The position numbers and the translations under genes are program-made. The notes under the pieces were generated by a model that was not told where the DNA came from, did not search any database, and saw nothing but the letters and a program-made list of their open reading frames with translations. Shown piece by piece: positions 1-64,000 of a stretch of 64,000 nucleotides of DNA. How positions within the stretch are numbered: the stretch's first letter is position 1; every line of letters begins with the position of its first letter. Origin of the DNA: Vibrio japonicus (GTDB lineage: Bacteria; Pseudomonadota; Gammaproteobacteria; Enterobacterales; Vibrionaceae); assembly GCF_024582835.1 (NCBI RefSeq), contig NZ_CP102097.1:558001-622000 (forward strand). The letters are read 5' to 3'.

Positions 1-2
1 TC

Positions 3-47
3 GCCAATAGCTCAACGTACACTATTGATAAATTCGAACTTGAGTAA
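3..47 (+). CDS. C-terminal end of a gene cut by the window edge
   Basis: The frame starting at base 3 is open to a TAA at 45-47 and reads ANSSTYTIDKFELE. The ending resembles the last strand of secreted carbohydrate-binding or beta-sandwich domains, but 14 residues are too few to name a family. It is the only one of the three plus-strand frames with a plausible gene end here. From 48 to 186 I see no gene. Confidence 0.3.
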   Translation, partial: ANSSTYTIDKFELE

Positions 48-186
48 GAAAAATGCGGTTTTCAGGCGGTCAAGGTGAGGCAACATCCAGTTATTCAACA
101 GGCGTTGCTTACAAATCCCCCAGTATCTTAGTTGACGAGTGAGGTAAAGTGCTCGCCGGATTTGTCGGAAGATAAATGGTATCCAT

Positions 187-217
187 AAAAAACGGGCTCT
201 CTGCTGAGAACCCGTTT
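187..217 (-). terminator. Intrinsic terminator of aroG
   Basis: An inverted repeat (AAAACGGG...CCCGTTTT arms, with GCTCTC/GAGAAC extending the stem) lies 34 bases beyond the aroG stop. Read on the minus strand it ends in a run of T, as expected for a rho-independent terminator. Confidence 0.85.
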
Positions 218-250
218 TAATCTGATTAAATTAACCTCAAATCGGGCTAA

Positions 251-1306
251 TTACTTATTTTTTCGGCGCGTTTCGACGGCGTCTGCTAGTTGGCGCAATA
301 CTTTTTCAGTGTCATCCCAGCCGATACACGCATCCGTGATTGACTGGCCGTAAGTTGGTGCAACACCATCAACCAAGTCTTGGCGACCTTCCACTAAGTG
401 AGATTCGATCATCACACCGAATACCGCATCTTCACCATTCGAAATTTGACCTGCTACGTCTTCTGCCACCAGCATTTGGCGTTGATACTGTTTCGAGCTG
501 TTTGCGTGGCTAAAATCAATCATCACTTTTTGTGGTAGACCCGAATTCTCAAGTTCAGATTTAATCGCTGCAACGTGCTCTGCGCTGTAATTTGGTTCTT
601 TACCGCCACGAAGAATAATGTGGCAATCTGGATTACCCGCCGTTTCAACAATCGCGGAATGACCGTATTTCGTTACTGATAAGAAGTGGTGAGACGCGCT
701 AGCAGAACGGATAGCATCAGACGCGATCTTGATGTTGCCATCAGTACCATTTTTAAAGCCAACAGGGCAAGACAGACCAGACGCAAGCTCACGGTGTACT
801 TGCGACTCCGTTGTACGTGCGCCGATAGCACCCCAACTGATAAGATCTGCAACGTACTGCGGGGTGATCATATCTAGGAACTCACTCGCTGTTGGCAAGC
901 CCATATCGGTCAAATCAAGAAGAAGTTTACGACCTAAACGTAAGCCATCGTTAATCTTAAATGTGTCATTCATGTAAGGGTCATTGATCAGACCTTTCCA
1001 ACCCACCGTTGTACGCGGCTTTTCAAAATAAACACGCATGACAACTTCTAGACGATCTCCGAGTTCATCACGCAACACCTTTAAGCGCTTGCCGTATTCA
1101 ATCGCAGCTTCTGGGTCGTGAATAGAACATGGGCCAATAATCACAAGCAAACGATCATCTTTGCCCGCTAGAATATCGGAAATGGCAGCACGTGAACGGA
1201 ACGTGGTTGAAGAGGCCGTTTCTGTCGCGGGAAATTTCTCTAAAACAGCAACGGGTGGCAATAATTCTTTTACTTTACTAATTCGAACATCATCGGTCTG
1301 AAACAT
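251..1306 (-). CDS. aroG: 3-deoxy-7-phosphoheptulonate synthase (DAHP synthase, class I)
   Basis: Condenses phosphoenolpyruvate with erythrose 4-phosphate, the first committed step of aromatic amino acid (shikimate) synthesis in the cytoplasm. The 351-residue length is typical of AroF/G/H. Visible family motifs are IIGPCSIHD (about residues 55-63), the RVYFEKPRTTVGWKG segment (about 91-105), GARTTESQ (about 162-169) and IDFSHANSSKQY (about 267-278). A possible TyrR box lies about 175 bases upstream. It is monocistronic, with its own terminator. AroG is the best guess among the three isozymes; the sequence alone does not settle which amino acid inhibits it. Confidence 0.9.
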   Translation of the reverse strand: MFQTDDVRISKVKELLPPVAVLEKFPATETASSTTFRSRAAISDILAGKDDRLLVIIGPCSIHDPEAAIEYGKRLKVLRDELGDRLEVVMRVYFEKPRTTVGWKGLINDPYMNDTFKINDGLRLGRKLLLDLTDMGLPTASEFLDMITPQYVADLISWGAIGARTTESQVHRELASGLSCPVGFKNGTDGNIKIASDAIRSASASHHFLSVTKYGHSAIVETAGNPDCHIILRGGKEPNYSAEHVAAIKSELENSGLPQKVMIDFSHANSSKQYQRQMLVAEDVAGQISNGEDAVFGVMIESHLVEGRQDLVDGVAPTYGQSITDACIGWDDTEKVLRQLADAVETRRKNK

Positions 1307-1479
1307 GGCTTACTACTTCCTATTTTCTTGGTTTAAGCGCGGCATCTAAAGGATTTGGTGCATAAACGCTCAACTTTGTTATTTCCTGTTCCTTGTAACT
1401 TATCTATCAAAAATGAAGGTTGCAAGCACTATTTTCACCAAAAGGCAATATTCATGGTCATTTTACAATTTACAGTTCG

Positions 1480-1497
1480 TGTAAAATAAAATGTACA
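1480..1497 (-). promoter_or_regulatory. Possible TyrR box upstream of aroG
   Basis: TGTAAA-N6-TGTACA differs by one base from the TyrR consensus TGTAAA-N6-TTTACA. TyrR controls DAHP synthase genes in enterics and vibrios, and the site lies about 175 bases upstream of the aroG start. Two further TTTACA half-sites (1462-1467, 1469-1474) lie next to it. No convincing -10/-35 pair was picked out. Confidence 0.4.
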
Positions 1498-1582
1498 TTA
1501 TAAGTAATATCTCCCCTAAGCCTTAATAAACATTGCTGAAGATAGAAAGTTAAGAAGATAGAAAGTTAAGTAGAAATGGAAA

Positions 1583-1993
1583 CTAGCGAGAATAGCGCAT
1601 TCGAAAGTAAGCGAGATAAAAGAGCGCGCCTATGATGACGCCACTTATGTTGATGCTCAAATCCAGCAATGAAAAGTGTCGATTTGAGTTGAAGAACTGC
1701 GTAATTTCGTCAAACGTCACAATAACGAGCAACATCCAAATCCAGGGAGAAATGGGTAATGTGGCTTGTTGGAGGTAGCGTTTTGGTGTTGCCCAAGAAG
1801 CAATAAAACCTAAGCTGATCGAAACGCACGTGTGTAATGCCCACGCACCGCCTAACCAATCTTCCACATCTAATACCGCGTATTCATACCTGCCCAATGA
1901 CTTTGCTAACGACGCAACGCTCACAAGCCCGATGGCACACATCAGAAGACAAAGTCTTTTATTAAAAAAATCAGACGGGAAAGACGCAGACAT
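1583..1993 (-). CDS. VanZ-like membrane protein
   Basis: About 136 residues with four hydrophobic segments. The VanZ-family signature is visible in the second half: a DE..QFF..NR motif followed by SLLDLSINISGVIIGALF. VanZ-like proteins sit in the inner membrane; the best known member gives low-level teicoplanin resistance in enterococci, but the role in Gram-negatives is unknown. I chose the ATG at 1993 because GGAGG stands 7 bases ahead of it; an in-frame TTG lies directly upstream. It lies downstream of the cox operon in the same direction, about 60 bases after cyoE, so it may be co-transcribed, though no functional tie is evident. Confidence 0.75.
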   Translation of the reverse strand: MSASFPSDFFNKRLCLLMCAIGLVSVASLAKSLGRYEYAVLDVEDWLGGAWALHTCVSISLGFIASWATPKRYLQQATLPISPWIWMLLVIVTFDEITQFFNSNRHFSLLDLSINISGVIIGALFYLAYFRMRYSR

Positions 1994-2053
1994 CAATGTA
2001 CCTCCATAATAGGAAGCAAAGAGTACTTTATGTCTATGCCCGTTGAAAGCGCT

Positions 2054-2950
2054 TTAGGTTAAATAATGGTCGACAAGTAGTAGCACAAATAAGATCATCA
2101 AGTGATAAATGGAGAATACAAACGTCGCCACCGCCGACCCTTTCTCTGGGTTGAACTTTAGCTTCCAAGCGTAACCGATGAACCCTAAGCTCAAACATGT
2201 GGCCCCCACCCAATAAAACATACCACTCATTCCCACCAGCGCTGGCAGTAAACACACCAGTGCGAGCAAAACGGTGTAGAGCAAGATGGATGTCTTGGTG
2301 TATTCAACGCCGTGCGTTACTGGCAGCATTGGGATATTGGCTTTGGCATAGTCATCTTTGCGGTGAATCGCTAACGCCCAAAAATGGGGAGGCGTCCAAA
2401 TGAAGATAATCATCACAAGCAGCCAAGCGTTCGCGTGCAGTTCGCCAGTCACGGCTGTCCAACCAAGCAGTGGAGGCATCGCGCCCGCTATACCCGCAAT
2501 CACGATGTTTTGCGGTGTCGCCCTCTTCAGGTACATGGTATAGATAACCGCATAACCCAATAAGCTCGCGAACGTAAGCCAAGCAGTCAACGGATTGACC
2601 CAAGCGTATAGAATCACAAATCCCACTGCGCCAATCGAAATTGCAAAGGAGAAGACATGCACGGCATTCACTTCGCCGGACGGGAGTGGTCGCTTATAGG
2701 TTCTGGCCATCACTGCATCGATTCGTCTATCAATTAGGTGGTTGAACGCCGCTGCCGAACCCGCCATTAAGCCTATCCCTATAAGCCCAAGCGACGCTTG
2801 CATTATCGGCAGTGCTCCCGGAACCGACAAACACATGCCAACCAAAGCCGTAAGCAACATAAGCGCGACAACCTTTGGTTTGGTCAGCGTTAGATACACA
2901 CGCCACGTCGCCTTATGGGGTTCTGAAACATAACTGATCGTTTTGCTCAT
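2054..2950 (-). CDS. cyoE: Protoheme IX farnesyltransferase (heme O synthase)
   Basis: Transfers a farnesyl group onto heme B to give heme O, the precursor of heme A, in the inner membrane. The 298 residues contain about eight or nine membrane segments. The UbiA-family prenyltransferase motif is present as [20 protein letters not shown] (about residues 69-88), with the second acidic loop [15 protein letters not shown] near residue 200. The gene overlaps the upstream ctaA by 4 bases, so translation is probably coupled. Together they supply heme A to the oxidase encoded in the same operon. The synonym is ctaB. Confidence 0.93.
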
Positions 2951-3981
2951 CGTGCGCTCTCCTCACTGACTAACCCTGAACTCGCCACCACTTTGTTGCT
3001 ACGTTTAAGCAGCAAATAGTTCACCTGCAGAACAGACACAAACAACAGTGCTGCCCCTAGATTGTGCGCTACTGCTATCACTAAAGGTAAACTGAACAAG
3101 ACATTGCTCACTCCTAGCATTAGCTGAATAACCAGTAACACTCCAACCTGACGCCCTGCTTTACTAAGTCCTGTGTTTGACTGGCTCATTAAGCGGTAGA
3201 TAAGCACCAGCGAGAACAGTGTTACAAGCACCGCGCCAATTCTGTGCGTGACGTGTATCGTCATCCGCGCACCGTAGTCTAGCGTGCCAAACTCGTAACT
3301 TTCGCTGTGTGGCTGAAGCAATTGGAAGGCGGTTTTAAAGTCGAGATATTCCACCCAGTTGCCCTGACAGATAGGTAAACTCGTACACATTAAGGCAGCG
3401 TAGTTGGATGACGTCCAGCCACCGAGCGCTATCTGAAACATAAGTAAAATCAGCGTGATCATCGCCAAAACCTTCAGTCCTGCTGACTCCGTCACCGCGG
3501 TTTCTGCGGGCTGCTGCTTATCTCGTAACTTCCAATACAGCAGGCAAAGCAAACTGAACATGGTGAATCCACCCAGTAAGTGCCCCATAACAACAATCGG
3601 CATCAACTTCATCGTGACTGTCCACATTCCAAGCAGCGCCTGAAATACAATCACCAGCGAGAGCGCAACAGGTAACCCGAATGACACCACTCGGCTTTTT
3701 AAACAGAGGAAGGTTATGGCAAATACCACTAGCCCCAGCGTTCCGGCAAAGTAGCGATGGATCATTTCAAGCCAAGCTTTGTGAGCTTCAACGGTCAACG
3801 AAGGATAAAGCGATTTTGCGAGCGCAATTTCATGGCTTTCGTTCGGTACACTCAGGTGACCATAGCAACCCGGCCAATCGGGGCAGCCAAGTCCCGCATC
3901 GGCTAATCGCGTGTACGCCCCAAGCATGATGACCACAAACGTTAATACTATGCTCAGCCGAACCAGATTGGTTAACCCCAT
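2947..3981 (-). CDS. ctaA: Heme A synthase (COX15/CtaA family)
   Basis: Oxidises the C8 methyl of heme O to the formyl group of heme A in the inner membrane. About 344 residues with eight membrane helices. Family marks are the N-terminal [20 protein letters not shown] (about residues 19-38), the histidine of MIHRYFAG, and HVTHRIGA in the second half. The start is taken as ATG at 3981 because AAGGAG lies 8 bases ahead; a GTG at 3990 would touch the Shine-Dalgarno sequence. It is followed by cyoE with a 4-base overlap and preceded by a 17-base gap from the CxxxC protein. Confidence 0.92.
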
Positions 3982-3998
3982 ATGCGCCACTCCTTGCC

Positions 3999-4547
3999 CT
4001 AACCTACGCGAGAAAGCTTCAATAGTTTTCTTAAATCAGCCAGCACGTTTTTGCTCTGACTGACCAACAAGTCTTGCGAATCCGCTTTGGGGTAACGCAT
4101 AACCAATTGGCCTAGTGGATCAACGATGACATACTCAAAATCCGAGACAATTTGGCTCATCTCCCCACGCATGTTAATGATTTTAAATGGTTCAGTTTTC
4201 GCTGCGCCTACGTCACTGTCTTTGGCTACTAACAAAACCGGAGATACACGGGTTTGATATTTGCCGAGCGCGATGTGGCTCTGACCCAACAGATGCAACT
4301 GCTGCTGACAAAATTCATCACATACTTTGGGCAAGACATACGCAAGCTGCCACTGCTTTTCCTGATAAGGGTTCTCTAAACCTAAAGACTCAAAGCTGGT
4401 TCTTGGTTCAATTAATACGCCTTTGTTTGTCACCCCCGAGTGATACCAGTGGTTGACCAAGACTGTTTTCGCCACGATGACAGGCAAAACAAACATCAAC
4501 ACTAACGCGATCAGTATGATTCGCCCTCTTAAAACGGGATTACTCAT
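3999..4547 (-). CDS. Membrane-anchored CxxxC protein of the cytochrome oxidase operon
   Basis: 182 residues with one N-terminal membrane anchor (about 9-27) and a periplasmic domain. The domain holds VCDEFCQQQL near residues 75-84, a CxxxC pair like the copper-binding motif of SCO proteins, and a later VDPLGQLVMRYP strand resembling the end of a thioredoxin fold. This position in gammaproteobacterial cox operons is usually annotated as hypothetical. I infer a role in CuA-site metallation or thiol reduction; homology to SCO is suggested, not shown. AAGGAG lies 6 bases before the ATG. The start overlaps the end of SURF1 by 8 bases. Confidence 0.7.
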   Translation of the reverse strand: MSNPVLRGRIILIALVLMFVLPVIVAKTVLVNHWYHSGVTNKGVLIEPRTSFESLGLENPYQEKQWQLAYVLPKVCDEFCQQQLHLLGQSHIALGKYQTRVSPVLLVAKDSDVGAAKTEPFKIINMRGEMSQIVSDFEYVIVDPLGQLVMRYPKADSQDLLVSQSKNVLADLRKLLKLSRVG

Positions 4548-5289
4548 GATGAACTCCTTTTCGCAGCGCTCGAATTAATACCCACACACTCAATATTGCT
4601 AACGCCAACGCCATAGAAAACCACTGAACCGCGTATCCAAAGTGTTTTTCTGAACTCAGAGGAACAGGAATCCAAGGCTGTAAATATGGCCATGATTTGC
4701 TTTGCGGCTGAACAACATAAGGCTCAATGTCCGTTTTCCAAACCTTCGACAACTGCGGAATGTTCAAATTCTGGATTCGGTGAGTGCTGGTCAGTTCCAT
4801 GTGTAAATCGTGACTCAATGGATTGCTAGAACGTTGATATAATCGCGCTTGCAACTCTATCGGTTTACTCATCCAATCCACCGATGGTAATTGGTTGCGA
4901 TCTCCGTTTGAGGCAACAAATCCAATTTCCATCAACACATATTTCCCGTTTTCCAAAGCCATTAATTGATAACCCAGATACCCCACTTTTCCGTCATGTG
5001 TTTGGTTGTCGAGTAGCACATATCTTCCTTGAATCGGGGTAAAACCCCCTGTCACCCGTAAACCTGTTAAATACTCGTATTGCTCAATATTTACCTTTGT
5101 TATCGGTATCAATGAAGCTGTTTCACGCTCGCTAAGATATTGCTCTAACTGCTGTTTTTCTTCAGCTCGTGACAGTTGCCACAATCCCAAGTTGATCAAT
5201 AAGCAAAAGGCAACCACAGTTAATAACATCCCCAGCAAAAATGCGGGCTTTTTCAACAAACCGATAAAGGACAACCGAATGGTCTTCAT
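4540..5289 (-). CDS. SURF1 family cytochrome oxidase assembly protein
   Basis: SURF1 proteins help insert heme A into subunit I of the oxidase. The product has an N-terminal helix ending in the family motif NLGLWQLSRAEEK, a periplasmic domain, and a C-terminal helix that starts at HFGYAVQWFSMALAL. The longer reading frame runs up to 5403, but the first 38 residues are polar, unlike the family, and overlap the divergent DUF2909 gene. I therefore take the ATG at 5289 (249 residues). Even so the two 5' ends overlap by 11 bases on opposite strands. The Shine-Dalgarno sequence is weak. Confidence 0.85.
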   Translation of the reverse strand: MKTIRLSFIGLLKKPAFLLGMLLTVVAFCLLINLGLWQLSRAEEKQQLEQYLSERETASLIPITKVNIEQYEYLTGLRVTGGFTPIQGRYVLLDNQTHDGKVGYLGYQLMALENGKYVLMEIGFVASNGDRNQLPSVDWMSKPIELQARLYQRSSNPLSHDLHMELTSTHRIQNLNIPQLSKVWKTDIEPYVVQPQSKSWPYLQPWIPVPLSSEKHFGYAVQWFSMALALAILSVWVLIRALRKGVHHE

Positions 5290-5515
5290 CTTCAAACTGT
5301 TATTGGTCGTGTTATTACTGTTTATCATCCTCAATCTCGTCCGAGCGATGTTCGAAATGGTGAGAGGCCCGCGCGATGAGGAAGGTGAGTCACAGCAAGA
5401 CAAGCCTATGAGCTTTTATCTTGGGAAACGCGTCTTCCTATCTGCACTTGCGGTCATTCTCCTTATTGCCGCCCTTCTAAGCGGTCTGATTGAACCGAAC
5501 TCTAGGCCGTATTAA
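5279..5515 (+). CDS. DUF2909-type twin transmembrane protein
   Basis: 78 residues with two hydrophobic helices (about 4-20 and 55-72) joined by a charged loop. Proteins of this type (DUF2909) are found beside cytochrome oxidase genes; the function is unknown. The ATG at 5279 has AAAGGA 7 bases ahead. A longer frame from 5192 adds a polar extension without a ribosome site and was not used. It is the only plus-strand gene inside the cox operon: its 5' end overlaps SURF1 by 11 bases and its stop faces the coxC stop 16 bases away. Confidence 0.75.
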   Translation: MVFIFKLLLVVLLLFIILNLVRAMFEMVRGPRDEEGESQQDKPMSFYLGKRVFLSALAVILLIAALLSGLIEPNSRPY

Positions 5516-5531
5516 GCGGCTTAAAAGCACG

Positions 5532-6416
5532 TTAAAGCACATATACAAAGGTAAACAAGCAGAGCCAAACCACATCAACAAAGTGCCAATACCAGCTACC
5601 CGCTTGAAAGCCGAAATGCTCTTTGGGCGTAAAGTGATCTTTGGCAATTCTTCCCAATAATACGGTCAAAAAGATCGTCCCCAGCAACACGTGCATACCG
5701 TGAAATCCTGTCAGCAAAAAGAACGTGTTACCGTAAACACCGGACTGAAGTGTTAATCCTAGTTCCTGATAAGCATGGATGTATTCCACACCTTGGTAGT
5801 ACAAGAAGGTACAGGCCAAAACGATGGTAATTTCCAACCAGACCACCAGCGCCATGCGTCGATTTTGCTCAAGTGCAACATGGGCCATGTGTAACGTCAC
5901 TGAAGACGTCAGCAGGATGATGGTGTTAAGAAGCGGGATTCCCTGCCAGCCCATGGCTTCTGTAGTTTCACCAGATGGTGTCGTGGTCAGTGGCCATAAA
6001 GCCTCAAACGTAGGCCAAAGCACTTCATGGGTCATCGCGTTGTTACTCGCGCCTCCTAACCAAGGAACAGCAACCATACGCGCATAAAACAGTGCACCAA
6101 AAAACGCACCGAAGAACATCACTTCAGAGAAGATGAACCAACTCATACCCTGTCTGAAAGAGCGAGAAATCTGGCTGGAGTATTTACCGCTCATTGATTC
6201 AGCGATCACACTACTAAACCAACCAGCAAACATGTACAGCAAAAATAGGAATCCCGACAACAGGATCAACTTGCCAAAGACACTCCCATCTCCCCCTTCT
6301 GCCATGTTTTGTACCGTGACGCCCGCCCCAACAGCGATCAAAAACAGCGAGATGGCTCCGACAATTGGCCAGCTACTTTGCGATGGCACATAGTAAGACT
6401 GATGTTTTGAGCTCAT
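5532..6416 (-). CDS. coxC: Cytochrome c oxidase subunit III
   Basis: 294 residues, the normal length for the seven-helix bacterial subunit III, an inner-membrane part of the aa3-type oxidase. Family features include FIFSEVMFFGAFFGALFYAR (about residues 93-112), the GFHGMHVLLGTIFL helix and the C-terminal SWYWHFVDVVWLCLF. AAGGAG stands 7 bases before the ATG. It overlaps ctaG by 4 bases and converges with the plus-strand DUF2909 gene. Confidence 0.95.
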   Translation of the reverse strand: MSSKHQSYYVPSQSSWPIVGAISLFLIAVGAGVTVQNMAEGGDGSVFGKLILLSGFLFLLYMFAGWFSSVIAESMSGKYSSQISRSFRQGMSWFIFSEVMFFGAFFGALFYARMVAVPWLGGASNNAMTHEVLWPTFEALWPLTTTPSGETTEAMGWQGIPLLNTIILLTSSVTLHMAHVALEQNRRMALVVWLEITIVLACTFLYYQGVEYIHAYQELGLTLQSGVYGNTFFLLTGFHGMHVLLGTIFLTVLLGRIAKDHFTPKEHFGFQAGSWYWHFVDVVWLCLFTFVYVL

Positions 6417-7018
6417 TGACTTGCTCCTTGCAGTTGTTCATTCATAGGCTCCTGACGCGCTTTCGCCACTTCTACGGGCTTGACCGCTTTATCGGTGATG
6501 TCGTAAAGGGTGTAAGACAATGTCAGTGTATGAATGGAATCCGGGATATCGGGTTCAATATAAAAAATGAGTGGCATTTCAGCGTTCGCTTTACCTGCTA
6601 ACGGCTGTTGGTTGAAACAAAAACACTCGATTTTATTAAAGTAAGTCGCACCTAATCCGGGTGAAACAGACGGCACGGCTTGACCCACAATCTGCTTATC
6701 CGACAGATTGGTGGCTAAATAAGCCGTTTGGATAACCTGTCCAGGGTGAACATCCATAAAAGCTTGCTCAGGCTTAAATGACCAAGGCATGTCATGGTAA
6801 CGATGCGCCATAAATTCAACGCGTATCGAACGAGATTCGTCTGGTACCATGCCTTGTGGCTGAAGCGCCGATTCGGTATTCGTTTTACCGTTAATTCCCA
6901 AGGCATCACACATCACGTCATAAAGCGGCACCAAAGCAAAGCCAAACCCAAACATCGCGACCACGGCCATGAGCAGCTTAAGTGTCAGCTTTCGGTTGGA
7001 TTTGACTTGCTCATCCAT
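6413..7018 (-). CDS. ctaG: Cytochrome c oxidase assembly protein CtaG/Cox11
   Basis: Delivers copper to the CuB site of subunit I. It has 201 residues: one N-terminal helix (about 12-32, including VALVPLYDVMCDALG) and a periplasmic immunoglobulin-like domain. The copper-binding CxC is seen in KIECFCFNQQ (near residues 130-139). It sits between ctaD and coxC as in most proteobacterial cox operons, overlaps coxC by 4 bases and follows ctaD after 10 bases. Confidence 0.93.
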   Translation of the reverse strand: MDEQVKSNRKLTLKLLMAVVAMFGFGFALVPLYDVMCDALGINGKTNTESALQPQGMVPDESRSIRVEFMAHRYHDMPWSFKPEQAFMDVHPGQVIQTAYLATNLSDKQIVGQAVPSVSPGLGATYFNKIECFCFNQQPLAGKANAEMPLIFYIEPDIPDSIHTLTLSYTLYDITDKAVKPVEVAKARQEPMNEQLQGASQ

Positions 7019-7028
7019 AACGCGGCCT

Positions 7029-8681
7029 CTAATCGATCTTCGGTGGTGTAGAGAAGGTATGATGAGGAGCTGGGCTTGGCACTGTCCATTCTAAGCCTTC
7101 AGCATGTTCCCATGGCTTGTCTTCGGCTTTTGCACCACCACGAATACACTTAAGAACAACAGCAAGGAAGATTAGCTGCGACAAACCAAACGCAAACCCA
7201 CCAATCGACACCACTTGATTGACATCCGCAAACTGAATCGCGTAATCAGGGATCCTGCGCGGCATGCCCGCCAAACCTAAGAAATGCATCGGGAAGAACA
7301 GCACATTGACCGAGATAACGGAGCACCAAAAGTGCCACAAACTCAGCTTGTGATCGTACATATGCCCCGTCCATTTAGGCAGCCAGTAATACGCTGCAGC
7401 CATGATGGAGAACACAGCCCCAGACACCAATACATAGTGGAAATGCGCCACAACGAAATAGGTGTCGTGGTACTGGAAATCCGCAGGTACAATCGCCAGC
7501 ATCAACCCAGAGAACCCACCAATAGTAAACAGAATGATAAAGGCGATGGTAAACAGCATCGGCGTTTCAAACGTCATCGCTCCGCGCCACATGGTTGCCA
7601 CCCAGTTAAACACCTTAACCCCCGTCGGCACTGCGATCAGCATGGTGCAATACATAAAGAACAGCTCGGCAAACACAGGCATCCCGGTCGTGAACATATG
7701 ATGAGCCCAAACTAAAAACGACAGCAGAGCGATACTGCACGTTGCATACACCATTGAATGATAGCCAAATAGCTTTTTGCCACTAAATGCGGGGATAATC
7801 GCTGAAACGATACCGAAAGACGGCAATATCATGATGTAAACTTCAGGGTGCCCGAAGAACCAGAAGATGTGCTGGAACATCACAGGATCGCCGCCACCAG
7901 CCGCATCAAAAAATGATGTTCCAAAATATTTGTCGGTTAGCACCATGGTTACCGCACCCGCTAATACAGGCATGACGGCAATTAATAAGAACGCCGTGAT
8001 CAACCATGTCCAAACAAACATCGGCAGTTTGAACCAAGTCATACCCGGAGCGCGCATATTAACAATTGTCACGATCACGTTGATCGCGCCCATGATGGAG
8101 CTGATCCCCATGATGTGCACTGAGAACACAAACAGAGCGGTACTATCCGGGCTGTACTGCGTAGACAGCGGTGCATAAAAGGTCCAACCGAAATCAGGCG
8201 CACCGCCTGCGGTAAACAGAGAAGAAAGCAGTATCAGAAACGCAAAAGGCAAGATCCAAAAGCTGAGGTTGTTCATTCTCGGCAACGCCATATCTGGTGC
8301 GCCGATCATCAGTGGGATCATCCAGTTGGCTAACCCTGTAAATGCTGGCATTACCGCCCCAAATACCATCACTAAGCCATGAACCGTGGTCATTTGGTTA
8401 AAAAATTGTGGCTCTACAAGCTGTAATCCGGGCTGAAACAACTCAGCGCGAATCACCATCGCCATCGCACCACCGGTCAAAAACATGATAAAACTAAACC
8501 ATAAGTATAATGTCCCTATGTCCTTATGGTTGGTTGAGTATATCCAACGAGCAATCCCCGTTGGTGCTTCGTGGTGAAGCTCCTCTTCCACGGCAATCGC
8601 ACTGTTGGCACGACTTAAATCTGCATCCACAACGGGTGCTGATTTAACGGACTCTATTGACTCAGATTTGGACGTTTTCAT
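7029..8681 (-). CDS. ctaD: Cytochrome c oxidase subunit I (CtaD/CoxA)
   Basis: Catalytic twelve-helix subunit that holds heme a and the heme a3-CuB centre, reduces oxygen and pumps protons. The 550-residue product shows TVHGLVMVFGAVMPAFTGL (heme a ligand), FWFFGHPEVYIMILP (CuB histidine and the cross-linked tyrosine), WAHHMFTTG (the two other CuB histidines) and HDTYFVVAHFHYVL (heme a3 and heme a ligands). The HPEVY motif is typical of A-type oxidases. AAGGAGG precedes the ATG. It overlaps the coxB stop by 4 bases. Confidence 0.97.
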   Translation of the reverse strand: MKTSKSESIESVKSAPVVDADLSRANSAIAVEEELHHEAPTGIARWIYSTNHKDIGTLYLWFSFIMFLTGGAMAMVIRAELFQPGLQLVEPQFFNQMTTVHGLVMVFGAVMPAFTGLANWMIPLMIGAPDMALPRMNNLSFWILPFAFLILLSSLFTAGGAPDFGWTFYAPLSTQYSPDSTALFVFSVHIMGISSIMGAINVIVTIVNMRAPGMTWFKLPMFVWTWLITAFLLIAVMPVLAGAVTMVLTDKYFGTSFFDAAGGGDPVMFQHIFWFFGHPEVYIMILPSFGIVSAIIPAFSGKKLFGYHSMVYATCSIALLSFLVWAHHMFTTGMPVFAELFFMYCTMLIAVPTGVKVFNWVATMWRGAMTFETPMLFTIAFIILFTIGGFSGLMLAIVPADFQYHDTYFVVAHFHYVLVSGAVFSIMAAAYYWLPKWTGHMYDHKLSLWHFWCSVISVNVLFFPMHFLGLAGMPRRIPDYAIQFADVNQVVSIGGFAFGLSQLIFLAVVLKCIRGGAKAEDKPWEHAEGLEWTVPSPAPHHTFSTPPKID

Positions 8682-9847
8682 GCTCCCTCCTTAGAGTCTG
8701 GCGACATGGCAGATTTGATCGCATTCACATCGGATGCCTGAATAAGATCACCCGTATTATTACCCAATCCATTTCTTTGATAGGTCACAACGGCCGCAAT
8801 TTCTTTCTCGGTCAACTGATTAGAAAATGCCTGCATCGCTGTACCCGGGCGACCATTAACGACGATATCAATATGCGTTGGGGCATCACCGGTTGCGACT
8901 TTACTGCCCGTAATCGCTGGAAACGCACCTGGTATACCCGCACCGCTTGCTTGATGGCATACCGCGCAACGCTCTAAGTAAATTTTTTCACCCAGCGTCA
9001 TCAGCTCGTCTTTCGACAACGTTGCGGTTAGCGATGCGGCAGCTTCTTGTTTCGCCTTCGCGACTTCTTCTTTTTTCGCTACAAGCCATTGATCATATTC
9101 ATCTTCTTTCATTGCATGCACCACTACAGGCATAAAGCCATGTGCACGACCGCACAACTCTGCACATTGTCCACGGTATACGCCTGGCTCATCAATTCTC
9201 GTCCAGGCCTCATTGATAAAGCCGGGAATGGTGTCTTTCTTGACAGCAAAGGCGGGGACCCACCAAGAGTGGATAACGTCGTCGGAGGTCAGTAGAAATC
9301 TCACTTTACGATTGATTGGTAAAACCAGCGGGTTATCGACTTCGAGCAAATAATGCGCCCCCTTCTCTTCTATCCCGTCAATCTCCTTTTGACTGGTCGC
9401 GAGTAAGCTATAAAACTCGACATCTTCATTGAAATAACTGTAATGCCATTTCCATTGCGACCCGGTAATTTTGACTGTGAGATCGGATTGTGATGTATCT
9501 TCCATTGCGACAAGGGTTTTTGTTGCTGGTATCGCCATTAAAACGAGGATAATGATGGGTATTACAGTCCAGACGACTTCGACTTTCGTGCTTTCATGAA
9601 AATGAGCGGCGACCGCACCCTTCGATTTTCGGTGGTGGTACATGGAATAGAACATGGCACCGAAAACCACCAATGCGATGGCGCAGCAGATATAGAAGAT
9701 CAACATATGCAGGTCGTAGACCTTACCACTGATCTCCGTGACACCTTTTGTCATGTTGAAGGTTTTTTCCTCTGCGCCAGAGGGGGTAGCAAAGCCAACA
9801 AACATCAAGCTAGCCACTCGCCACAGTGTTACTCGCAATCGTTCCAA
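8678..9847 (-). CDS. coxB: Cytochrome c oxidase subunit II with fused cytochrome c domain
   Basis: Takes electrons from cytochrome c into the dinuclear CuA centre on the periplasmic side. Order: signal peptide (1-25), two helices (about 45-68 and 90-108), cupredoxin domain with CuA ligands H193, C228, C232, H236 and M239, then a class I cytochrome c domain with CAVCH (294-298). The extra heme domain makes it a caa3-like subunit II (389 residues against about 250-280 without it). The start is TTG at 9847, supported by GAGGAGAGG just upstream and by the complete signal peptide. It is the first gene of the operon. Confidence 0.93.
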   Translation of the reverse strand: MERLRVTLWRVASLMFVGFATPSGAEEKTFNMTKGVTEISGKVYDLHMLIFYICCAIALVVFGAMFYSMYHHRKSKGAVAAHFHESTKVEVVWTVIPIIILVLMAIPATKTLVAMEDTSQSDLTVKITGSQWKWHYSYFNEDVEFYSLLATSQKEIDGIEEKGAHYLLEVDNPLVLPINRKVRFLLTSDDVIHSWWVPAFAVKKDTIPGFINEAWTRIDEPGVYRGQCAELCGRAHGFMPVVVHAMKEDEYDQWLVAKKEEVAKAKQEAAASLTATLSKDELMTLGEKIYLERCAVCHQASGAGIPGAFPAITGSKVATGDAPTHIDIVVNGRPGTAMQAFSNQLTEKEIAAVVTYQRNGLGNNTGDLIQASDVNAIKSAMSPDSKEGA

Positions 9848-10044
9848 AAGACCTCTCCTCTGTCTTTTTCACCTTATTAGGTGACCATTCCCAAGACAAC
9901 TAATCAAACTGTCACGCAAAAATATCCATGCACGCTTATGGACCTAGTGAATTGTTTGTAAACAGCAAAAGTGATTTGACTTATTTTGTTATATTTATGT
10001 TAATAAAAGCTAGTTGGCGTTTTTAGATTGTGCAAGGAAGTGAT

Positions 10045-10113
10045 ATGAGTTCTTTGGCATCTGCGAAATTTATCGATTGCCCTCTCGCAAATGATAATCG
10101 TTATCACACATAG
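10045..10113 (+). CDS. Possible 22-codon leader peptide
   Basis: ATG at 10045 is preceded by AAGGAAG (10034-10040) at good spacing and runs 22 codons to TAG at 10111. The peptide starts MSSLASAKFIDC and ends DNRYHT. The last codons coincide with the Fur-box match at 10092-10106, so the coding may be accidental. A weak promoter (TTGACT, 17 bases, GTTAAT) lies upstream of the ribosome site. The peptide matches no family I know. It precedes the phospho-sugar mutase by 52 bases. Confidence 0.3.
   Translation: MSSLASAKFIDCPLANDNRYHT
10092..10106 (+). promoter_or_regulatory. Fur box upstream of the phospho-sugar mutase
   Basis: TGATAATCGTTATCA matches the 7-1-7 Fur motif TGATAAT-N-ATTATCA at 13 of 14 defined positions. 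It lies 60 bases before the mutase start at 10166 and 245 bases before the divergent coxB start. No iron gene is adjacent, so the target is uncertain. Confidence 0.6.
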
Positions 10114-10165
10114 TTCCCTAAATGTCATACACTTGGATCAACAATTTATAAAGGTAATAAAAGCT

Positions 10166-11869
10166 ATGATGGAACAAGTTACTCATTGGTTAGAAAAAGA
10201 TCCCGATCCCCATACAAGAGAAGAGCTTCAACATCTTATTGATGAAAAAAACTATGACGAGTTAGAAGATAGGTTCAGTAAACGGCTTGAATTTGGGACA
10301 GCTGGGTTAAGGGGTAAAGTCGGTTGTGGTCCTAACCGTATGAATCGACTTGTCATACAAGAGACGGCAGCCGGTTTAGGTCACTATCTCATTGATGAAG
10401 TAGAAAATGCTTGCCTTCGTGGTGTCGTGGTTGGCTATGACGGACGTCCAGATTCGAAGCAATTTGCACATGACACCGCTTCTGTTCTTACTAGTCTGGG
10501 GCTTAAGGTCTACCTGACCCATAAAGTTGCTGCAACGCCGATTGTCGCGTTTGGTGTTGGACACTTTAACGCAGCTGCGGCTGTCGTCGTTACTGCAAGT
10601 CACAACCCACCGGAATACAATGGGTTTAAAGTCTACTGGGAAAATGGGGCGCAAATCATTCCGCCTCACGATTCAGGTATCGCGGCAGAAATCGATTTGG
10701 CAGCGAATCGGCCCATCCCCCTGTTGAGCCTAGACGACGCACATAAAAACGGTCTACTCGTTTGGTTAGAAGACGACTACTACCAAACCTATCGCCAGAC
10801 AATGAACAACAACCCATTGTTGACCAATCACACAAGTCCTGATTCCGTGGGTATCGCTTACACCGCGATGCATGGTGTGGGCGCTCAAATGGCCGAAACA
10901 CTACTCCAAGATGCTGGTTTTAATAAGGTTTACAGTGTAAAAGAGCAAAGAGAGCCTGATGGCACTTTCCCTACCGTTAACTTCCCAAACCCAGAAGAAG
11001 CGGGGGCAATGGACATGGTGGTCGCCTTAGCCCAAGCAAACAATGCCGATCTCGCTTGTGCGAACGACCCTGATGCAGACCGTTTTGCGGTGTCGGTAAG
11101 AACGCCTGATGGTGAGTATCAAATGTTAACGGGTGACCAAGTTGGTGCACTGTTTGGAGAGTATTTACTAAGCAAAACAGAGGGTTCGAAGCAACTTGTC
11201 GGCAATACCATCGTTTCTTCGACTTTACTGAGCAAGATAGCAAAAGCGCATGGGGCAACGTACTATCAAACCCTGACTGGGTTTAAGTGGCTCACCAATA
11301 TCGCGATGCAATTGCAATCCGATGACAAACAGTTCTTATTCGCCTATGAAGAAGCACTCGGTTATACCGTGGGAAACAAAGTTTGGGACAAAGATGGTTT
11401 ATCAGCAATCGTCGCCTTCGCTCAACTCACTGCCGAGCTAAAAAGCCAAGGTAAAACTATTTGGGATCAACTTGAAGCGATTTACCGCCAACATGGTATG
11501 CATTTCAACGTGCAGCACAGTTCAAAGTTGGATCCCAAAGATCCGCCTGTCGGTGATAAGCTTCGCGCCAATCCACCTACGATGATTGCTGGTCGCAAAG
11601 TAGAAATAGTGGAAGATTTAAAGACGCTTGTTAAAACCTACTCGGATGGCAAAACAGAATCTATCGACTTACCAGCAAGTGATGTGCTGATTTACCATCT
11701 TTCAGGTGACGCTCGTGTTATCGTTCGTCCATCAGGTACAGAACCAAAATTAAAATGTTATTACGAAGTCGTAGAGCCTTTTGCACCCGAAGACTCTTTC
11801 TCTGAGTCGATAGAAAAAGCAGAGCTCTCTATTGATATGCTAATCAGCGAGCACCAAAGCAGCTTATAA
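10166..11869 (+). CDS. Phospho-sugar mutase (phosphoglucomutase/phosphomannomutase, PGM2-like)
   Basis: Interconverts 1- and 6-phosphates of hexoses (or pentoses) in the cytoplasm, feeding nucleotide-sugar or nucleoside metabolism. 567 residues in the four-domain alpha-D-phosphohexomutase fold: phosphoserine loop TASHNPPEYNGFKVYW (serine near residue 148), metal loop DPDADRFAV (near 305-313), sugar-binding EEALGYTVG (near 400) and phosphate-binding RPSGTEPK near the C-terminus. The length fits the PGM2-like branch rather than the 460-residue ManB/GlmM branch. The start ATG at 10166 (or the next codon) follows AAAGG; the 25 residues further upstream overlap the Fur box and are unlike the family. 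Substrate preference cannot be read from the sequence. Confidence 0.88.
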   Translation: MMEQVTHWLEKDPDPHTREELQHLIDEKNYDELEDRFSKRLEFGTAGLRGKVGCGPNRMNRLVIQETAAGLGHYLIDEVENACLRGVVVGYDGRPDSKQFAHDTASVLTSLGLKVYLTHKVAATPIVAFGVGHFNAAAAVVVTASHNPPEYNGFKVYWENGAQIIPPHDSGIAAEIDLAANRPIPLLSLDDAHKNGLLVWLEDDYYQTYRQTMNNNPLLTNHTSPDSVGIAYTAMHGVGAQMAETLLQDAGFNKVYSVKEQREPDGTFPTVNFPNPEEAGAMDMVVALAQANNADLACANDPDADRFAVSVRTPDGEYQMLTGDQVGALFGEYLLSKTEGSKQLVGNTIVSSTLLSKIAKAHGATYYQTLTGFKWLTNIAMQLQSDDKQFLFAYEEALGYTVGNKVWDKDGLSAIVAFAQLTAELKSQGKTIWDQLEAIYRQHGMHFNVQHSSKLDPKDPPVGDKLRANPPTMIAGRKVEIVEDLKTLVKTYSDGKTESIDLPASDVLIYHLSGDARVIVRPSGTEPKLKCYYEVVEPFAPEDSFSESIEKAELSIDMLISEHQSSL

Positions 11870-11896
11870 GTGCCACATTCCCTAATGTTAAATATT

Positions 11897-11924
11897 AAGC
11901 CTACTTTTACGTAGGCTTTTTTTT
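11897..11924 (+). terminator. Terminator after phospho-sugar mutase
   Basis: An 8-base-pair stem (AAGCCTAC/GTAGGCTT) with a 6-base loop is followed by a run of T, 28 bases after the stop codon. Confidence 0.9.
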
Positions 11925-12098
11925 GGGATTATTTTGCCCTAACAACATGACAAACAATCACTGATAAATAAGTTTAATATGAATAAAAACACATTCAAAA
12001 AACACTATTAATATTTATATTAGTTAAGGGGGAAATTCATATTGTCCTATACTTAGAGCGCTAAGATTCACTAGTTGTATAAATTTGAGACTCTAGGT

Positions 12099-12632
12099 AT
12101 GAAACGATTAACTTATATCGCTGCGATTATTTCGCTCAGCAGCATATTTGGTGTTGTTGCTGACGAGCATGCAAATGCCCTTTTAGAAGACGCACTCAGT
12201 GCAGCACCACCCACCTTGCGAGATAAAGTCACTGTCATGGATTGGGAAAATAACGTCTTACAAAAGGGTGACAGTCAATACACTTGCTTCCCGACACCAC
12301 CGCAACTACAAGGCACAGCACCTATGTGTATGGATGGGCCTTGGATGGAGTGGGCCGACGCATGGATGAATAAAAAGCCATTTTCAGCTAAAGCGATCGG
12401 GATATCTTATATGTTGGCTGGTGATGGCGGCGCAAGTAACACTGACCCATATGCCGAAGCAGCAACAGATGACAATCAATGGATCGTAGAAGGACCGCAT
12501 TTAATGATTATTACACCGGATCAAGCCCTTCTCGATTCTTTACCGACAGACCCTAATTATGGCGGCCCTTATGTTATGTGGAAAGGCACGCCATATGCGC
12601 ACATTATGGTTCCGATAGGAGAAAGAAAATAA
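12099..12632 (+). CDS. Secreted protein of unknown function
   Basis: 177 residues starting MKRLTYIAAIISLSSIFG with a likely signal-peptidase cut after VVA (about residue 21). The mature part has one possible disulfide pair (YTCFP and PMCMDGP), a WMEWADAWMN segment and a C-terminal YVMWKGTPYAHIMVPI strand. I do not recognise the family. A start at 12075 would place eight extra residues before the signal peptide, so ATG at 12099 is preferred. It stands alone between two terminators; the 200 bases before it are AT-rich and hold no gene. Confidence 0.75.
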   Translation: MKRLTYIAAIISLSSIFGVVADEHANALLEDALSAAPPTLRDKVTVMDWENNVLQKGDSQYTCFPTPPQLQGTAPMCMDGPWMEWADAWMNKKPFSAKAIGISYMLAGDGGASNTDPYAEAATDDNQWIVEGPHLMIITPDQALLDSLPTDPNYGGPYVMWKGTPYAHIMVPIGERK

Positions 12633-12647
12633 TAGTTAAATTATAAT

Positions 12648-12679
12648 AAGGCTCTTATATTCAATTATATAAGAGCCTT
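12648..12679. terminator. Bidirectional terminator
   Basis: A 13-base-pair hairpin (AAGGCTCTTATAT and its complement) with a TCAATT loop lies between two convergent genes: 15 bases after the secreted protein and 11 bases after the scsD stop. Confidence 0.85.
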
Positions 12680-12689
12680 TCAGGTGTTT

Positions 12690-13190
12690 TTATTTTGAAA
12701 GCCAAACCCGAATAGCAATGCCAAAAGGTGTTGATATACCCGTGGTAATGTTTTCAACTTGACCCTTATTTATAATAAAGATTGTTGGCGTTACTTTCAC
12801 ACCCCATTCTCGCATTAATACATTATTAGGATCATTAGTATTATTAAATTGATAATCCTTGGCTTCCATAAATTGAGCAACTCGCTGATCGCTACCTGAA
12901 GCAGATGAAACGGCAACCACTTGATAATATTGATCTAACCAGCTCACACTTGGACTAACAAATTTGCATGCGCCGCACCATGTTGCCCAAAAATAGACAA
13001 CTACAGGCGCTTCATAACTGGCCTCAACGATATTAATTGATTGACCATCCAAAGTCTGAACGGTGAAGTCTGCCGGGATAGTCTTTGGCATATCTTGGCT
13101 TCGGTACAAATCAACGCCAGCCACAATCGCCATCCCAATCACCACATAGATAATGATTTCTTTTACCCAATGTCTTAGTGATTTCTTCAT
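12690..13190 (-). CDS. scsD: Membrane-anchored thioredoxin-like protein (ScsD type)
   Basis: 166 residues: one N-terminal helix (about 10-27) and a TlpA/thioredoxin fold in the periplasm. The active site is FWATWCGACKFVSPS (WCGAC near residues 71-75), followed by the cis-proline strand VKVTPTIFII. ScsD-type proteins belong to the suppressor-of-copper-sensitivity set and exchange disulfides with ScsB. The start overlaps the scsB stop by 4 bases, indicating one operon and a shared electron path. The symbol rests on this neighbourhood and active-site type. Confidence 0.8.
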   Translation of the reverse strand: MKKSLRHWVKEIIIYVVIGMAIVAGVDLYRSQDMPKTIPADFTVQTLDGQSINIVEASYEAPVVVYFWATWCGACKFVSPSVSWLDQYYQVVAVSSASGSDQRVAQFMEAKDYQFNNTNDPNNVLMREWGVKVTPTIFIINKGQVENITTGISTPFGIAIRVWLSK

Positions 13191-15292
13191 ACTTTTTGAT
13201 TCCCACCAGCAAGTTCAATCGCCTTGACGACCATGTCATCTGTCAGAATAACGGGCAACGGAATCCCTTCTGGTGCGTTTGGGCCATAAACGATATTAAA
13301 CGGTACGCCAAATCGACCATTTTCGCGCAAGTAACGGCTCACCTCACCGTTAGGGTGTGTCCAGTCTCCTTGCATTGGTATTACCCCGTCTTGCTTGAGT
13401 GTTGAATAGACAGGGTCTTGCAGCAATACGCCAATTTTGTTCGCTTGACACGTGACACACCAATCTGCCGTAACATTCACAAACACGGTTTTCCCCTGAT
13501 TGACTGAGCGAGAAATCGCGGCTTTATCCAAAGGATGCCAAACCAGATCATCAGGCAGCGGTTTCGCCCATCTGTCGGCCGTCACACTACCGAGCACCAA
13601 CGAGCTACTCAGTGCAAAAAGTAGTATCGCCCCTGTTACCAAAAACGCTTTATCACCGTGTACGCGCTTGATGGACTTGAGCATCACAACCGCTGATATT
13701 AGAGCGATAATAGTCAACCAAAACAGTGGAATATGATTGCTCAACAAATACATAAGCCACAAGCTCGTCATTAGCATCATTGCCCCAAACAAGTACTTCA
13801 CCTTGTTCATCCAGCGTCCGGGTTTAGGCAATAAGTTTGCGAGCTGCGGAAAGGTAGAAACGATAATCCACGGTAGGGCCATGCCAAGGCCAAGAGCAGT
13901 AAAGATGATAAACAACTCTGCACTACTTGCTCCTAGAGCAAAGGCGACGGCGGTTCCTAACAATGGCGCTGAGCACGGCGTCGCTAACAATGTGGCAAAC
14001 ATGCCTTGAGTAAAGTGCCCTACTTGGGATTCGCCTCCCCTAGCCGCGATCCAAGTATTCACGCGAGAAGGAAGTGTAATATGAAACAGCCCTAGCATAT
14101 TCGCGCCAAATACGCCCGTTACCAGCACCATCAGGCCAATAAACCACGGGCTTTGGAATTGAATCCCCCAACCGACGGCACTTCCTGTTAGCTTTAGTCC
14201 CCACAGCAGTGCTGCCAAAAGCCAAAATGAAAATAAAATACCAGCAGATGAAGCAAGAAATTGTCTTCTTATCTGAGACTTTTTCAATCCATGAGCTGAA
14301 ATTACGCTGCTCAATTTCAATCCCAAAACAGGCAATACACACGGCATCACATTAAGAATCAAGCCGCCAGCCAGCGCAAATACCAACATGATCCACAGTG
14401 AAGATTGCGGAGATTCAACGCCCCCTAAGGTTGCCGCTACGTCCGTTTCTGCCAGTAAGCCTTGGTCTTTAACCGTTACCGTCAGCGGAATATGCGCGAC
14501 GTTGATTTCTCGTTTCCAGCTTGAAACCTCAAACGTTACTGTCGCTTTGTTGTTTTCTAAGCGGGTAGAAAGTGGCTTAAAACTGTACTCTTTGCCCTGC
14601 TCGTCAAATGAGTCAACAATAAACTCTGGATGGCTCCAAGGTGAAGAACGAGTAAGCGAGACTTCTAATAGCCTCTTTTTCTGATCCCAATGCGCAACCG
14701 ATTCTAAGATTTGCGCTGTTGTTCTTGGAACCTGACTGATGGCCTGCGCATATTGGAATGCGAATCCATCATTAATGTCTAACTGCTCGGGAGTGAACAC
14801 AAGTGAGAAAGGGTAATCTGTCAGTACACAAACGGTCTCACAAGAAGAAAGCGTCAGCGTGGCGTTCAGTTCGACAGGACGATGCCAATCTTCTACGTGC
14901 AATGTTAGCGGAATAACTACATCATTTTCATAGCCGAGGGTATGGATTCCCAACAATTCAAACGGTTTCGGGTACGGCCAGTGCCATTCGTTATCAGTGA
15001 GATTACTTGAGCCTTGCCAGTCAATTTTGGGTGCAACTCCACCCTCACCTGGGCTTCGCCAGTAGGTTTTCCAGCCATCGTCGAGCTTAACTTCAAGAAA
15101 CCCTTCAACCGTATGATCGCTTGGATTGCCTTGCCCTGTCAGCACGAAACGTGTGTTTACAGGTGGATGCTCGGAGTTATTCATCCACCCGGTATTTGTT
15201 TGTGCCCAAACACGAGAGGAGCAAATGAGTAGAACAAGCGTGATAACGCCAACGAGCTGATTAAACAGTCTTATAGTATTGATGCGGTTCAT
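13187..15292 (-). CDS. scsB: DsbD-family thiol:disulfide interchange protein (ScsB type)
   Basis: Moves reducing electrons from cytoplasmic thioredoxin to periplasmic partners. 701 residues: signal peptide (1-30), N-terminal periplasmic domain (about 35-280, with paired cysteines in SSCETVC), eight-helix core with the redox cysteines in NVMPCVLPVLGLKL and ATPCSAPLLGTAVAF, and a C-terminal thioredoxin domain with ADWCVTCQANK. The long N-terminal domain is of the ScsB rather than the short DsbD type. scsD follows with a 4-base overlap. The usual partners scsA and scsC are not in the window. Confidence 0.85.
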   Translation of the reverse strand: MNRINTIRLFNQLVGVITLVLLICSSRVWAQTNTGWMNNSEHPPVNTRFVLTGQGNPSDHTVEGFLEVKLDDGWKTYWRSPGEGGVAPKIDWQGSSNLTDNEWHWPYPKPFELLGIHTLGYENDVVIPLTLHVEDWHRPVELNATLTLSSCETVCVLTDYPFSLVFTPEQLDINDGFAFQYAQAISQVPRTTAQILESVAHWDQKKRLLEVSLTRSSPWSHPEFIVDSFDEQGKEYSFKPLSTRLENNKATVTFEVSSWKREINVAHIPLTVTVKDQGLLAETDVAATLGGVESPQSSLWIMLVFALAGGLILNVMPCVLPVLGLKLSSVISAHGLKKSQIRRQFLASSAGILFSFWLLAALLWGLKLTGSAVGWGIQFQSPWFIGLMVLVTGVFGANMLGLFHITLPSRVNTWIAARGGESQVGHFTQGMFATLLATPCSAPLLGTAVAFALGASSAELFIIFTALGLGMALPWIIVSTFPQLANLLPKPGRWMNKVKYLFGAMMLMTSLWLMYLLSNHIPLFWLTIIALISAVVMLKSIKRVHGDKAFLVTGAILLFALSSSLVLGSVTADRWAKPLPDDLVWHPLDKAAISRSVNQGKTVFVNVTADWCVTCQANKIGVLLQDPVYSTLKQDGVIPMQGDWTHPNGEVSRYLRENGRFGVPFNIVYGPNAPEGIPLPVILTDDMVVKAIELAGGNQKV

Positions 15293-15387
15293 AATTCTTC
15301 CAACATTTCGTCAATAGTCACACTAAGTAACAACCGAACTTAAAGATACCCGTCAAAGGACCGCGTTAACTTAAAGAACTGTTCACA

Positions 15388-15807
15388 TTAGGCAATTTTC
15401 TTTTGTAAGAAGATTTTATCGACACCTTCGGTTGGAAAGCCTGTGTAACGTCCTACTTCTTTAAATCCGAGTTTGGCGTAAAAACCGGGGGCCTGAAATG
15501 AGTAGGTATCCAGATAAATATCTGTGACGCCGAAGCGTTTGGCTTGCAGCTCCACTTCCGCCATCAGTTTTGATCCTATCCCAGCAGAACGGTTACTGTC
15601 ATCCAGCCATAAGAACTCAACAAAAAGGGTGTTGGTAAAGATCTCTGCGGTTAATCCCCCTAAAAAGTTTCCGCCGGGGTCTTCCGCTACACAAGCAAGT
15701 GTTTGAATCTCTTGATCCGGAAAGTGTTTTAGATTGAAAGATTTCAAACCATTGTAAATCAGGTCTCTGATGTTTTTAGGCGGGTTCAACATGAACTGTA
15801 TATGCAT
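15388..15807 (-). CDS. GNAT family N-acetyltransferase
   Basis: 139 residues with the GNAT fold: VEFLWLDDSNRSAGIGSKLM (strand 4 and the acetyl-CoA loop, R.aGIGskL near residues 75-84) and the closing segment APGFYAKLGFKEVGRY. It would transfer acetyl from acetyl-CoA to an amine that cannot be deduced. The start is ATG at 15807, where GGGAAG lies 7 bases ahead; the frame extends to 15915, but the extra 36 residues run over the terminator of the neighbouring gene. It stands alone between scsB and the LysE gene. Confidence 0.85.
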   Translation of the reverse strand: MHIQFMLNPPKNIRDLIYNGLKSFNLKHFPDQEIQTLACVAEDPGGNFLGGLTAEIFTNTLFVEFLWLDDSNRSAGIGSKLMAEVELQAKRFGVTDIYLDTYSFQAPGFYAKLGFKEVGRYTGFPTEGVDKIFLQKKIA

Positions 15808-15824
15808 AAACAACTTCCCTATTA

Positions 15825-15852
15825 ATAAAAAAGGCCAGCGATTGCTGACCTT
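15825..15852 (-). terminator. Terminator of the LysE-family gene
   Basis: A 9-base-pair hairpin (AAGGCCAGC/GCTGACCTT, one G-U pair on the minus strand) with a GATT loop and a T-rich tail on the minus strand. It lies between the LysE stop and the GNAT start. Confidence 0.85.
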
Positions 15853-15874
15853 CGAGACTGTGCCAAAAAGTGGC

Positions 15875-16507
15875 TTAACTAGCAAATGAACTGAGCATCC
15901 ACAACGCCAACACAACGAAAATTAATCCCATAAACTTGTGCTGATATGTTCTAAACTTTGCGTTCTCAATTAAGGGCTTACCTAATGTACCAACAAGAGC
16001 AACCAATAGTAGGTTGAATGTTAAACCCAGCACATTAAGCAGCAAACCAAGTGCGAGCATCTGTTCTCCAGATGACGCGGTAATACCGCTGGAAACAAAC
16101 TGAGGCAAGAACATCACAAAGAACACCAGCGCTTTTGGGTTGAGAAGATTACTCACCAAAGCGCGTTGGTAAAACGTTGTGGCCATTTTGGCTGTGCCAT
16201 CTAGTTTTGGGGCGTCTGACGCGTTTGCTCTTAGGCAATCCCAGCCCATCTTTAGCAAGTAAGCGCCTCCCAGCAGGTGTAACGCCTTTAACGCAATCGG
16301 ACTCATTGCGATCAGTGCGGAGACACCCAACGCAGCAAGCAGCGTGAGTATCACACCAGACGTTGCGTTGCCTAAACTGGCGAAAATACCCACTTTACGA
16401 CCATAGCTCATGCTTGAACTGGCGATCAGCAGCATATCGGGTCCAGGCAGCAATAACAGTGCAACCACAGCCGTTAAATAAACGGGCAGCACAGAAATAT
16501 CAATCAT
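15875..16507 (-). CDS. LysE/RhtB family amino acid exporter
   Basis: 210 residues with six hydrophobic helices. The family signature LLLPGPDMLLIASSSMSYGRKVGIFASLGNA occupies about residues 17-47, and LVSNLLNPKALVFFVMFLPQF about 112-132. Such proteins export amino acids or homoserine lactones from the inner membrane; the substrate is unknown. It is transcribed away from the AraC remnant, with about 200 bases of AT-rich promoter DNA between them. Confidence 0.88.
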   Translation of the reverse strand: MIDISVLPVYLTAVVALLLLPGPDMLLIASSSMSYGRKVGIFASLGNATSGVILTLLAALGVSALIAMSPIALKALHLLGGAYLLKMGWDCLRANASDAPKLDGTAKMATTFYQRALVSNLLNPKALVFFVMFLPQFVSSGITASSGEQMLALGLLLNVLGLTFNLLLVALVGTLGKPLIENAKFRTYQHKFMGLIFVVLALWMLSSFAS

Positions 16508-16715
16508 AATTTTTATATTACAGGAACAGGAAAGTGCGGGATTTTATACCAACATACAGTGCTAATCCATAGTCAATATAAAGACAAAAACCAATCATAC
16601 AGAACAAAAATACAACCAAATATAGGATTATCAATTCTCTAACCAGAGCAATTTTGTACAAAAATATCAAACCCCTTTAGGCTAGACTGCTAAAAGGTAA
16701 AAATAGAGGAAAGTC

Positions 16716-16952
16716 ATGGCTCATCAAATGGGAAAGGAATCTGCAAATTTCCAGCTCGCTAGCGAACTTGGTGGGCTTGAATTGCTCGATGCCAAATACA
16801 CCAATCAGAATTTTTCTCGTCATAGTCACGAAGGCTATACCATTGGGGTAATTGAACGAGGTGCTCAGGAGACAGACTTTCATGACCAAAGCCTCTTTCA
16901 CCGGCACTTTAAGCGTGCGATGGGCGTAACGCCAAAACAGTTTCAGAGCTAG
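16716..16952 (+). pseudogene. AraC-family regulator with large in-frame internal deletion
   Basis: The 78-codon frame begins like an AraC regulator (cupin start KYTNQNFSRHSHEGYTIGVIERG, about residues 26-48) and jumps directly to the end of the second helix-turn-helix (DQSLFHRHFKRAMGVTPKQFQ). About 190 residues that normally join them, including most of both helix-turn-helix motifs, are missing. The start keeps a good ribosome site (AGAGGAAA). It lies upstream of azlCD, where such regulators usually control the exporter. It cannot bind DNA as a normal AraC protein; a small product could still be made. Confidence 0.75.
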
Positions 16953-17016
16953 GAGCATTTTAAGCTAGATATTAAGAGGATAGACATTACAGAGCAGTAT
17001 TGTACAAGCCTAGGTT

Positions 17017-17049
17017 GCACTTTTTATGGCTGAATAAAAGTGCTTTTTT
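17017..17049 (+). terminator. Terminator or attenuator just before azlC
   Basis: A hairpin of 10 base pairs (GCACTTTT.AT/ATAAAAGTGC, one bulged T, loop GGCTGA) is followed by six T. It ends only 17 bases before the azlC start, which leaves no space for a separate promoter after it. It may be the araC terminator or an attenuator in the azlC leader. Confidence 0.7.
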
Positions 17050-17066
17050 CATAATTAGAGATACCA

Positions 17067-17786
17067 ATGAGTACCATCAGTTTGAATTCTACAATCACAC
17101 CAAATCGTGGCCGCCTGTTTTGGCAAGGAACCCTCGCCATGTTGCCACTTAGCATTGCCGTCATCCCTTGGGGGCTTTTGGCTGGCTCGTACGCTGTCGA
17201 GTCTGGCTTAACTATCATGGAGAGCCAAGCGCTATCTGCCATCCTCTTTGCGGGTTCCGCACAACTCGTGGCAACAGGAATGATAAAAGCAGGTGCCAGT
17301 TTGGCCACCATGCTGCTCGCCACCTTTTTTATTACATCGCGCCACTTTCTCTACAGTGTTTCAATGCGCAGCAAAATCAGTCCACTGCCTTTGCGGTGGC
17401 GTCTAGCCTTGGGTTATTTACTCACCGATGAATTGTTTGCACTGTGTGGCCAGCAGTCTGAGAAACAGTTCGACCGCTGGTACGCATTAGGAGCCGGACT
17501 GAGTTTCTACCTAATCTGGAATCTGGTCACGCTGATAGGCATTGTCGCTGGTAGTTACATTCCAGCGATGAACGAACTAGGGCTTGAGTTCGCTGTCGCA
17601 GCAACATTTATTGCTATTGTTATTCCCAATGTAAAAAGTTCACCTGTTCTCGTTGCGGTGCTGGTGTCTCTGACACTTTCGGTCGTATGCAGTTACTTGG
17701 GCATCGAGTCTGGACTCATGATCGCCAGCGTAGGCGGTATGTTGGCTGGCTACGTTGCTGAAATGTTCAGAGGGGCGAAATCATGA
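17067..17786 (+). CDS. azlC: AzlC family branched-chain amino acid exporter subunit
   Basis: 239 residues with about eight membrane helices. Family features are PLSIAVIPWGLLAGSYAVESGL (about 30-51), the GSAQLVATGM motif (about 69-78) and TSRHFLYSVSMR (about 93-104). Together with the small AzlD subunit it exports branched-chain amino acids or analogues. azlD overlaps its end by 4 bases. The regulator that should stand upstream is a remnant, and a hairpin with a T-run lies in the leader. Confidence 0.9.
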   Translation: MSTISLNSTITPNRGRLFWQGTLAMLPLSIAVIPWGLLAGSYAVESGLTIMESQALSAILFAGSAQLVATGMIKAGASLATMLLATFFITSRHFLYSVSMRSKISPLPLRWRLALGYLLTDELFALCGQQSEKQFDRWYALGAGLSFYLIWNLVTLIGIVAGSYIPAMNELGLEFAVAATFIAIVIPNVKSSPVLVAVLVSLTLSVVCSYLGIESGLMIASVGGMLAGYVAEMFRGAKS

Positions 17787-18091
17787 TTATGTTATCTATT
17801 TTGGCGATGACGGTTTTGGTCTTTGTCAGCCGCTACCTCTTTCTTGAGCCTAAGCTTCCACTACGACTTAACGCCCAAGCGCAACGATTACTTAGTTATT
17901 CTAGCCCAGCTGTACTTACGGCAATTTGGGCACCCATCGTGTTTATGCCCGATCAAGAACTCTGGTTAACCCCAAGCAATCCGTATCTCATTGGTGCAGC
18001 GGTAGCCGCGGTTATCGCGTGGAAAACGAAAAACGTTCTGCTAACCACATTCATTAGTATGGCTATTTTTCTTGTTCTTAAACTGATCTAG
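17783..18091 (+). CDS. azlD: AzlD family membrane protein
   Basis: 102 residues, four hydrophobic segments, the usual small partner of AzlC. The family core SRYLFLEPKLPLRLNAQAQRLLSYSSPAVL covers about residues 14-43. Its start overlaps the azlC stop by 4 bases, so the two are translationally coupled. Confidence 0.88.
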   Translation: MIMLSILAMTVLVFVSRYLFLEPKLPLRLNAQAQRLLSYSSPAVLTAIWAPIVFMPDQELWLTPSNPYLIGAAVAAVIAWKTKNVLLTTFISMAIFLVLKLI

Positions 18092-18138
18092 CCAAACAAA
18101 GCGGCAATACAGCCCATCCGTATAAACTGCAACCCATA

Positions 18139-18175
18139 ATAAAAAACCTCTGATCGATCATCTCAATCAGAGGTT
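18139..18175 (-). terminator. Terminator of the FAH-family gene
   Basis: A 10-base-pair stem (AACCTCTGAT/ATCAGAGGTT) with an 11-base loop; on the minus strand it runs into a T tract. It may also slow transcription coming from azlD. Confidence 0.8.
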
Positions 18176-18205
18176 AAACCTTAACCTTGAGGTAATGTAA
18201 AATGG

Positions 18206-18820
18206 CTATTTCGCCACCCACTCAATTTCAATTAAGGTCTCATCACCACTCTTCAATCGCGCTAGAAACACATCACCTTGATGAACTTCGCCAACGCCTT
18301 GTGGTGTTCCCGTCATGATCACATCGCCATCCTGAAGCGTCGTATAACTCTGAAGCTCTTCCAATATCACCTGTGGTGGATACATCATCTGAGAAACATC
18401 GCCTTTTTGAACTCTCACACAGTTGATAAATAGCTCTATTTCCAAACACGCAATATCGATTCCAGCTAACGGAATAAAGCGACTAAAAACCGCAGATCCA
18501 TCAAACGCTTTGGCGCGTTCCCAAGGAAGTCCTTTTTCTTTGAGCTTAGATTGCAACCCACGTTTGGTCAGATCTAACCCCAACCCTACGCCGTGGAACT
18601 GATTGTCTTTTACTAGAAAACAAATTTCGCCTTCGTAATGTAAAGGCTCTTGATGTGTAGAGCGTAATGTTGACGAGATAGACGTTGATGGCTTGTTGAA
18701 CACCACCATTTGCTCTGGTACAGCATTGTTAAGCTCGTGTATATGCTCCAAATAATTGCGACCAACACAAACGACCTTGGTTGGATACACCAATTCTTCA
18801 TCAAGCTTAATCGAGTACAT
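18206..18820 (-). CDS. Fumarylacetoacetate hydrolase family protein
   Basis: 204 residues of the single-domain FAH fold. Seen are the start VGRNYLEHIHEL, the metal-ligand motif HYEGEICFLV (about residues 62-71), a lysine/aspartate region KAFDGSAVFSRF and the closing GDVIMTGTPQGVG. Family members are acylpyruvate hydrolases, oxaloacetate decarboxylases/tautomerases or catechol-pathway enzymes; the exact reaction is not deducible. ATG at 18820 is preferred (AAGGAAG ahead) over the one at 18847. It is monocistronic. Confidence 0.85.
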   Translation of the reverse strand: MYSIKLDEELVYPTKVVCVGRNYLEHIHELNNAVPEQMVVFNKPSTSISSTLRSTHQEPLHYEGEICFLVKDNQFHGVGLGLDLTKRGLQSKLKEKGLPWERAKAFDGSAVFSRFIPLAGIDIACLEIELFINCVRVQKGDVSQMMYPPQVILEELQSYTTLQDGDVIMTGTPQGVGEVHQGDVFLARLKSGDETLIEIEWVAK

Positions 18821-18931
18821 ACTTTCTTCCTTGAACAACGAGAACATAAGGGGATGATTCTAGTCTAAGTATGTTAAAAATAAACGAAATTAAGCGCGAA
18901 AACCGGACCAAATACCCATTATTGTTTAAAC

Positions 18932-18961
18932 AAAAAGCGCCTGCACATACGTACAAGCGCT
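18932..18961 (-). terminator. Terminator of the porin gene
   Basis: An 11-base-pair stem (AGCGCTTGTAC arm read on the minus strand, two G-U pairs) with a GTAT loop is followed by TTTTTG. It lies 36 bases past the porin stop. Confidence 0.85.
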
Positions 18962-18996
18962 CAATTATCATTAGCGTTACGTTAGGAAGGTTTAAC

Positions 18997-20007
18997 CTAT
19001 AGGAAGTAACGTGCACCTACCGTCCACAAGTCATCCTCGTCCTCATTAATGTCGTTACCTGCGTCAACCTGATAACCTGCAAATCCAACAAACTTAGGCG
19101 TGATAGTGTATTCCAACTGAATAGCTGCCTGACTGAATATGGTGTCACTAGTCTCTGAATTTTCTAGCTGTTCATAGTTCGCTATCAAGTTCATGCCGTA
19201 CCCTAATCCATACGCCACCAACACCTCGAGGGCTTCAGATTCTTTAACACCATCCACATAATCATTCATGGCAAACACTGCTGCACCATAAAAACCGCTG
19301 CCATAGTCACCCGCGCTAACCGACACGGCGTGAGATTCTGCTTCAACCGTATCAGCAACAGTCACATCACCTACACTGTACGCATACCCTAACGTGAACA
19401 TGTCCGTTGCTAGACCCAGAGCCACTTGAACTCTATCATCGTAGTTTTCTGTTACTCCATCATCATCGTAATCGTCTTCATTGTTACCTTGCCAGCCTAA
19501 GCCCACATTTAAATCACCAAGGCCGCCTAACGCTAGGGCTTTACGATAACTCACCATTTTTTCCGCACGTGCGGTACCTAAGTTGTAGTGATTTTCATAA
19601 AGAAAGTCAGTTGCAAACGCGATCGGTAAGTCTGTTACACCTGCCACGTCGTAATATGGTGACCATTGAGTGCCGACAACCAAACGACCATACTGATCAT
19701 GAGTCGCACCAATGTAGCCTAAACGTGTCGAGAAGGATTGCTCACCACCATTTAGGTAGTTAAGTGCCCATTCACCTTTTGCATCGACAGTAACGCCATT
19801 GCCAAGGTCTTGAACACCGGCAACATTAATACGAGGTGATACTTGGTGGACTTTAACCTCACCGCTTGAGTCGTATTCGCCAACACCTACATCGACATAC
19901 CCACCAATGGCGAGCGTCGTATCACCACTACGGTAAACTTCAGCTGCAAACGCGTTGGTACCACATGCTGTTGCCATCACTGCTATGGCTAATAATTTCA
20001 TTTTCAT
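18997..20007 (-). CDS. Outer membrane porin
   Basis: 336 residues: signal peptide (about 1-21, ending AFAA) and a beta-barrel with the pattern of Gram-negative general porins (GYVDVGVGEY at the N-terminus, SFSTRLGYIGATHDQYGRLVVGTQWSPYYDVAG in the first quarter, alternating strands to TVGARYFL at the end). The final residue is leucine after phenylalanine rather than the usual terminal aromatic. It forms passive channels for small solutes. A CRP-like site lies about 220 bases upstream and a strong terminator follows. I do not assign it to OmpU, OmpC or another named Vibrio porin. Confidence 0.88.
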   Translation of the reverse strand: MKMKLLAIAVMATACGTNAFAAEVYRSGDTTLAIGGYVDVGVGEYDSSGEVKVHQVSPRINVAGVQDLGNGVTVDAKGEWALNYLNGGEQSFSTRLGYIGATHDQYGRLVVGTQWSPYYDVAGVTDLPIAFATDFLYENHYNLGTARAEKMVSYRKALALGGLGDLNVGLGWQGNNEDDYDDDGVTENYDDRVQVALGLATDMFTLGYAYSVGDVTVADTVEAESHAVSVSAGDYGSGFYGAAVFAMNDYVDGVKESEALEVLVAYGLGYGMNLIANYEQLENSETSDTIFSQAAIQLEYTITPKFVGFAGYQVDAGNDINEDEDDLWTVGARYFL

Positions 20008-20222
20008 AATATTGTGTCCGTAAAAAGGTTAAACCTCGTCCGAATAAGGCAAACGCCAAAACAACGTGAACACTAAAAAGCTAGTCGGTAAAAAGCGTTT
20101 GTGAAAAGCTTACCCCGTCAAATTTTCGTTAATTTATGAAGGTTCTCAAACAATATTCGTCACAACCATGAATAAGCAACTGATTTAACAGTCTAATTTT
20201 GTCCAAGCAACAATTCGAAGCT

Positions 20223-20244
20223 TTAAGTGATTTAACTCACAATT
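20223..20244 (-). promoter_or_regulatory. CRP-like site upstream of the porin
   Basis: AGTGA-TTTAAC-TCACA contains the symmetric core GTGA-N6-TCAC of the CRP consensus TGTGA-N6-TCACA. It lies about 220 bases before the porin start in a 440-base gap that otherwise holds only AT-rich DNA and the pstS terminator. Confidence 0.4.
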
Positions 20245-20382
20245 TTCATAATTTGCTATGAACTTTATTCTGGTTTGATAAAGAAAGTCCGCAATCACAC
20301 AATAGGAAAAATTATTGTCTAGAAAGGAAAAAGAGAGTAGGCGATATCATATAAGCGCACGATTAACGGTCTTAAATAAACG

Positions 20383-20418
20383 AAAAAGCCGCCACTCTTA
20401 TATAGATGGAGCGACGGC
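20383..20418 (-). terminator. Terminator of pstS
   Basis: Read on the minus strand, GCCGTCGCTC pairs with GAGTGGCGGC over 10 positions (two G-U pairs) and is followed by TTTTTC. It lies 32 bases past the pstS stop. Confidence 0.8.
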
Positions 20419-20449
20419 ATAAAAATGTGTTTTCAATTATCGATATTGG

Positions 20450-21274
20450 CTATTTGTTGTTTTTAACCGCTGTGTAGCCATACTCTTCGATCAGCTGCGA
20501 TGCTTCTTTGCTGCTTAGGTACTTAATAAAAGTTCTGATTTCATCATCTGCCTTGCCCTCTTTGTAAACAACAAGGAATGGACGTGCTAACTCGTATTTT
20601 CCGTTAGCGATCATTGCATTATCGGGTTTTACGCCTTCAAACGTAATCGGCTTAACAGATTGGTCGATTGACCCCGTAGAAATAAAACCAATCGCTTGTT
20701 TGTTATGGTTTACGATGGTTTTGACCATACTGTTGCTATTTACCACTAAGTTGTTTGGGCTGATGTCTGACACTAAGCGATTGTTAATTATCTTAGTTAA
20801 CCCCATCAGACTTTCAAAGCTGTAACGAGAACCGGATGATGCTTCACGCGTGACAACCGCGATTGCCTGATCGTTGCCACCGATCTCTTTCCAATTGGTG
20901 ATTTTACCTTTGTAAATATCAAACAACTGCTCTCTCGTGATATTTTCAACCGAATTCGACTTGTTTACGACAACCGCTAAGCCATCATACGCTATCAAGT
21001 TAACGGCTAGATCTTCATCCTTCTCACTTTCTGTCAAATAGCGAGAACTCATACCAATGTCAGCAACACCTTTTTTTACTAGTGTAATACCGGCTGTTGA
21101 ACCAACCCCTTGCACAGCAATGTAACTTTCAGGATGAGTAGAGTTATAGGTTTCAGCCAATACATCCATCACACGTGCCACAGACGTTGAGCCAGATACA
21201 TTGACCTCGCTAGCCAACGCAGGTTGAACCGCTAGGGTACAGGATAAGAGTGCAGCAGCCACAGTGCGAAACAT
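20450..21274 (-). CDS. Phosphate-binding protein of the PstS family
   Basis: 274 residues with a signal peptide (start MFRTVAAALLSCTLAV, cleavage after ALAS) and the PstS-like substrate-binding fold. Phosphate-contact motifs are VSGSTSVARVMD near the mature N-terminus, IGMSSRYLTESE, and TREASSGSRYSFESL. It binds phosphate in the periplasm for a PstCAB-type transporter, but no pstC, pstA or pstB lies here, so it is an orphan that would serve a transporter elsewhere or have a sensing role. The start ATG at 21274 has GGAG 7 bases ahead; an in-frame ATG lies four codons upstream. Confidence 0.85.
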   Translation of the reverse strand: MFRTVAAALLSCTLAVQPALASEVNVSGSTSVARVMDVLAETYNSTHPESYIAVQGVGSTAGITLVKKGVADIGMSSRYLTESEKDEDLAVNLIAYDGLAVVVNKSNSVENITREQLFDIYKGKITNWKEIGGNDQAIAVVTREASSGSRYSFESLMGLTKIINNRLVSDISPNNLVVNSNSMVKTIVNHNKQAIGFISTGSIDQSVKPITFEGVKPDNAMIANGKYELARPFLVVYKEGKADDEIRTFIKYLSSKEASQLIEEYGYTAVKNNK

Positions 21275-21415
21275 AATTTTCTCCATTCAAATTCAAGTAG
21301 GTAACCTTAACCGCAGCCATCATATTGCGATTAGATTACATTTTTGTGAAATGATATACAGACGGCGAAATATCCAAGAAATACTATGCTTAGAGTATCT
21401 GTAGTTGGAGCCAAT

Positions 21416-21769
21416 ATGAGTGTTGTGAGTTTGCTACAAAGACAAGTTGAAAGTCGTGCTCAGCTCATCTGCAAGCAGCGAAATCAAAGTGTGCCCGCAG
21501 AGTTAGGCAAAGCCACCTATGAAACGATAGAAGACGGTGTCGTGTTTATAAAAGAGCACTTTCTGCTCGATTCGACGCATCGTGAATTTATAAACCGAGT
21601 GGCGAAAGTCGAGTGGAACGCGGATAAAATCCGGTGGGAGTTATTTATGCCAGATACTATCTATGCAGACCGTTGGCTACCCTACCCATTTTTATCCAGT
21701 AGCAGTGATTTGACGGCTATCATGCGCGAAATAGATAAAGATCCGAAGGCAATATTCTGGGAAGATTGA
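21416..21769 (+). CDS. DUF3024 domain protein
   Basis: 117 residues, cytoplasmic, no membrane segment. The DUF3024 pattern is visible: helical N-terminus LLQRQVESRAQLICKQR, then VAKVEWNADKIRWELFMPD, DRWLPYPFLSSSSDLTAIMREIDKDPKAIFW. Function unknown. The start is set at the ATG preceded by TTGGAG; the frame reaches back to 21386. It is convergent with rnb and shares a terminator with it. Confidence 0.75.
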   Translation: MSVVSLLQRQVESRAQLICKQRNQSVPAELGKATYETIEDGVVFIKEHFLLDSTHREFINRVAKVEWNADKIRWELFMPDTIYADRWLPYPFLSSSSDLTAIMREIDKDPKAIFWED

Positions 21770-21773
21770 AATA

Positions 21774-21799
21774 AAAAAGGCACTCAAGGTGCCTTTTTA
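21774..21799. terminator. Bidirectional terminator between DUF3024 gene and rnb
   Basis: An 8-base-pair stem AAAGGCAC/GTGCCTTT with loop TCAAG, flanked by A-run and T-run, so it works on both strands. Confidence 0.9.
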
Positions 21800-21815
21800 A
21801 AGATTAAATATCGCT

Positions 21816-23819
21816 TTAATCCGCTGCAACTTCCGGTTGTTCTATTGGTTTGACATCTTCAAACACTTGTACAGGCTTTGCCACAAGGCTGCGATTTTCT
21901 TGGTTCACATCGTTGAGAACCACTTCCAGCACATCACCTAATCGGTAAACCACTTCTTTGTCGATTGAGATAGTGCCATTTTCACCGTCACACGCCAGAC
22001 GTTCTTTGTTTGCAAGAATCAAAGAGCCAGGTATAAATGCCGCCGCACCATTTTCCATCAGACGGATTCGTGCACCCGCACGCGAAATATCAAAGATCTC
22101 ACCGTTAAATACGGTACCTTTCTCTACTTCATCCGCCAATGTACGAGCGTATAACCAATCACCGACATTGCGTTCTGCAATCTTGTGGTGCTTGCGGTGT
22201 AGCGCTAGTTCTTCACCCACGGTTTCGTCAGCCGTTTGCACTGGCTCTTTACCCAATACATGTGCTTTTAGAATACGGTGGTTGATCATGTCGCCGTACT
22301 TACGAATTGGGGATGTCCAAGTCGCGTAAAGCTCTAGTCCCATTGCGTAATGTGGCAGTGGCTGATTGCCGATCTCGCTGTAGGTCTGGTACTTACGGAT
22401 ACGGTTATCGAGGTAAGAGGTGTCTTGCTTCGCTAGCCAGCGGCGCAATTCTGCAAACCCTTCAAGCGTTGTAATCGATTCTGTGGTAAATGGCAGCTCA
22501 CCCTCAGGGTTAATAAGCGCAACCACATCTTCAATCTTTTCAGGTTTAAAACCAGCGTGTGTGTTAAATACGCCTGAACCAAAGCTCGCTTGCAGTGTGC
22601 GACCCGCACAAATGTTAGCGGTGATCATGGCTTCTTCAACCAGACGGTTTGCGCAACGACGCATATCGGCATGAATCGCAACAACGTCGTTGTCTTCACT
22701 CAACTCAAAGCGATAGTCTGGACGATCTGGGAACACAACCGCATTCTTCTCACGCCACTCGGCACGCGCTTTCGAAAATTCATACAAATCACGAACAATT
22801 TCTGCGATATGTTCGTTTGGTTGCCATGCTTCACAGCCACCATTCTCGATCCAATCTGAAACGTTGTCATATACCAGGCGAGCGTGAGACTTGATGTTAG
22901 CAGCAAAGAACTGGATATCGTCGCCGATCACGCCGTCTTTACTTACCGTGACGCTACAACATAGTGCTGGGCGCACTTCGTTTTCAATCAGTGAACACAG
23001 TTCATCCGCGAGGTCGCGTGGTAGCATTGGGATGTTGCGACCTGGAAGGTAAATCGTGAAACCACGCTCACGTGCTACTTTGTCCATCTCGCTGTCAGGA
23101 GTGATGTATGCTGTTGGATCAGCAATGGCAATCGTCAGCTCGAAGTCGCCACTGTCGAGTTTCTTCGCATAAAGGGCATCATCCATATCTTTTGTTGACT
23201 CACCATCGATGGTCACAAAAGGAATGTGGGTCATATCTATACGCTCTAAATCAGCGTCGTCTTTCACTTCCCAGTTTTCGATACCCGCAGGTTCACTATT
23301 TGGTAGATCATTTTCCGCCAACGTAACCCACCAAGGTGCAATTTTATCGTTCGCATCTGTGATCTTTTCAGAGATTTCTACAAAGAAACCGTTATCACCT
23401 TTCAACGGATGACGCGTCAGATGTGCGACAACCCAATCCCCCTCTTTGAAGTCATCACTCTTAAGGCCTTTCTTGACATTAGCCTTTAGAGATAACTTCT
23501 TCATCTGCGGATGATCTGGCGCAACATTCAACTTGCCCTTAAACAGCTTTACACGACCAATGAAGCGCGTAAATGTTTGCTCCAATAACTCTTCTGGTTC
23601 TGCCACTTCACGCTCTTTTTCAGTGCGGATAATCGCTTTTACTTTGTCGCCATGAAGACACTTTTTCATATACGGTGGTGGAATGAAAAAGCTGGTTTTA
23701 CTGTCTACTTCAAGGAAGCCAAAGCCCTTCTCAGTCGCTTTGATTGTCCCTTCCTTTTTAGGTAGGTTTTCTTGGATTTGCTGCTTAAGTTGAGCCAGTA
23801 GCGGGTTATCTTGGAACAT
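21816..23819 (-). CDS. rnb: Exoribonuclease II
   Basis: Degrades single-stranded RNA from the 3' end, a cytoplasmic hydrolase of mRNA turnover. The 667 residues hold two N-terminal cold-shock-like domains (about 1-160), the RNB catalytic domain with the metal-binding aspartates in [19 protein letters not shown] (about 205-223), and a C-terminal S1 domain (about 555-640, [20 protein letters not shown]). The length agrees with E. coli RNase II (644) rather than RNase R (about 800). It is divergent from deaD, with 366 bases between their starts. Confidence 0.93.
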
Positions 23820-24185
23820 CTCTACAATTTCTTACTGAAAAAATTGCGCACACTATAACATTGCGGCTATGGCCAAGCTACCTTGAGTAGATGACTATCT
23901 ACAAAAGTGTTTATTTAATAGCCTGTTAAAAACGTAAAAAATGACCGCCATGAAGGTTTTATGAACACTTTTCTCTCATGTGAGAAAAATATGTGATGTA
24001 TTTCAATTTTTTCTAGCTTTTTTTGTGCTTTTAGGGAATAATTCGCACCCCTTATATATGTCCCAAGCGGCTTGATGCGATTTACGACTTATCCGCATCT
24101 GAACGGATTCAGCGATAATCAGGATTGGTATTGGAATTGGTAGAGCTCGTGGGACCTTTTGTTGACATTAATTAGTAGGATCCCA
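23820..24185. promoter_or_regulatory. rnb-deaD divergent region and long deaD leader
   Basis: 366 bases without a gene. It contains a hairpin TTTTCTC/GAGAAAA (23969-23988), a promoter-like stretch near 24036-24058 (GAATAAT, TATATA) and about 120 bases of less AT-rich DNA before the deaD ribosome site. If transcription starts near 24060, deaD would have a 5' leader of over 100 bases, as cold-shock helicase genes usually have. This is inference. Confidence 0.4.
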
Positions 24186-26129
24186 ATGACAGATTCTGTA
24201 ATCCAGTTTAGCGATCTAGCGCTTAACGACTCTATCCTTTCTGCTCTTGACGGAATGGGTTTCGTTTCACCAACTCCAATTCAGGCGGCGGCTATCCCTC
24301 ACCTGATGGCTGGTTCAGACGCACTAGGTAAAGCTCAAACGGGTACTGGTAAAACAGCAGCGTTCTCTCTGCCACTTCTAAACAAGGTTGATTTCTCTCA
24401 ACGTAAGCCACAAGCGATCGTGCTTGCTCCGACTCGTGAGCTAGCAATCCAAGTAGCTGCTGAGATGAAGAACCTAGGTAAAAACATCTCTGGCCTTAAA
24501 GTGCTAGAAATCTACGGTGGTGCATCTATCGTTGATCAGATGCGTGCTCTTAAAAATGGCGCGCAAATTATCGTAGGTACACCAGGTCGTGTTCAAGACC
24601 TAATCAACCGCGATCGCCTTCACCTAGACGAAGTACACACATTCGTTCTGGATGAAGCAGACGAAATGCTAAACATGGGTTTCGTTGATGACGTAACAGC
24701 GATCATGGAACACGCGCCATCTTCTGCACAACGTGTTTTGTTCTCTGCGACTATGCCTCCAATGCTGAAAAACATTGTTGAGCGCTTCCTACGTGAACCA
24801 GTAACGATTGACGTTGCGGGTAAAAACCACACAGTAGATAAAGTAGAGCAACAATTCTGGGTTGTTAAAGGCGTAGAAAAAGACGAAGCCATGTCTCGTC
24901 TACTTGAAACTGAAGAGACTGACGCGTCTATCGTATTCGTACGTACTCGTCAGGATACTGAGCGTCTGGCTGATTGGTTATGTGCACGCGGCTTCAAAGC
25001 GTCTGCACTACACGGTGACATTCCTCAGTCTCTACGTGAGCGTACTGTTGATCACATCAAACAAGGTGTTATCGACATTCTTGTTGCAACTGACGTTGTT
25101 GCTCGTGGTCTTGACGTTCCTCGTATCACGCACGTATTTAACTACGACATCCCATTCGATGTTGAGTCATACATCCACCGTATCGGCCGTACTGGTCGTG
25201 CTGGACGTAAAGGTAAAGCGATCCTTCTAGTTCGCACAAACCAAATGCGTATGCTTCGCACTATCGAGCGCGTAACTAAGTCTTCAATGGAAGAAATCCA
25301 ACTTCCAATGCGTGACAAAGTTGCTGAAGCTCGTCTAGTTAAACTAGGTGCTGAACTAGAAGCAGACAAAGAACACAAAGCGCTAGAGAAATTCTCTGAG
25401 CTAGTTGAAAAACTGCAAGAAACGCTAGAAATCGATGCAACTACACTAGCTGCTATCCTTCTTAAGCGTCAGCAAGGCAAACGCCCGCTATTCTACATTG
25501 GCGAAGACCCAATGATTGAAGCAATTGAGCGTGATAAGAAACGTCGTCAAGATCGCCGCGAAGGTGGCCGTGATGGTCGTCGTGAAGGTGGACGTGACTT
25601 CAACAGCAACCAAGATTGGGATACTTACCAGTTCCAAGTTGGTCGCGAGCAAGGCGTTCAAGTGAAAGACATCGTTGGTGCACTAGCAAACGAACTAGGC
25701 CTAACTAAAGGTTCTATCGGCGCGATCAAACTGGCTCAAGGCGAAACTTACGTTCAGCTGCCAAAAGCAATGTCTTCAGACGCAGCAACTAAGCTAAGCA
25801 AGCTTCGTATTCGTCAGAAACAAGTTGACGCTGTTGTTTGTGACTTCAACGATTTCCGTGAACCTCGTGGTCGCCGTGACGGTGGTCGTGATGGTGGTGG
25901 TCGTGGTCGCGATGGCGGTCGTCGTGAAGGCGGTTTCCGTAATCGTGATGGTAACCGTGAAGGCAACCGCGAAGGCGGCGGCTACCGTGGTAACCGTGAA
26001 GGTGGTCGTGGTAATCGTGAAGGCGGCCGTGATGGCGAACGTCGTTTCGACCGTAACCGTGGTGGTGATCACCGTGGTAACCATCGTGGTGAACGTGGTC
26101 ATGGACGTGCTCGTCGCAGCGAAGGTTAA
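24186..26129 (+). CDS. deaD: DEAD-box ATP-dependent RNA helicase (DeaD/CsdA)
   Basis: Unwinds RNA structures; in E. coli it acts in ribosome assembly and mRNA decay in the cold. 647 residues: Q motif and AQTGTGKTAAFSLP (Walker A, about 50-63), PTRELAIQ, the DEAD box in VLDEADEML, SATMP, and motif VI HRIGRTGRAGR; then a DbpA-like RNA-binding domain (about 475-560) and a tail of some 90 residues rich in Arg-Gly-Asp/Glu repeats. ATG at 24186 is preferred because AGGA stands 6 bases ahead. Codon use is strongly biased (GGT, CGT, CGC), a sign of high expression. Confidence 0.93.
   Translation: MTDSVIQFSDLALNDSILSALDGMGFVSPTPIQAAAIPHLMAGSDALGKAQTGTGKTAAFSLPLLNKVDFSQRKPQAIVLAPTRELAIQVAAEMKNLGKNISGLKVLEIYGGASIVDQMRALKNGAQIIVGTPGRVQDLINRDRLHLDEVHTFVLDEADEMLNMGFVDDVTAIMEHAPSSAQRVLFSATMPPMLKNIVERFLREPVTIDVAGKNHTVDKVEQQFWVVKGVEKDEAMSRLLETEETDASIVFVRTRQDTERLADWLCARGFKASALHGDIPQSLRERTVDHIKQGVIDILVATDVVARGLDVPRITHVFNYDIPFDVESYIHRIGRTGRAGRKGKAILLVRTNQMRMLRTIERVTKSSMEEIQLPMRDKVAEARLVKLGAELEADKEHKALEKFSELVEKLQETLEIDATTLAAILLKRQQGKRPLFYIGEDPMIEAIERDKKRRQDRREGGRDGRREGGRDFNSNQDWDTYQFQVGREQGVQVKDIVGALANELGLTKGSIGAIKLAQGETYVQLPKAMSSDAATKLSKLRIRQKQVDAVVCDFNDFREPRGRRDGGRDGGGRGRDGGRREGGFRNRDGNREGNREGGGYRGNREGGRGNREGGRDGERRFDRNRGGDHRGNHRGERGHGRARRSEG
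25855..26122 (+). repeat. Degenerate tandem repeats coding the RG-rich deaD tail
   Basis: Imperfect repeats of about 12-18 bases built from CGTGAAGGTGGT- and CGTGATGGTGGT-like units encode RDGGR, NREGG and related blocks. The regular units also open long frames on the other strands, which are artefacts. A shorter patch of the same kind is at 25545-25600. Confidence 0.8.
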
Positions 26130-26154
26130 TCCTTGCTGATACGCACATGAATAC

Positions 26155-26187
26155 AAAAAGCCAGTAGCAATGCTACTGGCTTTTTTT
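26155..26187. terminator. Bidirectional terminator between deaD and rbsR
   Basis: A near-perfect hairpin AAAAAGCCAGTAGC/GCTACTGGCTTTTT with a very short AAT loop. It lies 26 bases after deaD and 27 after rbsR, which converge. Confidence 0.92.
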
Positions 26188-26213
26188 GTTATTTTTTAAT
26201 TAGCTCGGAAAGG

Positions 26214-27218
26214 TTAGTTCACGCGTTTCACGGTTTTACGCTCCACCAATGTAGGCTCGAGCTGTACCACTTGCGGTTCAGTTTCTCCGCCGTCCAACTT
26301 ATTCAGTAACGCTTCTACTGCTGCTTTACCTAAGCGATATTTTGGCTGGTGAATCGTCGTCAACGCTGGGGTCATAAACTTCGCAATATGGATATCATCG
26401 TAGCCAATAATTGAAAGATCTTCAGGAATTCGAATTCCCCGCTCATTTGCCGCATTGATGACGCCCAGCGCCATCATATCGTTACAGACAAAAATCGCTT
26501 CTGGTAGCGCGCCTTTATCGCACATCTTGTGAAAAGATTCATAACCGCCTTCGCACTCAAAGTCTGACTCAATGATCCAGTTAGGATTGAACTCGAGTCC
26601 CGCTTCATTCAATGCGCGTTTATACCCTTCATAACGCATTTGCGCCTGATGTTTCACCAGCGGCCCGGTAATACAACCAATGTGTGTATGCCCTGCATCC
26701 ACCAAATACTTCGCCGCCATGTAACCACCGCGCAGTGAGTTATCTTGAATTTTGTCACTGGTAAACAGAATGGGTCCCCAGTCCATCACTACGACAGGAA
26801 TGTCTGGGTACTTCTCAAACACATCAATGCGCTCTCCTTCCAACGACGAACACATCAAAATCAAGCCATCGACGCGCTTTTGCAGCAAGGTATTGATCGA
26901 TTCACGCATACACTCATTGTCGCCTTCCGTGTTACACAAAATCAGGTTATACCCTTTGTGATAACAGCTGCGCTCAACACCTTTTACCACTTCACCAAAA
27001 AACGGGTTGGTTGAGGTCGTGACCAGCATACCAATGGTTTTGGTACGATTGATTTTAAGGCTGCGAGCTAACGCGGAAGGTGCATAATTAAGCTCCTGAG
27101 CAGCCTTGTTGACTCGCTCAGAAATCTCTTCACTGACAAATCGCGACTTGTTGATTACATGGCTAACGGTCGAGGTCGATACCCCCGCCAGTCTCGCAAT
27201 GTCTTTCATTGTTGCCAT
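26214..27218 (-). CDS. rbsR: Ribose operon repressor, LacI family
   Basis: 334 residues: LacI helix-turn-helix (MKDIARLAGVSTSTVSHVIN, about 4-23), hinge helix APSALARSLK, and a periplasmic-binding-protein-like effector domain (about 60-330). Its position directly after rbsK and a perfect RbsR-type palindrome upstream of the old rbs operon support RbsR. It would repress the rbs genes and release them on binding ribose. The gene looks intact, although most of the operon it controls has been lost. It starts 35 bases after the rbsK stop. Confidence 0.9.
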   Translation of the reverse strand: MATMKDIARLAGVSTSTVSHVINKSRFVSEEISERVNKAAQELNYAPSALARSLKINRTKTIGMLVTTSTNPFFGEVVKGVERSCYHKGYNLILCNTEGDNECMRESINTLLQKRVDGLILMCSSLEGERIDVFEKYPDIPVVVMDWGPILFTSDKIQDNSLRGGYMAAKYLVDAGHTHIGCITGPLVKHQAQMRYEGYKRALNEAGLEFNPNWIIESDFECEGGYESFHKMCDKGALPEAIFVCNDMMALGVINAANERGIRIPEDLSIIGYDDIHIAKFMTPALTTIHQPKYRLGKAAVEALLNKLDGGETEPQVVQLEPTLVERKTVKRVN

Positions 27219-27252
27219 GTAATATCTTCCCTCTAACTGGCGTTATTAACGA

Positions 27253-28173
27253 TTATTCGTGCTCGGTAAGAAAAGCGTCAACTTCTTCTCTGCTAGGTAT
27301 TGAGGTTTGCGCGCCAAAGCGAGTTACCGAAATTGCTGCCGCCGCATGAGCAAACTTAATGGCTGATTTTAGAGGCAATTGTTCCAATAAACCAGTGACC
27401 AATGCCCCATTAAAGGTATCCCCCGCAGCGGTGGTATCGGTTGCCGCTACTCTAAAACCGGAGATCAGCTCCCCTTTACCATCCATGCTTAACCAAACAC
27501 CTTTCGCACCAAGTGTAATCAATACGGTGTCGATACCCTTTCTGTGGAGAGCATTCGCAGCTTCTTGCGCAGTCCCATCATCCGTAACTTCGATTCCGGT
27601 TAATACTTCTGCTTCGGTTTCATTCGGGGTGATGATGTCGACACAAGATAGGAGCTCATCAGACAACGCTTTCGCTGGCGCTGGGTTAAGTATTACCTTG
27701 GTTTGCGCTTGCTTAGCGACTTGTGCCGCTTTTTCGATGCCGCAAAGTGGTGTTTCTAGCTGCATCAACAGATAGTCAGCCTGACGAATACGCTCTAGAT
27801 CCGGCTCAATCGCCTCTGCAGTCAATTTGTCATTCGCTTCCGCGGATAGACAAATGCTGTTTTCACCACTGTCTGAGACTTGAATCATCGCGATGCCTGT
27901 TGGGCAGTTAGGCTGCATTTTGACCGCACCGATATCGATGTTATCCATTTTGAAGTTTTCGCGAATGTTGATGCCAAATGCATCGTCACCAACACAGGCG
28001 ATAAACCCAGTATCTGCTTTTAGACGGGCGGCTGCGACCGCTTGGTTCGCCCCTTTACCACCTGGGATAACTTGGTAATTGCGACCATGAAGCGTCTCGC
28101 CTGGGCGAGGAAAAGAAGGCACTTGAAGAACATGGTCAGCGTTAACACTACCTAAAACCACTAACTTATTCAT
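27253..28173 (-). CDS. rbsK: Ribokinase
   Basis: Phosphorylates D-ribose to ribose 5-phosphate in the cytoplasm. 306 residues of the PfkB family: N-terminal substrate motif GSVNADHVLQV and GGKGANQAVAAARL (about 37-50), and the C-terminal signature ATDTTAAGDTFNGALVTGL with the catalytic aspartate of AAGDTFNGA. It is intact and followed by rbsR. It now lies behind an rbsB fragment, so its promoter may still be the old rbs promoter. Without RbsACB, ribose for it must enter by another route or come from nucleoside breakdown. Confidence 0.93.
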   Translation of the reverse strand: MNKLVVLGSVNADHVLQVPSFPRPGETLHGRNYQVIPGGKGANQAVAAARLKADTGFIACVGDDAFGINIRENFKMDNIDIGAVKMQPNCPTGIAMIQVSDSGENSICLSAEANDKLTAEAIEPDLERIRQADYLLMQLETPLCGIEKAAQVAKQAQTKVILNPAPAKALSDELLSCVDIITPNETEAEVLTGIEVTDDGTAQEAANALHRKGIDTVLITLGAKGVWLSMDGKGELISGFRVAATDTTAAGDTFNGALVTGLLEQLPLKSAIKFAHAAAAISVTRFGAQTSIPSREEVDAFLTEHE

Positions 28174-28220
28174 ACGGTTATCCTCGGTTCTCTAGAACCT
28201 TTATACAATTTCAACAGTTA

Positions 28221-28254
28221 ATAAGTTTGTGCTCTCGTAAAAGCACAAGCTTAT
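28221..28254 (-). other. Hairpin between rbsB remnant and rbsK
   Basis: ATAAGTTTGTGCT pairs with AGCACAAGCTTAT (one G-U) around a short loop. Two further small inverted repeats (GGGTGA/TCACCC at 28324-28337 and CACCC..GGGTG next to it) lie closer to the rbsB stop. Such hairpins between a binding-protein gene and its kinase commonly stabilise the upstream mRNA or lower downstream expression. Confidence 0.5.
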
Positions 28255-28352
28255 TGGCCCTCCCCCTCTAAACGACAGATAATAACGAGGGAGAGGACGC
28301 AATTGGCTTACACCCGTTGATAAGGGTGAGTTCACCCCCTAGAGGGTGTTAT

Positions 28353-28590
28353 TTACTTCGATACGACTTTTAGTGGTACTGGGATGTACTGCTCAACAGA
28401 TTCGCCCTGTAGAACTTTCACCGCGGTTTCAATCCCTAACGCACCAATCAGATCAGGCTGCTGAGCAACCGTGCCCGCCAACTTGCCACGGTTAACCGCT
28501 GCAATACCATCTTCGGTACCATCAAAGCCCACGATCATCACGTCTTTACCCGACGCTTGTACTGCGCAATGCACCCAGTGCCATCTCATC
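28353..28590 (-). pseudogene. rbsB: C-terminal remnant of the ribose-binding protein gene
   Basis: The reading frame ends with about 66 residues typical of the RbsB C-terminus ([22 protein letters not shown] to VPLKVVSK). Homology can be followed back to 28590 (DEMALGA), but a two-base loss in the CGC-AGT region (near 28565) shifts the frame, and before 28590 the similarity stops. About 220 codons of rbsB and all of rbsD, rbsA and rbsC are absent. The remnant abuts the old operon promoter region, showing one large deletion. Confidence 0.85.
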
Positions 28591-28660
28591 GACCTATATC
28601 ATTCACGTTTAGACAAACAAGAGCTTTCAAAATCTAGCCATTTTCATACTGACAGAAAAC

Positions 28661-28680
28661 TCATCGAAACGTTTCGATGA
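28661..28680 (-). promoter_or_regulatory. RbsR operator of the deleted rbs operon
   Basis: TCATCGAAACGTTTCGATGA is a perfect 20-base palindrome with the CGAAACGTTTCG core of RbsR/PurR-type LacI-family sites. It lies 70 bases upstream of the rbsB remnant in the place of the former rbsD operator. A CRP-like half-site (TGTGA at 28726-28730) lies 46 bases further upstream, which fits the CRP activation known for rbs. Confidence 0.85.
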
Positions 28681-28889
28681 ATAATAATGCCTAGCTGAAA
28701 ATTTGCGAACAGATGTACGAAAGAGTGTGAATTTGATCTTTTAAATGTAAAAAGTACGTATTAAAAGATGATCAAGGCCAACAAAACCGTATCCATGCTG
28801 GGAGGAGAATGACGAAATTAACGTGACCCAGACACACGTTCACCCACTTTTTGGGTATAGTCGCGCCATAAAGATTTTAGGAAGTAATG

Positions 28890-29153
28890 ATGAAAAAACT
28901 GGCTTTTACTCTCTTTACTCTGCTTGCGTTGAGTGCATGTAAAGATGAAGTGGGAACTCAAGACTGGTGTGAGGCTATGGATCAAACACCAAAAACAAAA
29001 TGGAACGCGCAAACAGCTGTGGATTACGCAAAGCACTGCGTCATTTTGAATCCAGTAGGCAGCGACGCCTGGTGTAACCAACTAGAAAACAAACCAAAAG
29101 CAGATTGGTCAACAAACGACGCGGCCAGCTACGCAAAACACTGCATTTTTTAA
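28890..29153 (+). CDS. Small lipoprotein with two DUF3012-type repeats
   Basis: 87 residues: lipoprotein signal peptide with lipobox LSAC (cysteine at about residue 17), then two 32-residue copies of a W-C...PK..W...A..YAKHC unit (VGTQDWC... and VGSDAWC...). Each copy has two cysteines that could form a disulfide. DUF3012 is found in vibrios and relatives; function unknown. The second of two adjacent ATGs is preferred from AGGAAG spacing. It is monocistronic, followed by a bidirectional terminator. Confidence 0.8.
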   Translation: MKKLAFTLFTLLALSACKDEVGTQDWCEAMDQTPKTKWNAQTAVDYAKHCVILNPVGSDAWCNQLENKPKADWSTNDAASYAKHCIF

Positions 29154-29195
29154 CCTTATTTCGTGCGTCACTACACGTAGAGAAATCCAGAAATA

Positions 29196-29225
29196 AAAAA
29201 GCTGCACCATTTTTGCAGCTTTATT
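29196..29225. terminator. Bidirectional terminator
   Basis: AAAGCTGCA/TGCAGCTTT stem with a 7-base loop, A-run and T-run on both sides, between the DUF3012 gene and the convergent LuxR-type regulator. Confidence 0.9.
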
Positions 29226-29227
29226 TA

Positions 29228-29896
29228 TCAAGTACGCTCTTCCAGCGCGATATTCTCATTTGCCCACAATAAGGCTTGCAATCGATTTTTGGCGTGAATT
29301 TTTTTAAATATATTGTGCAGGTGAGTTTTTACTGTATTTTCACTGACGTATAACTCATCAGCAATCTGCAAGTTCGATGCACCGTGTCCAAGTAGGCGCA
29401 TGATCTCTTTTTCTCGTTTCGTCAGATTCGCGTACGCCTGCGATGTCGTCACTGTGTTGGCGCCACGAAAGAACTCAATGTACTCCTGCGCAAGTTTACG
29501 AGACAGCCACATTTCATCATTCATGATCTTTTCCATGCCCTTGAGCAATAGAGAAAGATCATCATCAACATAAAATACACCGACTAAGTTTCGCCATCTG
29601 AACAACTGAGTAGAAGCCACATCTTTCGGACAGTTAATCACTATCTCCTTCACTGGCTTATCGCTCGTAGACTTGAGCTGACTATAAGCGTTGAGCTTTT
29701 CGTCATCCAAGTAATGGTAGTCAAATAATAAAAAATCACCGAGTAAACTGTCTACATCATCAGAAGTCTGAAGATCTTCGTCGGTTACTATATTAACCTT
29801 TAGCTTAAGTCCACTTTCGAGTGAGTCTTTAAACAAATTAGACTGCATACTCACATCAGACAAAAGAGTTAATCGGTGGGAATCACAATCCATCAT
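29228..29896 (-). CDS. VpsT/CsgD-like LuxR-family response regulator
   Basis: 222 residues: degenerate receiver-like domain (about 8-125), linker, and a LuxR helix-turn-helix (about 155-215; NLTKREKEIMRLLGHGASNLQIADEL, SENTVKTHLHNIFKKI). The linker holds WLSR at residues 130-133, which fits the W[FLM][TS]R c-di-GMP-binding motif of V. cholerae VpsT at nearly the same position. The phosphorylation aspartate set looks incomplete. It should therefore be a c-di-GMP-responsive regulator of matrix or surface genes, like VpsT, CpsQ or CpsS. Which of these is the true counterpart is not settled. Confidence 0.85.
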   Translation of the reverse strand: MMDCDSHRLTLLSDVSMQSNLFKDSLESGLKLKVNIVTDEDLQTSDDVDSLLGDFLLFDYHYLDDEKLNAYSQLKSTSDKPVKEIVINCPKDVASTQLFRWRNLVGVFYVDDDLSLLLKGMEKIMNDEMWLSRKLAQEYIEFFRGANTVTTSQAYANLTKREKEIMRLLGHGASNLQIADELYVSENTVKTHLHNIFKKIHAKNRLQALLWANENIALEERT

Positions 29897-30026
29897 GAAA
29901 AGAATCTCCAGCTTTTGCGTTTATTCTAAAACTATCGTTTAGTTGGAATTAGTCAACTTAACCAAGCGACTAGCCATTCAAAATACAAAGAAAAGCGCTT
30001 AAATTTCATATCATTATGCAACCTTC

Positions 30027-31067
30027 TTATTTATGAGAATGGGGCATTTTCAACCGTACAAGCGGGATTGACATACGAGAAAATACAACCAAGAGTAGCA
30101 AACCGAAAACATTCGCTAATGAAAAAGAACCGCCCGATTTTTGCGTGGCTAGCTGACTAGTCCCAGGAGGAAGCGATGTGGCCAATTGGCTTTTTACGAG
30201 TACTCGTTCCCCATTCTGCACATCAACGTAGATTTTGGGCTCGACTTCACCATTAAGCACTTGATTAATCCAACCTTGATAGTCGTATATGTCGGTAAAT
30301 ACTGAGGTAACTCGATACTTTGGATCTCCGCATGTCTCAAGACCAAAGCTGGAAATCCCAACTTGAATATACTCCCCACCATAGTAGTAATAAACCGGTC
30401 CTCCTGAGTCACCTGCACAAATAGAGTTTTGTGTCCCCCCTGTAACTTCAGGACTGCCAAAACAAAGTTGCTTATCGCTGATTTTTCCTCCAAATACTGA
30501 CTCACACTGGGTATTCGACAATATGGACAACTGCGTTTTAAGTAGCTCTGTTCCACCGGGCTCATCAGTATTGATATACCCATGCCCCAAAGCATAAAAT
30601 TCGCCATTCACTGGAAAGTTATTATTTATGCTTGAGTTAAGCAAATACTGCAAATCGTCAACGGGAAGTGGGGATTCTAGCTCAATGATGGCAATGTCAT
30701 CACGCCACAACTCGTTTGGCGAATTGACAAAACTAGTCGGATAGTAAAACGCTCCTGCTTTTGCCTGAGCGCTAGAAAGAAAATCGCTTTCATCTTCTAG
30801 ATTTGGTGAAACAACGGTATGAAGCAAAAATTCATCGTCTTGTTGTAGACAGTGAGCAGAAGTCAGTACAAACCGACTATTTATGATGGTCGCCCCACAG
30901 AAACTGCTCGGGGTGTAGTGCGTAGCCGTTCGATAAAAAAGGCTAGCAAATGAAGGATAATTAGAGATATTTACTATTGAGCCATTAACAATATAAGGCG
31001 TAACTTCAAGTGCCGAAGCAAAAGCACTTATAAACCACATCATCAGGACACTAGCTTGTTTAAGCAT
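30027..31067 (-). CDS. Secreted trypsin-like serine protease with GlyGly-CTERM-like tail
   Basis: 346 residues: signal peptide (1-19), activation site near YIVNGS (unusual start of the mature enzyme), and a chymotrypsin fold with the triad His in VLTSAHC, Asp in DDIAIIEL and Ser in CAGDSGGPV. A C-terminal stretch has GGSFS, a hydrophobic helix (LANVFGLLLLVVF) and basic residues, like the GlyGly-CTERM signal processed by rhombosortase in Vibrio. The tail after the helix is longer than normal (about 15 residues). It is related to the Ves proteases that leave through type II secretion. Its paralogue lies immediately upstream. Confidence 0.85.
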   Translation of the reverse strand: MLKQASVLMMWFISAFASALEVTPYIVNGSIVNISNYPSFASLFYRTATHYTPSSFCGATIINSRFVLTSAHCLQQDDEFLLHTVVSPNLEDESDFLSSAQAKAGAFYYPTSFVNSPNELWRDDIAIIELESPLPVDDLQYLLNSSINNNFPVNGEFYALGHGYINTDEPGGTELLKTQLSILSNTQCESVFGGKISDKQLCFGSPEVTGGTQNSICAGDSGGPVYYYYGGEYIQVGISSFGLETCGDPKYRVTSVFTDIYDYQGWINQVLNGEVEPKIYVDVQNGERVLVKSQLATSLPPGTSQLATQKSGGSFSLANVFGLLLLVVFSRMSIPLVRLKMPHSHK

Positions 31068-31148
31068 AAGTCCTCTCCTTTTTGTGAGTTATATCCACTA
31101 ATTTGGAAGTTTAGATCACAAAAAGGAAAGTTATAAATGACAAAAGTA

Positions 31149-32165
31149 TTATTTTATCGGGCGTCTCATAAACGAAAGTATGCCTAACAACGACAGCATG
31201 GCAAAACCCAATGAGCCTCCTCCGCCCGAAGACTGAGAACCAGAAGCTGACGTATTACCACTCACCGCGACTGCCGACGCCTGCTGCTCCAAGTGCGCAT
31301 ACCTCTCGCTATCTGTCACAACCACTTTAGGCGTTTCGTTACCGTTCATAACAGATCGAATCCAATCTTCGTATTGTGACACTTCTGTAAATACAGAGTT
31401 TGGAGTGACATTTGGGTTTCCGCAAGTGCGGGGGCCAAAGCTTGTAATACCTACTTGCTTACCTTGCCAATATAGCGGACCGCCAGAGTCACCTTGGCAG
31501 GTGGCATTGTCATATATGGAGTTACTCGCACTAGTATCCGCACCCGTCATACATAAATTTTTAGACGTACTTGTGCCATAGATATCGCAATATGCGTTAG
31601 GCACATAACTTAACTGTGTTTTCTGTACTTCCTGAGAGTTGTCTTGATTGGATTGGGTGTTTCCGTGGCCAACCGCGAAAAACTCTTCTGACGCTTTGCG
31701 GTAATCGTCAAAATTCGAATCCGCAAATACCGCATAACTGGTTACCGCAGTGATTGGCGATACCAGTTTTAAAACAGCAATATCATCAAATAGCGTATCG
31801 TCATTGTATGTGTCGGGATAGTAATACTCTTCAACCATCACACGCTGCAAAGCGGAATATGGAAAGTCATTTTCATTTTGCAACTGAGGAACCACAGACA
31901 TAAACAATTGGCTGTCTCTGTCCCCATAGACACAATGCGCAGCTGTTAAAATAAATTGGTCAGAGAGCAGAGTCGCCCCGCAAAATGGGCGGAGACCGTA
32001 GACTCCATCGTAATCGATACGGTCATAAAAAAGACTGACAAAAGAAGGAAACTCAGATGAAACCTCAATAATATCTATACCATTTACTATATATGGAGTG
32101 ACTTCTACCGCTGCCCCGACATTTGCAGTAAAAAACAAACTCGCAGCGAGTATACTTGTTCTCAT
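31149..32165 (-). CDS. Secreted trypsin-like serine protease with GlyGly-CTERM tail
   Basis: 338 residues with the same plan as its neighbour: signal peptide (about 1-19), VEVTPYIVNG activation region, triad LTAAHC / DDIAVLKL / CQGDSGGPL, and several cysteines. The C-terminus is a clear GlyGly-CTERM: SSGGGGSLGF, hydrophobic helix AMLSLLGILSF, then MRRPIK. It is probably exported by type II secretion, cut and anchored or released by rhombosortase, as for VesB-type proteases. It and the next gene (82 bases downstream) arose by tandem duplication. Confidence 0.88.
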   Translation of the reverse strand: MRTSILAASLFFTANVGAAVEVTPYIVNGIDIIEVSSEFPSFVSLFYDRIDYDGVYGLRPFCGATLLSDQFILTAAHCVYGDRDSQLFMSVVPQLQNENDFPYSALQRVMVEEYYYPDTYNDDTLFDDIAVLKLVSPITAVTSYAVFADSNFDDYRKASEEFFAVGHGNTQSNQDNSQEVQKTQLSYVPNAYCDIYGTSTSKNLCMTGADTSASNSIYDNATCQGDSGGPLYWQGKQVGITSFGPRTCGNPNVTPNSVFTEVSQYEDWIRSVMNGNETPKVVVTDSERYAHLEQQASAVAVSGNTSASGSQSSGGGGSLGFAMLSLLGILSFMRRPIK

Positions 32166-32211
32166 TGTTTTGACTCTTACCTAACGCTGTTAAACGACCT
32201 TGACTATACAC

Positions 32212-32240
32212 ATAAAAAAAAACCTCTCAGTCGAGAGGCT
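32212..32240 (-). terminator. Terminator of gcvT
   Basis: CCTCTC-AGTC-GAGAGG hairpin; on the minus strand it is followed by a run of nine or more T. It lies 36 bases past the gcvT stop. Confidence 0.92.
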
Positions 32241-32274
32241 TCATTGATATGCGTGATATGTTATCAGAGTTCGA

Positions 32275-33393
32275 TTAACCGCGGTAGTAACGCTGAGGTA
32301 CAAATGGCATTTTCTCTACCAGCATAGGGAGCTTTTTACCACGGACATCGGCAAACAACTCTGTGCCAATCGCTGCCAAATCGACGCGAACATAAGCCAT
32401 TGAAACCGGTTTACCTGCATTCGGACCAGCTGTACCACTGGTTACTACGCCAACTTTGTTATCTTCTGCATCAAACAGTTCAGTTCCTTCACGAACAGGA
32501 GCCTTAGTTTGACCCACTAGACCAACACGCTTACGTGTTACATCCTTGGTTTCGATTTGGTTAAGGATAATATCTGCACCTGGGAAGCCACCTTCACGCT
32601 CACCACCAATGCGACGAACTTTTTGAATGCCCCAAAGTAGGCTTGCTTCAACAGGTGTAGTGGTTGTATCTAGGTCATGACCGTACAAACATAGGCCACA
32701 CTCAAGACGTAGAGAGTCGCGAGCACCAAGGCCAATCCATTCCACTTCGGCTTCATCAGTCAGTTTGCGTGCTAGTTCTTCAGCATGAGAGCTTGGTACA
32801 GAAATTTCATAACCGTCTTCACCTGTGTAACCACTGCGGCTTACGATGCATTCAACGCCAAGAATATCCAGTGTCTTCACGTCCATGAACAGCATGTCGG
32901 CAACTTCAGCATTGAAGCGCTTCAGTACGTCAACCGCTTTCGGGCCTTGTAGTGCCAGTAATGCTCGGTCGTCAATGATTTCCAGTTCAACACCTTCAGG
33001 AAGGTGTGCTTTAAGATGGTTGATGTCTTGCTCTTTACACGCAGCATTCACTACGACAAACAGATGGTCGCTAAAATTCGCTACCATCAAGTCATCCATA
33101 ATGCCGCCTTCTTCATTAGTAAAGAATGCATAACGCTGGTTGCCTTGTGGTAGGTCGATGATATCGACAGGTACCAATGACTCAAGGAATGCTGCTGCAC
33201 CTTCACCACGTAAACGAAGCTGTCCCATATGAGAAACATCAAACAGACCCGCAGCATCACGTGTGTGTAAGTGCTCTTTCTTTACGCCAAGCTTGTATTG
33301 AACTGGCATATCGTAGCCTGCGAAAGGAACCATTTTTGCACCCGCTTCGATGTGAAGTGCATGAAGTGGTGTTTTTAGTAGATCTTGAGTCAT
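32275..33393 (-). CDS. gcvT: Aminomethyltransferase (glycine cleavage T protein)
   Basis: Releases ammonia from the aminomethyl-lipoyl arm of GcvH and passes the one-carbon unit to tetrahydrofolate. 372 residues from the ATG with GGAG 7 bases ahead (33393). Family features: TPLHALHIEAGAKMVPFAGYDMPVQY at the N-terminus, GLFDVSHMGQ, and SRSGYTGEDGYEISVP (about 200). It is divergent from glyA-gcvH-gcvP, with an XRE-cupin regulator gene between. A palindrome shared with the regulator's own upstream region lies 38 bases before the start. Confidence 0.95.
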   Translation of the reverse strand: MTQDLLKTPLHALHIEAGAKMVPFAGYDMPVQYKLGVKKEHLHTRDAAGLFDVSHMGQLRLRGEGAAAFLESLVPVDIIDLPQGNQRYAFFTNEEGGIMDDLMVANFSDHLFVVVNAACKEQDINHLKAHLPEGVELEIIDDRALLALQGPKAVDVLKRFNAEVADMLFMDVKTLDILGVECIVSRSGYTGEDGYEISVPSSHAEELARKLTDEAEVEWIGLGARDSLRLECGLCLYGHDLDTTTTPVEASLLWGIQKVRRIGGEREGGFPGADIILNQIETKDVTRKRVGLVGQTKAPVREGTELFDAEDNKVGVVTSGTAGPNAGKPVSMAYVRVDLAAIGTELFADVRGKKLPMLVEKMPFVPQRYYRG

Positions 33394-33430
33394 TGTTGTC
33401 TCCATTTAATCAGGTCCGTTTTCCATTCAA

Positions 33431-33449
33431 GGAAACCTTGTTTCCAATA
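33431..33449 (-). promoter_or_regulatory. Palindrome upstream of gcvT (candidate XRE-cupin operator 1)
   Basis: GGAAAC-CTT-GTTTCC followed by AATA. It is identical at 17 of 19 positions to the site at 34386-34404. It lies 38-56 bases before gcvT, where it would overlap the promoter or early transcript. Confidence 0.6.
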
Positions 33450-33547
33450 ATAAACACGAGTGAAGCAGTTTTGCACCATTAACAAGTTTGGAACAGTTCA
33501 AAATGTGACATTTAACATTAAATTCACATCGAGAAGCATGAAACGGA

Positions 33548-33583
33548 AGCGCCATCTTGGGCTGCTAGAGCTCAAGACGGCGC
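33548..33583 (-). terminator. Hairpin after the XRE-cupin gene
   Basis: A 15-position stem (AGCGCCATCTTG... with its complement, one mismatch, one G-U) and a 7-base loop between the XRE stop and gcvT. It has no T-run, so it is either a weak terminator or another structured element. Confidence 0.45.
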
Positions 33584-33652
33584 TATTGTACTTATATAAA
33601 AACCAAAAGCAAACGTTTGCTTTCACTATAGGAAATTAAAGCTTTTCCTCGA

Positions 33653-34276
33653 TTACTTGGCAGTAACCCATAAAATTTGAGCGTCTTCTTTACTGGTTGA
33701 CACCAGCATATGACCCATATTGGCATCGTAGTAGACGCTATCACCTTCATGCAATTCTACGGGTTCATAAAACTCTGAATAGAATCGAACAGAGCCAGAT
33801 AAGATCAGTAGAAACTCTTCACCATCATGTCTTACCCAATCACCGTACTCTTCAAATTGGCGTGCATGAATACAGCTCTTAAACGGCATCATCTTTTTGT
33901 TCGAGAGCTGTGTGGCGAGTAGTTCGTGCTCGTAAGTCGATGTTGGATGAGGCTTGCCTTGACCTGACAACGTAATGTCACGCCTACCCGCTGCAACTTT
34001 TTTCCTAGGTGGTTCAAACAGTTGCGGCATATCTATTTGCAAGCCTGCCGCTAATTTTTGCATTGCCTGAAACGTCGGTGAGATTTGCTCATTCTCTATT
34101 TTGCTCAATGTAGAACGAGCAAGCCCTGTTCTTTGACTTGCTTCTTCAAGCGTGATGCCAAGCTTACTACGTATGTCTTTTATACGTTGGCCTAGCTTTA
34201 GTGGCTCGATATTTTGATCTGACGACTCTTTAGATAGAGTCAATGACGGATAGTCGTCATAGAAATCTTCGGGCAT
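33653..34276 (-). CDS. XRE-family regulator with C-terminal cupin domain
   Basis: 207 residues: XRE helix-turn-helix (about 28-82; LGITLEEASQRTGLARSTLSKIENEQISPT) and a cupin small-molecule-binding domain (about 120-205; HDGEEFLLILSGSVRFY, LHEGDSVYYDANMGHML). Proteins of this plan sense small metabolites. Its place between gcvT and glyA-gcvH-gcvP, and two matching palindromes beside these genes, suggest it controls glycine cleavage. ATG at 34276 has GAGGGAAG ahead; the frame up to 34402 would run over the second palindrome and was not used. The effector (glycine, serine or another compound) is unknown. Confidence 0.85.
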   Translation of the reverse strand: MPEDFYDDYPSLTLSKESSDQNIEPLKLGQRIKDIRSKLGITLEEASQRTGLARSTLSKIENEQISPTFQAMQKLAAGLQIDMPQLFEPPRKKVAAGRRDITLSGQGKPHPTSTYEHELLATQLSNKKMMPFKSCIHARQFEEYGDWVRHDGEEFLLILSGSVRFYSEFYEPVELHEGDSVYYDANMGHMLVSTSKEDAQILWVTAK

Positions 34277-34385
34277 GCTTCCCTCTTTAAACTGCTTACT
34301 TCCTGTTTCATTTTCATTGTGCACGAAGCCGATCAGAGAAAAAAGCGCCAAGGGATAAATAAACCGTGCTCTCGGTAACAAAATT

Positions 34386-34404
34386 AGAAACCGTGTTTCC
34401 AATA
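34386..34404. promoter_or_regulatory. Palindrome in the XRE-glyA intergenic region (candidate operator 2)
   Basis: AGAAAC-CGT-GTTTCC followed by AATA, 17 of 19 bases equal to the gcvT-side site. It lies 110 bases before the regulator start and 245 bases before glyA. The rest of the 372-base gap (34277-34648) is AT-rich, and no glycine-riboswitch core was found. Confidence 0.6.
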
Positions 34405-34648
34405 GGAAATTTTTGGTTGATTGTTCCTACAACAAACGCTATGTTACCAACTTGTTAGTTGAAGAGATGCTGTTACCGAGTTTATCGTTGATAGAATTAA
34501 CATTTAAATTCGGTTTTGCCCCGCAGTTTTGGGGACATGGAAATCACGTTGTTTTCTATTATTAGAGAGCAATAAAAAGTAAGGACTAACGAGATAAATA
34601 CCCTACATATAAATGAATCTCGTTAGCGCGATAGGAAGGTCTTCTACC

Positions 34649-35944
34649 ATGAACAACACTTATCAGAATCACAGCCTAGAGAACTTTTTCTCTACCAACC
34701 TTTCTGCTACAGACGATGCGGTTTTTGCAGGTATCCAAGCTGAATTTTCTCGTCAGAATGAACAAATTGAGCTAATTGCTTCAGAGAACATCGTATCTAA
34801 AGCAGTTATGCAAGCTCAGGGCACTTGCCTTACAAATAAATATGCAGAAGGCTACCCAGGTCGACGTTACTACGGTGGTTGTGAACACGTTGATACCGTA
34901 GAGGCAATCGCGATTGAACGCGCTAAGAAACTTTTTAAGTGTGAATACGCAAACGTTCAACCTCACTCAGGCGCACAAGCAAATGGCGCAGTTAAACTGG
35001 CTCTTCTTCAGCCAGGCGACACGATTCTTGGCATGTCTTTAGACGCTGGTGGTCACCTAACTCACGGTGCGCGCCCTGCTCTATCAGGTAAATGGTTTAA
35101 CGCTGTTCAATATGGTGTTGACCGTGAAACACTAGAAATCAACTACGAAGATGTGCGTGCACTTGCCATTGAGCACAAACCAAAAATGATCATTGCAGGT
35201 GGTAGTGCGATTCCACGTACTATCGACTTCGCTAAATTCCGTGAAATTGCAGACGAAGTGGATGCAATCCTAATGGTTGATATGGCACACATCGCGGGTC
35301 TTATCGCGACTGGTGCTCACCCTAGCCCACTACCACACGCACACGTTGTAACAACAACAACGCACAAAACACTGCGTGGTCCTCGTGGCGGCATGATCCT
35401 GACTAATCACGAAGACATCATCAAAAAGATTAACTCAGCGGTATTCCCTGGCCTTCAAGGTGGCCCACTGATGCACGTTATTGCGGCAAAAGCCGTGGCA
35501 TTTGGTGAAGCTTTGGGGCCTGAATTTAAAACTTATATTGATTCGGTGATCACCAACGCAAAAGTTCTTGCTGAAGTATTGCAAACTCGCGGTTGCGACA
35601 TTGTGACTGGCGGTACTGATACTCACCTGATGCTTGTTGACCTACGCCCTAAAGGTTTGAAAGGCAACAAAGCAGAAGAAGCACTAGAGCGTGCGGGGAT
35701 CACATGTAATAAAAATGGCATCCCATTCGATTCAGAGAAGCCTATGATTACATCGGGTATCCGTTTGGGTACACCAGCTGGCACAAGCCGCGGCTTTGGC
35801 GCAGAAGAATTCAAGCTCATCGGTAATTGGATTGGCGATGTACTGGATGGGTTAGTAGAAAACCCAGAAGGCAACGCAGAAGTAGAACAACGCGTTCGCA
35901 AAGAAGTGAAAGCGCTGTGTAACCGCTTCCCTCTTTACCAATAA
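34649..35944 (+). CDS. glyA: Serine hydroxymethyltransferase (glycine-cleavage-linked)
   Basis: Interconverts serine and glycine with tetrahydrofolate, using PLP. 431 residues; visible are [14 protein letters not shown] (about 37-50), [20 protein letters not shown], and the PLP-lysine strand [16 protein letters not shown]. Its place before gcvH and gcvP links it to the cleavage system: the one-carbon unit made from one glycine can build serine from another. Vibrios usually carry a second, housekeeping glyA elsewhere. ATG at 34649 follows AGGAAGG; an upstream start at 34613 lacks such a site. gcvH follows after 36 bases. Confidence 0.94.
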
Positions 35945-35980
35945 ACAATTTAATCAAAGTTATTTTTTGGAGATTAAGCA

Positions 35981-36361
35981 ATGGACAACACTTTGAAGTT
36001 TGCAGATAGCCACGAATGGGTACGTGACAACGGTGACGGTACAGCAACTATCGGTATTTCTGAGCACGCGCAAGAAATGCTAGGTGACGTAGTATTCGTT
36101 GACCTACCGGAAGTGGAAGCTGAAATCGAAGCAGGCGATAGCTTCTCACTGGTTGAATCAGTAAAAGCAGCTTCAGACATCTACGCACCAATCAGCGGTG
36201 AAATCGTAGAAATCAACGAAGAATTAGAAGATAGCCCTGAGCTAATCAACGAAGAACCATACGAAGGCGGCTGGATTGTTAAAGTGAAGATGTCTGACCC
36301 ATCTGAACTAGACAACCTGAAAGACGCAGAAGAATACCTAAACTCAATTGAAGAAGAGTAA
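35981..36361 (+). CDS. gcvH: Glycine cleavage system H protein
   Basis: Lipoyl carrier that shuttles the aminomethyl group between GcvP, GcvT and the lipoamide dehydrogenase. 126 residues; the lipoylated lysine is K62 in [14 protein letters not shown]. The start [21 protein letters not shown] is typical. A TTTTTTGGAGAT ribosome site stands ahead. It follows glyA closely and ends in its own terminator before gcvP. Confidence 0.95.
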
Positions 36362-36375
36362 TTAGGAAGATTAGG

Positions 36376-36408
36376 AAAGCTGCCCCCGCTCGGAAGGCAG
36401 CTTTTTTT
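36376..36408 (+). terminator. Terminator between gcvH and gcvP
   Basis: AAAGCTGCC/GGCAGCTTT stem, 11-base loop, then a T-run. It separates glyA-gcvH from gcvP, so gcvP needs read-through or its own promoter (TATAAT at 36422-36427). Confidence 0.88.
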
Positions 36409-36412
36409 CAAT

Positions 36413-36464
36413 GTTCGGACGTATAATTAACCTTATCAGTAAGGGTGATTTCCGTTACCCGAAC
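36413..36464 (+). other. Structured gcvP leader
   Basis: Nested inverted repeats: outer GTTCGG (36413-36418) with CCGAAC (36459-36464), inner CCTTA-TCAG-TAAGG (36431-36444), and an alternative GGGT/ACCC pair. They end 20 bases before the gcvP start. It does not show the conserved core of the glycine riboswitch. Confidence 0.4.
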
Positions 36465-36484
36465 GATGGAGTAGGTAAAGGACA

Positions 36485-39349
36485 ATGACTGAATTACTTC
36501 AAAGCCTCAGCACACAAAATGAGTTCGTTGCTCGCCACAACGGACCAAACAAATCTGACCAACAAAAAATGTTGGACGCGATCAACGTAGCAAGCCTAGA
36601 CGCACTTATCGAAGAAACCGTTCCAGCTCAAATTCGCTTAGAGAAGCCTCTGAACATTGCAGAAGCAAAAAGCGAAGCGGATATGCTTGCAGCAATGCGT
36701 GAGTTCGCTAATCAAAACCAAATCAAGCGTACATTCATCGGTCAAGGTTACTACAACACCTTCACACCGAATGTCATTCTACGCAACGTATTTGAAAACC
36801 CAGGTTGGTACACAGCCTACACGCCTTACCAGCCAGAGATCTCTCAAGGTCGTCTGGAAGCGCTTCTAAACTACCAACAAATGGTCATGGACCTAACTGG
36901 TATGGAAATCGCGAACGCTTCTCTACTGGATGAAGCGACTGCAGCAGCAGAAGCGATGACACTGTGTAAGCGCGCAGGTAAGAGTAAAAGTAACGTATTC
37001 TTTGTGGCTGACGACGTTCACCCACAAACACTAGAAGTAGTAAAAACTCGTGCGAAATACATCGGCTTTGACGTACAAGTTGGTTCCCTTGAGTCGCTAC
37101 CAGAACAAGACGTATTCGGCGCACTAGTTCAGTACCCAGGCACAACAGGTGAAGTTCGTGATCTAACGGATATCATCGCTAAAGCACAAGCAAACAAAAC
37201 GCTAGTGACTGTTGCAACTGACCTACTAGCCTCTACTCTGCTAAAACCAGCAGGTGAGATGGGCGCAGATGTGGTCATCGGCTCGGCTCAGCGTTTCGGC
37301 GTACCTATGGGTTACGGCGGTCCACACGCAGCATTCATGGCAACGCGTGATAAGCATAAGCGAACAATGCCAGGCCGCGTTATCGGTGTGTCTATCGACG
37401 TAAAAGGCAACCAAGCACTTCGCATGGCAATGCAAACACGTGAGCAGCACATCCGCCGCGAAAAAGCGACATCAAACATCTGTACGGCGCAAGCACTGCT
37501 AGCGAACATGGCGTCTTTCTACGCGGTATTCCACGGTGCAGAAGGTTTACGCACGATTGCTCGTCGTACTCATCACATGACTGCAATTCTGGCTGCTGGC
37601 CTAACTAAATCTGGCTACGAGCTTGCTCACAACAGCTTCTTCGACACCATCACTATCAACTCTGATAGCAAAACAGAAGAGCTTTACGCGAAAGCACAGG
37701 CTGCAGATATCAACTTGCGTAAGCTAGATGGCAAACTAGGTATCAGCTTCGACGAAACAACAACCACTGACGACATCGACACGCTATTTGCCGTGTTTGG
37801 CGTAACACAAGACGTGAACGCACTATCTTCAGAAATCGCGAGCAACGAATTTGCAGCGATTCCAGAAGCGCTACGCCGCACATCTGAGTTCCTAACTCAC
37901 CCAGTGTTCAACACACACCACAGCGAAACGCAAATGATGCGTTACCTAAAACAGCTTGAGAACAAAGACTTCTCACTGACTCACGGTATGATCCCGCTAG
38001 GCAGCTGTACCATGAAGTTGAACGCAGCAGCAGAAATGATCCCTGTGACTTGGCCTGAATTTGGCTCAATTCACCCGTTCGCTCCATTAGAGCAAGCGGC
38101 AGGTTACGCAGCACTAGCGAAAGACTTGAAACAGAAACTGTGTGAAATCACCGGTTACGACGAGTTCTCTCTACAGCCAAACTCTGGTGCTTCAGGTGAG
38201 TACGCAGGTCTTATCGCGATTCAACGCTACCACGAAAGCCGTGGCGAAGGTCACCGCAACGTATGTTTGATCCCAAGCTCTGCGCACGGTACTAACCCTG
38301 CGACAGCATCAATGGTGTCAATGAAAGTGGTCGTTGTTAAGTGTGATGAAGAAGGCAACATTGACATGAACGATCTTGCTGCGAAAATCGAGAAGCACAA
38401 AGACAACCTTTCAAGCATCATGATCACTTACCCTTCTACGCACGGCGTATACGAAGAGCAAGTGAAAGAAGTATGTGAAATGGTTCATGCTGCTGGCGGT
38501 CAGGTTTACCTAGACGGCGCGAACATGAACGCTCAGGTTGCGTTGACATCTCCAGGCTTTATCGGCTCTGACGTGTCTCACTTAAACCTACACAAAACGT
38601 TCTGTATCCCTCACGGTGGCGGCGGTCCAGGTATGGGTCCTATCGGTGTTAAATCTCACCTAGCGCCTTTCCTACCAGGTCACATTGAGAACGGTGTTGT
38701 AGGTAAAGAGTTTGCGGTTTCTGCAGCGGATATGGGTAGCGCATCTATTCTACCTATCTCTTGGGCTTACATCGCGATGATGGGTGAAGCTGGTCTAAAA
38801 GAAGCGACTAAAGTTGCGATTCTGAACGCGAACTACGTGATGGAGCGTCTACGCCCTCACTACCCTGTTCTTTACCGTGGTACAAATGGCCGCGTTGCGC
38901 ACGAATGTATTATTGATATTCGTCCTCTAAAAGAAGAAACAGGCATCAGTGAAGAAGATATCGCAAAACGCTTGATGGACTACGGTTTCCACGCACCAAC
39001 CATGTCATTCCCAGTAGCAGGCACGCTAATGGTTGAGCCAACCGAATCTGAAGATTTAGAAGAGCTAAACCGTTTCTGTGATGCAATGATCGCAATCCGT
39101 GAAGAGATGGCTAAAGTGAAGAACGGTGAATGGCCACTAGAGAACAACCCTCTGGTTAACGCGCCACACACTCAAGTGGATCTTTACGCTGAAGAGTGGG
39201 AGCGTCCATACTCTCGCGAACTTGGCTGCTTCCCATCGAAAGCAACCAAATCTTGGAAATACTGGCCAACAGTAAACCGTGTAGACAACGTTTACGGCGA
39301 CCGTAACCTAATCTGCACATGCCCAAGCATCGAGAGCTACGAAGACTAA
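36485..39349 (+). CDS. gcvP: Glycine dehydrogenase (decarboxylating), P protein
   Basis: Decarboxylates glycine with PLP and loads the aminomethyl group on GcvH. The 954 residues are the fused single-chain form made of N- and C-terminal halves. The PLP lysine is in [18 protein letters not shown] (about residues 700-717), and the glycine-rich [11 protein letters not shown] and [15 protein letters not shown] are typical. Start ATG with AAAGGA just ahead. Codon use is biased as in glyA and gcvH, pointing to strong expression. Confidence 0.96.
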
Positions 39350-39376
39350 TTTCTTATTAGTCTCATAAACTAACGT

Positions 39377-39410
39377 AAAGGCGAACCAAGTAGTTCGCCT
39401 TTTTGTTTTT
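39377..39410 (+). terminator. Terminator of gcvP
   Basis: AAAGGCGAAC/GTTCGCCTTT stem with a 6-base loop followed by TTTGTTTTT. After it, 39411-39640 shows no gene. Confidence 0.9.
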
Positions 39411-39658
39411 AGCAATATGCTTGTGTTAGAACCTGAGCTACGTAGTGACTTGGATATGCCCAACAAACAATTCAGAGCAAGCACTTAATTATCTTTCGAC
39501 CTATGTGCATTTACTCTACTAAAAGTTATTCGATAGAGCGCAGGGCAACGTGACTCACACCGTCACTATGAGCGTTTAACTAGTCAAAGTGATATCTTGA
39601 GTGGTGAGCTCAGGGGATAACTAATCTAGGAGTAGCAACATTAAGTACTGTATTTTTT

Positions 39659-39796
39659 GTGCCAACTGCTTTAACACTTGGTATTTTCGCTGTTAGTGCG
39701 TTTATTGTTGGAAATGAAATATCTAAACTAGATGACCGATATAAATTCACTGAACCGATGAAGAAACAAGTAGAGAAAACTATTGATGACTTATAA
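39659..39796 (+). CDS. Small membrane protein with uncertain start
   Basis: The frame is open from 39608 to TAA at 39794. It codes one hydrophobic segment (FFVPTALTLGIFAVSAFIVG) and a charged tail ending VEKTIDDL. No ATG exists; GGAG at 39629-39632 points to codon 39641, which is TTA, one base from a TTG start. GTG at 39659 is the next legal start but lacks a ribosome site. The end overlaps the next gene by 11 bases, so they were a coupled pair. It may be real with a rare start or decaying. Confidence 0.4.
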   Translation: MPTALTLGIFAVSAFIVGNEISKLDDRYKFTEPMKKQVEKTIDDL

Positions 39797-40256
39797 TGAA
39801 AAATTTAACCGAAAGTTAAAAAGAAACCGTTGGCTAAAAGTAATAATTAGTTGGCCTCTTATGATTTTTATGGTTTGGTTAAGTTACAGCTCAATTAATG
39901 AGTTAGTGAGCATTAACAACTCAATCGGGACAATTCCTAAAGCAAAAATAGCGAGTTTAGTGAACAATGTAGCTTCTTTTGTTGGCCTGCTAATATTTGG
40001 TTTTATAGCGATCATTCCCATAGCCATGCTTCACCCCTCAACAGAGCCGTTACTAAAAGTACCATTTTTGACAAAAACAGGGCTATATACTGTAGCGATA
40101 ATCGTGTTAAGTTGTATTGCCTCTGCCATATGGTTAGACAACGATACTAGGGAAAAAATAAAGCAATATAACTATATCGAATGCGCCTCTGAACGAGAAC
40201 TTACATTGAAATCCTCAAGTCGAACGTATGTTTTAGACCCTAGCTTGTGTGATTAA
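39786..40256 (+). CDS. Membrane protein of unknown function
   Basis: 156 residues: basic N-terminus, three hydrophobic segments (about 17-34, 60-82 and 95-113), then a C-terminal tail with two cysteines (YIECASERELTLKSSSRTYVLDPSLCD). The tail resembles DUF1240-type proteins of enterobacteria, but I am not sure of the family. AT-rich and unlike its neighbours in codon use, which suggests acquired DNA. It overlaps the small membrane protein frame upstream. Confidence 0.6.
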   Translation: MTYNEKFNRKLKRNRWLKVIISWPLMIFMVWLSYSSINELVSINNSIGTIPKAKIASLVNNVASFVGLLIFGFIAIIPIAMLHPSTEPLLKVPFLTKTGLYTVAIIVLSCIASAIWLDNDTREKIKQYNYIECASERELTLKSSSRTYVLDPSLCD

Positions 40257-40288
40257 ATTAGCTTTTAATCTCTTGGCACACACCATCC

Positions 40289-40319
40289 AGCTAGCGTAAG
40301 TATGCATCATGCGCTAGCT
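40289..40319 (+). terminator. Possible terminator after the membrane protein pair
   Basis: AGCTAGCG and CGCTAGCT form an 8-base-pair stem with a 15-base loop, followed by TTC. The T-run is short. The rest of 40257-40498 holds no gene. Confidence 0.45.
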
Positions 40320-40498
40320 TTCAATAACTCGGTTTGCAATACTTAAAGTTATTCATGATTCGCTGATATATCACCTTGCGTAAATGACTTTTATGCATTT
40401 TGTTTATTCATCGAACAATCGAATCAGCTACGTGCAATCGCTCCAAGTCAGATGGTAAACTGCTCCTCTATTTTCATTTAGTGTTTAAAGGTAAAGCG

Positions 40499-40750
40499 AT
40501 GAACCCAATTATTGCAATGTTGAAAGAGAACAACATCAGCGACCAGCAGATCAGCGAACTTTTTGAAGTACTGACTCAGAACCCTCTTGCTGCCATGATG
40601 ACAATCAGCCAATTGGGTCTGCCGCAAGACAAACTGCAATTGCTCATGGGTCAAGTGATGCAAAACCCAGCTTTGATTAAAGAAGCGGTTGAAGAGCTAG
40701 GTCTTGATTTCTCGAAAGTTGAAGCCGCGAAAGCACAGCTGCAAAAATAG
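40499..40750 (+). CDS. DUF2999-type small protein
   Basis: 83 residues, helical, soluble: MNPIIAMLKENNISDQQISELF, then repeated QNPLA / QNPAL helices (TQNPLAAMMTISQLGLP, MQNPALIKEAVEELGLD). Vibrios carry this family widely; the function is unknown. ATG at 40499 has AAAGG ahead; the frame extends upstream to 40400 without support. It stands alone and is followed by a strong terminator. Confidence 0.7.
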   Translation: MNPIIAMLKENNISDQQISELFEVLTQNPLAAMMTISQLGLPQDKLQLLMGQVMQNPALIKEAVEELGLDFSKVEAAKAQLQK

Positions 40751-40789
40751 TCGTTTCTGACTTCTAGCATAGATTCAATGCACAACTTC

Positions 40790-40835
40790 AAAGGTCGTTA
40801 AGAGGCATGCAATACGCCGTTTAACGACCTTTCTT
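40790..40835 (+). terminator. Terminator of the DUF2999 gene
   Basis: A perfect 12-base-pair stem (AAAGGTCGTTAA/TTAACGACCTTT) with a 19-base loop. 40836-41110 has no gene. Confidence 0.8.
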
Positions 40836-41110
40836 ACTTCTGGCTTTCATTAAATACCACTCGCTGAATTTTAACCCTTTCGCTAAGTGTGCACGTTACG
40901 CACCTTTCTACTACGATCAAAACTCAGGCTGTTCTTTGTAAGCAGTAGGAGCAGATTTGTTAAACACTATTACAGCAATCACAGTCATTCTCGTATCATG
41001 ACTTTAGGTAAGCATGAGCCGATGATGACTATGATTGGTGTAAATAGCTACGCTAAGTAACACGTTGACTATGGTCGCTCTGAACACTGATTTTGCTTTG
41101 CTGAATGTTT

Positions 41111-41131
41111 ACGCGTTCATAGTGAACACGT
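41111..41131. promoter_or_regulatory. 21-base dyad over the ribosome site of the BBE-like gene
   Basis: The half-sites ACG.GTTCA and TGAAC.CGT face each other around TAG, with eight of nine pairs matching. The dyad ends 13 bases before the ATG at 41144. Its size and position fit an operator of a TetR-, MarR- or GntR-type repressor. No regulator gene is adjacent. Confidence 0.45.
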
Positions 41132-41143
41132 GAGGCAACTCGT

Positions 41144-42529
41144 ATGAAAAACTTAGAAAAATCCAAAATCGATGGCTTCAAAAACCAGTTTAGCGGTGAA
41201 GTCATTTTGCCTACCGACCCATCCTATAACGAAGTTCGACAAATTTGGAACGCGATGATCGACCGTAAACCCGGCATGATTGCTCGCTGTACTTCCGCCG
41301 ATGATGTCGTAACCGCAGTTAATTTCGCTCGTGATAATGGACTTCTCGTATCTGTTCGCGGAGGTGGACACAATATCGCGGGCAATGCGATGTGTGATGA
41401 TGGCATTGTCATTGACCTTTCACTCTTAAAACAGGTTCACGTCAATACAGAGACAAAACGAGCCACTGTCCAACCAGGCTGTACATTGGCAGATGTCGAT
41501 GCCGAAACGCAGAAGCATGCCTTAGCGTTTCCTGTCGGTATAAATTCCACCACTGGGTTACCGGGTCTCACTCTTGGTGGTGGATTTGGCTGGTTGAGTC
41601 GGAAATATGGTATGACGATTGATAGCCTACTGTCTGCCAACGTCGTGACAGCAGATGGACGTCAACTGCGCGCCAGCGAAACAGAGAACCCTGATCTTTT
41701 CTGGGGGCTACGTGGCGGTGGTGGTAACTTTGGTATTGTCACTCAGTTCGAATTCCAACTTCATCCAGTTGGGCCTGATGTGCTAAGTGGGCTCATTGTA
41801 TTTCCATTTGATCAAGCAAAATCCATTCTCACACAGTTTGCCAGTTTCACTGAAAGTGCCCCTGAAGAGTTAAGTGTGTGGATGGTCTCTCGACAAGCTC
41901 CTCCATTGCCGTTTCTGCCTGAAGAGGTGCATGGTAAGGAAGTAGTGGTTCTAGCGATTTGCTATGTAGGAGACCCAGCCGAAGGTGAAAAACTCATTGA
42001 GCCTTTGAGATCATTTGGTACGGCCCATGGTGAACACATTGGCGTTCAACCATTTGTTGCTTGGCAGCAAGCCTTTGATCCTCTCCTCACGCCGGGAGCG
42101 CGCAATTACTGGAAGTCACACAACTTCACGCACCTCAGTGAAGACGTGATCGATGCGACGATTGAATACGCAGGCCAACTACCTTCACCACAGTGTGAGA
42201 TCTTTATTGCCTCACTTGGTGGAGCTACGAGCCGACCTGCACCAGAATCAATGGCGTACTCTAGCCGAGATGCCAATTACGTTCTGAATGTACATGGAAG
42301 ATGGGATTCAGAAGATGAAGACGAACGTTGCATTACTTGGGCGCGTGAGTTCTTTGCCAAAACTAAGCCGTTTGCCAGTGGTGGTGCGTATATTAACTTC
42401 TTAACCAACGATGAAGCTGACCGCACAGAGTCAGCCTTCGGCGCAAGCTATACACGGTTACAAGAGATTAAGAAAAAATTCGACCCAAACAATCTGTTCC
42501 GGATGAATCAGAACATCAAACCACTTTGA
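41144..42529 (+). CDS. FAD-linked oxidase of the berberine-bridge-enzyme family
   Basis: 461 residues: FAD-binding PCMH domain (about 40-210) with VRGGGHNIAG, where H76 is the usual covalent FAD attachment site, and GLTLGGGFGW; substrate domain in the middle; BBE C-terminal segment FDPNNLFRMNQNI. The second attachment cysteine of bicovalent members is not seen (the segment reads FPVGINSTTGLPG), so the flavin is probably linked once. Such enzymes oxidise sugars, alcohols or secondary metabolites; the substrate is unknown. It has no signal peptide. A dyad lies over its ribosome site. Confidence 0.88.
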   Translation: MKNLEKSKIDGFKNQFSGEVILPTDPSYNEVRQIWNAMIDRKPGMIARCTSADDVVTAVNFARDNGLLVSVRGGGHNIAGNAMCDDGIVIDLSLLKQVHVNTETKRATVQPGCTLADVDAETQKHALAFPVGINSTTGLPGLTLGGGFGWLSRKYGMTIDSLLSANVVTADGRQLRASETENPDLFWGLRGGGGNFGIVTQFEFQLHPVGPDVLSGLIVFPFDQAKSILTQFASFTESAPEELSVWMVSRQAPPLPFLPEEVHGKEVVVLAICYVGDPAEGEKLIEPLRSFGTAHGEHIGVQPFVAWQQAFDPLLTPGARNYWKSHNFTHLSEDVIDATIEYAGQLPSPQCEIFIASLGGATSRPAPESMAYSSRDANYVLNVHGRWDSEDEDERCITWAREFFAKTKPFASGGAYINFLTNDEADRTESAFGASYTRLQEIKKKFDPNNLFRMNQNIKPL

Positions 42530-42550
42530 TCGGCTCCTATGGTTCAAATA

Positions 42551-42586
42551 AAAACGGCTCCAAGGTTACGCCTTGGAGCCGTTTTA
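42551..42586. terminator. Bidirectional terminator
   Basis: A 15-base-pair perfect stem (AAAACGGCTCCAAGG arm) with loop TTACG between two convergent genes. Confidence 0.93.
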
Positions 42587-42602
42587 TTGCCGAATTCTCG
42601 CG

Positions 42603-44618
42603 TTAATACTTTAACGACTCGATGAGGTAGTCCAACGTTGAAGGCGTTTTCTCAGCCGTATCCGTTGCTTCGTATTGCGGGTTGTAAATCGGTTGTTTCA
42701 ACCAACCACGCTCCACCAGCTCATCCAGCAAATCGTGATAGCGGAAGCTACATTTTCCAAGGTACAAGCTGTCTAACTTACGACTTTTCTCAGTGTGTAG
42801 TGCCTTTAAGAAGCCTTTGAGATACAGGTGATCTTTGGTAAAACCGCCACCGCGATACACACGTGTCGTCAGTGAGAACGCCGTTTCTTTCTCTAGCCCC
42901 AGCTCATCCATCAGGTAGCTGTAGGTCATGTAGAATTTTTGCTCTTTGAGCATCGAATCGACCGCCAGCACTCGGATCGCAAGCGTATTTAAGCGCTCGT
43001 GCGACAAATGCCCTGACTTGTACTCCGCCAGAATCGCCAAGCCTTCTTGGGTTAAGGTGGAACCCGGCAAGCCCATTCTGAAGATGTTGAGCGGCTGGCA
43101 ACGCGCGTTGTAGTTTGTCGCCATGTGCACACCGAGTTCATGCTCAACCAAGCGTTTAACTTCGGTATCGGTGAAATTCGCCTTCGCGTTCACAAACAGG
43201 GTCGGCGGGTTTGCAGACACCATCGCGCGCGCGGCCAGTGAATTCGACACCGTTACCTTACACTTCATCCCCATTTGTTGGGATGCTGCAAGCATACGCT
43301 CGCTGGCTTGGGTCGCACTTAGCTGTTCGTTGAACTCTTCTGGCAACACACGGGCGTAAAGCAAAAACTTGGCGTTATCGATGTCAGTCGTATCTGGTCT
43401 ACCGTGATAGCGAAGCGCGTTGTATAAAAACGCCTCACTGCCCACCGAGGTCAGCAAGTCCATTTTGTCGTTCAGCTTCTGCACCATGTCGCCATACAGG
43501 TGGCGCATATCCGGATCGGAGATGTTCTCGATCGGCAGGCGATACAGCTTTTGCTTGAACTCATTCACGTGGATCGGCAACTGACGGTAACGATAGTTCG
43601 GTTTATAACGGCTAGGCGCCGCCTGAAAACGCTTGAACTCCGCATTGAGGTTGCTTGGGTTGACGTACTTCAGCGTTTCAACCTTACTCGCCAGCTGATA
43701 AAGCTGTTTATCGACCGAAAGGAGATTCGGCTCGATGTTCGAGCTCAGCATGTCCGATTTCACTACGCGGCGCTTTTTGCTGTGTTTACGTTGCAAGAAC
43801 GCGCTGGTCTGACTGAATGCTTCTTTCAGACCGGACTGCAAGGCTTCCAGTACCAACGGGAATAGCGTGCCAGACTCTTCCTCCATGAACACCTTTTTCA
43901 CCTCAGTCGGCAGTACTAAGGTACGGTCAAAGTGTGCATTGGTATGAGAGATCAGATACCCGCGACCTTCAAACACCGAGTCAATCTCCGCCGTGGTGGT
44001 AATGTTTGGCAGCTCCATCTTACCCAGCTCGCTACAAAAACGGTGCACACTGGTGCCCCAGCGTTCCATATCGATCTGCGACGAGCCGATGTTAAACACG
44101 GGCGCATCACTCTTTTGGCGCTTGTAGTTGTATGAGTGCATGTCGAACACCACCACGTTGTCGTGCATGGATTCGAGCTTAGCAATGATGGCTTCGTACA
44201 CAGTATAAAAGGCCATGTGCTTACGATGGCTTTCAGCGCGGTGTCGAGTGCTGAGTGGCTTTTTCCACACCAAGCGGCTCCACGCAGACTTGTAGTAAGT
44301 ACTCAGGGTCAACGCGCGGTTAAGGTCGTATTCAAAGCGTGAGTCCAGACCAACCATGGTGATAGGCTGGGAGGCGATCATATCGTCTGTAAACGGGTCT
44401 TCTTCGAAGAAGCGTTCACTCTCGTCCAATACGCAGCGATGGATTAGCTCGTCTCTCAGGCGCGAACCGGCGTGAATCGCGGTGCAGACCACAGGCAAGT
44501 ATTCTTCTATTTTGACAAAGCAGCCCGCGTCGACCAACTCACCCGCAAAAGGTTGCCCTCGCTGGATCAGCGAGAGCATTTCAGCCAATGTGTATTGTTT
44601 ATGGTTCAATGTGTGCAT
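42603..44618 (-). CDS. N-formylglutamate-amidohydrolase-like / QEGLA (DUF1704) metallopeptidase fusion
   Basis: 671 residues in two parts. The N-terminal part (about 30-270) resembles N-formylglutamate amidohydrolases: TAIHAGSRLRDEL, DSRFEYDLNRAL, VVFDMHSYNYKR. The C-terminal part (about 310-655) is the QEGLA/DUF1704 family: HELGVH (H493, E494, H498, an HExxxH metal site) and TQEGLAILAEY (Q524-A528). The same domain in animals (MATCAP) is a tubulin carboxypeptidase that removes a C-terminal tyrosine; family members in bacteria are uncharacterised. ATG at 44618 is chosen over 44690, which would overlap the ATP-grasp gene by 92 bases; 20 bases still overlap. It is the last gene of a three-gene operon. 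Confidence 0.8.
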   Translation of the reverse strand: MHTLNHKQYTLAEMLSLIQRGQPFAGELVDAGCFVKIEEYLPVVCTAIHAGSRLRDELIHRCVLDESERFFEEDPFTDDMIASQPITMVGLDSRFEYDLNRALTLSTYYKSAWSRLVWKKPLSTRHRAESHRKHMAFYTVYEAIIAKLESMHDNVVVFDMHSYNYKRQKSDAPVFNIGSSQIDMERWGTSVHRFCSELGKMELPNITTTAEIDSVFEGRGYLISHTNAHFDRTLVLPTEVKKVFMEEESGTLFPLVLEALQSGLKEAFSQTSAFLQRKHSKKRRVVKSDMLSSNIEPNLLSVDKQLYQLASKVETLKYVNPSNLNAEFKRFQAAPSRYKPNYRYRQLPIHVNEFKQKLYRLPIENISDPDMRHLYGDMVQKLNDKMDLLTSVGSEAFLYNALRYHGRPDTTDIDNAKFLLYARVLPEEFNEQLSATQASERMLAASQQMGMKCKVTVSNSLAARAMVSANPPTLFVNAKANFTDTEVKRLVEHELGVHMATNYNARCQPLNIFRMGLPGSTLTQEGLAILAEYKSGHLSHERLNTLAIRVLAVDSMLKEQKFYMTYSYLMDELGLEKETAFSLTTRVYRGGGFTKDHLYLKGFLKALHTEKSRKLDSLYLGKCSFRYHDLLDELVERGWLKQPIYNPQYEATDTAEKTPSTLDYLIESLKY

Positions 44619-45639
44619 TCTTAACCGCCATTCGGAATGCACTCTTTCTCTGCTGTAGCAGGTCTTTCGAGTGAACAATGTTTTCGACAAAGTCGATCAC
44701 AGGTTTTTGCAGTCTCACGCGGTTGAGCTTGTTGATACGCATGATGCCACCCGGGCTCATTACGTTCACTTCCACCAGCTTGTTACCGATCACATCCAGA
44801 CCGGTGAAGTACAGACCATCACGCACCAATTTAGGACCGATTGCAGCACATAGGCGTTTTTCTTCTTTGGTGATGCTGTGTTTAACCACTGTACCGCCCG
44901 CGTGCACGTTAGAGCGGAACTCGCCAGACGCAGGTACACGACGCATCGCACCGATTGGCTCACCGTTCAGCATCAGGATACGTTTGTCGCCCTCTTCTGC
45001 CCCTTCAATGTAATCTTGAAGGATCACGTAGTTGCTCTGCTCGCCTTCACCAATGTAGAAATCAAGCAAAGAGCGGAAGTTTTGCTGCGCGTTTTTCTCG
45101 ATAACGATCACACCGTGACCACCAAAACCGTTTAGCGGCTTAAGGATCATCTTCTCGCTGTCGCTTTCTTCCAGTACGCGCTGCAAGTAATCGCGGTTTT
45201 TCGATACGTGCGTAGCAGGAATGAACTCGCTTGCCGCGCCGCCCATGCTGGCCGTGTACAGCTTGTTGTTTGCCAAACGCAAACCTTCCAGATCGTTGAT
45301 GATCAGAGTGTCATCTTTGATCGAATCAAGGAAGTTCAGTGCTAGGTTGTCTAGCGGTGGATTCGCACGCATGAAGATCACGTCAAAACCCGCCATTGGC
45401 AGACGCGCTTTTGAGAACTCGGCTTGACGGTAAAAAGATGGGATCTTGTCCGAAATCTTTTGTCCTTTCTTCAACACCTGACAAAAGCCGTAAACCGTGC
45501 TGTCACGGATTGTTAGCCCACTGGTGGTAGTGATTGCTACGGTATGACCACGGCTTGCACACTCATGGACAAGACGCAGTGTCGTATCAGTTTCTGGGCA
45601 CACGCGCTCCCATGGGTACATTAGAAAGCAGATATTCAT
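44599..45639 (-). CDS. ATP-grasp ligase (RimK/glutathione-synthetase-like)
   Basis: 346 residues with the ATP-grasp fold: pre-ATP-grasp domain (1-120, FMRANPPLDNLALNFLD), ATP lid with KMILKPLNGFGGHGVIVI (about 167-184), VILQDYIEGAEEGDKRILMLNGE (about 208-230) and the magnesium site DVIGNKLVEVNVMSPGGI (about 288-305). The layout follows bacterial glutathione synthetase, but the N-terminus and partner genes differ from the housekeeping gshB. It should join a carboxylate to an amine with ATP; substrates are unknown. Its start overlaps the DUF413 stop by 4 bases and its end overlaps the peptidase gene. Confidence 0.82.
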   Translation of the reverse strand: MNICFLMYPWERVCPETDTTLRLVHECASRGHTVAITTTSGLTIRDSTVYGFCQVLKKGQKISDKIPSFYRQAEFSKARLPMAGFDVIFMRANPPLDNLALNFLDSIKDDTLIINDLEGLRLANNKLYTASMGGAASEFIPATHVSKNRDYLQRVLEESDSEKMILKPLNGFGGHGVIVIEKNAQQNFRSLLDFYIGEGEQSNYVILQDYIEGAEEGDKRILMLNGEPIGAMRRVPASGEFRSNVHAGGTVVKHSITKEEKRLCAAIGPKLVRDGLYFTGLDVIGNKLVEVNVMSPGGIMRINKLNRVRLQKPVIDFVENIVHSKDLLQQRKSAFRMAVKNAHIEP

Positions 45640-45986
45640 TTACGGTCATCCTCAATGCTGTATGCGTTGTCGTCATCCGACAGATTTGGTTTGCTGTTTA
45701 GGGTAGAGAAGCTCTTTTTACCTCTGGCAAGGTGCACGTATTTCATCCACGTACGTTCTAGTTTGGTTGAGGCTTCTCTGTTACCTTTCGTCATGTCTAC
45801 AAAATCCGATTCCGTTTGATTCTCTGGTTCAAGCTGACCGTTTTCTAACGCTAAAAGAGTGGTACCGAAATAAGTGAGTATTTCGTCTTCAGCTAGCGTG
45901 AAGTCGCCCGACTTAGAAAAACCGCGGTAAAAATGAACATTGTCATAGAACCGAGCGTCACCTTGTCGAATATCTGTTGCAGACAT
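45636..45986 (-). CDS. DUF413 (MaoP-like) protein
   Basis: 116 residues. The DUF413 pattern is clear: ARFYDNVHFYRGFSKSGDFTLAEDEILTYFGTTLLALENG near the start, then FVDMTKGNREASTKLERTWMKYVH. The E. coli relative MaoP acts with the maoS site in organising the Ori macrodomain; here the protein has an acidic, serine-rich C-terminal tail (LSDDDNAYSIEDDRK) not needed for the domain. ATG at 45986 is used because the frame up to 46097 is unlike the family. It is the first gene of the operon with the ATP-grasp ligase and the peptidase. Confidence 0.78.
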   Translation of the reverse strand: MSATDIRQGDARFYDNVHFYRGFSKSGDFTLAEDEILTYFGTTLLALENGQLEPENQTESDFVDMTKGNREASTKLERTWMKYVHLARGKKSFSTLNSKPNLSDDDNAYSIEDDRK

Positions 45987-46182
45987 AGATAAAGTCTCAA
46001 AAGTAGTAAATTTTTGGGAGGCGGAAAGATATGTGTTTTTGCCCCACCTATTCAACAAGGATATTTTGTCGTTATGATTGATTTTTGTTATTAACAAATC
46101 TGAAGATTGATGAAAACTTCATCAACACAGGCCTTGCGCGTAAAAAACAGCGACCGATGCTCCCGATAACCCAAAGGCAAAA

Positions 46183-46214
46183 AACACAAAAGCGAACCCG
46201 AAGATTCGCTTTTT
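46183..46214 (-). terminator. Terminator of the CDGSH-glutamate synthase-like gene
   Basis: AAAAGCGAA/TTCGCTTTT stem with an 8-base loop; on the minus strand a T-rich tail follows. It lies 24 bases past the stop. Confidence 0.8.
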
Positions 46215-46237
46215 AGTGGTGGCACTGCCCTTTATTC

Positions 46238-47794
46238 TTATTCATCGGCTGCCAATGGCGTCACTCCTGCGTATCGAATGCCCGACAGCTTCGCCATCTC
46301 CCGATTCCAAGTGGCTAAGTCATAGCGGTTAAACTGACGCAACTCGTTATGTCCGCATGCCCTTGCCATCACCTGCATCAACTCGGTGGAGGCGTCAAAA
46401 AAATTCTTTAACTGATGAGATGACTTCTCAATATCCAGCCTTTGACGCAAATCCTCTCTTTGGGTGGCGATACCTGCCGGACAATTGTTGGTGTTGCATA
46501 TCCTCGCGGCCACACAACCAATCGACTGCATCGCACTGTTGGCAATCGCCACGCCGTCAGCCCCAAGTGCGAGCGCTTTGACAAAATCTATCGGAACACG
46601 CAGCCCGCCCGTGATAATCAGCGTCACGCGCCCACTTGCACCAATTTTGTCCAGATAGGCGCGCGCTCTGGCCAGCGCCGGAATGGTCGGCACGCTGATG
46701 TGATCGCGGAACATCACCGGAGCCGCGCCTGTCCCGCCTCCGCGTCCATCTAGAATAATGTAGTCAGCACTGGCATCGACCGCGAACTGGATATCCTCTT
46801 CAATATGGTTGGCACTCAATTTAAAACCAATCGGGATCCCGCCAGTGATGTCGCGGACATGGTTAGCAAACTGTTTGAAATCGTCCACGGTATGCAAATC
46901 GGTAAATGTCGGCGGCGAAATAGCTGGGGTGCCGGGCGTTAAGCCGCGTACCTTGGCAATTTTCCCTACATTCTTCGCTGCGGGTAAGTGGCCACCTGTG
47001 CCCGTTTTTGCACCTTGGCCGCCTTTAAAATGGAACGCTTGCACCTTTTTCAACTTCTCTTCGTCGTAGCCAAACTTGGCGCTGGCGAGCTCATAAAAGT
47101 AGCGTGAGTTAGCCGCCTGCTCTTCAGGCAGCATGCCGCCTTCACCGGAGCATATCCCCGTTCCCGCCAGCTCTGCGCCTGTGGCAAGAGCGATCTTGGC
47201 TTCTTCTGAGAGCGAGCCAAAGCTCATGTCTGACACAAACAACGGAATACTGAGTTTAAGCGGCTTTTTCGCTTGCGGGCCAATCACCAGTTCCGTTTTG
47301 ACTGGCACGTCTTCAAGCAGTGGCTGCGTCGCCATTTGTGCCACCATGATTTGGATATCGTCCCAGTGTGGCAACAAATGCCGAGGGACGCCCATCGCCG
47401 TCATGGGCCCGTGATGACCAATCTGAGAAAGCCCTTCCCGTGCCAATTGATGAATCAACTCAACGGTCGGCTCTTCTTTGGTCGCGCTGGCGACAGGCGC
47501 ACTGGCGGGTGATTGAGTTTGCACGCCCGGCCCTTCTTGGCCGACTTGTTCATTTGAAAACTGCTTGTGGGTACCATCGCAATACGGCGGATTTTGGGTA
47601 TGCTTGCAACGACACAAATAGGCGTCACCGCTTTCTTCGGCGACAAAGCGTTTCGGTTTCAAACCTGTGCCCTTATGAGAACCATCACAAAAGGGCTGGT
47701 TACTGGAACGCCCGCACGCACAAAAGTAGTATTCCTCTCCTTGCTTGAGTGCCACTTTTATCGGCTTGTTGGCTGCAATGACTGGCTTGCTCAT
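46238..47794 (-). CDS. Double CDGSH iron-sulfur domain fused to a glutamate-synthase-like FMN domain
   Basis: 518 residues. N-terminus: two CDGSH (mitoNEET-type) 2Fe-2S sites, C25/C27...C36-DGS-H40 and C61/C63...C72-DGT-H76; then a proline/alanine-rich linker (to about 105); then the GltB-type FMN barrel (about 120-515; DMSFGSLSEEAKIALATGAELAGT, FKGGQGAKTGTGGHLP, IILDGRGGGTGAAP, GCVAARICNTNNCPAG with the 3Fe-4S-type cysteines). It has no glutaminase domain, so it is not a complete glutamate synthase. The CDGSH part may pass electrons to the FMN. ATG at 47794 is preferred; the 5' end diverges from the AAA gene. Confidence 0.85.
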   Translation of the reverse strand: MSKPVIAANKPIKVALKQGEEYYFCACGRSSNQPFCDGSHKGTGLKPKRFVAEESGDAYLCRCKHTQNPPYCDGTHKQFSNEQVGQEGPGVQTQSPASAPVASATKEEPTVELIHQLAREGLSQIGHHGPMTAMGVPRHLLPHWDDIQIMVAQMATQPLLEDVPVKTELVIGPQAKKPLKLSIPLFVSDMSFGSLSEEAKIALATGAELAGTGICSGEGGMLPEEQAANSRYFYELASAKFGYDEEKLKKVQAFHFKGGQGAKTGTGGHLPAAKNVGKIAKVRGLTPGTPAISPPTFTDLHTVDDFKQFANHVRDITGGIPIGFKLSANHIEEDIQFAVDASADYIILDGRGGGTGAAPVMFRDHISVPTIPALARARAYLDKIGASGRVTLIITGGLRVPIDFVKALALGADGVAIANSAMQSIGCVAARICNTNNCPAGIATQREDLRQRLDIEKSSHQLKNFFDASTELMQVMARACGHNELRQFNRYDLATWNREMAKLSGIRYAGVTPLAADE

Positions 47795-47968
47795 ACGTTC
47801 CCCCTCCGTTTTGCGCTGCATCATTCAAGTCCTGCTCTTGTAGAGTAAAGGTGATGTCACCCACCATTTCAATTTCAGCCATCAATGACTCTGAATTTGG
47901 AGGCCTTGTTTAAAGACCCTTGCTTAAAGACCACAGCTTTCAAGCGATATGCTCAGAATTGACTAAAC

Positions 47969-48000
47969 TTTTTAGATAGCAACCTTTTTAGATAGCAACC
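47969..48000 (+). repeat. Two tandem copies of a 16-base unit before the AAA gene
   Basis: TTTTTAGATAGCAACC occurs twice head-to-tail and ends 15 bases before the first ATG of the next gene. It may be a replication slip or a paired binding site in the promoter. Confidence 0.85.
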
Positions 48001-48015
48001 AACAAGTTAGAGGTC

Positions 48016-48606
48016 ATGATGAAAAAGCAACTGCAGGTTGTGGTAACTGGAGGCCCAGGGGGCGGCAAAACCACCGCGCTGGATCTCTTTCGCCGAGAGT
48101 TATGCCATAAAATAGCGGTCGTCCCTGAAGCCGCAACGATGCTGTTTTCCAGCGGCGTTACCCGCTCAAACAATAAAAAGATCATCAAAATGGTGCAAAA
48201 AACCATTTTCCAACTTCAGAAGAATTTAGAAGACATCCATAAAGTCCAGTACCCAGAACGCCTGCTGGTGTGCGATCGCGGCTCGTTAGACGGCCTTGCA
48301 TATTGGCCAGGCAAAGAGCAAGAGTTCTTTACCGCAGTGGGCTCCAGTTTTGAAGAAGAGATGGCCCGTTATGATGCGGTGATTTTTTTCGAGTCCGCCG
48401 CCGCAACAGGACAAGATATCAGCAGCAATAATCCGGTTAGAAAAGAGTCTTCGGAACAAGCGGCAGAACTCGATAAAAAACTGCAAAAGATTTGGTCAAG
48501 GCACCCTCACTTTTACTTTGTCGGCAGCTCGGAATCCTTCGTGCGAAAAATTACGTTTGGAATAATGACTTTAGAAAACGTGATTAATCAATGTCATGGA
48601 CCATGA
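48016..48606 (+). CDS. AAA_28-type P-loop ATPase/kinase
   Basis: About 196 residues. Walker A is VVTGGPGGGKTTALDLF (about 9-25) and a Walker B-like LLVCDRGSLDGLAYW follows (about 88-102). The plan (P-loop at the very start, VPEAATMLF, CDRGSLD) is that of the AAA_28/NadR-kinase-like family; members phosphorylate or hydrolyse nucleotides or bind phosphoinositides, function here unknown. Two ATGs in a row start the frame; the second (48019) has the better distance from TTAGAGG. It is a single gene. Confidence 0.78.
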   Translation: MMKKQLQVVVTGGPGGGKTTALDLFRRELCHKIAVVPEAATMLFSSGVTRSNNKKIIKMVQKTIFQLQKNLEDIHKVQYPERLLVCDRGSLDGLAYWPGKEQEFFTAVGSSFEEEMARYDAVIFFESAAATGQDISSNNPVRKESSEQAAELDKKLQKIWSRHPHFYFVGSSESFVRKITFGIMTLENVINQCHGP

Positions 48607-48990
48607 GATTGTCACACTTTCCACAATCCACTTTACCCGCCAGCACCATTGATCTAATACGAGCATTGATCGATTGAGGTGGACTTTTTAGTAAAACTGA
48701 ACAAAACCAAAACATTCAAGAAGCCGGATAAACGACAAAATAGAAATAAAATAGGCAGATAAAAAGAGACAAATTAATAACATTAGATTCAATATTAATT
48801 ATTGATCTTAATAAAAGATGATACTCTGACAATATCGTGGAGCACATAATTATATACAACGGAATTGATTGAGCGGTTATTTATGACGAGGGACATTGAG
48901 TTATCCAAACTTAGTCATCTGTACTGTAATTTAGTTACTATTATCATATAATTACTGCCACATAATAAATATAGGTCACTGTTAAGGGTA
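48607..48990. other. AT-rich gap without a gene
   Basis: 384 bases, AT-rich, with stretches such as ATTAATTATTGATCTTAATAAAAG. I find no gene, strong hairpin or clear promoter pair; it presumably holds the promoter of the following sensory operon. Confidence 0.5.
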
Positions 48991-49962
48991 ATGTCTATGC
49001 TTTCTGGTGTCGGTCGCACCTATGCGTTAATTCTCAGTTTCATCTTATCTTTTCTTCTATTCGTTCCATCGGTTTCCGCAGCTCAGCCAGTGAAAGCGTC
49101 TTCACGTGAAAATACGCTTATCATCGGAGTAATTAGTCATAACCCAAGAAAGGCATTTAAACGGACCCAACCATTTGCCGATTACCTTGCCGCTAATCTT
49201 CAACAGCACAAAATCACATCTGCTCGTGTTGTCGTGGCGAAAAGCATTCCACAAATGAAGCATTGGTTAAATAACGGTCAGGTCGATCTTGTATCTGATA
49301 CTGTATTTGCAGCCAGTGAACTCACTCGCGACTCTGGCGTACATATCCTCGCCAGACGATGGAAAAGTGGCGTAAGTGAATACTCTTCTGTTTTCTTTAC
49401 TAAGAAAAATAACCAGATCAACTCTTTCGACGATCTCGTTGGAAAAACGATAGTTTTCGAGGACCGAGGATCAACAAGCGCATTTCTTATTCCTGTGTCT
49501 ATTTTAATCGAGCAAGGTTATAAGTTGTATGAATTGACTTCTCCCCGAGAGCAGCCCCCAGAAGGCGCAATTGGTTACTTTTTCTCTGATGAGTTTTCTA
49601 AGTCTGGCGGAGAATCCAACATGATGAGTTGGGTGCATAGAAACATTGTCGCTTCTGCTGCGTTTAGTGATAGTGACTGGAATAAAGAAATACCCGAACA
49701 GATAAAGAATCAACTCCAAATAATTTATACCAGCCCCCCTATACCACGCTCACTGATGCTGGCACGCCCTGATATGCCTGAAAAGTTACAAGACGACATT
49801 ACACAACTGTTGCTCACAGCTCATGAAAATGAACAGGGTAAACACGCGTTAACTACATACAGAAAAACTAAAAAATTCGATGCTATCTCTTCGGACGTTC
49901 TGGCAAGTATAGAATGGGCTGGGCAAAGAAAGGCCCTTATCGATGCGTATATGGCACGTTAA
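48991..49962 (+). CDS. PhnD-like periplasmic binding protein
   Basis: 323 residues: signal peptide (about 1-31, ending SVSA) and a phosphate/phosphonate-type binding fold (about 40-310): LIIGVISHNPRKAFKRTQPFADYLAA, QVDLVSDTVFAASEL, SFDDLVGKTIVFEDRGSTSAFLIP. No permease or ATPase is nearby; a membrane GGDEF-EAL protein follows after 15 bases. It therefore looks like a sensor subunit that reports a ligand to that enzyme, as NspS does to MbaA in V. cholerae. The ligand is unknown. ATG at 48991 or the third codon both fit AAGG. Confidence 0.85.
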   Translation: MSMLSGVGRTYALILSFILSFLLFVPSVSAAQPVKASSRENTLIIGVISHNPRKAFKRTQPFADYLAANLQQHKITSARVVVAKSIPQMKHWLNNGQVDLVSDTVFAASELTRDSGVHILARRWKSGVSEYSSVFFTKKNNQINSFDDLVGKTIVFEDRGSTSAFLIPVSILIEQGYKLYELTSPREQPPEGAIGYFFSDEFSKSGGESNMMSWVHRNIVASAAFSDSDWNKEIPEQIKNQLQIIYTSPPIPRSLMLARPDMPEKLQDDITQLLLTAHENEQGKHALTTYRKTKKFDAISSDVLASIEWAGQRKALIDAYMAR

Positions 49963-49977
49963 ATTTAGAGACTAGAG

Positions 49978-52155
49978 ATGAAGTTAAAGAGCAAACTAGT
50001 CCTTGGGAATATGCTTATGGTCATATTGACTATGGGCTGCTTATCATTTTCGCAATGGATGATTTCATCATACTTTGGTGAAAAAATTGTGGCAGAGACG
50101 TCGGATAACATGTCTGAGAGCTTTAGCGACCATGCACGAGATAAAGCTGAACAGACGATAAATTATTTGTCAGACGCTCTGCTCAATCCTATGTACTTTT
50201 ATGACATTGAAACCATTCAATCATTGCTCGAGCCCGCATTAAAAGACACTTCAACCATAGCAATTAAAGTTTTTGATACAAAAGGCGTCGTTATTCATAC
50301 CGGAAGTGACTTAGTCAATGATTACGGTATGGCGCTTCAGATGCCTGCACTAGAGGAAGCGGTTTTAAGACAAAGACGAGCGTATTTTGAAAACGACATT
50401 GATACACTAGCCATTGCACGCCCTTTAACCCTAAACAATGAACTGCTTGGTGGCGTTGTTTTGGAATACTCCCTAAAATCGATGCAGGAAGACATTCAAG
50501 ATAATAAAACCATCATTAAAGAGATTAACCAGCTAAGTAATCAATACAGTACACTATTGATCGCCCTAGTAACGGTTATCATGTGCCTGATCAGCCTACT
50601 CCTCTCTATGTTAATGGCAAATACAATCATTGGTCCCATCACCCAACTCGTCCACCACTCCAAGCGTATCAAAAAAGGGCAATATCAAACCCCAAACCGT
50701 ATTCAAAGAGACGATGAGTTAGGTTTACTCGCTAAGTCATTTAATGAAATGGACGCCAGTCTAAAAGAGAGAAGCGATGCAATAGAGTTCCTTGCTTACA
50801 ATGACCCATTGACGAAACTACCAAACCGGATGCAGTTTATTGATTTCTTAGAGCGGAAGCTTGAATCTTCCAATCCAGACTACAATCAATTTGCTGTATT
50901 TTTTATTGATTTGGATGAATTTAAGCGTGTAAATGATAATTTGGGGCACCAAGCGGGGGATGATCTCCTCTGTGAAGTCGCCTCCCGCATAAGCGATAGT
51001 GTTCGAAAAACCAGCGAAATAGAGAAGCAGAAGGTAACCAATTTACTTGCCAGAGTGGGTGGCGATGAATTTATCCTCTATGTCTCGGGTATTCATGACT
51101 TATCATTGGCGCATAAATTTGCAGCTGATGTGATAAGCGAACTCAAAAAGCCAATTTTTTTGCCAGAGCCGAGTGAGTCCGTCGTTGTTGGCGCCAGCAT
51201 AGGTATCGCACTTTATCCCGAGTCTGGGGCAACGTCCGAAGAGCTGGTGAGAAATGCAGATATCGCCATGTATGCCGCTAAGTCTTGTGGGAAAGGCAGC
51301 TATCGTCATTTCACTCAAGAGATGGAACAGCAAGTGATTAATAAGGGGCAGATTGAACGCGATCTTCGTTCGGCACTGTCTGATTTCTCCCAGTTTGAAC
51401 TTTACTATCAGCCAAAAATCGATTTAAAAACGGCGCAAATCGTTGGTGTGGAAGCGCTAATACGTTGGAACCACCCAAGTAAAGGAAGCATTTTACCTGG
51501 CGAGTTTATTCCTGTTGCAGAGGCAACCGATATTATCCATCCTCTTGGAGATTGGGTTATTGAACAAGCATGCCGAGATTTAAGCGTGTGGCGTGATTTT
51601 CTCAGCCCCTCCGAATTCCACGTTGCCTTGAATTTATCGGCTAAACAGCTTTATGCACAAAAAATATCGGACACCGTCAGCCTGTACCTTAAAGAATACC
51701 GCTTACCATCGTCTTATATGCATGTCGAAGTGACAGAAACCGCTCTCATGGTGGATAAGAACAGCGCCAAAGAGACGCTAGATACACTCCGAGCAATTGG
51801 TATCGAGGTTTGGCTGGATGACTTTGGTACGGGATACTCTTCGCTGGGTTATTTACGTGAATTTAGTATTGACGGTGTGAAAATTGATCGGAGTTTTATC
51901 TCAGATATACAAGATGACGCCAACGACAGAGCCCTGTGTGCCGCCATCATATCAATGGCTCACCAACTTGGAATCAAGACCGTTGCAGAAGGGATAGAGA
52001 CACACCAACAATCCTCATTCTTAACACAAGAAAGCTGCGATTTTGGTCAAGGTTATTTGTATGGTAAGCCCATGCCTGCTGAAAAACTCACGCAAAAGTT
52101 ACAACTAAACCACCAACAAAAAGCGGACAACATTGTACGAATTTCAGTGAAATGA
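49978..52155 (+). CDS. Membrane GGDEF-EAL dual c-di-GMP enzyme with HAMP
   Basis: 725 residues: helix 8-30, periplasmic domain (about 31-190), helix 193-215, HAMP (about 215-268), GGDEF domain (about 275-440) and EAL domain (about 455-700). The synthase motif is intact (ARVGGDEF near residue 361), without an RxxD inhibition site upstream. The phosphodiesterase keeps GVEALIRWNHP (EAL near 491) and DDFGTGYSSLGYL and KIDRSFI, so it may also degrade c-di-GMP. The periplasmic domain probably contacts the PhnD-like protein of the same operon. Net activity is not deducible. Confidence 0.92.
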   Translation: MKLKSKLVLGNMLMVILTMGCLSFSQWMISSYFGEKIVAETSDNMSESFSDHARDKAEQTINYLSDALLNPMYFYDIETIQSLLEPALKDTSTIAIKVFDTKGVVIHTGSDLVNDYGMALQMPALEEAVLRQRRAYFENDIDTLAIARPLTLNNELLGGVVLEYSLKSMQEDIQDNKTIIKEINQLSNQYSTLLIALVTVIMCLISLLLSMLMANTIIGPITQLVHHSKRIKKGQYQTPNRIQRDDELGLLAKSFNEMDASLKERSDAIEFLAYNDPLTKLPNRMQFIDFLERKLESSNPDYNQFAVFFIDLDEFKRVNDNLGHQAGDDLLCEVASRISDSVRKTSEIEKQKVTNLLARVGGDEFILYVSGIHDLSLAHKFAADVISELKKPIFLPEPSESVVVGASIGIALYPESGATSEELVRNADIAMYAAKSCGKGSYRHFTQEMEQQVINKGQIERDLRSALSDFSQFELYYQPKIDLKTAQIVGVEALIRWNHPSKGSILPGEFIPVAEATDIIHPLGDWVIEQACRDLSVWRDFLSPSEFHVALNLSAKQLYAQKISDTVSLYLKEYRLPSSYMHVEVTETALMVDKNSAKETLDTLRAIGIEVWLDDFGTGYSSLGYLREFSIDGVKIDRSFISDIQDDANDRALCAAIISMAHQLGIKTVAEGIETHQQSSFLTQESCDFGQGYLYGKPMPAEKLTQKLQLNHQQKADNIVRISVK

Positions 52156-52160
52156 TAGCA

Positions 52161-52189
52161 AAGGCCCCGCTCAAAGTAATCGGGGCCTT
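52161..52189. terminator. Terminator after the GGDEF-EAL gene
   Basis: AAGGCCCCG/CGGGGCCTT stem with an 11-base loop between two convergent genes. The T-runs are short on both sides. Confidence 0.65.
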
Positions 52190-52219
52190 AGTAATCGATC
52201 TAAGGTTTCAACGACATCT

Positions 52220-52732
52220 TCACTGGCACACTGGCTTGTTTTTATCTTCTAACAACCAAGAGACCCATCGTCTTTTCGCATTCAACGCAAAGCCTTCATC
52301 ACTACTGATACCACTTACGATATAGCCATCAACTTCTTCTGTTGGGTCATGGGTAGCGCTTATCACCCACTCATCGCTCCGAATTGGGTCGCCATTTAAG
52401 ATAGAATCACTGAGCGCTTGGCTCGTTACCGCCACTTTGATTCCGTCAGTGGGTTCAAATCCTAAGTCACTGCCCTTACTGTATTGCCCAATAGCCACAG
52501 GCACTTTTAGTGAACAAGTTTTCCCTTGAGCATTTAATCCCACGTAATAACCATCACCAACACGGCCTTTTAACCACAACAACTGGCCTTGAGTCATATG
52601 GTGAACCGTTAAAAAACCTTTTACGTTTGGATCTGAACTTTGCGCAAGCGCGGACCCAGTATTAGCAATCAGTAGCATCAAACTGATAGATAGCCATTTA
52701 ACGCAATAGGCAAAAGATAAGTAAGGCTTCAT
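52220..52732 (-). CDS. Secreted protein of unknown function
   Basis: 170 residues: signal peptide (about 1-30, ending ALA) and a beta-rich mature part with two cysteines (KTCSLKVP and KPVCQ at the end). I do not recognise the family. Its start overlaps the DUF805 stop by 4 bases, so the two are one operon. Confidence 0.7.
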   Translation of the reverse strand: MKPYLSFAYCVKWLSISLMLLIANTGSALAQSSDPNVKGFLTVHHMTQGQLLWLKGRVGDGYYVGLNAQGKTCSLKVPVAIGQYSKGSDLGFEPTDGIKVAVTSQALSDSILNGDPIRSDEWVISATHDPTEEVDGYIVSGISSDEGFALNAKRRWVSWLLEDKNKPVCQ

Positions 52733-53061
52733 GATGAAACTCCTTGTGATGGTTCTTGGCTATCTAAGGCCAATAAGTAGATCAGCCAAAATGGGCCAAT
52801 CGCAGGGACAACAAACACCCACCCCCACCAACCAGATCGGCAAGTGTCATGTAAACGGCGGACGATAATCGCCACCATAGGCAGCATGCTCACGATGCCG
52901 TAAATCAGATCAGCCCACCCAAATTGGGGCCACGCAATATCCAACGCGATAAACAGCAACGTCACGACAAAGTGCACAAGGAAGAACATCCAAAACTCTT
53001 TCCTTGATGCTCGCCCTGTAAAATCCAAATAGCGCTGCCACGCCAGTAAATAAAAAGACAT
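52729..53061 (-). CDS. DUF805 membrane protein
   Basis: 110 residues with four hydrophobic helices and the DUF805 pattern: LAWQRYLDFTGRASRKEFWMF at the start and VRRLHDTCRSGWWGW in the second half. Inner-membrane protein of unknown function, sometimes phage- or stress-linked in other species. The frame extends to 53406, but the family start is the ATG at 53061 (AAGGAATG ahead). It diverges from the AraC-type regulator; 166 bases lie between. Confidence 0.85.
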   Translation of the reverse strand: MSFYLLAWQRYLDFTGRASRKEFWMFFLVHFVVTLLFIALDIAWPQFGWADLIYGIVSMLPMVAIIVRRLHDTCRSGWWGWVFVVPAIGPFWLIYLLALDSQEPSQGVSS

Positions 53062-53227
53062 GTCGTCATTCCTTCTCGTTGTATAGGAGCCATCTAGTGT
53101 GCTCAACATCGCTTTCAAAAACGTCCTCAAACCCGTTTTAGGACGTGCTAAAACCCGTATTGGTCCTATCGCCCCTTCCCTAAATGCCTTTATGCAACTA
53201 AGGTTGTAACCCATACCACGCGCTCGA

Positions 53228-54307
53228 ATGTTCATCTTTGGAATTTTTATGCTTTCTATTCCTATCCCTTTTGTTGTTTCTTTATTGCTGGTTCTACTCG
53301 CGGTGAATTTGTACCTACGTTTTGACGAACAAGCGAAAAGCTCCTGCTCGTTTTTGGCGGCATGCGCGTTAACCACCGCTATCGTTGGTCTGCGTTGGAC
53401 GCTCAACTGGCCAATCTTTCATTACATCCAGCCCATCATGGCCTCAGTAATTCCAGTGTTTGCGTGGCATTTTTTTACCCGCGCCACAGCGCACAACCGA
53501 CGCTTTGGTGTTCTGCACTTAATGCCCCCTTTGTTGGTCGCCCTAGCCGTCGCGATTCAAACTCTCTGGCGTGCACCGATAGATGAGTTAATCACCCTAA
53601 TTTACCTTTGCTACGGTATCGCGCTGATTCGCGGCTCGGCTCAAGATGAATTATTAATCAACGTGTCTTTCAGTCATTGGGAAGGCGTAAAAAAAGCCGA
53701 AACCGTCGCGGGGTGGATGCTATTGTTCTCGGCTATGATCGACGCGGCGATGTCGCTCGATTTTGCACTAAGTAATGGTAAGCACTCACTATACATTCTT
53801 ACGCTCGGTCACATGTTGTTGTTACCTATCCTCTCTATCGCGGTCGTGACGGTTGGGCTACACACTCAACAACAACCTGATACGATACCAACCGAAACAC
53901 CGGAGCGTGACGAGGTAAAAGAGACGGTCAGTAATCCGGGAATGTCGACTGAGGATGCACAAGTTATTCTGACGGCACTGAATAATTTGATGGTTAACAA
54001 ACACACTTATCTCGATCCGGATTTAACCCTGTCGAAACTGTCACGCAAACTCACTGTCCCTGCTAAGCAAATCTCGATAGCGGTCAATCTGCTGCACGGA
54101 AAAAACATATCCAAACTGATCAATGAGTATCGAATTGAACACGCCAAACAACTGATTAGTAACAGCGACGACAGCATCACTCAGATACTGCTCAGTTCAG
54201 GCTTTCAGACCAAATCCAATTTCAATCGAGAGTTTTCTCGGGTGATGGGTATGACGCCAAGCGCGTACAGGAAACAAAATAGAAGCAACACTCCAGGCAA
54301 CGATTAG
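53228..54307 (+). CDS. AraC-family regulator with membrane-spanning N-terminus
   Basis: 359 residues: about seven hydrophobic helices (roughly 10-215) and a C-terminal AraC helix-turn-helix (about 255-352; LSKLSRKLTVPAKQISIAVN, GFQTKSNFNREFSRVMGMTPSAYR). An anchored AraC domain like this should sense something in or across the membrane and act on DNA near it. It starts at 53228 or 53249. It is divergent from DUF805, a possible target. Function unknown. Confidence 0.85.
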   Translation: MFIFGIFMLSIPIPFVVSLLLVLLAVNLYLRFDEQAKSSCSFLAACALTTAIVGLRWTLNWPIFHYIQPIMASVIPVFAWHFFTRATAHNRRFGVLHLMPPLLVALAVAIQTLWRAPIDELITLIYLCYGIALIRGSAQDELLINVSFSHWEGVKKAETVAGWMLLFSAMIDAAMSLDFALSNGKHSLYILTLGHMLLLPILSIAVVTVGLHTQQQPDTIPTETPERDEVKETVSNPGMSTEDAQVILTALNNLMVNKHTYLDPDLTLSKLSRKLTVPAKQISIAVNLLHGKNISKLINEYRIEHAKQLISNSDDSITQILLSSGFQTKSNFNREFSRVMGMTPSAYRKQNRSNTPGND

Positions 54308-54475
54308 TGCTGTATGTCATTCACATAACTACGTTTTTTACCAAGGATAAGCCAAATTTTGTGCATTAAACGATGGTAAAACTCTCAATATATCAGTACG
54401 ATCTATATAGACTAGTTGCCTGTAAATAAGGCATCGAGGCATGACAACGTATAATAGATTAAGTGTTTAGTAGCG

Positions 54476-55825
54476 ATGAAACTCACCAAACAGGAATATG
54501 TCTCAACCAAGTCGGTGATATCCGTTATTACTTGGCTTTTTTGCGCCATGATCATCGTCGTCCTAGCTGGTATTTGGTATTTCCTCACAATATTGGACAC
54601 ACAAGCCGAAAATGCTCTAAAGCATCGAGTTGAATTAACGTTTGCAATTGAGTCTAGACATTCAAAAGATATCTTAGGGGAGTACACTTTTTGGGATGAA
54701 TCATACGAAAAGATTTTTGTTAAGCATGATCCCAATTGGGTAGAGTTAAACTCTGGGTTGTACTTACTGAATGAGTTTGATTTAGATTTCAGTATCGCGG
54801 TAAATAAAGACTCGCAACAAGTTTATTTTATCAAAAGTGATGATGCTTCAAGTGTGAACTTTAATGATCTAATGAGCAACGGCTTGAGACACCTTATCGA
54901 AAAGTCATCCTCACGCGAGACCAAGAAAAGTGAAACAAGTGGCTTTATCCAATTGGGTGACAACCTTTATTTTGTTGTAGGTGGCCCACTCATTAGTGAA
55001 GAAACAGAGCTCCCGAGGAAAGATGCGTATCTTGCTATAGGAAAACGTATCGATCAGGAATATTTAGACGAGCTGGTTTCTAATTATCAATTAGTTGGGC
55101 TTAAACACAGCTTTATCGCTCCAGAGCAAGCTTATCGCTTGGCCATTCATAGCATCGACGGTAACCCAGCTGGTTACCTAACGTGGCAACCTAATTCACC
55201 AAGTGAAACAATACTGTTTCCTATTGCGGTCATTATTGTTCTCGTGTCGTTTGCAACAGCTCTTGTCACCCGCCGCATTTTAAATAAAGAGTTAGGTAAT
55301 AGGCAGGCTTACGAAGAAAAACTTTACCTAGAAGCCACCACAGATCCACTGACAAAAATAAACAATCGACGTTACTTCATGGATGTAGGGAATAAGGAGT
55401 TTTACTTATACCAACGCCAAAAAAGCGTATTTACCCTTTTGTTGCTCGACATTGATCACTTTAAGTCAATTAATGATACCTATGGGCATCATGCTGGCGA
55501 TCAGGTTTTAATACAATTTTCAGAGCTATGCGGTCAACACCTTAGGAAATCAGACATTTTTGGTCGAATTGGAGGAGAGGAATTTGGTGTCGTTTTGCCT
55601 GATACCGATATTGAGCAAGCGAAAGAAATCGCAAATCGGATTCGGTTAATCGTTTTGGACAATCCAGTTTTGGTTTCAAACACACCTATAGACGTGTCTG
55701 TCAGTATTGGAATGGCGACCTTACGAAGTCAAGAATGTTTTGACGTCCTACTCCAAGATGCAGATCAAGCCTTATATGATGCGAAAAGAGAAGGAAGGAA
55801 TAGGGTCAGTATCAATGTCACTTAA
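54476..55825 (+). CDS. CHASE4-GGDEF diguanylate cyclase
   Basis: 449 residues: helix (about 17-38), CHASE4-like periplasmic sensor (about 45-240, with HSKDILGEYTFWDESYEK), helix (about 244-264), and a GGDEF domain (about 285-447) with an intact GGEEF near residue 366. The RKSD motif five residues ahead of the A-site is the product-inhibition (I) site. It should make c-di-GMP and be feedback-limited. The start is taken at 54476; the ribosome site is weak. It stands alone. Confidence 0.92.
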   Translation: MKLTKQEYVSTKSVISVITWLFCAMIIVVLAGIWYFLTILDTQAENALKHRVELTFAIESRHSKDILGEYTFWDESYEKIFVKHDPNWVELNSGLYLLNEFDLDFSIAVNKDSQQVYFIKSDDASSVNFNDLMSNGLRHLIEKSSSRETKKSETSGFIQLGDNLYFVVGGPLISEETELPRKDAYLAIGKRIDQEYLDELVSNYQLVGLKHSFIAPEQAYRLAIHSIDGNPAGYLTWQPNSPSETILFPIAVIIVLVSFATALVTRRILNKELGNRQAYEEKLYLEATTDPLTKINNRRYFMDVGNKEFYLYQRQKSVFTLLLLDIDHFKSINDTYGHHAGDQVLIQFSELCGQHLRKSDIFGRIGGEEFGVVLPDTDIEQAKEIANRIRLIVLDNPVLVSNTPIDVSVSIGMATLRSQECFDVLLQDADQALYDAKREGRNRVSINVT

Positions 55826-55887
55826 GAGTTGAAAAATAATTCATGCTATTTGGCGTAAGTAGGCTTGTTTTATAACCCTTTACCACA

Positions 55888-55906
55888 AGTAATGAGAATC
55901 AATTGC
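55888..55906 (+). promoter_or_regulatory. Fur box upstream of the siderophore reductase
   Basis: The 19 bases match the Fur consensus GATAATGATAATCATTATC at 13 positions (core TAATGAGAATCAATTGC). They lie 62 bases before the start codon. Confidence 0.5.
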
Positions 55907-55967
55907 AATAGCGTACGATATTGTCTATTCTTTTTCGCCCGACCCTCATAGTAGTAAGTACAACAAA

Positions 55968-56699
55968 ATGGGTGAGCACTCGTTCTTTGAACACCTTTTC
56001 AAACACTCCAAAGCTGTAACGCCGTACCTTCACGGGCAAATAAAACCGCTTCCGGAAAATAGTATTGAACAGGCTATCATTCATATCGAACAGTCGAGTT
56101 CTGATAGTATTCAACGATTGTTCGACAACCTGAAGCAATCACATCCCGAGGCAGGAAGTGCTTACTGGTTAACTCGAACGTGGACTTTACTCTGTTGGCA
56201 ACCCATCTATGTCGCCTTTATCGCGATTTATTCTTGCCGTGGACTCCCCCCGTTATCATCTATCGCACAGCACGTTCAGCCTAACTTCATAAGCGGGTAT
56301 CAGTTTCCATCTGAATCCTATTATGAAGGAACTGAGCAAGAACTGATTGATCGCGCAGGTAAAGAGCTCAATCTGCTCTTCGATTACTTTCGCCAAGAAA
56401 TGAATCAGTGGACGAGAATTCGGCCTGGTTTTACGCGCCACCTTTTTGCAGATGGCGTATTGGGATGCTTGGTAAAACTCAACCAGAATATTCCAGATCT
56501 TTCCGACGAATACCTTCTTAATCAAGCACAACAGTGGCTAAAGGCGTGTGAGTTACCAGAAAAGTTAATCCGTTCCCTTAGCTACTGCGAAAGCACTAAA
56601 ACGCTCACTTTAGTCAGAACCAGTTGTTGCTTGGTCTATAAGTGCCAAGGGCGTCAACTGTGTCGCGATTGTCCAAGGCATCCGGAAAACAAACGCTAA
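55968..56699 (+). CDS. Siderophore ferric iron reductase
   Basis: 243 residues of the FhuF-like siderophore-reductase family. The C-terminus carries the CC-X10-C-X2-C pattern (SCCLVYKC...LCRDC) that binds a 2Fe-2S cluster. It reduces ferric iron in imported siderophores in the cytoplasm so that iron is released. It stands ahead of the uptake operon, on the same strand and behind its own Fur-box match. Confidence 0.85.
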   Translation: MGEHSFFEHLFKHSKAVTPYLHGQIKPLPENSIEQAIIHIEQSSSDSIQRLFDNLKQSHPEAGSAYWLTRTWTLLCWQPIYVAFIAIYSCRGLPPLSSIAQHVQPNFISGYQFPSESYYEGTEQELIDRAGKELNLLFDYFRQEMNQWTRIRPGFTRHLFADGVLGCLVKLNQNIPDLSDEYLLNQAQQWLKACELPEKLIRSLSYCESTKTLTLVRTSCCLVYKCQGRQLCRDCPRHPENKR

Positions 56700-56831
56700 G
56701 CATATTCCGCAACTCAGTGCTTTTCTTTCCGAGTGGCCAAATACAGCATCGCTAATATATCTGCTGCAAAACACTTCATCACATTGAAAAACTAAAATAT
56801 TAGAAAATTTCAACATTAGATACGACATTCA

Positions 56832-56846
56832 CACTTATCATAAGTG
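56832..56846. promoter_or_regulatory. Perfect palindrome next to the Fur box
   Basis: CACTTA-TCA-TAAGTG, a perfect 15-base dyad, ends 5 bases before the Fur box at 56852. It may be a second regulator's operator or part of a Fur array. Confidence 0.4.
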
Positions 56847-56851
56847 ATTAT

Positions 56852-56870
56852 GACAATAATTATCATTATC
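56852..56870 (+). promoter_or_regulatory. Fur box of the siderophore ABC operon
   Basis: GACAATAATTATCATTATC matches the 19-base Fur consensus at 16 positions. It lies 57 bases before the first gene of the transport operon. Confidence 0.8.
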
Positions 56871-56927
56871 TTTTTGTTGTGATAACATTAACGTCTTGTA
56901 TCTACTCACTCTGCTTCGTATCTATTC

Positions 56928-57695
56928 ATGTACCAACTTGTTAATGCGTCGTTCGAAATCGACGGTAAGATGATTCTTCCTCCTATTAGCCTGACTTTCG
57001 AACCCGGAAAAGTTACGACACTACTTGGTCATAACGGCTGTGGGAAATCGACGTTGATTAAGCTGTTAAGTCGACAAAACACGCCGACTCAAGGCGAAGT
57101 TTTCTTCGATGAAAGGCTTTTATCCACCTTCAGTAATCTAGAATTAGCCCACCAAGTTGCGTACCTACCCCAGCATCCACCGATAACAGATGGCGTCACC
57201 GTGCGCGAGTTAGTCTCTTTTGGGCGTTACCCATGGAAAGGCGCATTTGGGCGCTATAGTGAAAAAGATCACGCCATTATCGACGAAGCAATCCAAAAAG
57301 TAGGTTTGAGCGACTTTTCAGATCGGTTCGTCGCGACTCTATCCGGAGGCGAGAGACAAAGAGCGTGGGTGGCGATGTTACTTGCTCAACAAAGCCGATG
57401 CATTTTACTGGATGAGCCAACCTCAGCATTGGATGTGGCTCATCAGTACGAGTTATTAGCGTTGATCAGAGAGCTTAATCAATCTTTAGGGCTAACCGTC
57501 ATTATGGTGCTTCATGATGTCAACATGGCGGCAACGTTTAGTGATCACCTTATAGCGCTTCATTCAGGAAAAGTGATCGCATCTGGCTCTCCACAACACT
57601 TAATGACGCCAGAAACACTGATGCGAATCTACGGAATGGAAATAGCGCTGTTTCCCCACCCAGAAACGGGCCAACCAATCAGTTATATCCCGTAA
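56928..57695 (+). CDS. Ferric siderophore ABC transporter, ATP-binding protein (FhuC-like)
   Basis: 255 residues with the ABC motifs: Walker A LLGHNGCGKSTLIKLL (about 32-47), signature LSGGERQRAW (about 138-147) and Walker B CILLDEPTSALD, with the switch histidine in VLHDVNMAATF. It powers import of ferric hydroxamates through the fused permease downstream. The binding protein gene follows after 17 bases. In V. parahaemolyticus and V. vulnificus an equivalent set serves ferric aerobactin and related siderophores. Confidence 0.9.
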   Translation: MYQLVNASFEIDGKMILPPISLTFEPGKVTTLLGHNGCGKSTLIKLLSRQNTPTQGEVFFDERLLSTFSNLELAHQVAYLPQHPPITDGVTVRELVSFGRYPWKGAFGRYSEKDHAIIDEAIQKVGLSDFSDRFVATLSGGERQRAWVAMLLAQQSRCILLDEPTSALDVAHQYELLALIRELNQSLGLTVIMVLHDVNMAATFSDHLIALHSGKVIASGSPQHLMTPETLMRIYGMEIALFPHPETGQPISYIP

Positions 57696-57712
57696 TCCAA
57701 AAGGAATTTGTT

Positions 57713-58606
57713 GTGAAAAAGTTTGTTCTGATGCTGTCGGCAGCATTCACATTTAATGTTCACTCTATGGAAATTGCCCATGAGATGGGCGTTGCCTCTT
57801 TTGAATCCACGCCTCAAAAAGTTGTCGCTTTAGATTGGGCATTAACAGAAACGGTTTTGAGTTTAGGAGTCAAACTTGACGGCGTTGCCGATTCCAAAGG
57901 CTATCAACAATGGGTCGTAGAGCCTACGTTGAACGAAGACGTCACTGATGTTGGTTCCCGCCGCGAACCAAACCTTGAATTGTTAACGGAATTAAAGCCC
58001 GACGTCATTCTAATCAGTCAACATATGGCAACAGCATACGAACAGTTAGATCGAATTGCCCCAGTACTTGTTTTTAGTATTTACGGCGAAGACAAACAAC
58101 CCATTAAAGCGGCTCAGTCTATCACTTTGTCGTTGGGCAAACTGTTTAGCAAAGAGCAACAGGCGCAGGAAATCATCACCCAAACCAGCAAACGTCTGAA
58201 TGACAATGGAGATAACATTCGTTCAGCTGGTAAATCAGATAAACCCCTTCTCTTCGCCCGTTTTATCAATGACAAAACGCTACGAATCCACAGCCAAGGC
58301 TCTTTGGCACAAGCGACTATTGAATCCATGGGGCTACGTAACGACTGGAATAAGCAGACAAATCTTTGGGGCTTTACCACTACAGGTACGGAAAAACTCG
58401 CAGAGCATCAAAAAACGAATGTGATTCTCTTTGGCCCTCTCAAACCAGAGCAACGAGAGGCATTGACGCAATCTCCCCTTTGGCAAGCGATGGAGTTCAC
58501 TCGCACAGATTCCGTTTACGAACTTCCAGCGATTTGGACATTTGGAGGGCTGATTGCGGCTCAGCGTTTTAGTGATCACATTACTGAGCAGCTGACTAAA
58601 CAATAA
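57713..58606 (+). CDS. Iron-siderophore ABC transporter substrate-binding protein (FhuD-like)
   Basis: 297 residues: signal peptide (about 1-18) and a helical-backbone binding protein of the FhuD type (PQKVVALDWALTETVLSLGV, TDVGSRREPNLELLTELKPDVILISQ, LPAIWTFGGLIAAQRFSDHI). It carries the ferric siderophore from the receptor to the permease. GTG start at 57713 with AAGGA 7 bases ahead. Its stop overlaps the fhuB start by one base (TAATG). Confidence 0.88.
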   Translation: MKKFVLMLSAAFTFNVHSMEIAHEMGVASFESTPQKVVALDWALTETVLSLGVKLDGVADSKGYQQWVVEPTLNEDVTDVGSRREPNLELLTELKPDVILISQHMATAYEQLDRIAPVLVFSIYGEDKQPIKAAQSITLSLGKLFSKEQQAQEIITQTSKRLNDNGDNIRSAGKSDKPLLFARFINDKTLRIHSQGSLAQATIESMGLRNDWNKQTNLWGFTTTGTEKLAEHQKTNVILFGPLKPEQREALTQSPLWQAMEFTRTDSVYELPAIWTFGGLIAAQRFSDHITEQLTKQ

Positions 58607-60603
58607 TGGACACCATAAAGCATACAACCCAAACGGTTCAGCAGCTCCATGTTAAGTTGGTGATCTTGCTGACAGGCGCAGTGTTCATGCTATGTGCGTT
58701 GCTTCAAATAACCGCGCCATATTCCCAAGGTTTAGGAATAATTTGGGACACATTGTTTCACTTTGACTCAGCCAACTACCAACACCTGATCACACATTTG
58801 ACCTACCTGCCAAGGCTCGCAATAGCGATTGTTTGCGGGTTTGCACTCGCCGTTGCGGGAAGTGTCATGCAATTCGTGTTACGCAATCCTATTGCGTCGC
58901 CGACAACGTTAGGTGTCGCCGCTGGCGCTGAGCTTGGAATGGTGCTTGGTATTCTAATCCTTCCTGTCAGTTGGACAGTTCCCAGCTTTATTTCTGCGTT
59001 CATTGGCGGTTGTATGGCGACTGGCCTTGTCTTTACACTCAGTGCAACAAGAGGGTTTGCTCCGATACACATGGTGTTAGCTGGAATGGTTGTGAGTCTG
59101 TTCTTAGGTTCGCTAAATACCATGCTATTGATGCTTAACGAGCAAAAGCTCACAAACATTTTTGTCTGGGGGGCAGGCGTTCTTAACCAAAATGATTGGT
59201 CCAGCGTAGAGGTTTTGTTGCCTTTAGTTTCATTGCCAACAATTCTGCTATTGGCATTACAGCGGCCATTGTCAGCACTTCAGTTTGGAGACAACGTCGC
59301 AACCTCTCTAGGTGTCAATATCAAACAAATCAAAGTGGTTTGTTTGTCTTTAGCGATCTTCATGACCGCCGCTGTAGTGAGCGAAGTTGGGCTAATCGGA
59401 TTTGTTGGCATTGTTGCTCCCGCTATCGCAAGATTGCTTGGCGCAAGAACGCTCAGAAAACAAATCATCGTAAGCGGCTGTATGGGTAGCTTGATCCTGT
59501 TGATCGTCGACCTCATGATTCAGCCGTTTTCTGGAGTTGGTGGAGAACTCTTACCAACTGGCGCAATGACGGCACTTATAGGTGCGCCCTTTTTGCTTTG
59601 GATGCTTCAAAAAACGAAACTACAATCCAACCTAAAAACACGAACAGAGCACATTGAGCGTTACAAATTAACGAGTCCATCAAAAATCCTTATCGCTATG
59701 ACTCTCGTACTTATCTCTATTACGGGGTTAGCGCTTATGATTGGCAAAAACAACGCTGGTTGGACTTTTGGCATTAACCAATCTTTGTTCGATCTCAGAG
59801 CACCAAGGGTATTAGTTGCGTTGCTCGCAGGTATTGGTCTCGCATTCGCGGGGACAATTATTCAGCGTATTTCAAACAACCCAATGGCGAGCCCAGAAGT
59901 GTTGGGAATCAGCTCTGGTGCTGCTCTCGCTATTGTCCTTGGAACCATTTCTGGCGTTGCCATAGGGCGAGAACAACAAATGTTGCTCGGCACCCTTGGA
60001 GCCCTTTTCGTCACGGCCTTAGTCTGGCTTATGGGTAAAAAACACAACTTCGCGCCAACTCAAACTCTCTTAACTGGTATCGCACTCAGTGCTGGCCTTG
60101 ACGCATTACTGAGAGTCGCTATGAGTTCTGGGCACGATAACGCAATAGCCCTGCTAACGTGGCTTTCAGGTTCCACCTACTTAGTTGCGAACCAAGACGT
60201 GGTGTTACTTGCTATAGGTATCGCCATCATTGGTGTCATCGCCTTGTCGCTTCACCGCTGGATAGAGCTGATTGGGCTCGGAGAAGTGACCGCTAACAGT
60301 ATCGGTTTGAACGCCACATTAGTGCGGTTGGTGTTGCTGTTATTAGTCGCCGCTTTAACCACACTTTGCACAATTGTAATGGGCCCTTTGAGCTTTATTG
60401 GTCTTTTAGCCCCTCATATGGCGCGATCGCTTCACCAGTATCGTGCTTTACCTCAATTGCTTACGGCGGCACTGTTAGGCGCAATGATTATGGTCAGCGC
60501 AGATTGGATGGGGCGAATACTATGGTTCCCGTGGCAGTTCCCAGCAGGCTTGTTGGCATCATTGATGGGTGGCGGTTATTTCTTATACCTAATGCGACGT
60601 TAA
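58606..60603 (+). CDS. fhuB: Fe3+-hydroxamate ABC transporter permease (fused FhuB)
   Basis: 665 residues made of two homologous FecCD-type halves of about 330 residues each, the hallmark of FhuB. Conserved pieces repeat in both halves: LPRLAIAIVCGFALAVAGSVMQFVLRNPIASP and RAPRVLVALLAGIGLAFAGTIIQRISNNPMASP; GLIGFVGIVAPAIARLLGARTL and GPLSFIGLLAPHMARSL. About twenty membrane helices. It is coupled to the binding protein gene by the one-base overlap. Confidence 0.93.
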   Translation: MDTIKHTTQTVQQLHVKLVILLTGAVFMLCALLQITAPYSQGLGIIWDTLFHFDSANYQHLITHLTYLPRLAIAIVCGFALAVAGSVMQFVLRNPIASPTTLGVAAGAELGMVLGILILPVSWTVPSFISAFIGGCMATGLVFTLSATRGFAPIHMVLAGMVVSLFLGSLNTMLLMLNEQKLTNIFVWGAGVLNQNDWSSVEVLLPLVSLPTILLLALQRPLSALQFGDNVATSLGVNIKQIKVVCLSLAIFMTAAVVSEVGLIGFVGIVAPAIARLLGARTLRKQIIVSGCMGSLILLIVDLMIQPFSGVGGELLPTGAMTALIGAPFLLWMLQKTKLQSNLKTRTEHIERYKLTSPSKILIAMTLVLISITGLALMIGKNNAGWTFGINQSLFDLRAPRVLVALLAGIGLAFAGTIIQRISNNPMASPEVLGISSGAALAIVLGTISGVAIGREQQMLLGTLGALFVTALVWLMGKKHNFAPTQTLLTGIALSAGLDALLRVAMSSGHDNAIALLTWLSGSTYLVANQDVVLLAIGIAIIGVIALSLHRWIELIGLGEVTANSIGLNATLVRLVLLLLVAALTTLCTIVMGPLSFIGLLAPHMARSLHQYRALPQLLTAALLGAMIMVSADWMGRILWFPWQFPAGLLASLMGGGYFLYLMRR

Positions 60604-60706
60604 TTCCACGAGAAGAAACATTTTTACCCTACACTAGCCTTCATCATCGGAGACCATCATCTTTGGTCTCCCATCTCTAGGGCACACCCAAAAAACAGTT
60701 GAACAT

Positions 60707-60725
60707 GATAATACGAATAATTATC
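60707..60725 (+). promoter_or_regulatory. Fur box upstream of the siderophore receptor
   Basis: GATAATACGAATAATTATC matches 15 of 19 positions of the Fur consensus and has perfectly paired outer arms. It lies about 190 bases before the receptor start, so the receptor has its own iron-regulated promoter. A small hairpin (GGAGACC/GGTCTCC, 60649-60671) follows fhuB without a T-run. Confidence 0.72.
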
Positions 60726-60915
60726 ATTGCGTAATTATTTAAATGATAGGGCGTTAATTACATCCGCGTACAGACCTAAAAGTCTTCGCCTGTATAACCC
60801 ATGACCTTTATAACCCATGACTTAGACGGGAAGGCTTATGGACTAAACATCCATTCAAGGTGATCACACAAAACTAAGGATTTGTGGAGCCTTGCCTATA
60901 AACATAGAGAAAAAA

Positions 60916-63030
60916 ATGAGAATTAAACAAGGCAGTTTAAAATTTTCTACTGTTGCTCTGGCTGTTGCTGCAGCAAGTACAGTCGTTCCAGCCCATGCGC
61001 AAGATTTGACGACTCACGAAGAAGTGGTCGTCGTAGCAAGTCGCCTGCCAAAAACGATCAGCGAGATTCCCGGAACTGTGTGGTATATCGACTCTGATCG
61101 AATCGAACAGGAGTACCGAGGAGGAAAGAATCTCGATGAGATCTTAGCCGCGGCCGTTCCTTCACTCGACGTCAGTAGTGGTGGACGCACGCAGTCGGGT
61201 CAGAACTTGCGTGGTCGCAGTATCATGGTGATGATCGACGGCGTATCTCTACAGTCGGTTCGCTCAATAAGTCGTCAGCTTGATTCGATTGACCCGTTTA
61301 ACATCGAACGTATTGAAGTATTGTCAGGCGCAACCTCAATTTACGGTGCCGGGGCAAGTGGCGGGATCGTCAACATTGTCACGAAAAAGGCAGAAGGTGA
61401 CGTTCTCGAATTTGAATCTTATGTTGGAGGCACGTCTGGCCTGAATTCAAGTGATGATTTCGACTACAAAGTAGCGCAATCTATTGCCGCAGGTAATGAG
61501 CGAGTTCAAGGGCGAGTATCGGTCGCGTACACCGAAACACAAGGCTACTTTGATACTGATGGCGATATCGTTACCCCAGATATTTCACAGGGTTCGACAC
61601 AGTATAATGAAACTACCGATTTGATGGGTTCCCTACAAATTAAATTATCTGAAGGACAAAATCTTAACCTGCTAGCTCAGTACTACGACAGTCAGCAAGA
61701 TTCCCCGTACGGTCTGTATTTTGAAAAAGACGGTGGCGGGAACTACCAATTTGTAGATGTACGCGATGGCTACTCAGCTGACCGTCAGCAAGGCACAGAG
61801 CGCTATATGGTCAGTGCTCAGTACAGCAATGATGACTTCCTGAGCCACCACCTCATTGCAGAAGTCTCTTATCGTAAAGAGGATCATACTTTCACACCTT
61901 ATACGTCAGGCGGGCGTTCAACACTGGTCCTTAGCTCATCCACTCAAGACACAGACCTCCTGTCGATAAAGACCGCGCTAAATAAATCATTTGGTGAATT
62001 CAACCTAACTTACGGTGTTGATGGTTTTCTTGATCGCTTCGATAGCGACAATGCGATTTATAATCAGGTAACAACGGAAAACACAGGTGGCTTAATCAAC
62101 AACATTGATCGTATTGAAGGGCGCTACCCAGGGGTCGACACCGATGCATTTGCTGGTTTCATTCAAGCAGAATACGCATTAACGGAAGATTGGATCATTC
62201 AAGGTGGATACCGTCACCAATATCTGAACACTGAAATTTCAGACTTTAAGAAAAACAGCAGCTCAGATTTTGTTCCAGGTGGCGAAACTGACTATTCTGA
62301 GAATCTGTTTAACATCGGTACTATCTACCACCTAACCTCATCGTCACAGGTTTGGGCAAACTTCTCTCAAGGCTTCGACCTAGCAAACCCTGCGAAATAT
62401 TACGGGAAAGACGCTTCTGTCAATGTGAATGACACCACGCTTGAAGGTATTAAGACGGATAGCTATGAGATCGGTTACCGCAGCGACTGGGAAAAGGTTT
62501 CCCTGCAAACAGCGGCTTACTATTCCTACTCTGATGGCGCGATTGAATACGAAGATGATCAAACCATTAAGGGTGTGTCTGACTCAAAACGTTTTTACGG
62601 TTTAGAAGGTGAATTAAGCTATTGGGCAACGGACAACTTACTATTGGGTACATCTGGCCACTATGTGGTTTCCGACGTAAAAGGAGACTCAGGTTGGGAA
62701 GACTACGAAGCAATGCAAGCCAGTACTTCCAAAGCAAGCGCTTGGGTTGGTTGGTATGAGTACGATTACAACGTAAAGCTGCAAAGCCTAACCACATTCG
62801 ACTATACCGATGCTGACGATCGTAAGCTCAATGGATACACCGTCGTTGATTTTGTCGGTAATTATCAGTTGCCAATCGGTAGCCTTGGCTTTGGTATTAA
62901 GAACCTTCTGAACGAAGACTACCTGACCACATGGAGTCAGCGTGCGCTATACTGGTACGGCGATTCTCCAATCTTCGAATACAAAGGTCGTGGCAGAACC
63001 TACTCCCTAAACTATCAAGTTAAGTTCTAA
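60916..63030 (+). CDS. iutA: TonB-dependent siderophore receptor, IutA type
   Basis: 704 residues: signal peptide (about 1-28, ending AHA), TonB box region (EEVVVVASR), plug domain (GGKNLDEILAAAVPSLDVSS, NLRGRSIMVMIDGVSLQS, RQLDSIDPFNIERIEVLSGATSIYGAGASGG), 22-strand barrel and a C-terminal phenylalanine. These segments closely follow E. coli IutA, the ferric aerobactin receptor, including the DVSS, RQLDSIDPFN and YKGRGRT stretches. No iucABCD synthesis genes are in the window, so it would serve scavenged aerobactin or a related hydroxamate. ATG at 60916 is used; the TTG at 60892 adds eight residues. Confidence 0.85.
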   Translation: MRIKQGSLKFSTVALAVAAASTVVPAHAQDLTTHEEVVVVASRLPKTISEIPGTVWYIDSDRIEQEYRGGKNLDEILAAAVPSLDVSSGGRTQSGQNLRGRSIMVMIDGVSLQSVRSISRQLDSIDPFNIERIEVLSGATSIYGAGASGGIVNIVTKKAEGDVLEFESYVGGTSGLNSSDDFDYKVAQSIAAGNERVQGRVSVAYTETQGYFDTDGDIVTPDISQGSTQYNETTDLMGSLQIKLSEGQNLNLLAQYYDSQQDSPYGLYFEKDGGGNYQFVDVRDGYSADRQQGTERYMVSAQYSNDDFLSHHLIAEVSYRKEDHTFTPYTSGGRSTLVLSSSTQDTDLLSIKTALNKSFGEFNLTYGVDGFLDRFDSDNAIYNQVTTENTGGLINNIDRIEGRYPGVDTDAFAGFIQAEYALTEDWIIQGGYRHQYLNTEISDFKKNSSSDFVPGGETDYSENLFNIGTIYHLTSSSQVWANFSQGFDLANPAKYYGKDASVNVNDTTLEGIKTDSYEIGYRSDWEKVSLQTAAYYSYSDGAIEYEDDQTIKGVSDSKRFYGLEGELSYWATDNLLLGTSGHYVVSDVKGDSGWEDYEAMQASTSKASAWVGWYEYDYNVKLQSLTTFDYTDADDRKLNGYTVVDFVGNYQLPIGSLGFGIKNLLNEDYLTTWSQRALYWYGDSPIFEYKGRGRTYSLNYQVKF

Positions 63031-63072
63031 GCGAATTGCATTTAGGGCGACCAAGTTAATAGTGACTACTTT

Positions 63073-63106
63073 GGCAGCAATCATGAATGGGTTCCTGATT
63101 GCTGCC
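63073..63106 (+). terminator. Hairpin after the receptor gene
   Basis: A perfect 11-base-pair stem (GGCAGCAATCA arm) with a 12-base loop, 42 bases past the stop. The T-run is poor, so termination may be partial. Confidence 0.55.
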
Positions 63107-63246
63107 GTATCTGCTTTATGTTTTCTATAAAACACTCGCCTATTCGGTTGGTTTCGATACAATCGATAAGTTAGTTACCAAAGTTGTTGCAGGTCGAAGG
63201 GTTTCTATCTCGCTTTGGTGACTCATCCTTCATTTGGAGAAACACC

Positions 63247-63786
63247 ATGAATAAAGGTCTGACTATTCGAGCATTAGAGCGCTCAGATCTACGTTTTATC
63301 CATGACCTCAACAACAATCGCAATATTATGACTTACTGGTTTGAAGAACCGTATGAGTCATACGATGAGTTGGAAGAGCTATACCAAAAGCACATCCATG
63401 ATGACGCAGAGCGTCGTTTCGTGGTGGAAAATGAAAACAAAGAGCTGATTGGTCTGGTCGAACTTATCGAGATTAACTACATCCACCGCAGTGCTGAGTT
63501 TCAGATCATCATTGCGCCAGATCACCAAGGTAAAGGCTACTCAAAAGAAGTCGTGCATCGTGCGCTGGACTACTCGTTCTCTATCCTGAACCTACATAAA
63601 ATCTATTTGCTGGTTGCACTTGATAACGAAAAGGCCATTCACCTCTACAAGAAGTGTGGCTTTATCGAAGAAGGGCATTTGGTCGCGGAATACTTCATTA
63701 ATGGCCGCTACCGAGACGTAAAACGCATGTACATTTTGCAGCATCAGTACTCGCAGCAAAACAGTATCAATAAAAACGAACGCTAA
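63247..63786 (+). CDS. speG: Spermidine N1-acetyltransferase
   Basis: Acetylates spermidine or spermine with acetyl-CoA in the cytoplasm, lowering polyamine toxicity. 179 residues of the GNAT fold: LTIRALERSDLRFIHDLNNNRNIMTYWFEEPYESYDEL, IIIAPDHQGKGYSKEVV (acetyl-CoA loop, about 96-112) and KIYLLVALDNEKAIHLYKKCGF, close to known Vibrio SpeG (173 residues). ATG at 63247 has GGAG 8 bases ahead. It stands alone. Confidence 0.92.
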   Translation: MNKGLTIRALERSDLRFIHDLNNNRNIMTYWFEEPYESYDELEELYQKHIHDDAERRFVVENENKELIGLVELIEINYIHRSAEFQIIIAPDHQGKGYSKEVVHRALDYSFSILNLHKIYLLVALDNEKAIHLYKKCGFIEEGHLVAEYFINGRYRDVKRMYILQHQYSQQNSINKNER

Positions 63787-63897
63787 TACTGACTAATCAT
63801 TGACCAGCATCAAACAAAGTCCAATTTATAAAATTCTCTTGTTCAAGCCAAACTAAACTTCTAATGAGCAGTAGTGAATGGCTCTAAGGAGATGAAT

Positions 63898-64000
63898 ATG
63901 AGCTTGGTACCCAGAGATAATTGGACTGATTTCAGCCGCTTCTTTGATCACGCTTTTCCTACCCTACGCTCGAGATTTGAAACGGACAGTTTTTCTCCCC
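63898..64000 (+). CDS. Hsp20/alpha-crystallin small heat-shock protein, 5' part
   Basis: The frame MSLVPRDNWTDFSRFFDHAF runs off the window end. This start pattern is typical of the disordered N-terminal arm of bacterial Hsp20 proteins. AAGGAG stands 6 bases before the ATG at 63898; another ATG lies two codons upstream. The alpha-crystallin domain itself is outside the window. Confidence 0.75.
   Translation, partial: MSLVPRDNWTDFSRFFDHAFPTLRSRFETDSFSP

Follow-up and report, generated by a model that had tools for sequence, protein, structure and literature searches.

A conserved ligase-hydrolase gene module of Vibrio japonicus as a candidate for adding and removing a C-terminal amino acid

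The analysis of a 64,000-nucleotide stretch of the genome of the marine bacterium Vibrio japonicus (the window) revealed three overlapping minus-strand genes at positions 42603-45986, with overlaps of 4 and 20 bases. The gene calls, strands and overlaps of a preliminary description of this DNA, as well as its DUF413, ATP-grasp and QEGLA domain assignments, were all borne out. The features are:

45987..46237, no strand: gap of 251 bases upstream of the operon, the presumed promoter region; no hdfR-like gene lies near the operon
45636..45986, minus strand: DUF413 (MaoP/YifE family) protein, 116 aa; PF04219 105.9 bits, NF008252 130.3 bits
44599..45639, minus strand: ATP-grasp ligase, NF009110/PRK12458 subfamily, 346 aa; NF009110 487 bits
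42603..44618, minus strand: FGase-QEGLA/MATCAP fusion metallohydrolase, 671 aa, starting from the ATG at 44618
44061..44495, minus strand: FGase domain of the fusion (Pfam extent), located by the PF05013 match and residue conservation
42621..43634, minus strand: QEGLA/MATCAP domain of the fusion (Pfam extent), with HELGVH and QEGLA motifs

A PADLOC search with the three operon proteins gave zero matches at E 0.01, and a reading of the locus as a defence system was discarded on this ground. No tRNA and no Rfam family above its gathering score was found in the window.

The QEGLA domain of the fusion scored 311.6 bits against the PF08014 MATCAP profile (cut-off 27) and 403 bits against TIGR02421 (cut-off 339), and its HExxxH (HELGVH) and QEGLA motifs are intact. 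A phmmer search of the fusion against PDB sequences returned nothing; the profile search did retrieve MATCAP. Comparison with human MATCAP revealed the same fold and metal motif, with 21% identity over the structural alignment. Fold, motif and scores thus agree with the earlier suggestion that this QEGLA/DUF1704 domain is akin to MATCAP. The N-terminal half, which had gone unnamed in the preliminary description, is an N-formylglutamate amidohydrolase (FGase) domain (PF05013, 49.5 bits, cut-off 28.9). Residues H73, E96, E97, D183 and H185, numbered in a 695-aa frame with a TTG start at 44690, are invariant in 40 aligned sequences (duplicate records included); to judge from this conservation, H73, E96/E97, D183 and H185 are likely to be the FGase metal-site residues. 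Characterised FGase relatives hydrolyse a small amide and so free glutamate (HutG chemistry).

The ligase is a member of the NF009110 subfamily (cut-off 408 bits). It scored well below the cut-offs of the RimK equivalog NF007764 (51 bits, cut-off 331) and of the RimK-family profile TIGR00768 (82 bits, cut-off 143). Two profiles for glutathione synthetase gave 247 bits, below the cut-off of 299 (GshB equivalog TIGR01380), and 280 bits, above the cut-off of 272 (glutathione synthase equivalog PRK05246). E. coli GshB is the solved structure nearest to the ligase by sequence, and the ligase has the same fold family and catalytic residues. GshB-type catalytic positions are retained across the ligase family in a 44-row residue table, which, like the matching neighbourhood table, contains duplicate records (e.g. 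L002/L141 and L003/L143). Unlike GshB, however, the family is a separate subfamily tied to hydrolases, with Gly at the Thr288 position and a different loop. In a survey of one phylum (299 genomes) NF009110 members scored at least 461 bits and the next best match 241 bits, a clear gap from GshB. A structure model of the ligase (pLDDT 65.6, from 12 sequences) was poor and was set aside. The canonical gshB sits elsewhere in the genome and scored 459 bits against TIGR01380, so that routine glutathione synthesis by the window ligase is unlikely. Of the two outcomes that would speak against the preliminary reading, a plain glutathione synthetase inert on proteins and a neighbourhood not conserved across genomes, neither was observed.

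Ligase, FGase and QEGLA were found to co-occur as a set in Vibrionaceae, Ferrimonas, Colwellia, Flavobacteriia, the f33, f42 and f53 genomes and a Shinella plasmid. When the fusion served as query, each of the 11 loci retrieved had the ligase gene directly upstream. The phylum survey yielded ten NF009110 matches above the cut-off, in eight genomes; QEGLA is the immediate neighbour of nine, and the remaining one sits at the edge of its contig. The pairing of the module genes exceeds chance, and its presence in distant bacteria upholds the conserved ligase/peptidase neighbourhood proposed at the outset. Within Vibrionaceae carriage is patchy, with the module present in 58 of 159 genomes and 3 of 13 genera. 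At locus L010 the gene ahead of the ligase encodes a sodium:dicarboxylate symporter.

QEGLA/MATCAP-type proteins gave 34 matches in 29 of the 299 genomes, and 25 of the matches had no adjacent NF009110 gene. The stand-alone genes were rejected as carriers of the same module: among the 21 of these 25 loci that were read, the window genome's own stand-alone copy included, BLAST detected no NF009110-like ligase. At one stand-alone locus, L134, an ATP-grasp relative of weak similarity (64 bits) lies roughly 300 bp off. Searches of the literature found neither a pairing of ATP-grasp with DUF1704, though the gene set may have been mentioned before, nor an amidoligase or peptide-tagging link for such genes, nor a report joining N-formylglutamate amidohydrolase, glutathione synthetase, salinity and Vibrio. 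The searchable literature assigns no bacterial function to QEGLA/MATCAP-type proteins, which appear there in a single transcriptome table.

The DUF413 protein exceeded the PF04219 cut-off of 25 bits by a wide margin and fell just below that of the MaoP equivalog NCBIfam PRK11027 (NF008252; cut-off 135). MaoP itself is a chromosome-organising protein. The ATG at 45986 is where the alignment with relatives begins; a longer frame, with a TTG start, opens at 46097. The single match among PDB sequences (E 0.14) was not credible. The window gene is a second DUF413 copy in the genome, the other being at locus L017, and its acidic C-terminal tail ends in SIEDDRK.

The preliminary description had proposed the DUF413 protein of the operon as a candidate target. 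In all 51 Photobacterium ligase loci, and in all 20 Vibrionaceae loci that were read further (15 of them Photobacterium), a DUF413 gene lies less than 500 bp ahead of the ligase, on its strand. The name Photobacterium stands here for genus group g160 (52 genomes) and rests on two members that match the named records NZ_CP119424 and NZ_CP073579 in their coordinates. Directly upstream DUF413 genes were confined to Vibrionaceae loci, with L006, which has no DUF413 in its fetched flanks, an exception. In Colwellia the gene is 1.6 kb from the module on the opposite strand; it is absent from the fetched module flanks of Ferrimonas, Flavobacteriia, the f33, f42 and f53 genomes and Shinella, and the f33, f42 and f53 genomes gave zero DUF413 matches anywhere.

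Analysis of DUF413 tails identified the tip [D/N/E/S]-[LIM]-[D/E/N]-[Y/F/I] in linked proteins of 49 of 51 Photobacterium genomes (final residue Tyr in 37, Ile in 8, Phe in 4) and in none of 29 unlinked proteins from other genera. The ligase-linked L185 was kept out of the unlinked set and the unlinked L230 out of the Photobacterium set; genome G438, with no ligase detected and only a partial DUF413 match, lies outside the count. The tip is reminiscent of a tubulin tail; presumably it could also be an SSB-type docking motif. The lone unlinked second DUF413 in Photobacterium (L230, genome G318) also ends in DDDIDF; the tip may therefore be a trait of the genus and not of the linkage, and its confinement to one clade implies few independent events. 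Linked Vibrio tails, the window's included, lack this tip, and DUF413 proteins encoded away from any such ligase have acidic tails as well. With this common tail and the patchy linkage across taxa, DUF413 is unsupported as a general target; the tip ending in Tyr, Ile or Phe keeps the idea alive for Photobacterium.

In 29 of 44 rows (17 of them Photobacterium) the module has an HdfR-like LysR gene close by, as judged with a profile built from nine of those same LysR proteins; it was missing from the stretch read in the other 15, among them the window operon. Independent scoring of ten proteins, nine module-linked ones and that of L017, against the HdfR equivalog placed two of the nine above the cut-off of 240 bits and the rest at 182-217 bits. 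In E. coli, hdfR and yifE (maoP) are divergent neighbours (PMC5023128, excerpt), a yifE Q100stop mutation raises hdfR and gltB transcription (PMC8674398, excerpt), and deleting hdfR alters an RpoS-dependent reporter in almost the same way as deleting maoP (PMC11188689, excerpt). Residue 100 of a 112-residue DUF413 homologue from a genome of the same order is the Gln that opens a 13-residue acidic tail. Many relatives of the module resemble the enterobacterial MaoP/HdfR locus in having DUF413 and a divergent HdfR-like gene, as does L017, but the module has two extra enzyme genes and the window DUF413 lacks an hdfR-like neighbour.

In a published transcriptome of Photobacterium damselae the expression of a matching gene pair is 38- and 27.5-fold higher at 1% than at 3% NaCl, in an experiment in which 1,808 genes changed; RimK was strongly up at low salt as well. 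This pair (RS17020/RS17025) is very probably the module pair, to judge from its consecutive locus tags, its place on chromosome II and conservation throughout the genus.

We tentatively read these observations, at somewhat less than even confidence, as a low-salt-responsive, HdfR-linked module that would add and remove a C-terminal amino acid on a peptide or protein. The ATP-grasp ligase would join the amino acid, at a guess glutamate, to a C-terminal carboxylate by an amide link, and the two zinc domains of the fusion, FGase and MATCAP-type, would remove it, presumably by cleaving the same bond. One candidate acceptor, in Vibrionaceae only, is DUF413. The genes, the folds of the fusion, the intact catalytic motifs, the conserved neighbourhood and the HdfR linkage, on which this scheme builds, are observed; the chemistry is our proposal. 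It would resemble two known cycles run with another enzyme set. TTL is of the ATP-grasp type, and the module likewise combines such a ligase with a MATCAP-fold HExxxH peptidase; unlike tubulin TTL/MATCAP (TMCP), it adds an FGase domain. RimK/RimB, which polyglutamylates S6, also couples an ATP-grasp ligase to a dedicated peptidase (PMC11957791, excerpt) and, for RimK, shares the probable low-salt induction, but its peptidase is a retropepsin and not a zinc FGase-MATCAP protein; no retropepsin partner was found by RloA-like similarity at window positions 38001-52000. The osmotic stress locus Rlo (RloA-RloB-RloC) has an ATP-grasp protein, a protease and low-osmolarity physiology in common with the module. 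It differs in its secreted aspartic protease, RloA, and its membrane protein, RloB (PMC12239564); both are absent near the window operon, and the genome's own RloC lies on contig C1. An RloA-like gene stands beside the NF009110 ligase in four contigs, all of genus g105 (fragmented genomes).

Hydrolases in a ligase operon would be just as expected of a salvage or metabolite pathway. It is quite possible, though less likely than not, that the ligase, as a paralogue of GshB, makes a peptide of glutathione-like or N-acyl-amino-acid type which FGase and QEGLA recycle, with no protein modified. The nearness to E. coli GshB and its kept catalytic positions, the HutG-type chemistry of FGase on a small amide, the symporter gene at L010 and the rise of hdfR and gltB transcription in the yifE mutant are all consistent with this. 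Against it stand the departures from GshB at Thr288 and the loop, the lack of any recurring biosynthetic or export gene noticed among unsystematically annotated neighbours, and the action of animal QEGLA relatives on protein C-termini (PMC10499314, excerpt).

It is unlikely that the module acts on the C-terminal tail of DUF413/MaoP itself, with the MATCAP domain trimming this tail and the ligase building it up again so as to tune HdfR/MaoP functions. The upstream DUF413 of the Vibrionaceae loci, the Photobacterium tip, the Q100stop effect at the start of the tail and the shared deletion phenotype point to it; the module flanks and whole genomes devoid of DUF413, the acidic tails of unlinked copies, the different ends of Vibrio tails, the tip of the unlinked L230 and the confinement to a single clade argue against it. 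An extended form is a shade more doubtful still: the acidic MaoP tail of Vibrionaceae could be a tubulin-like regulatory tail, its last residue (Tyr, Ile or Phe in Photobacterium) trimmed by the MATCAP-type domain and restored or replaced by the ligase, so that salinity, via HdfR, would tune chromosome organisation and glutamate metabolism. An ordinary second glutathione synthetase beside unrelated peptidases is very improbable, despite the PRK05246 score and the discussion of the P. damselae gene as such (PMC10308900, excerpt), given the separate gshB, the score gap and the gene linkage of the ligase to FGase and QEGLA across phyla.

Overall, one group of QEGLA proteins (9 of the 34 survey matches) gains fixed partners, namely the ligase, FGase and often an HdfR-like regulator, together with a probable on-condition, low salt, and a testable chemistry. 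The low-salt-induced "glutathione synthetase" of P. damselae is suggested to be a different enzyme. If a protein is the substrate, the module would constitute a novel C-terminal modification cycle in bacteria whose peptidase side is related to tubulin detyrosination; if a metabolite is, it would provide a new peptide produced at low osmolarity.

The preliminary description read an add-and-remove cycle out of a single operon pairing a ligase with a peptidase, and the pairing itself proved to be kept across genomes. With the fusion of the N-formylglutamate amidohydrolase (FGase) and QEGLA domains as query, the ligase was found immediately upstream in 11/11 loci from Vibrio, Ferrimonas, Colwellia and Flavobacteriia, FGase and QEGLA being separate genes in two Flavobacteriaceae among them. 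A 299-genome phylum survey gave ten matches above the NF009110 cut-off in eight genomes; QEGLA adjoins nine of these and the remaining one lies at a contig edge. This ligase in turn adjoins 9 of the 34 QEGLA matches in the survey. The other 25 include the second QEGLA copy of the window's own genome, and NF009110-type ligases were absent from all 21 loci read among them. FGase, QEGLA and a relative of the ligase also sit on a Shinella plasmid, followed by Na+/H+ antiporter genes, and among Vibrionaceae the ligase occurs in 58/159 genomes. Stand-alone QEGLA genes form the majority of QEGLA matches in the phylum survey.

Features of the module and its surroundings (L-numbers are loci read)
window 42603-45986, minus strand: operon of DUF413, NF009110 ligase and FGase-QEGLA fusion
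window 46238-47824, minus strand: CDGSH and glutamate synthase-domain protein, directly upstream of the operon
L057:3765-12115: HdfR-like LysR, FGase, QEGLA, NF009110 ligase and RloA-RloB-RloC-like genes together, in one genus
L057:7954-9981: QEGLA protein of the unfused type with a degenerate FGase-like N-terminal region (hhalign comparison)
L010:3576-4904: dicarboxylate symporter gene directly 5' of the ligase (Flavobacteriaceae)
L008:4593-4976: gene directly 5' of the ligase (Crocinitomicaceae), which by eye we take to be MsrB-like
L058:4712-7204 (own genome, contig C1): stand-alone QEGLA gene adjoining a Na/Pi symporter gene
L125:6158-9110: second QEGLA gene of genome G093, overlapping a 349-aa gene that, at the threshold applied, shows no similarity to the ligase of the module
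L140:4562-8528: two DUF413 genes flanking the ligase-fusion pair, one per side (Vibrio-group genome)

Seven unfused QEGLA proteins from f33, f42 and f53 genomes and Shinella (L049, L051, L053, L054, L057, L090, L125) were compared. In an hhalign comparison (probability 89%, E 2e-6) the region N-terminal to QEGLA resembles an FGase domain in degenerate form, with ExW in place of the DxHS motif region. A separate FGase gene lies nearby for five of them (L049, L051, L054, L057, L090) and was not found in the neighbourhoods read around L053 and L125.

The window ligase is unlikely to be the house glutathione synthetase, since a canonical gshB on contig C1 scores 459 bits to TIGR01380 (cut-off 299) and the ligase 247, although it passes PRK05246 (280 bits, cut-off 272), which counts against this view. 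Comparison of the family's 44 rows with 23 GshB proteins showed agreement at the catalytic positions. At the Thr288 position 44/44 family rows have Gly, and the putative substrate-side loop has an invariant Ser, also present in alpha-L-glutamate ligase chain 7qyr.

Many loci have a LysR gene close to the module. HdfR was by far the best NCBIfam model (182-260 bits, against no more than 105 for the runner-up) for 9/9 scanned module-linked proteins and also for the LysR adjoining the other DUF413 gene of this genome, only two exceeding the equivalog cut-off of 240 bits. Three of the nine (L053, L054, L057) belong to other families' genomes, in which the phylum survey gave no DUF413 match. HdfR-like genes were found in 29/44 rows; where FGase and QEGLA intervene, their distance to the ligase reaches 5.4 kb. 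The same search found none at the window operon itself. In E. coli, hdfR adjoins yifE (maoP) in divergent orientation (PMC5023128), and deletion of either has an almost identical effect on an RpoS-dependent reporter (PMC11188689). From this pairing and the HdfR-like genes near the module we therefore take the usual Vibrionaceae layout to be the hdfR-maoP pair with added ligase and hydrolase genes.

QEGLA and DUF413 matches were present in 52/52 Photobacterium genomes, exactly one of each in 51. DUF413 lies <500 bp upstream on the same strand at 51/51 detected ligases, with QEGLA within 1.5 kb of the ligase in 50. The exception (G421) has QEGLA 53 kb off on the opposite strand, and its FGase domain is matched only in part, as would fit an inversion that broke the fusion gene; the rearrangement seems to split it inside the FGase domain (L232 and L233). 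In the phylum survey DUF413 and above-cut-off NF009110 occurred together only in G000 and G243, adjacent in both.

The suggestion that the DUF413 tail is the module's target is possible for Vibrionaceae and unlikely as a general rule. DUF413 beside the ligase ends [D/N/E/S]-[LIM]-[D/E/N]-[Y/F/I] in 49/51 Photobacterium genomes (last residue Tyr 37, Ile 8, Phe 4), the remainder of the tail varying in sequence and length; the pattern occurs in 0/29 unlinked DUF413 from other genera, 24 of which end in Asp or Glu. However, the module occurs without DUF413, and an acidic tail is a general DUF413 feature, unlinked proteins included. Because linked Vibrio DUF413 also lacks the pattern, whereas one Photobacterium has a second, unlinked copy that matches it, the tip may be characteristic of the genus. 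A stop at Q100 of E. coli YifE raises hdfR and gltB transcription (PMC8674398), and residue 100 of a 112-residue homologue is the Gln opening the acidic tail; the tail therefore probably matters, evidence that fits tail editing and a docking motif equally.

For P. damselae RM-71 at 1% versus 3% NaCl, PMC10308900 gives 1,808 changed genes, with A0J47_RS17020 ('glutathione synthase') up 38.42-fold, RS17025 (QEGLA) 27.51-fold and RimK 52.24-fold. As 52/52 Photobacterium genomes encode QEGLA in a frame of at least about 660 residues and the two locus tags follow one another on chromosome II, RS17020 and RS17025 are very probably the ligase/QEGLA pair; the paper discusses RS17020 as the glutathione synthetase GshB, but it probably corresponds to the present ligase paralogue. 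RloA-, RloB- and RloC-like genes lie 3' of the ligase in four contigs of genus g105, assigned at L057 by Pfam and NCBIfam and at L052, L055 and L056 by similarity and TIGR02291 coordinates. MscS-channel and CorA genes lie near the L052 copy. In P. aeruginosa, tolerance of hypoosmotic conditions is governed by Rlo proteins, and RloA cuts polyglutamate in vitro (PMC12239564); RimB removes RimK-added glutamates (PMC11957791). The module as read here would resemble RimK/RimB in logic, with different enzymes.

A small-peptide metabolite as the product is nearly as likely as ligation and removal. The best-supported reading is a module for amino-acid ligation and removal, tied to an HdfR-like regulator and low salt, in which the ligase would attach an amino acid of putative identity and would share its substrate with the hydrolases.
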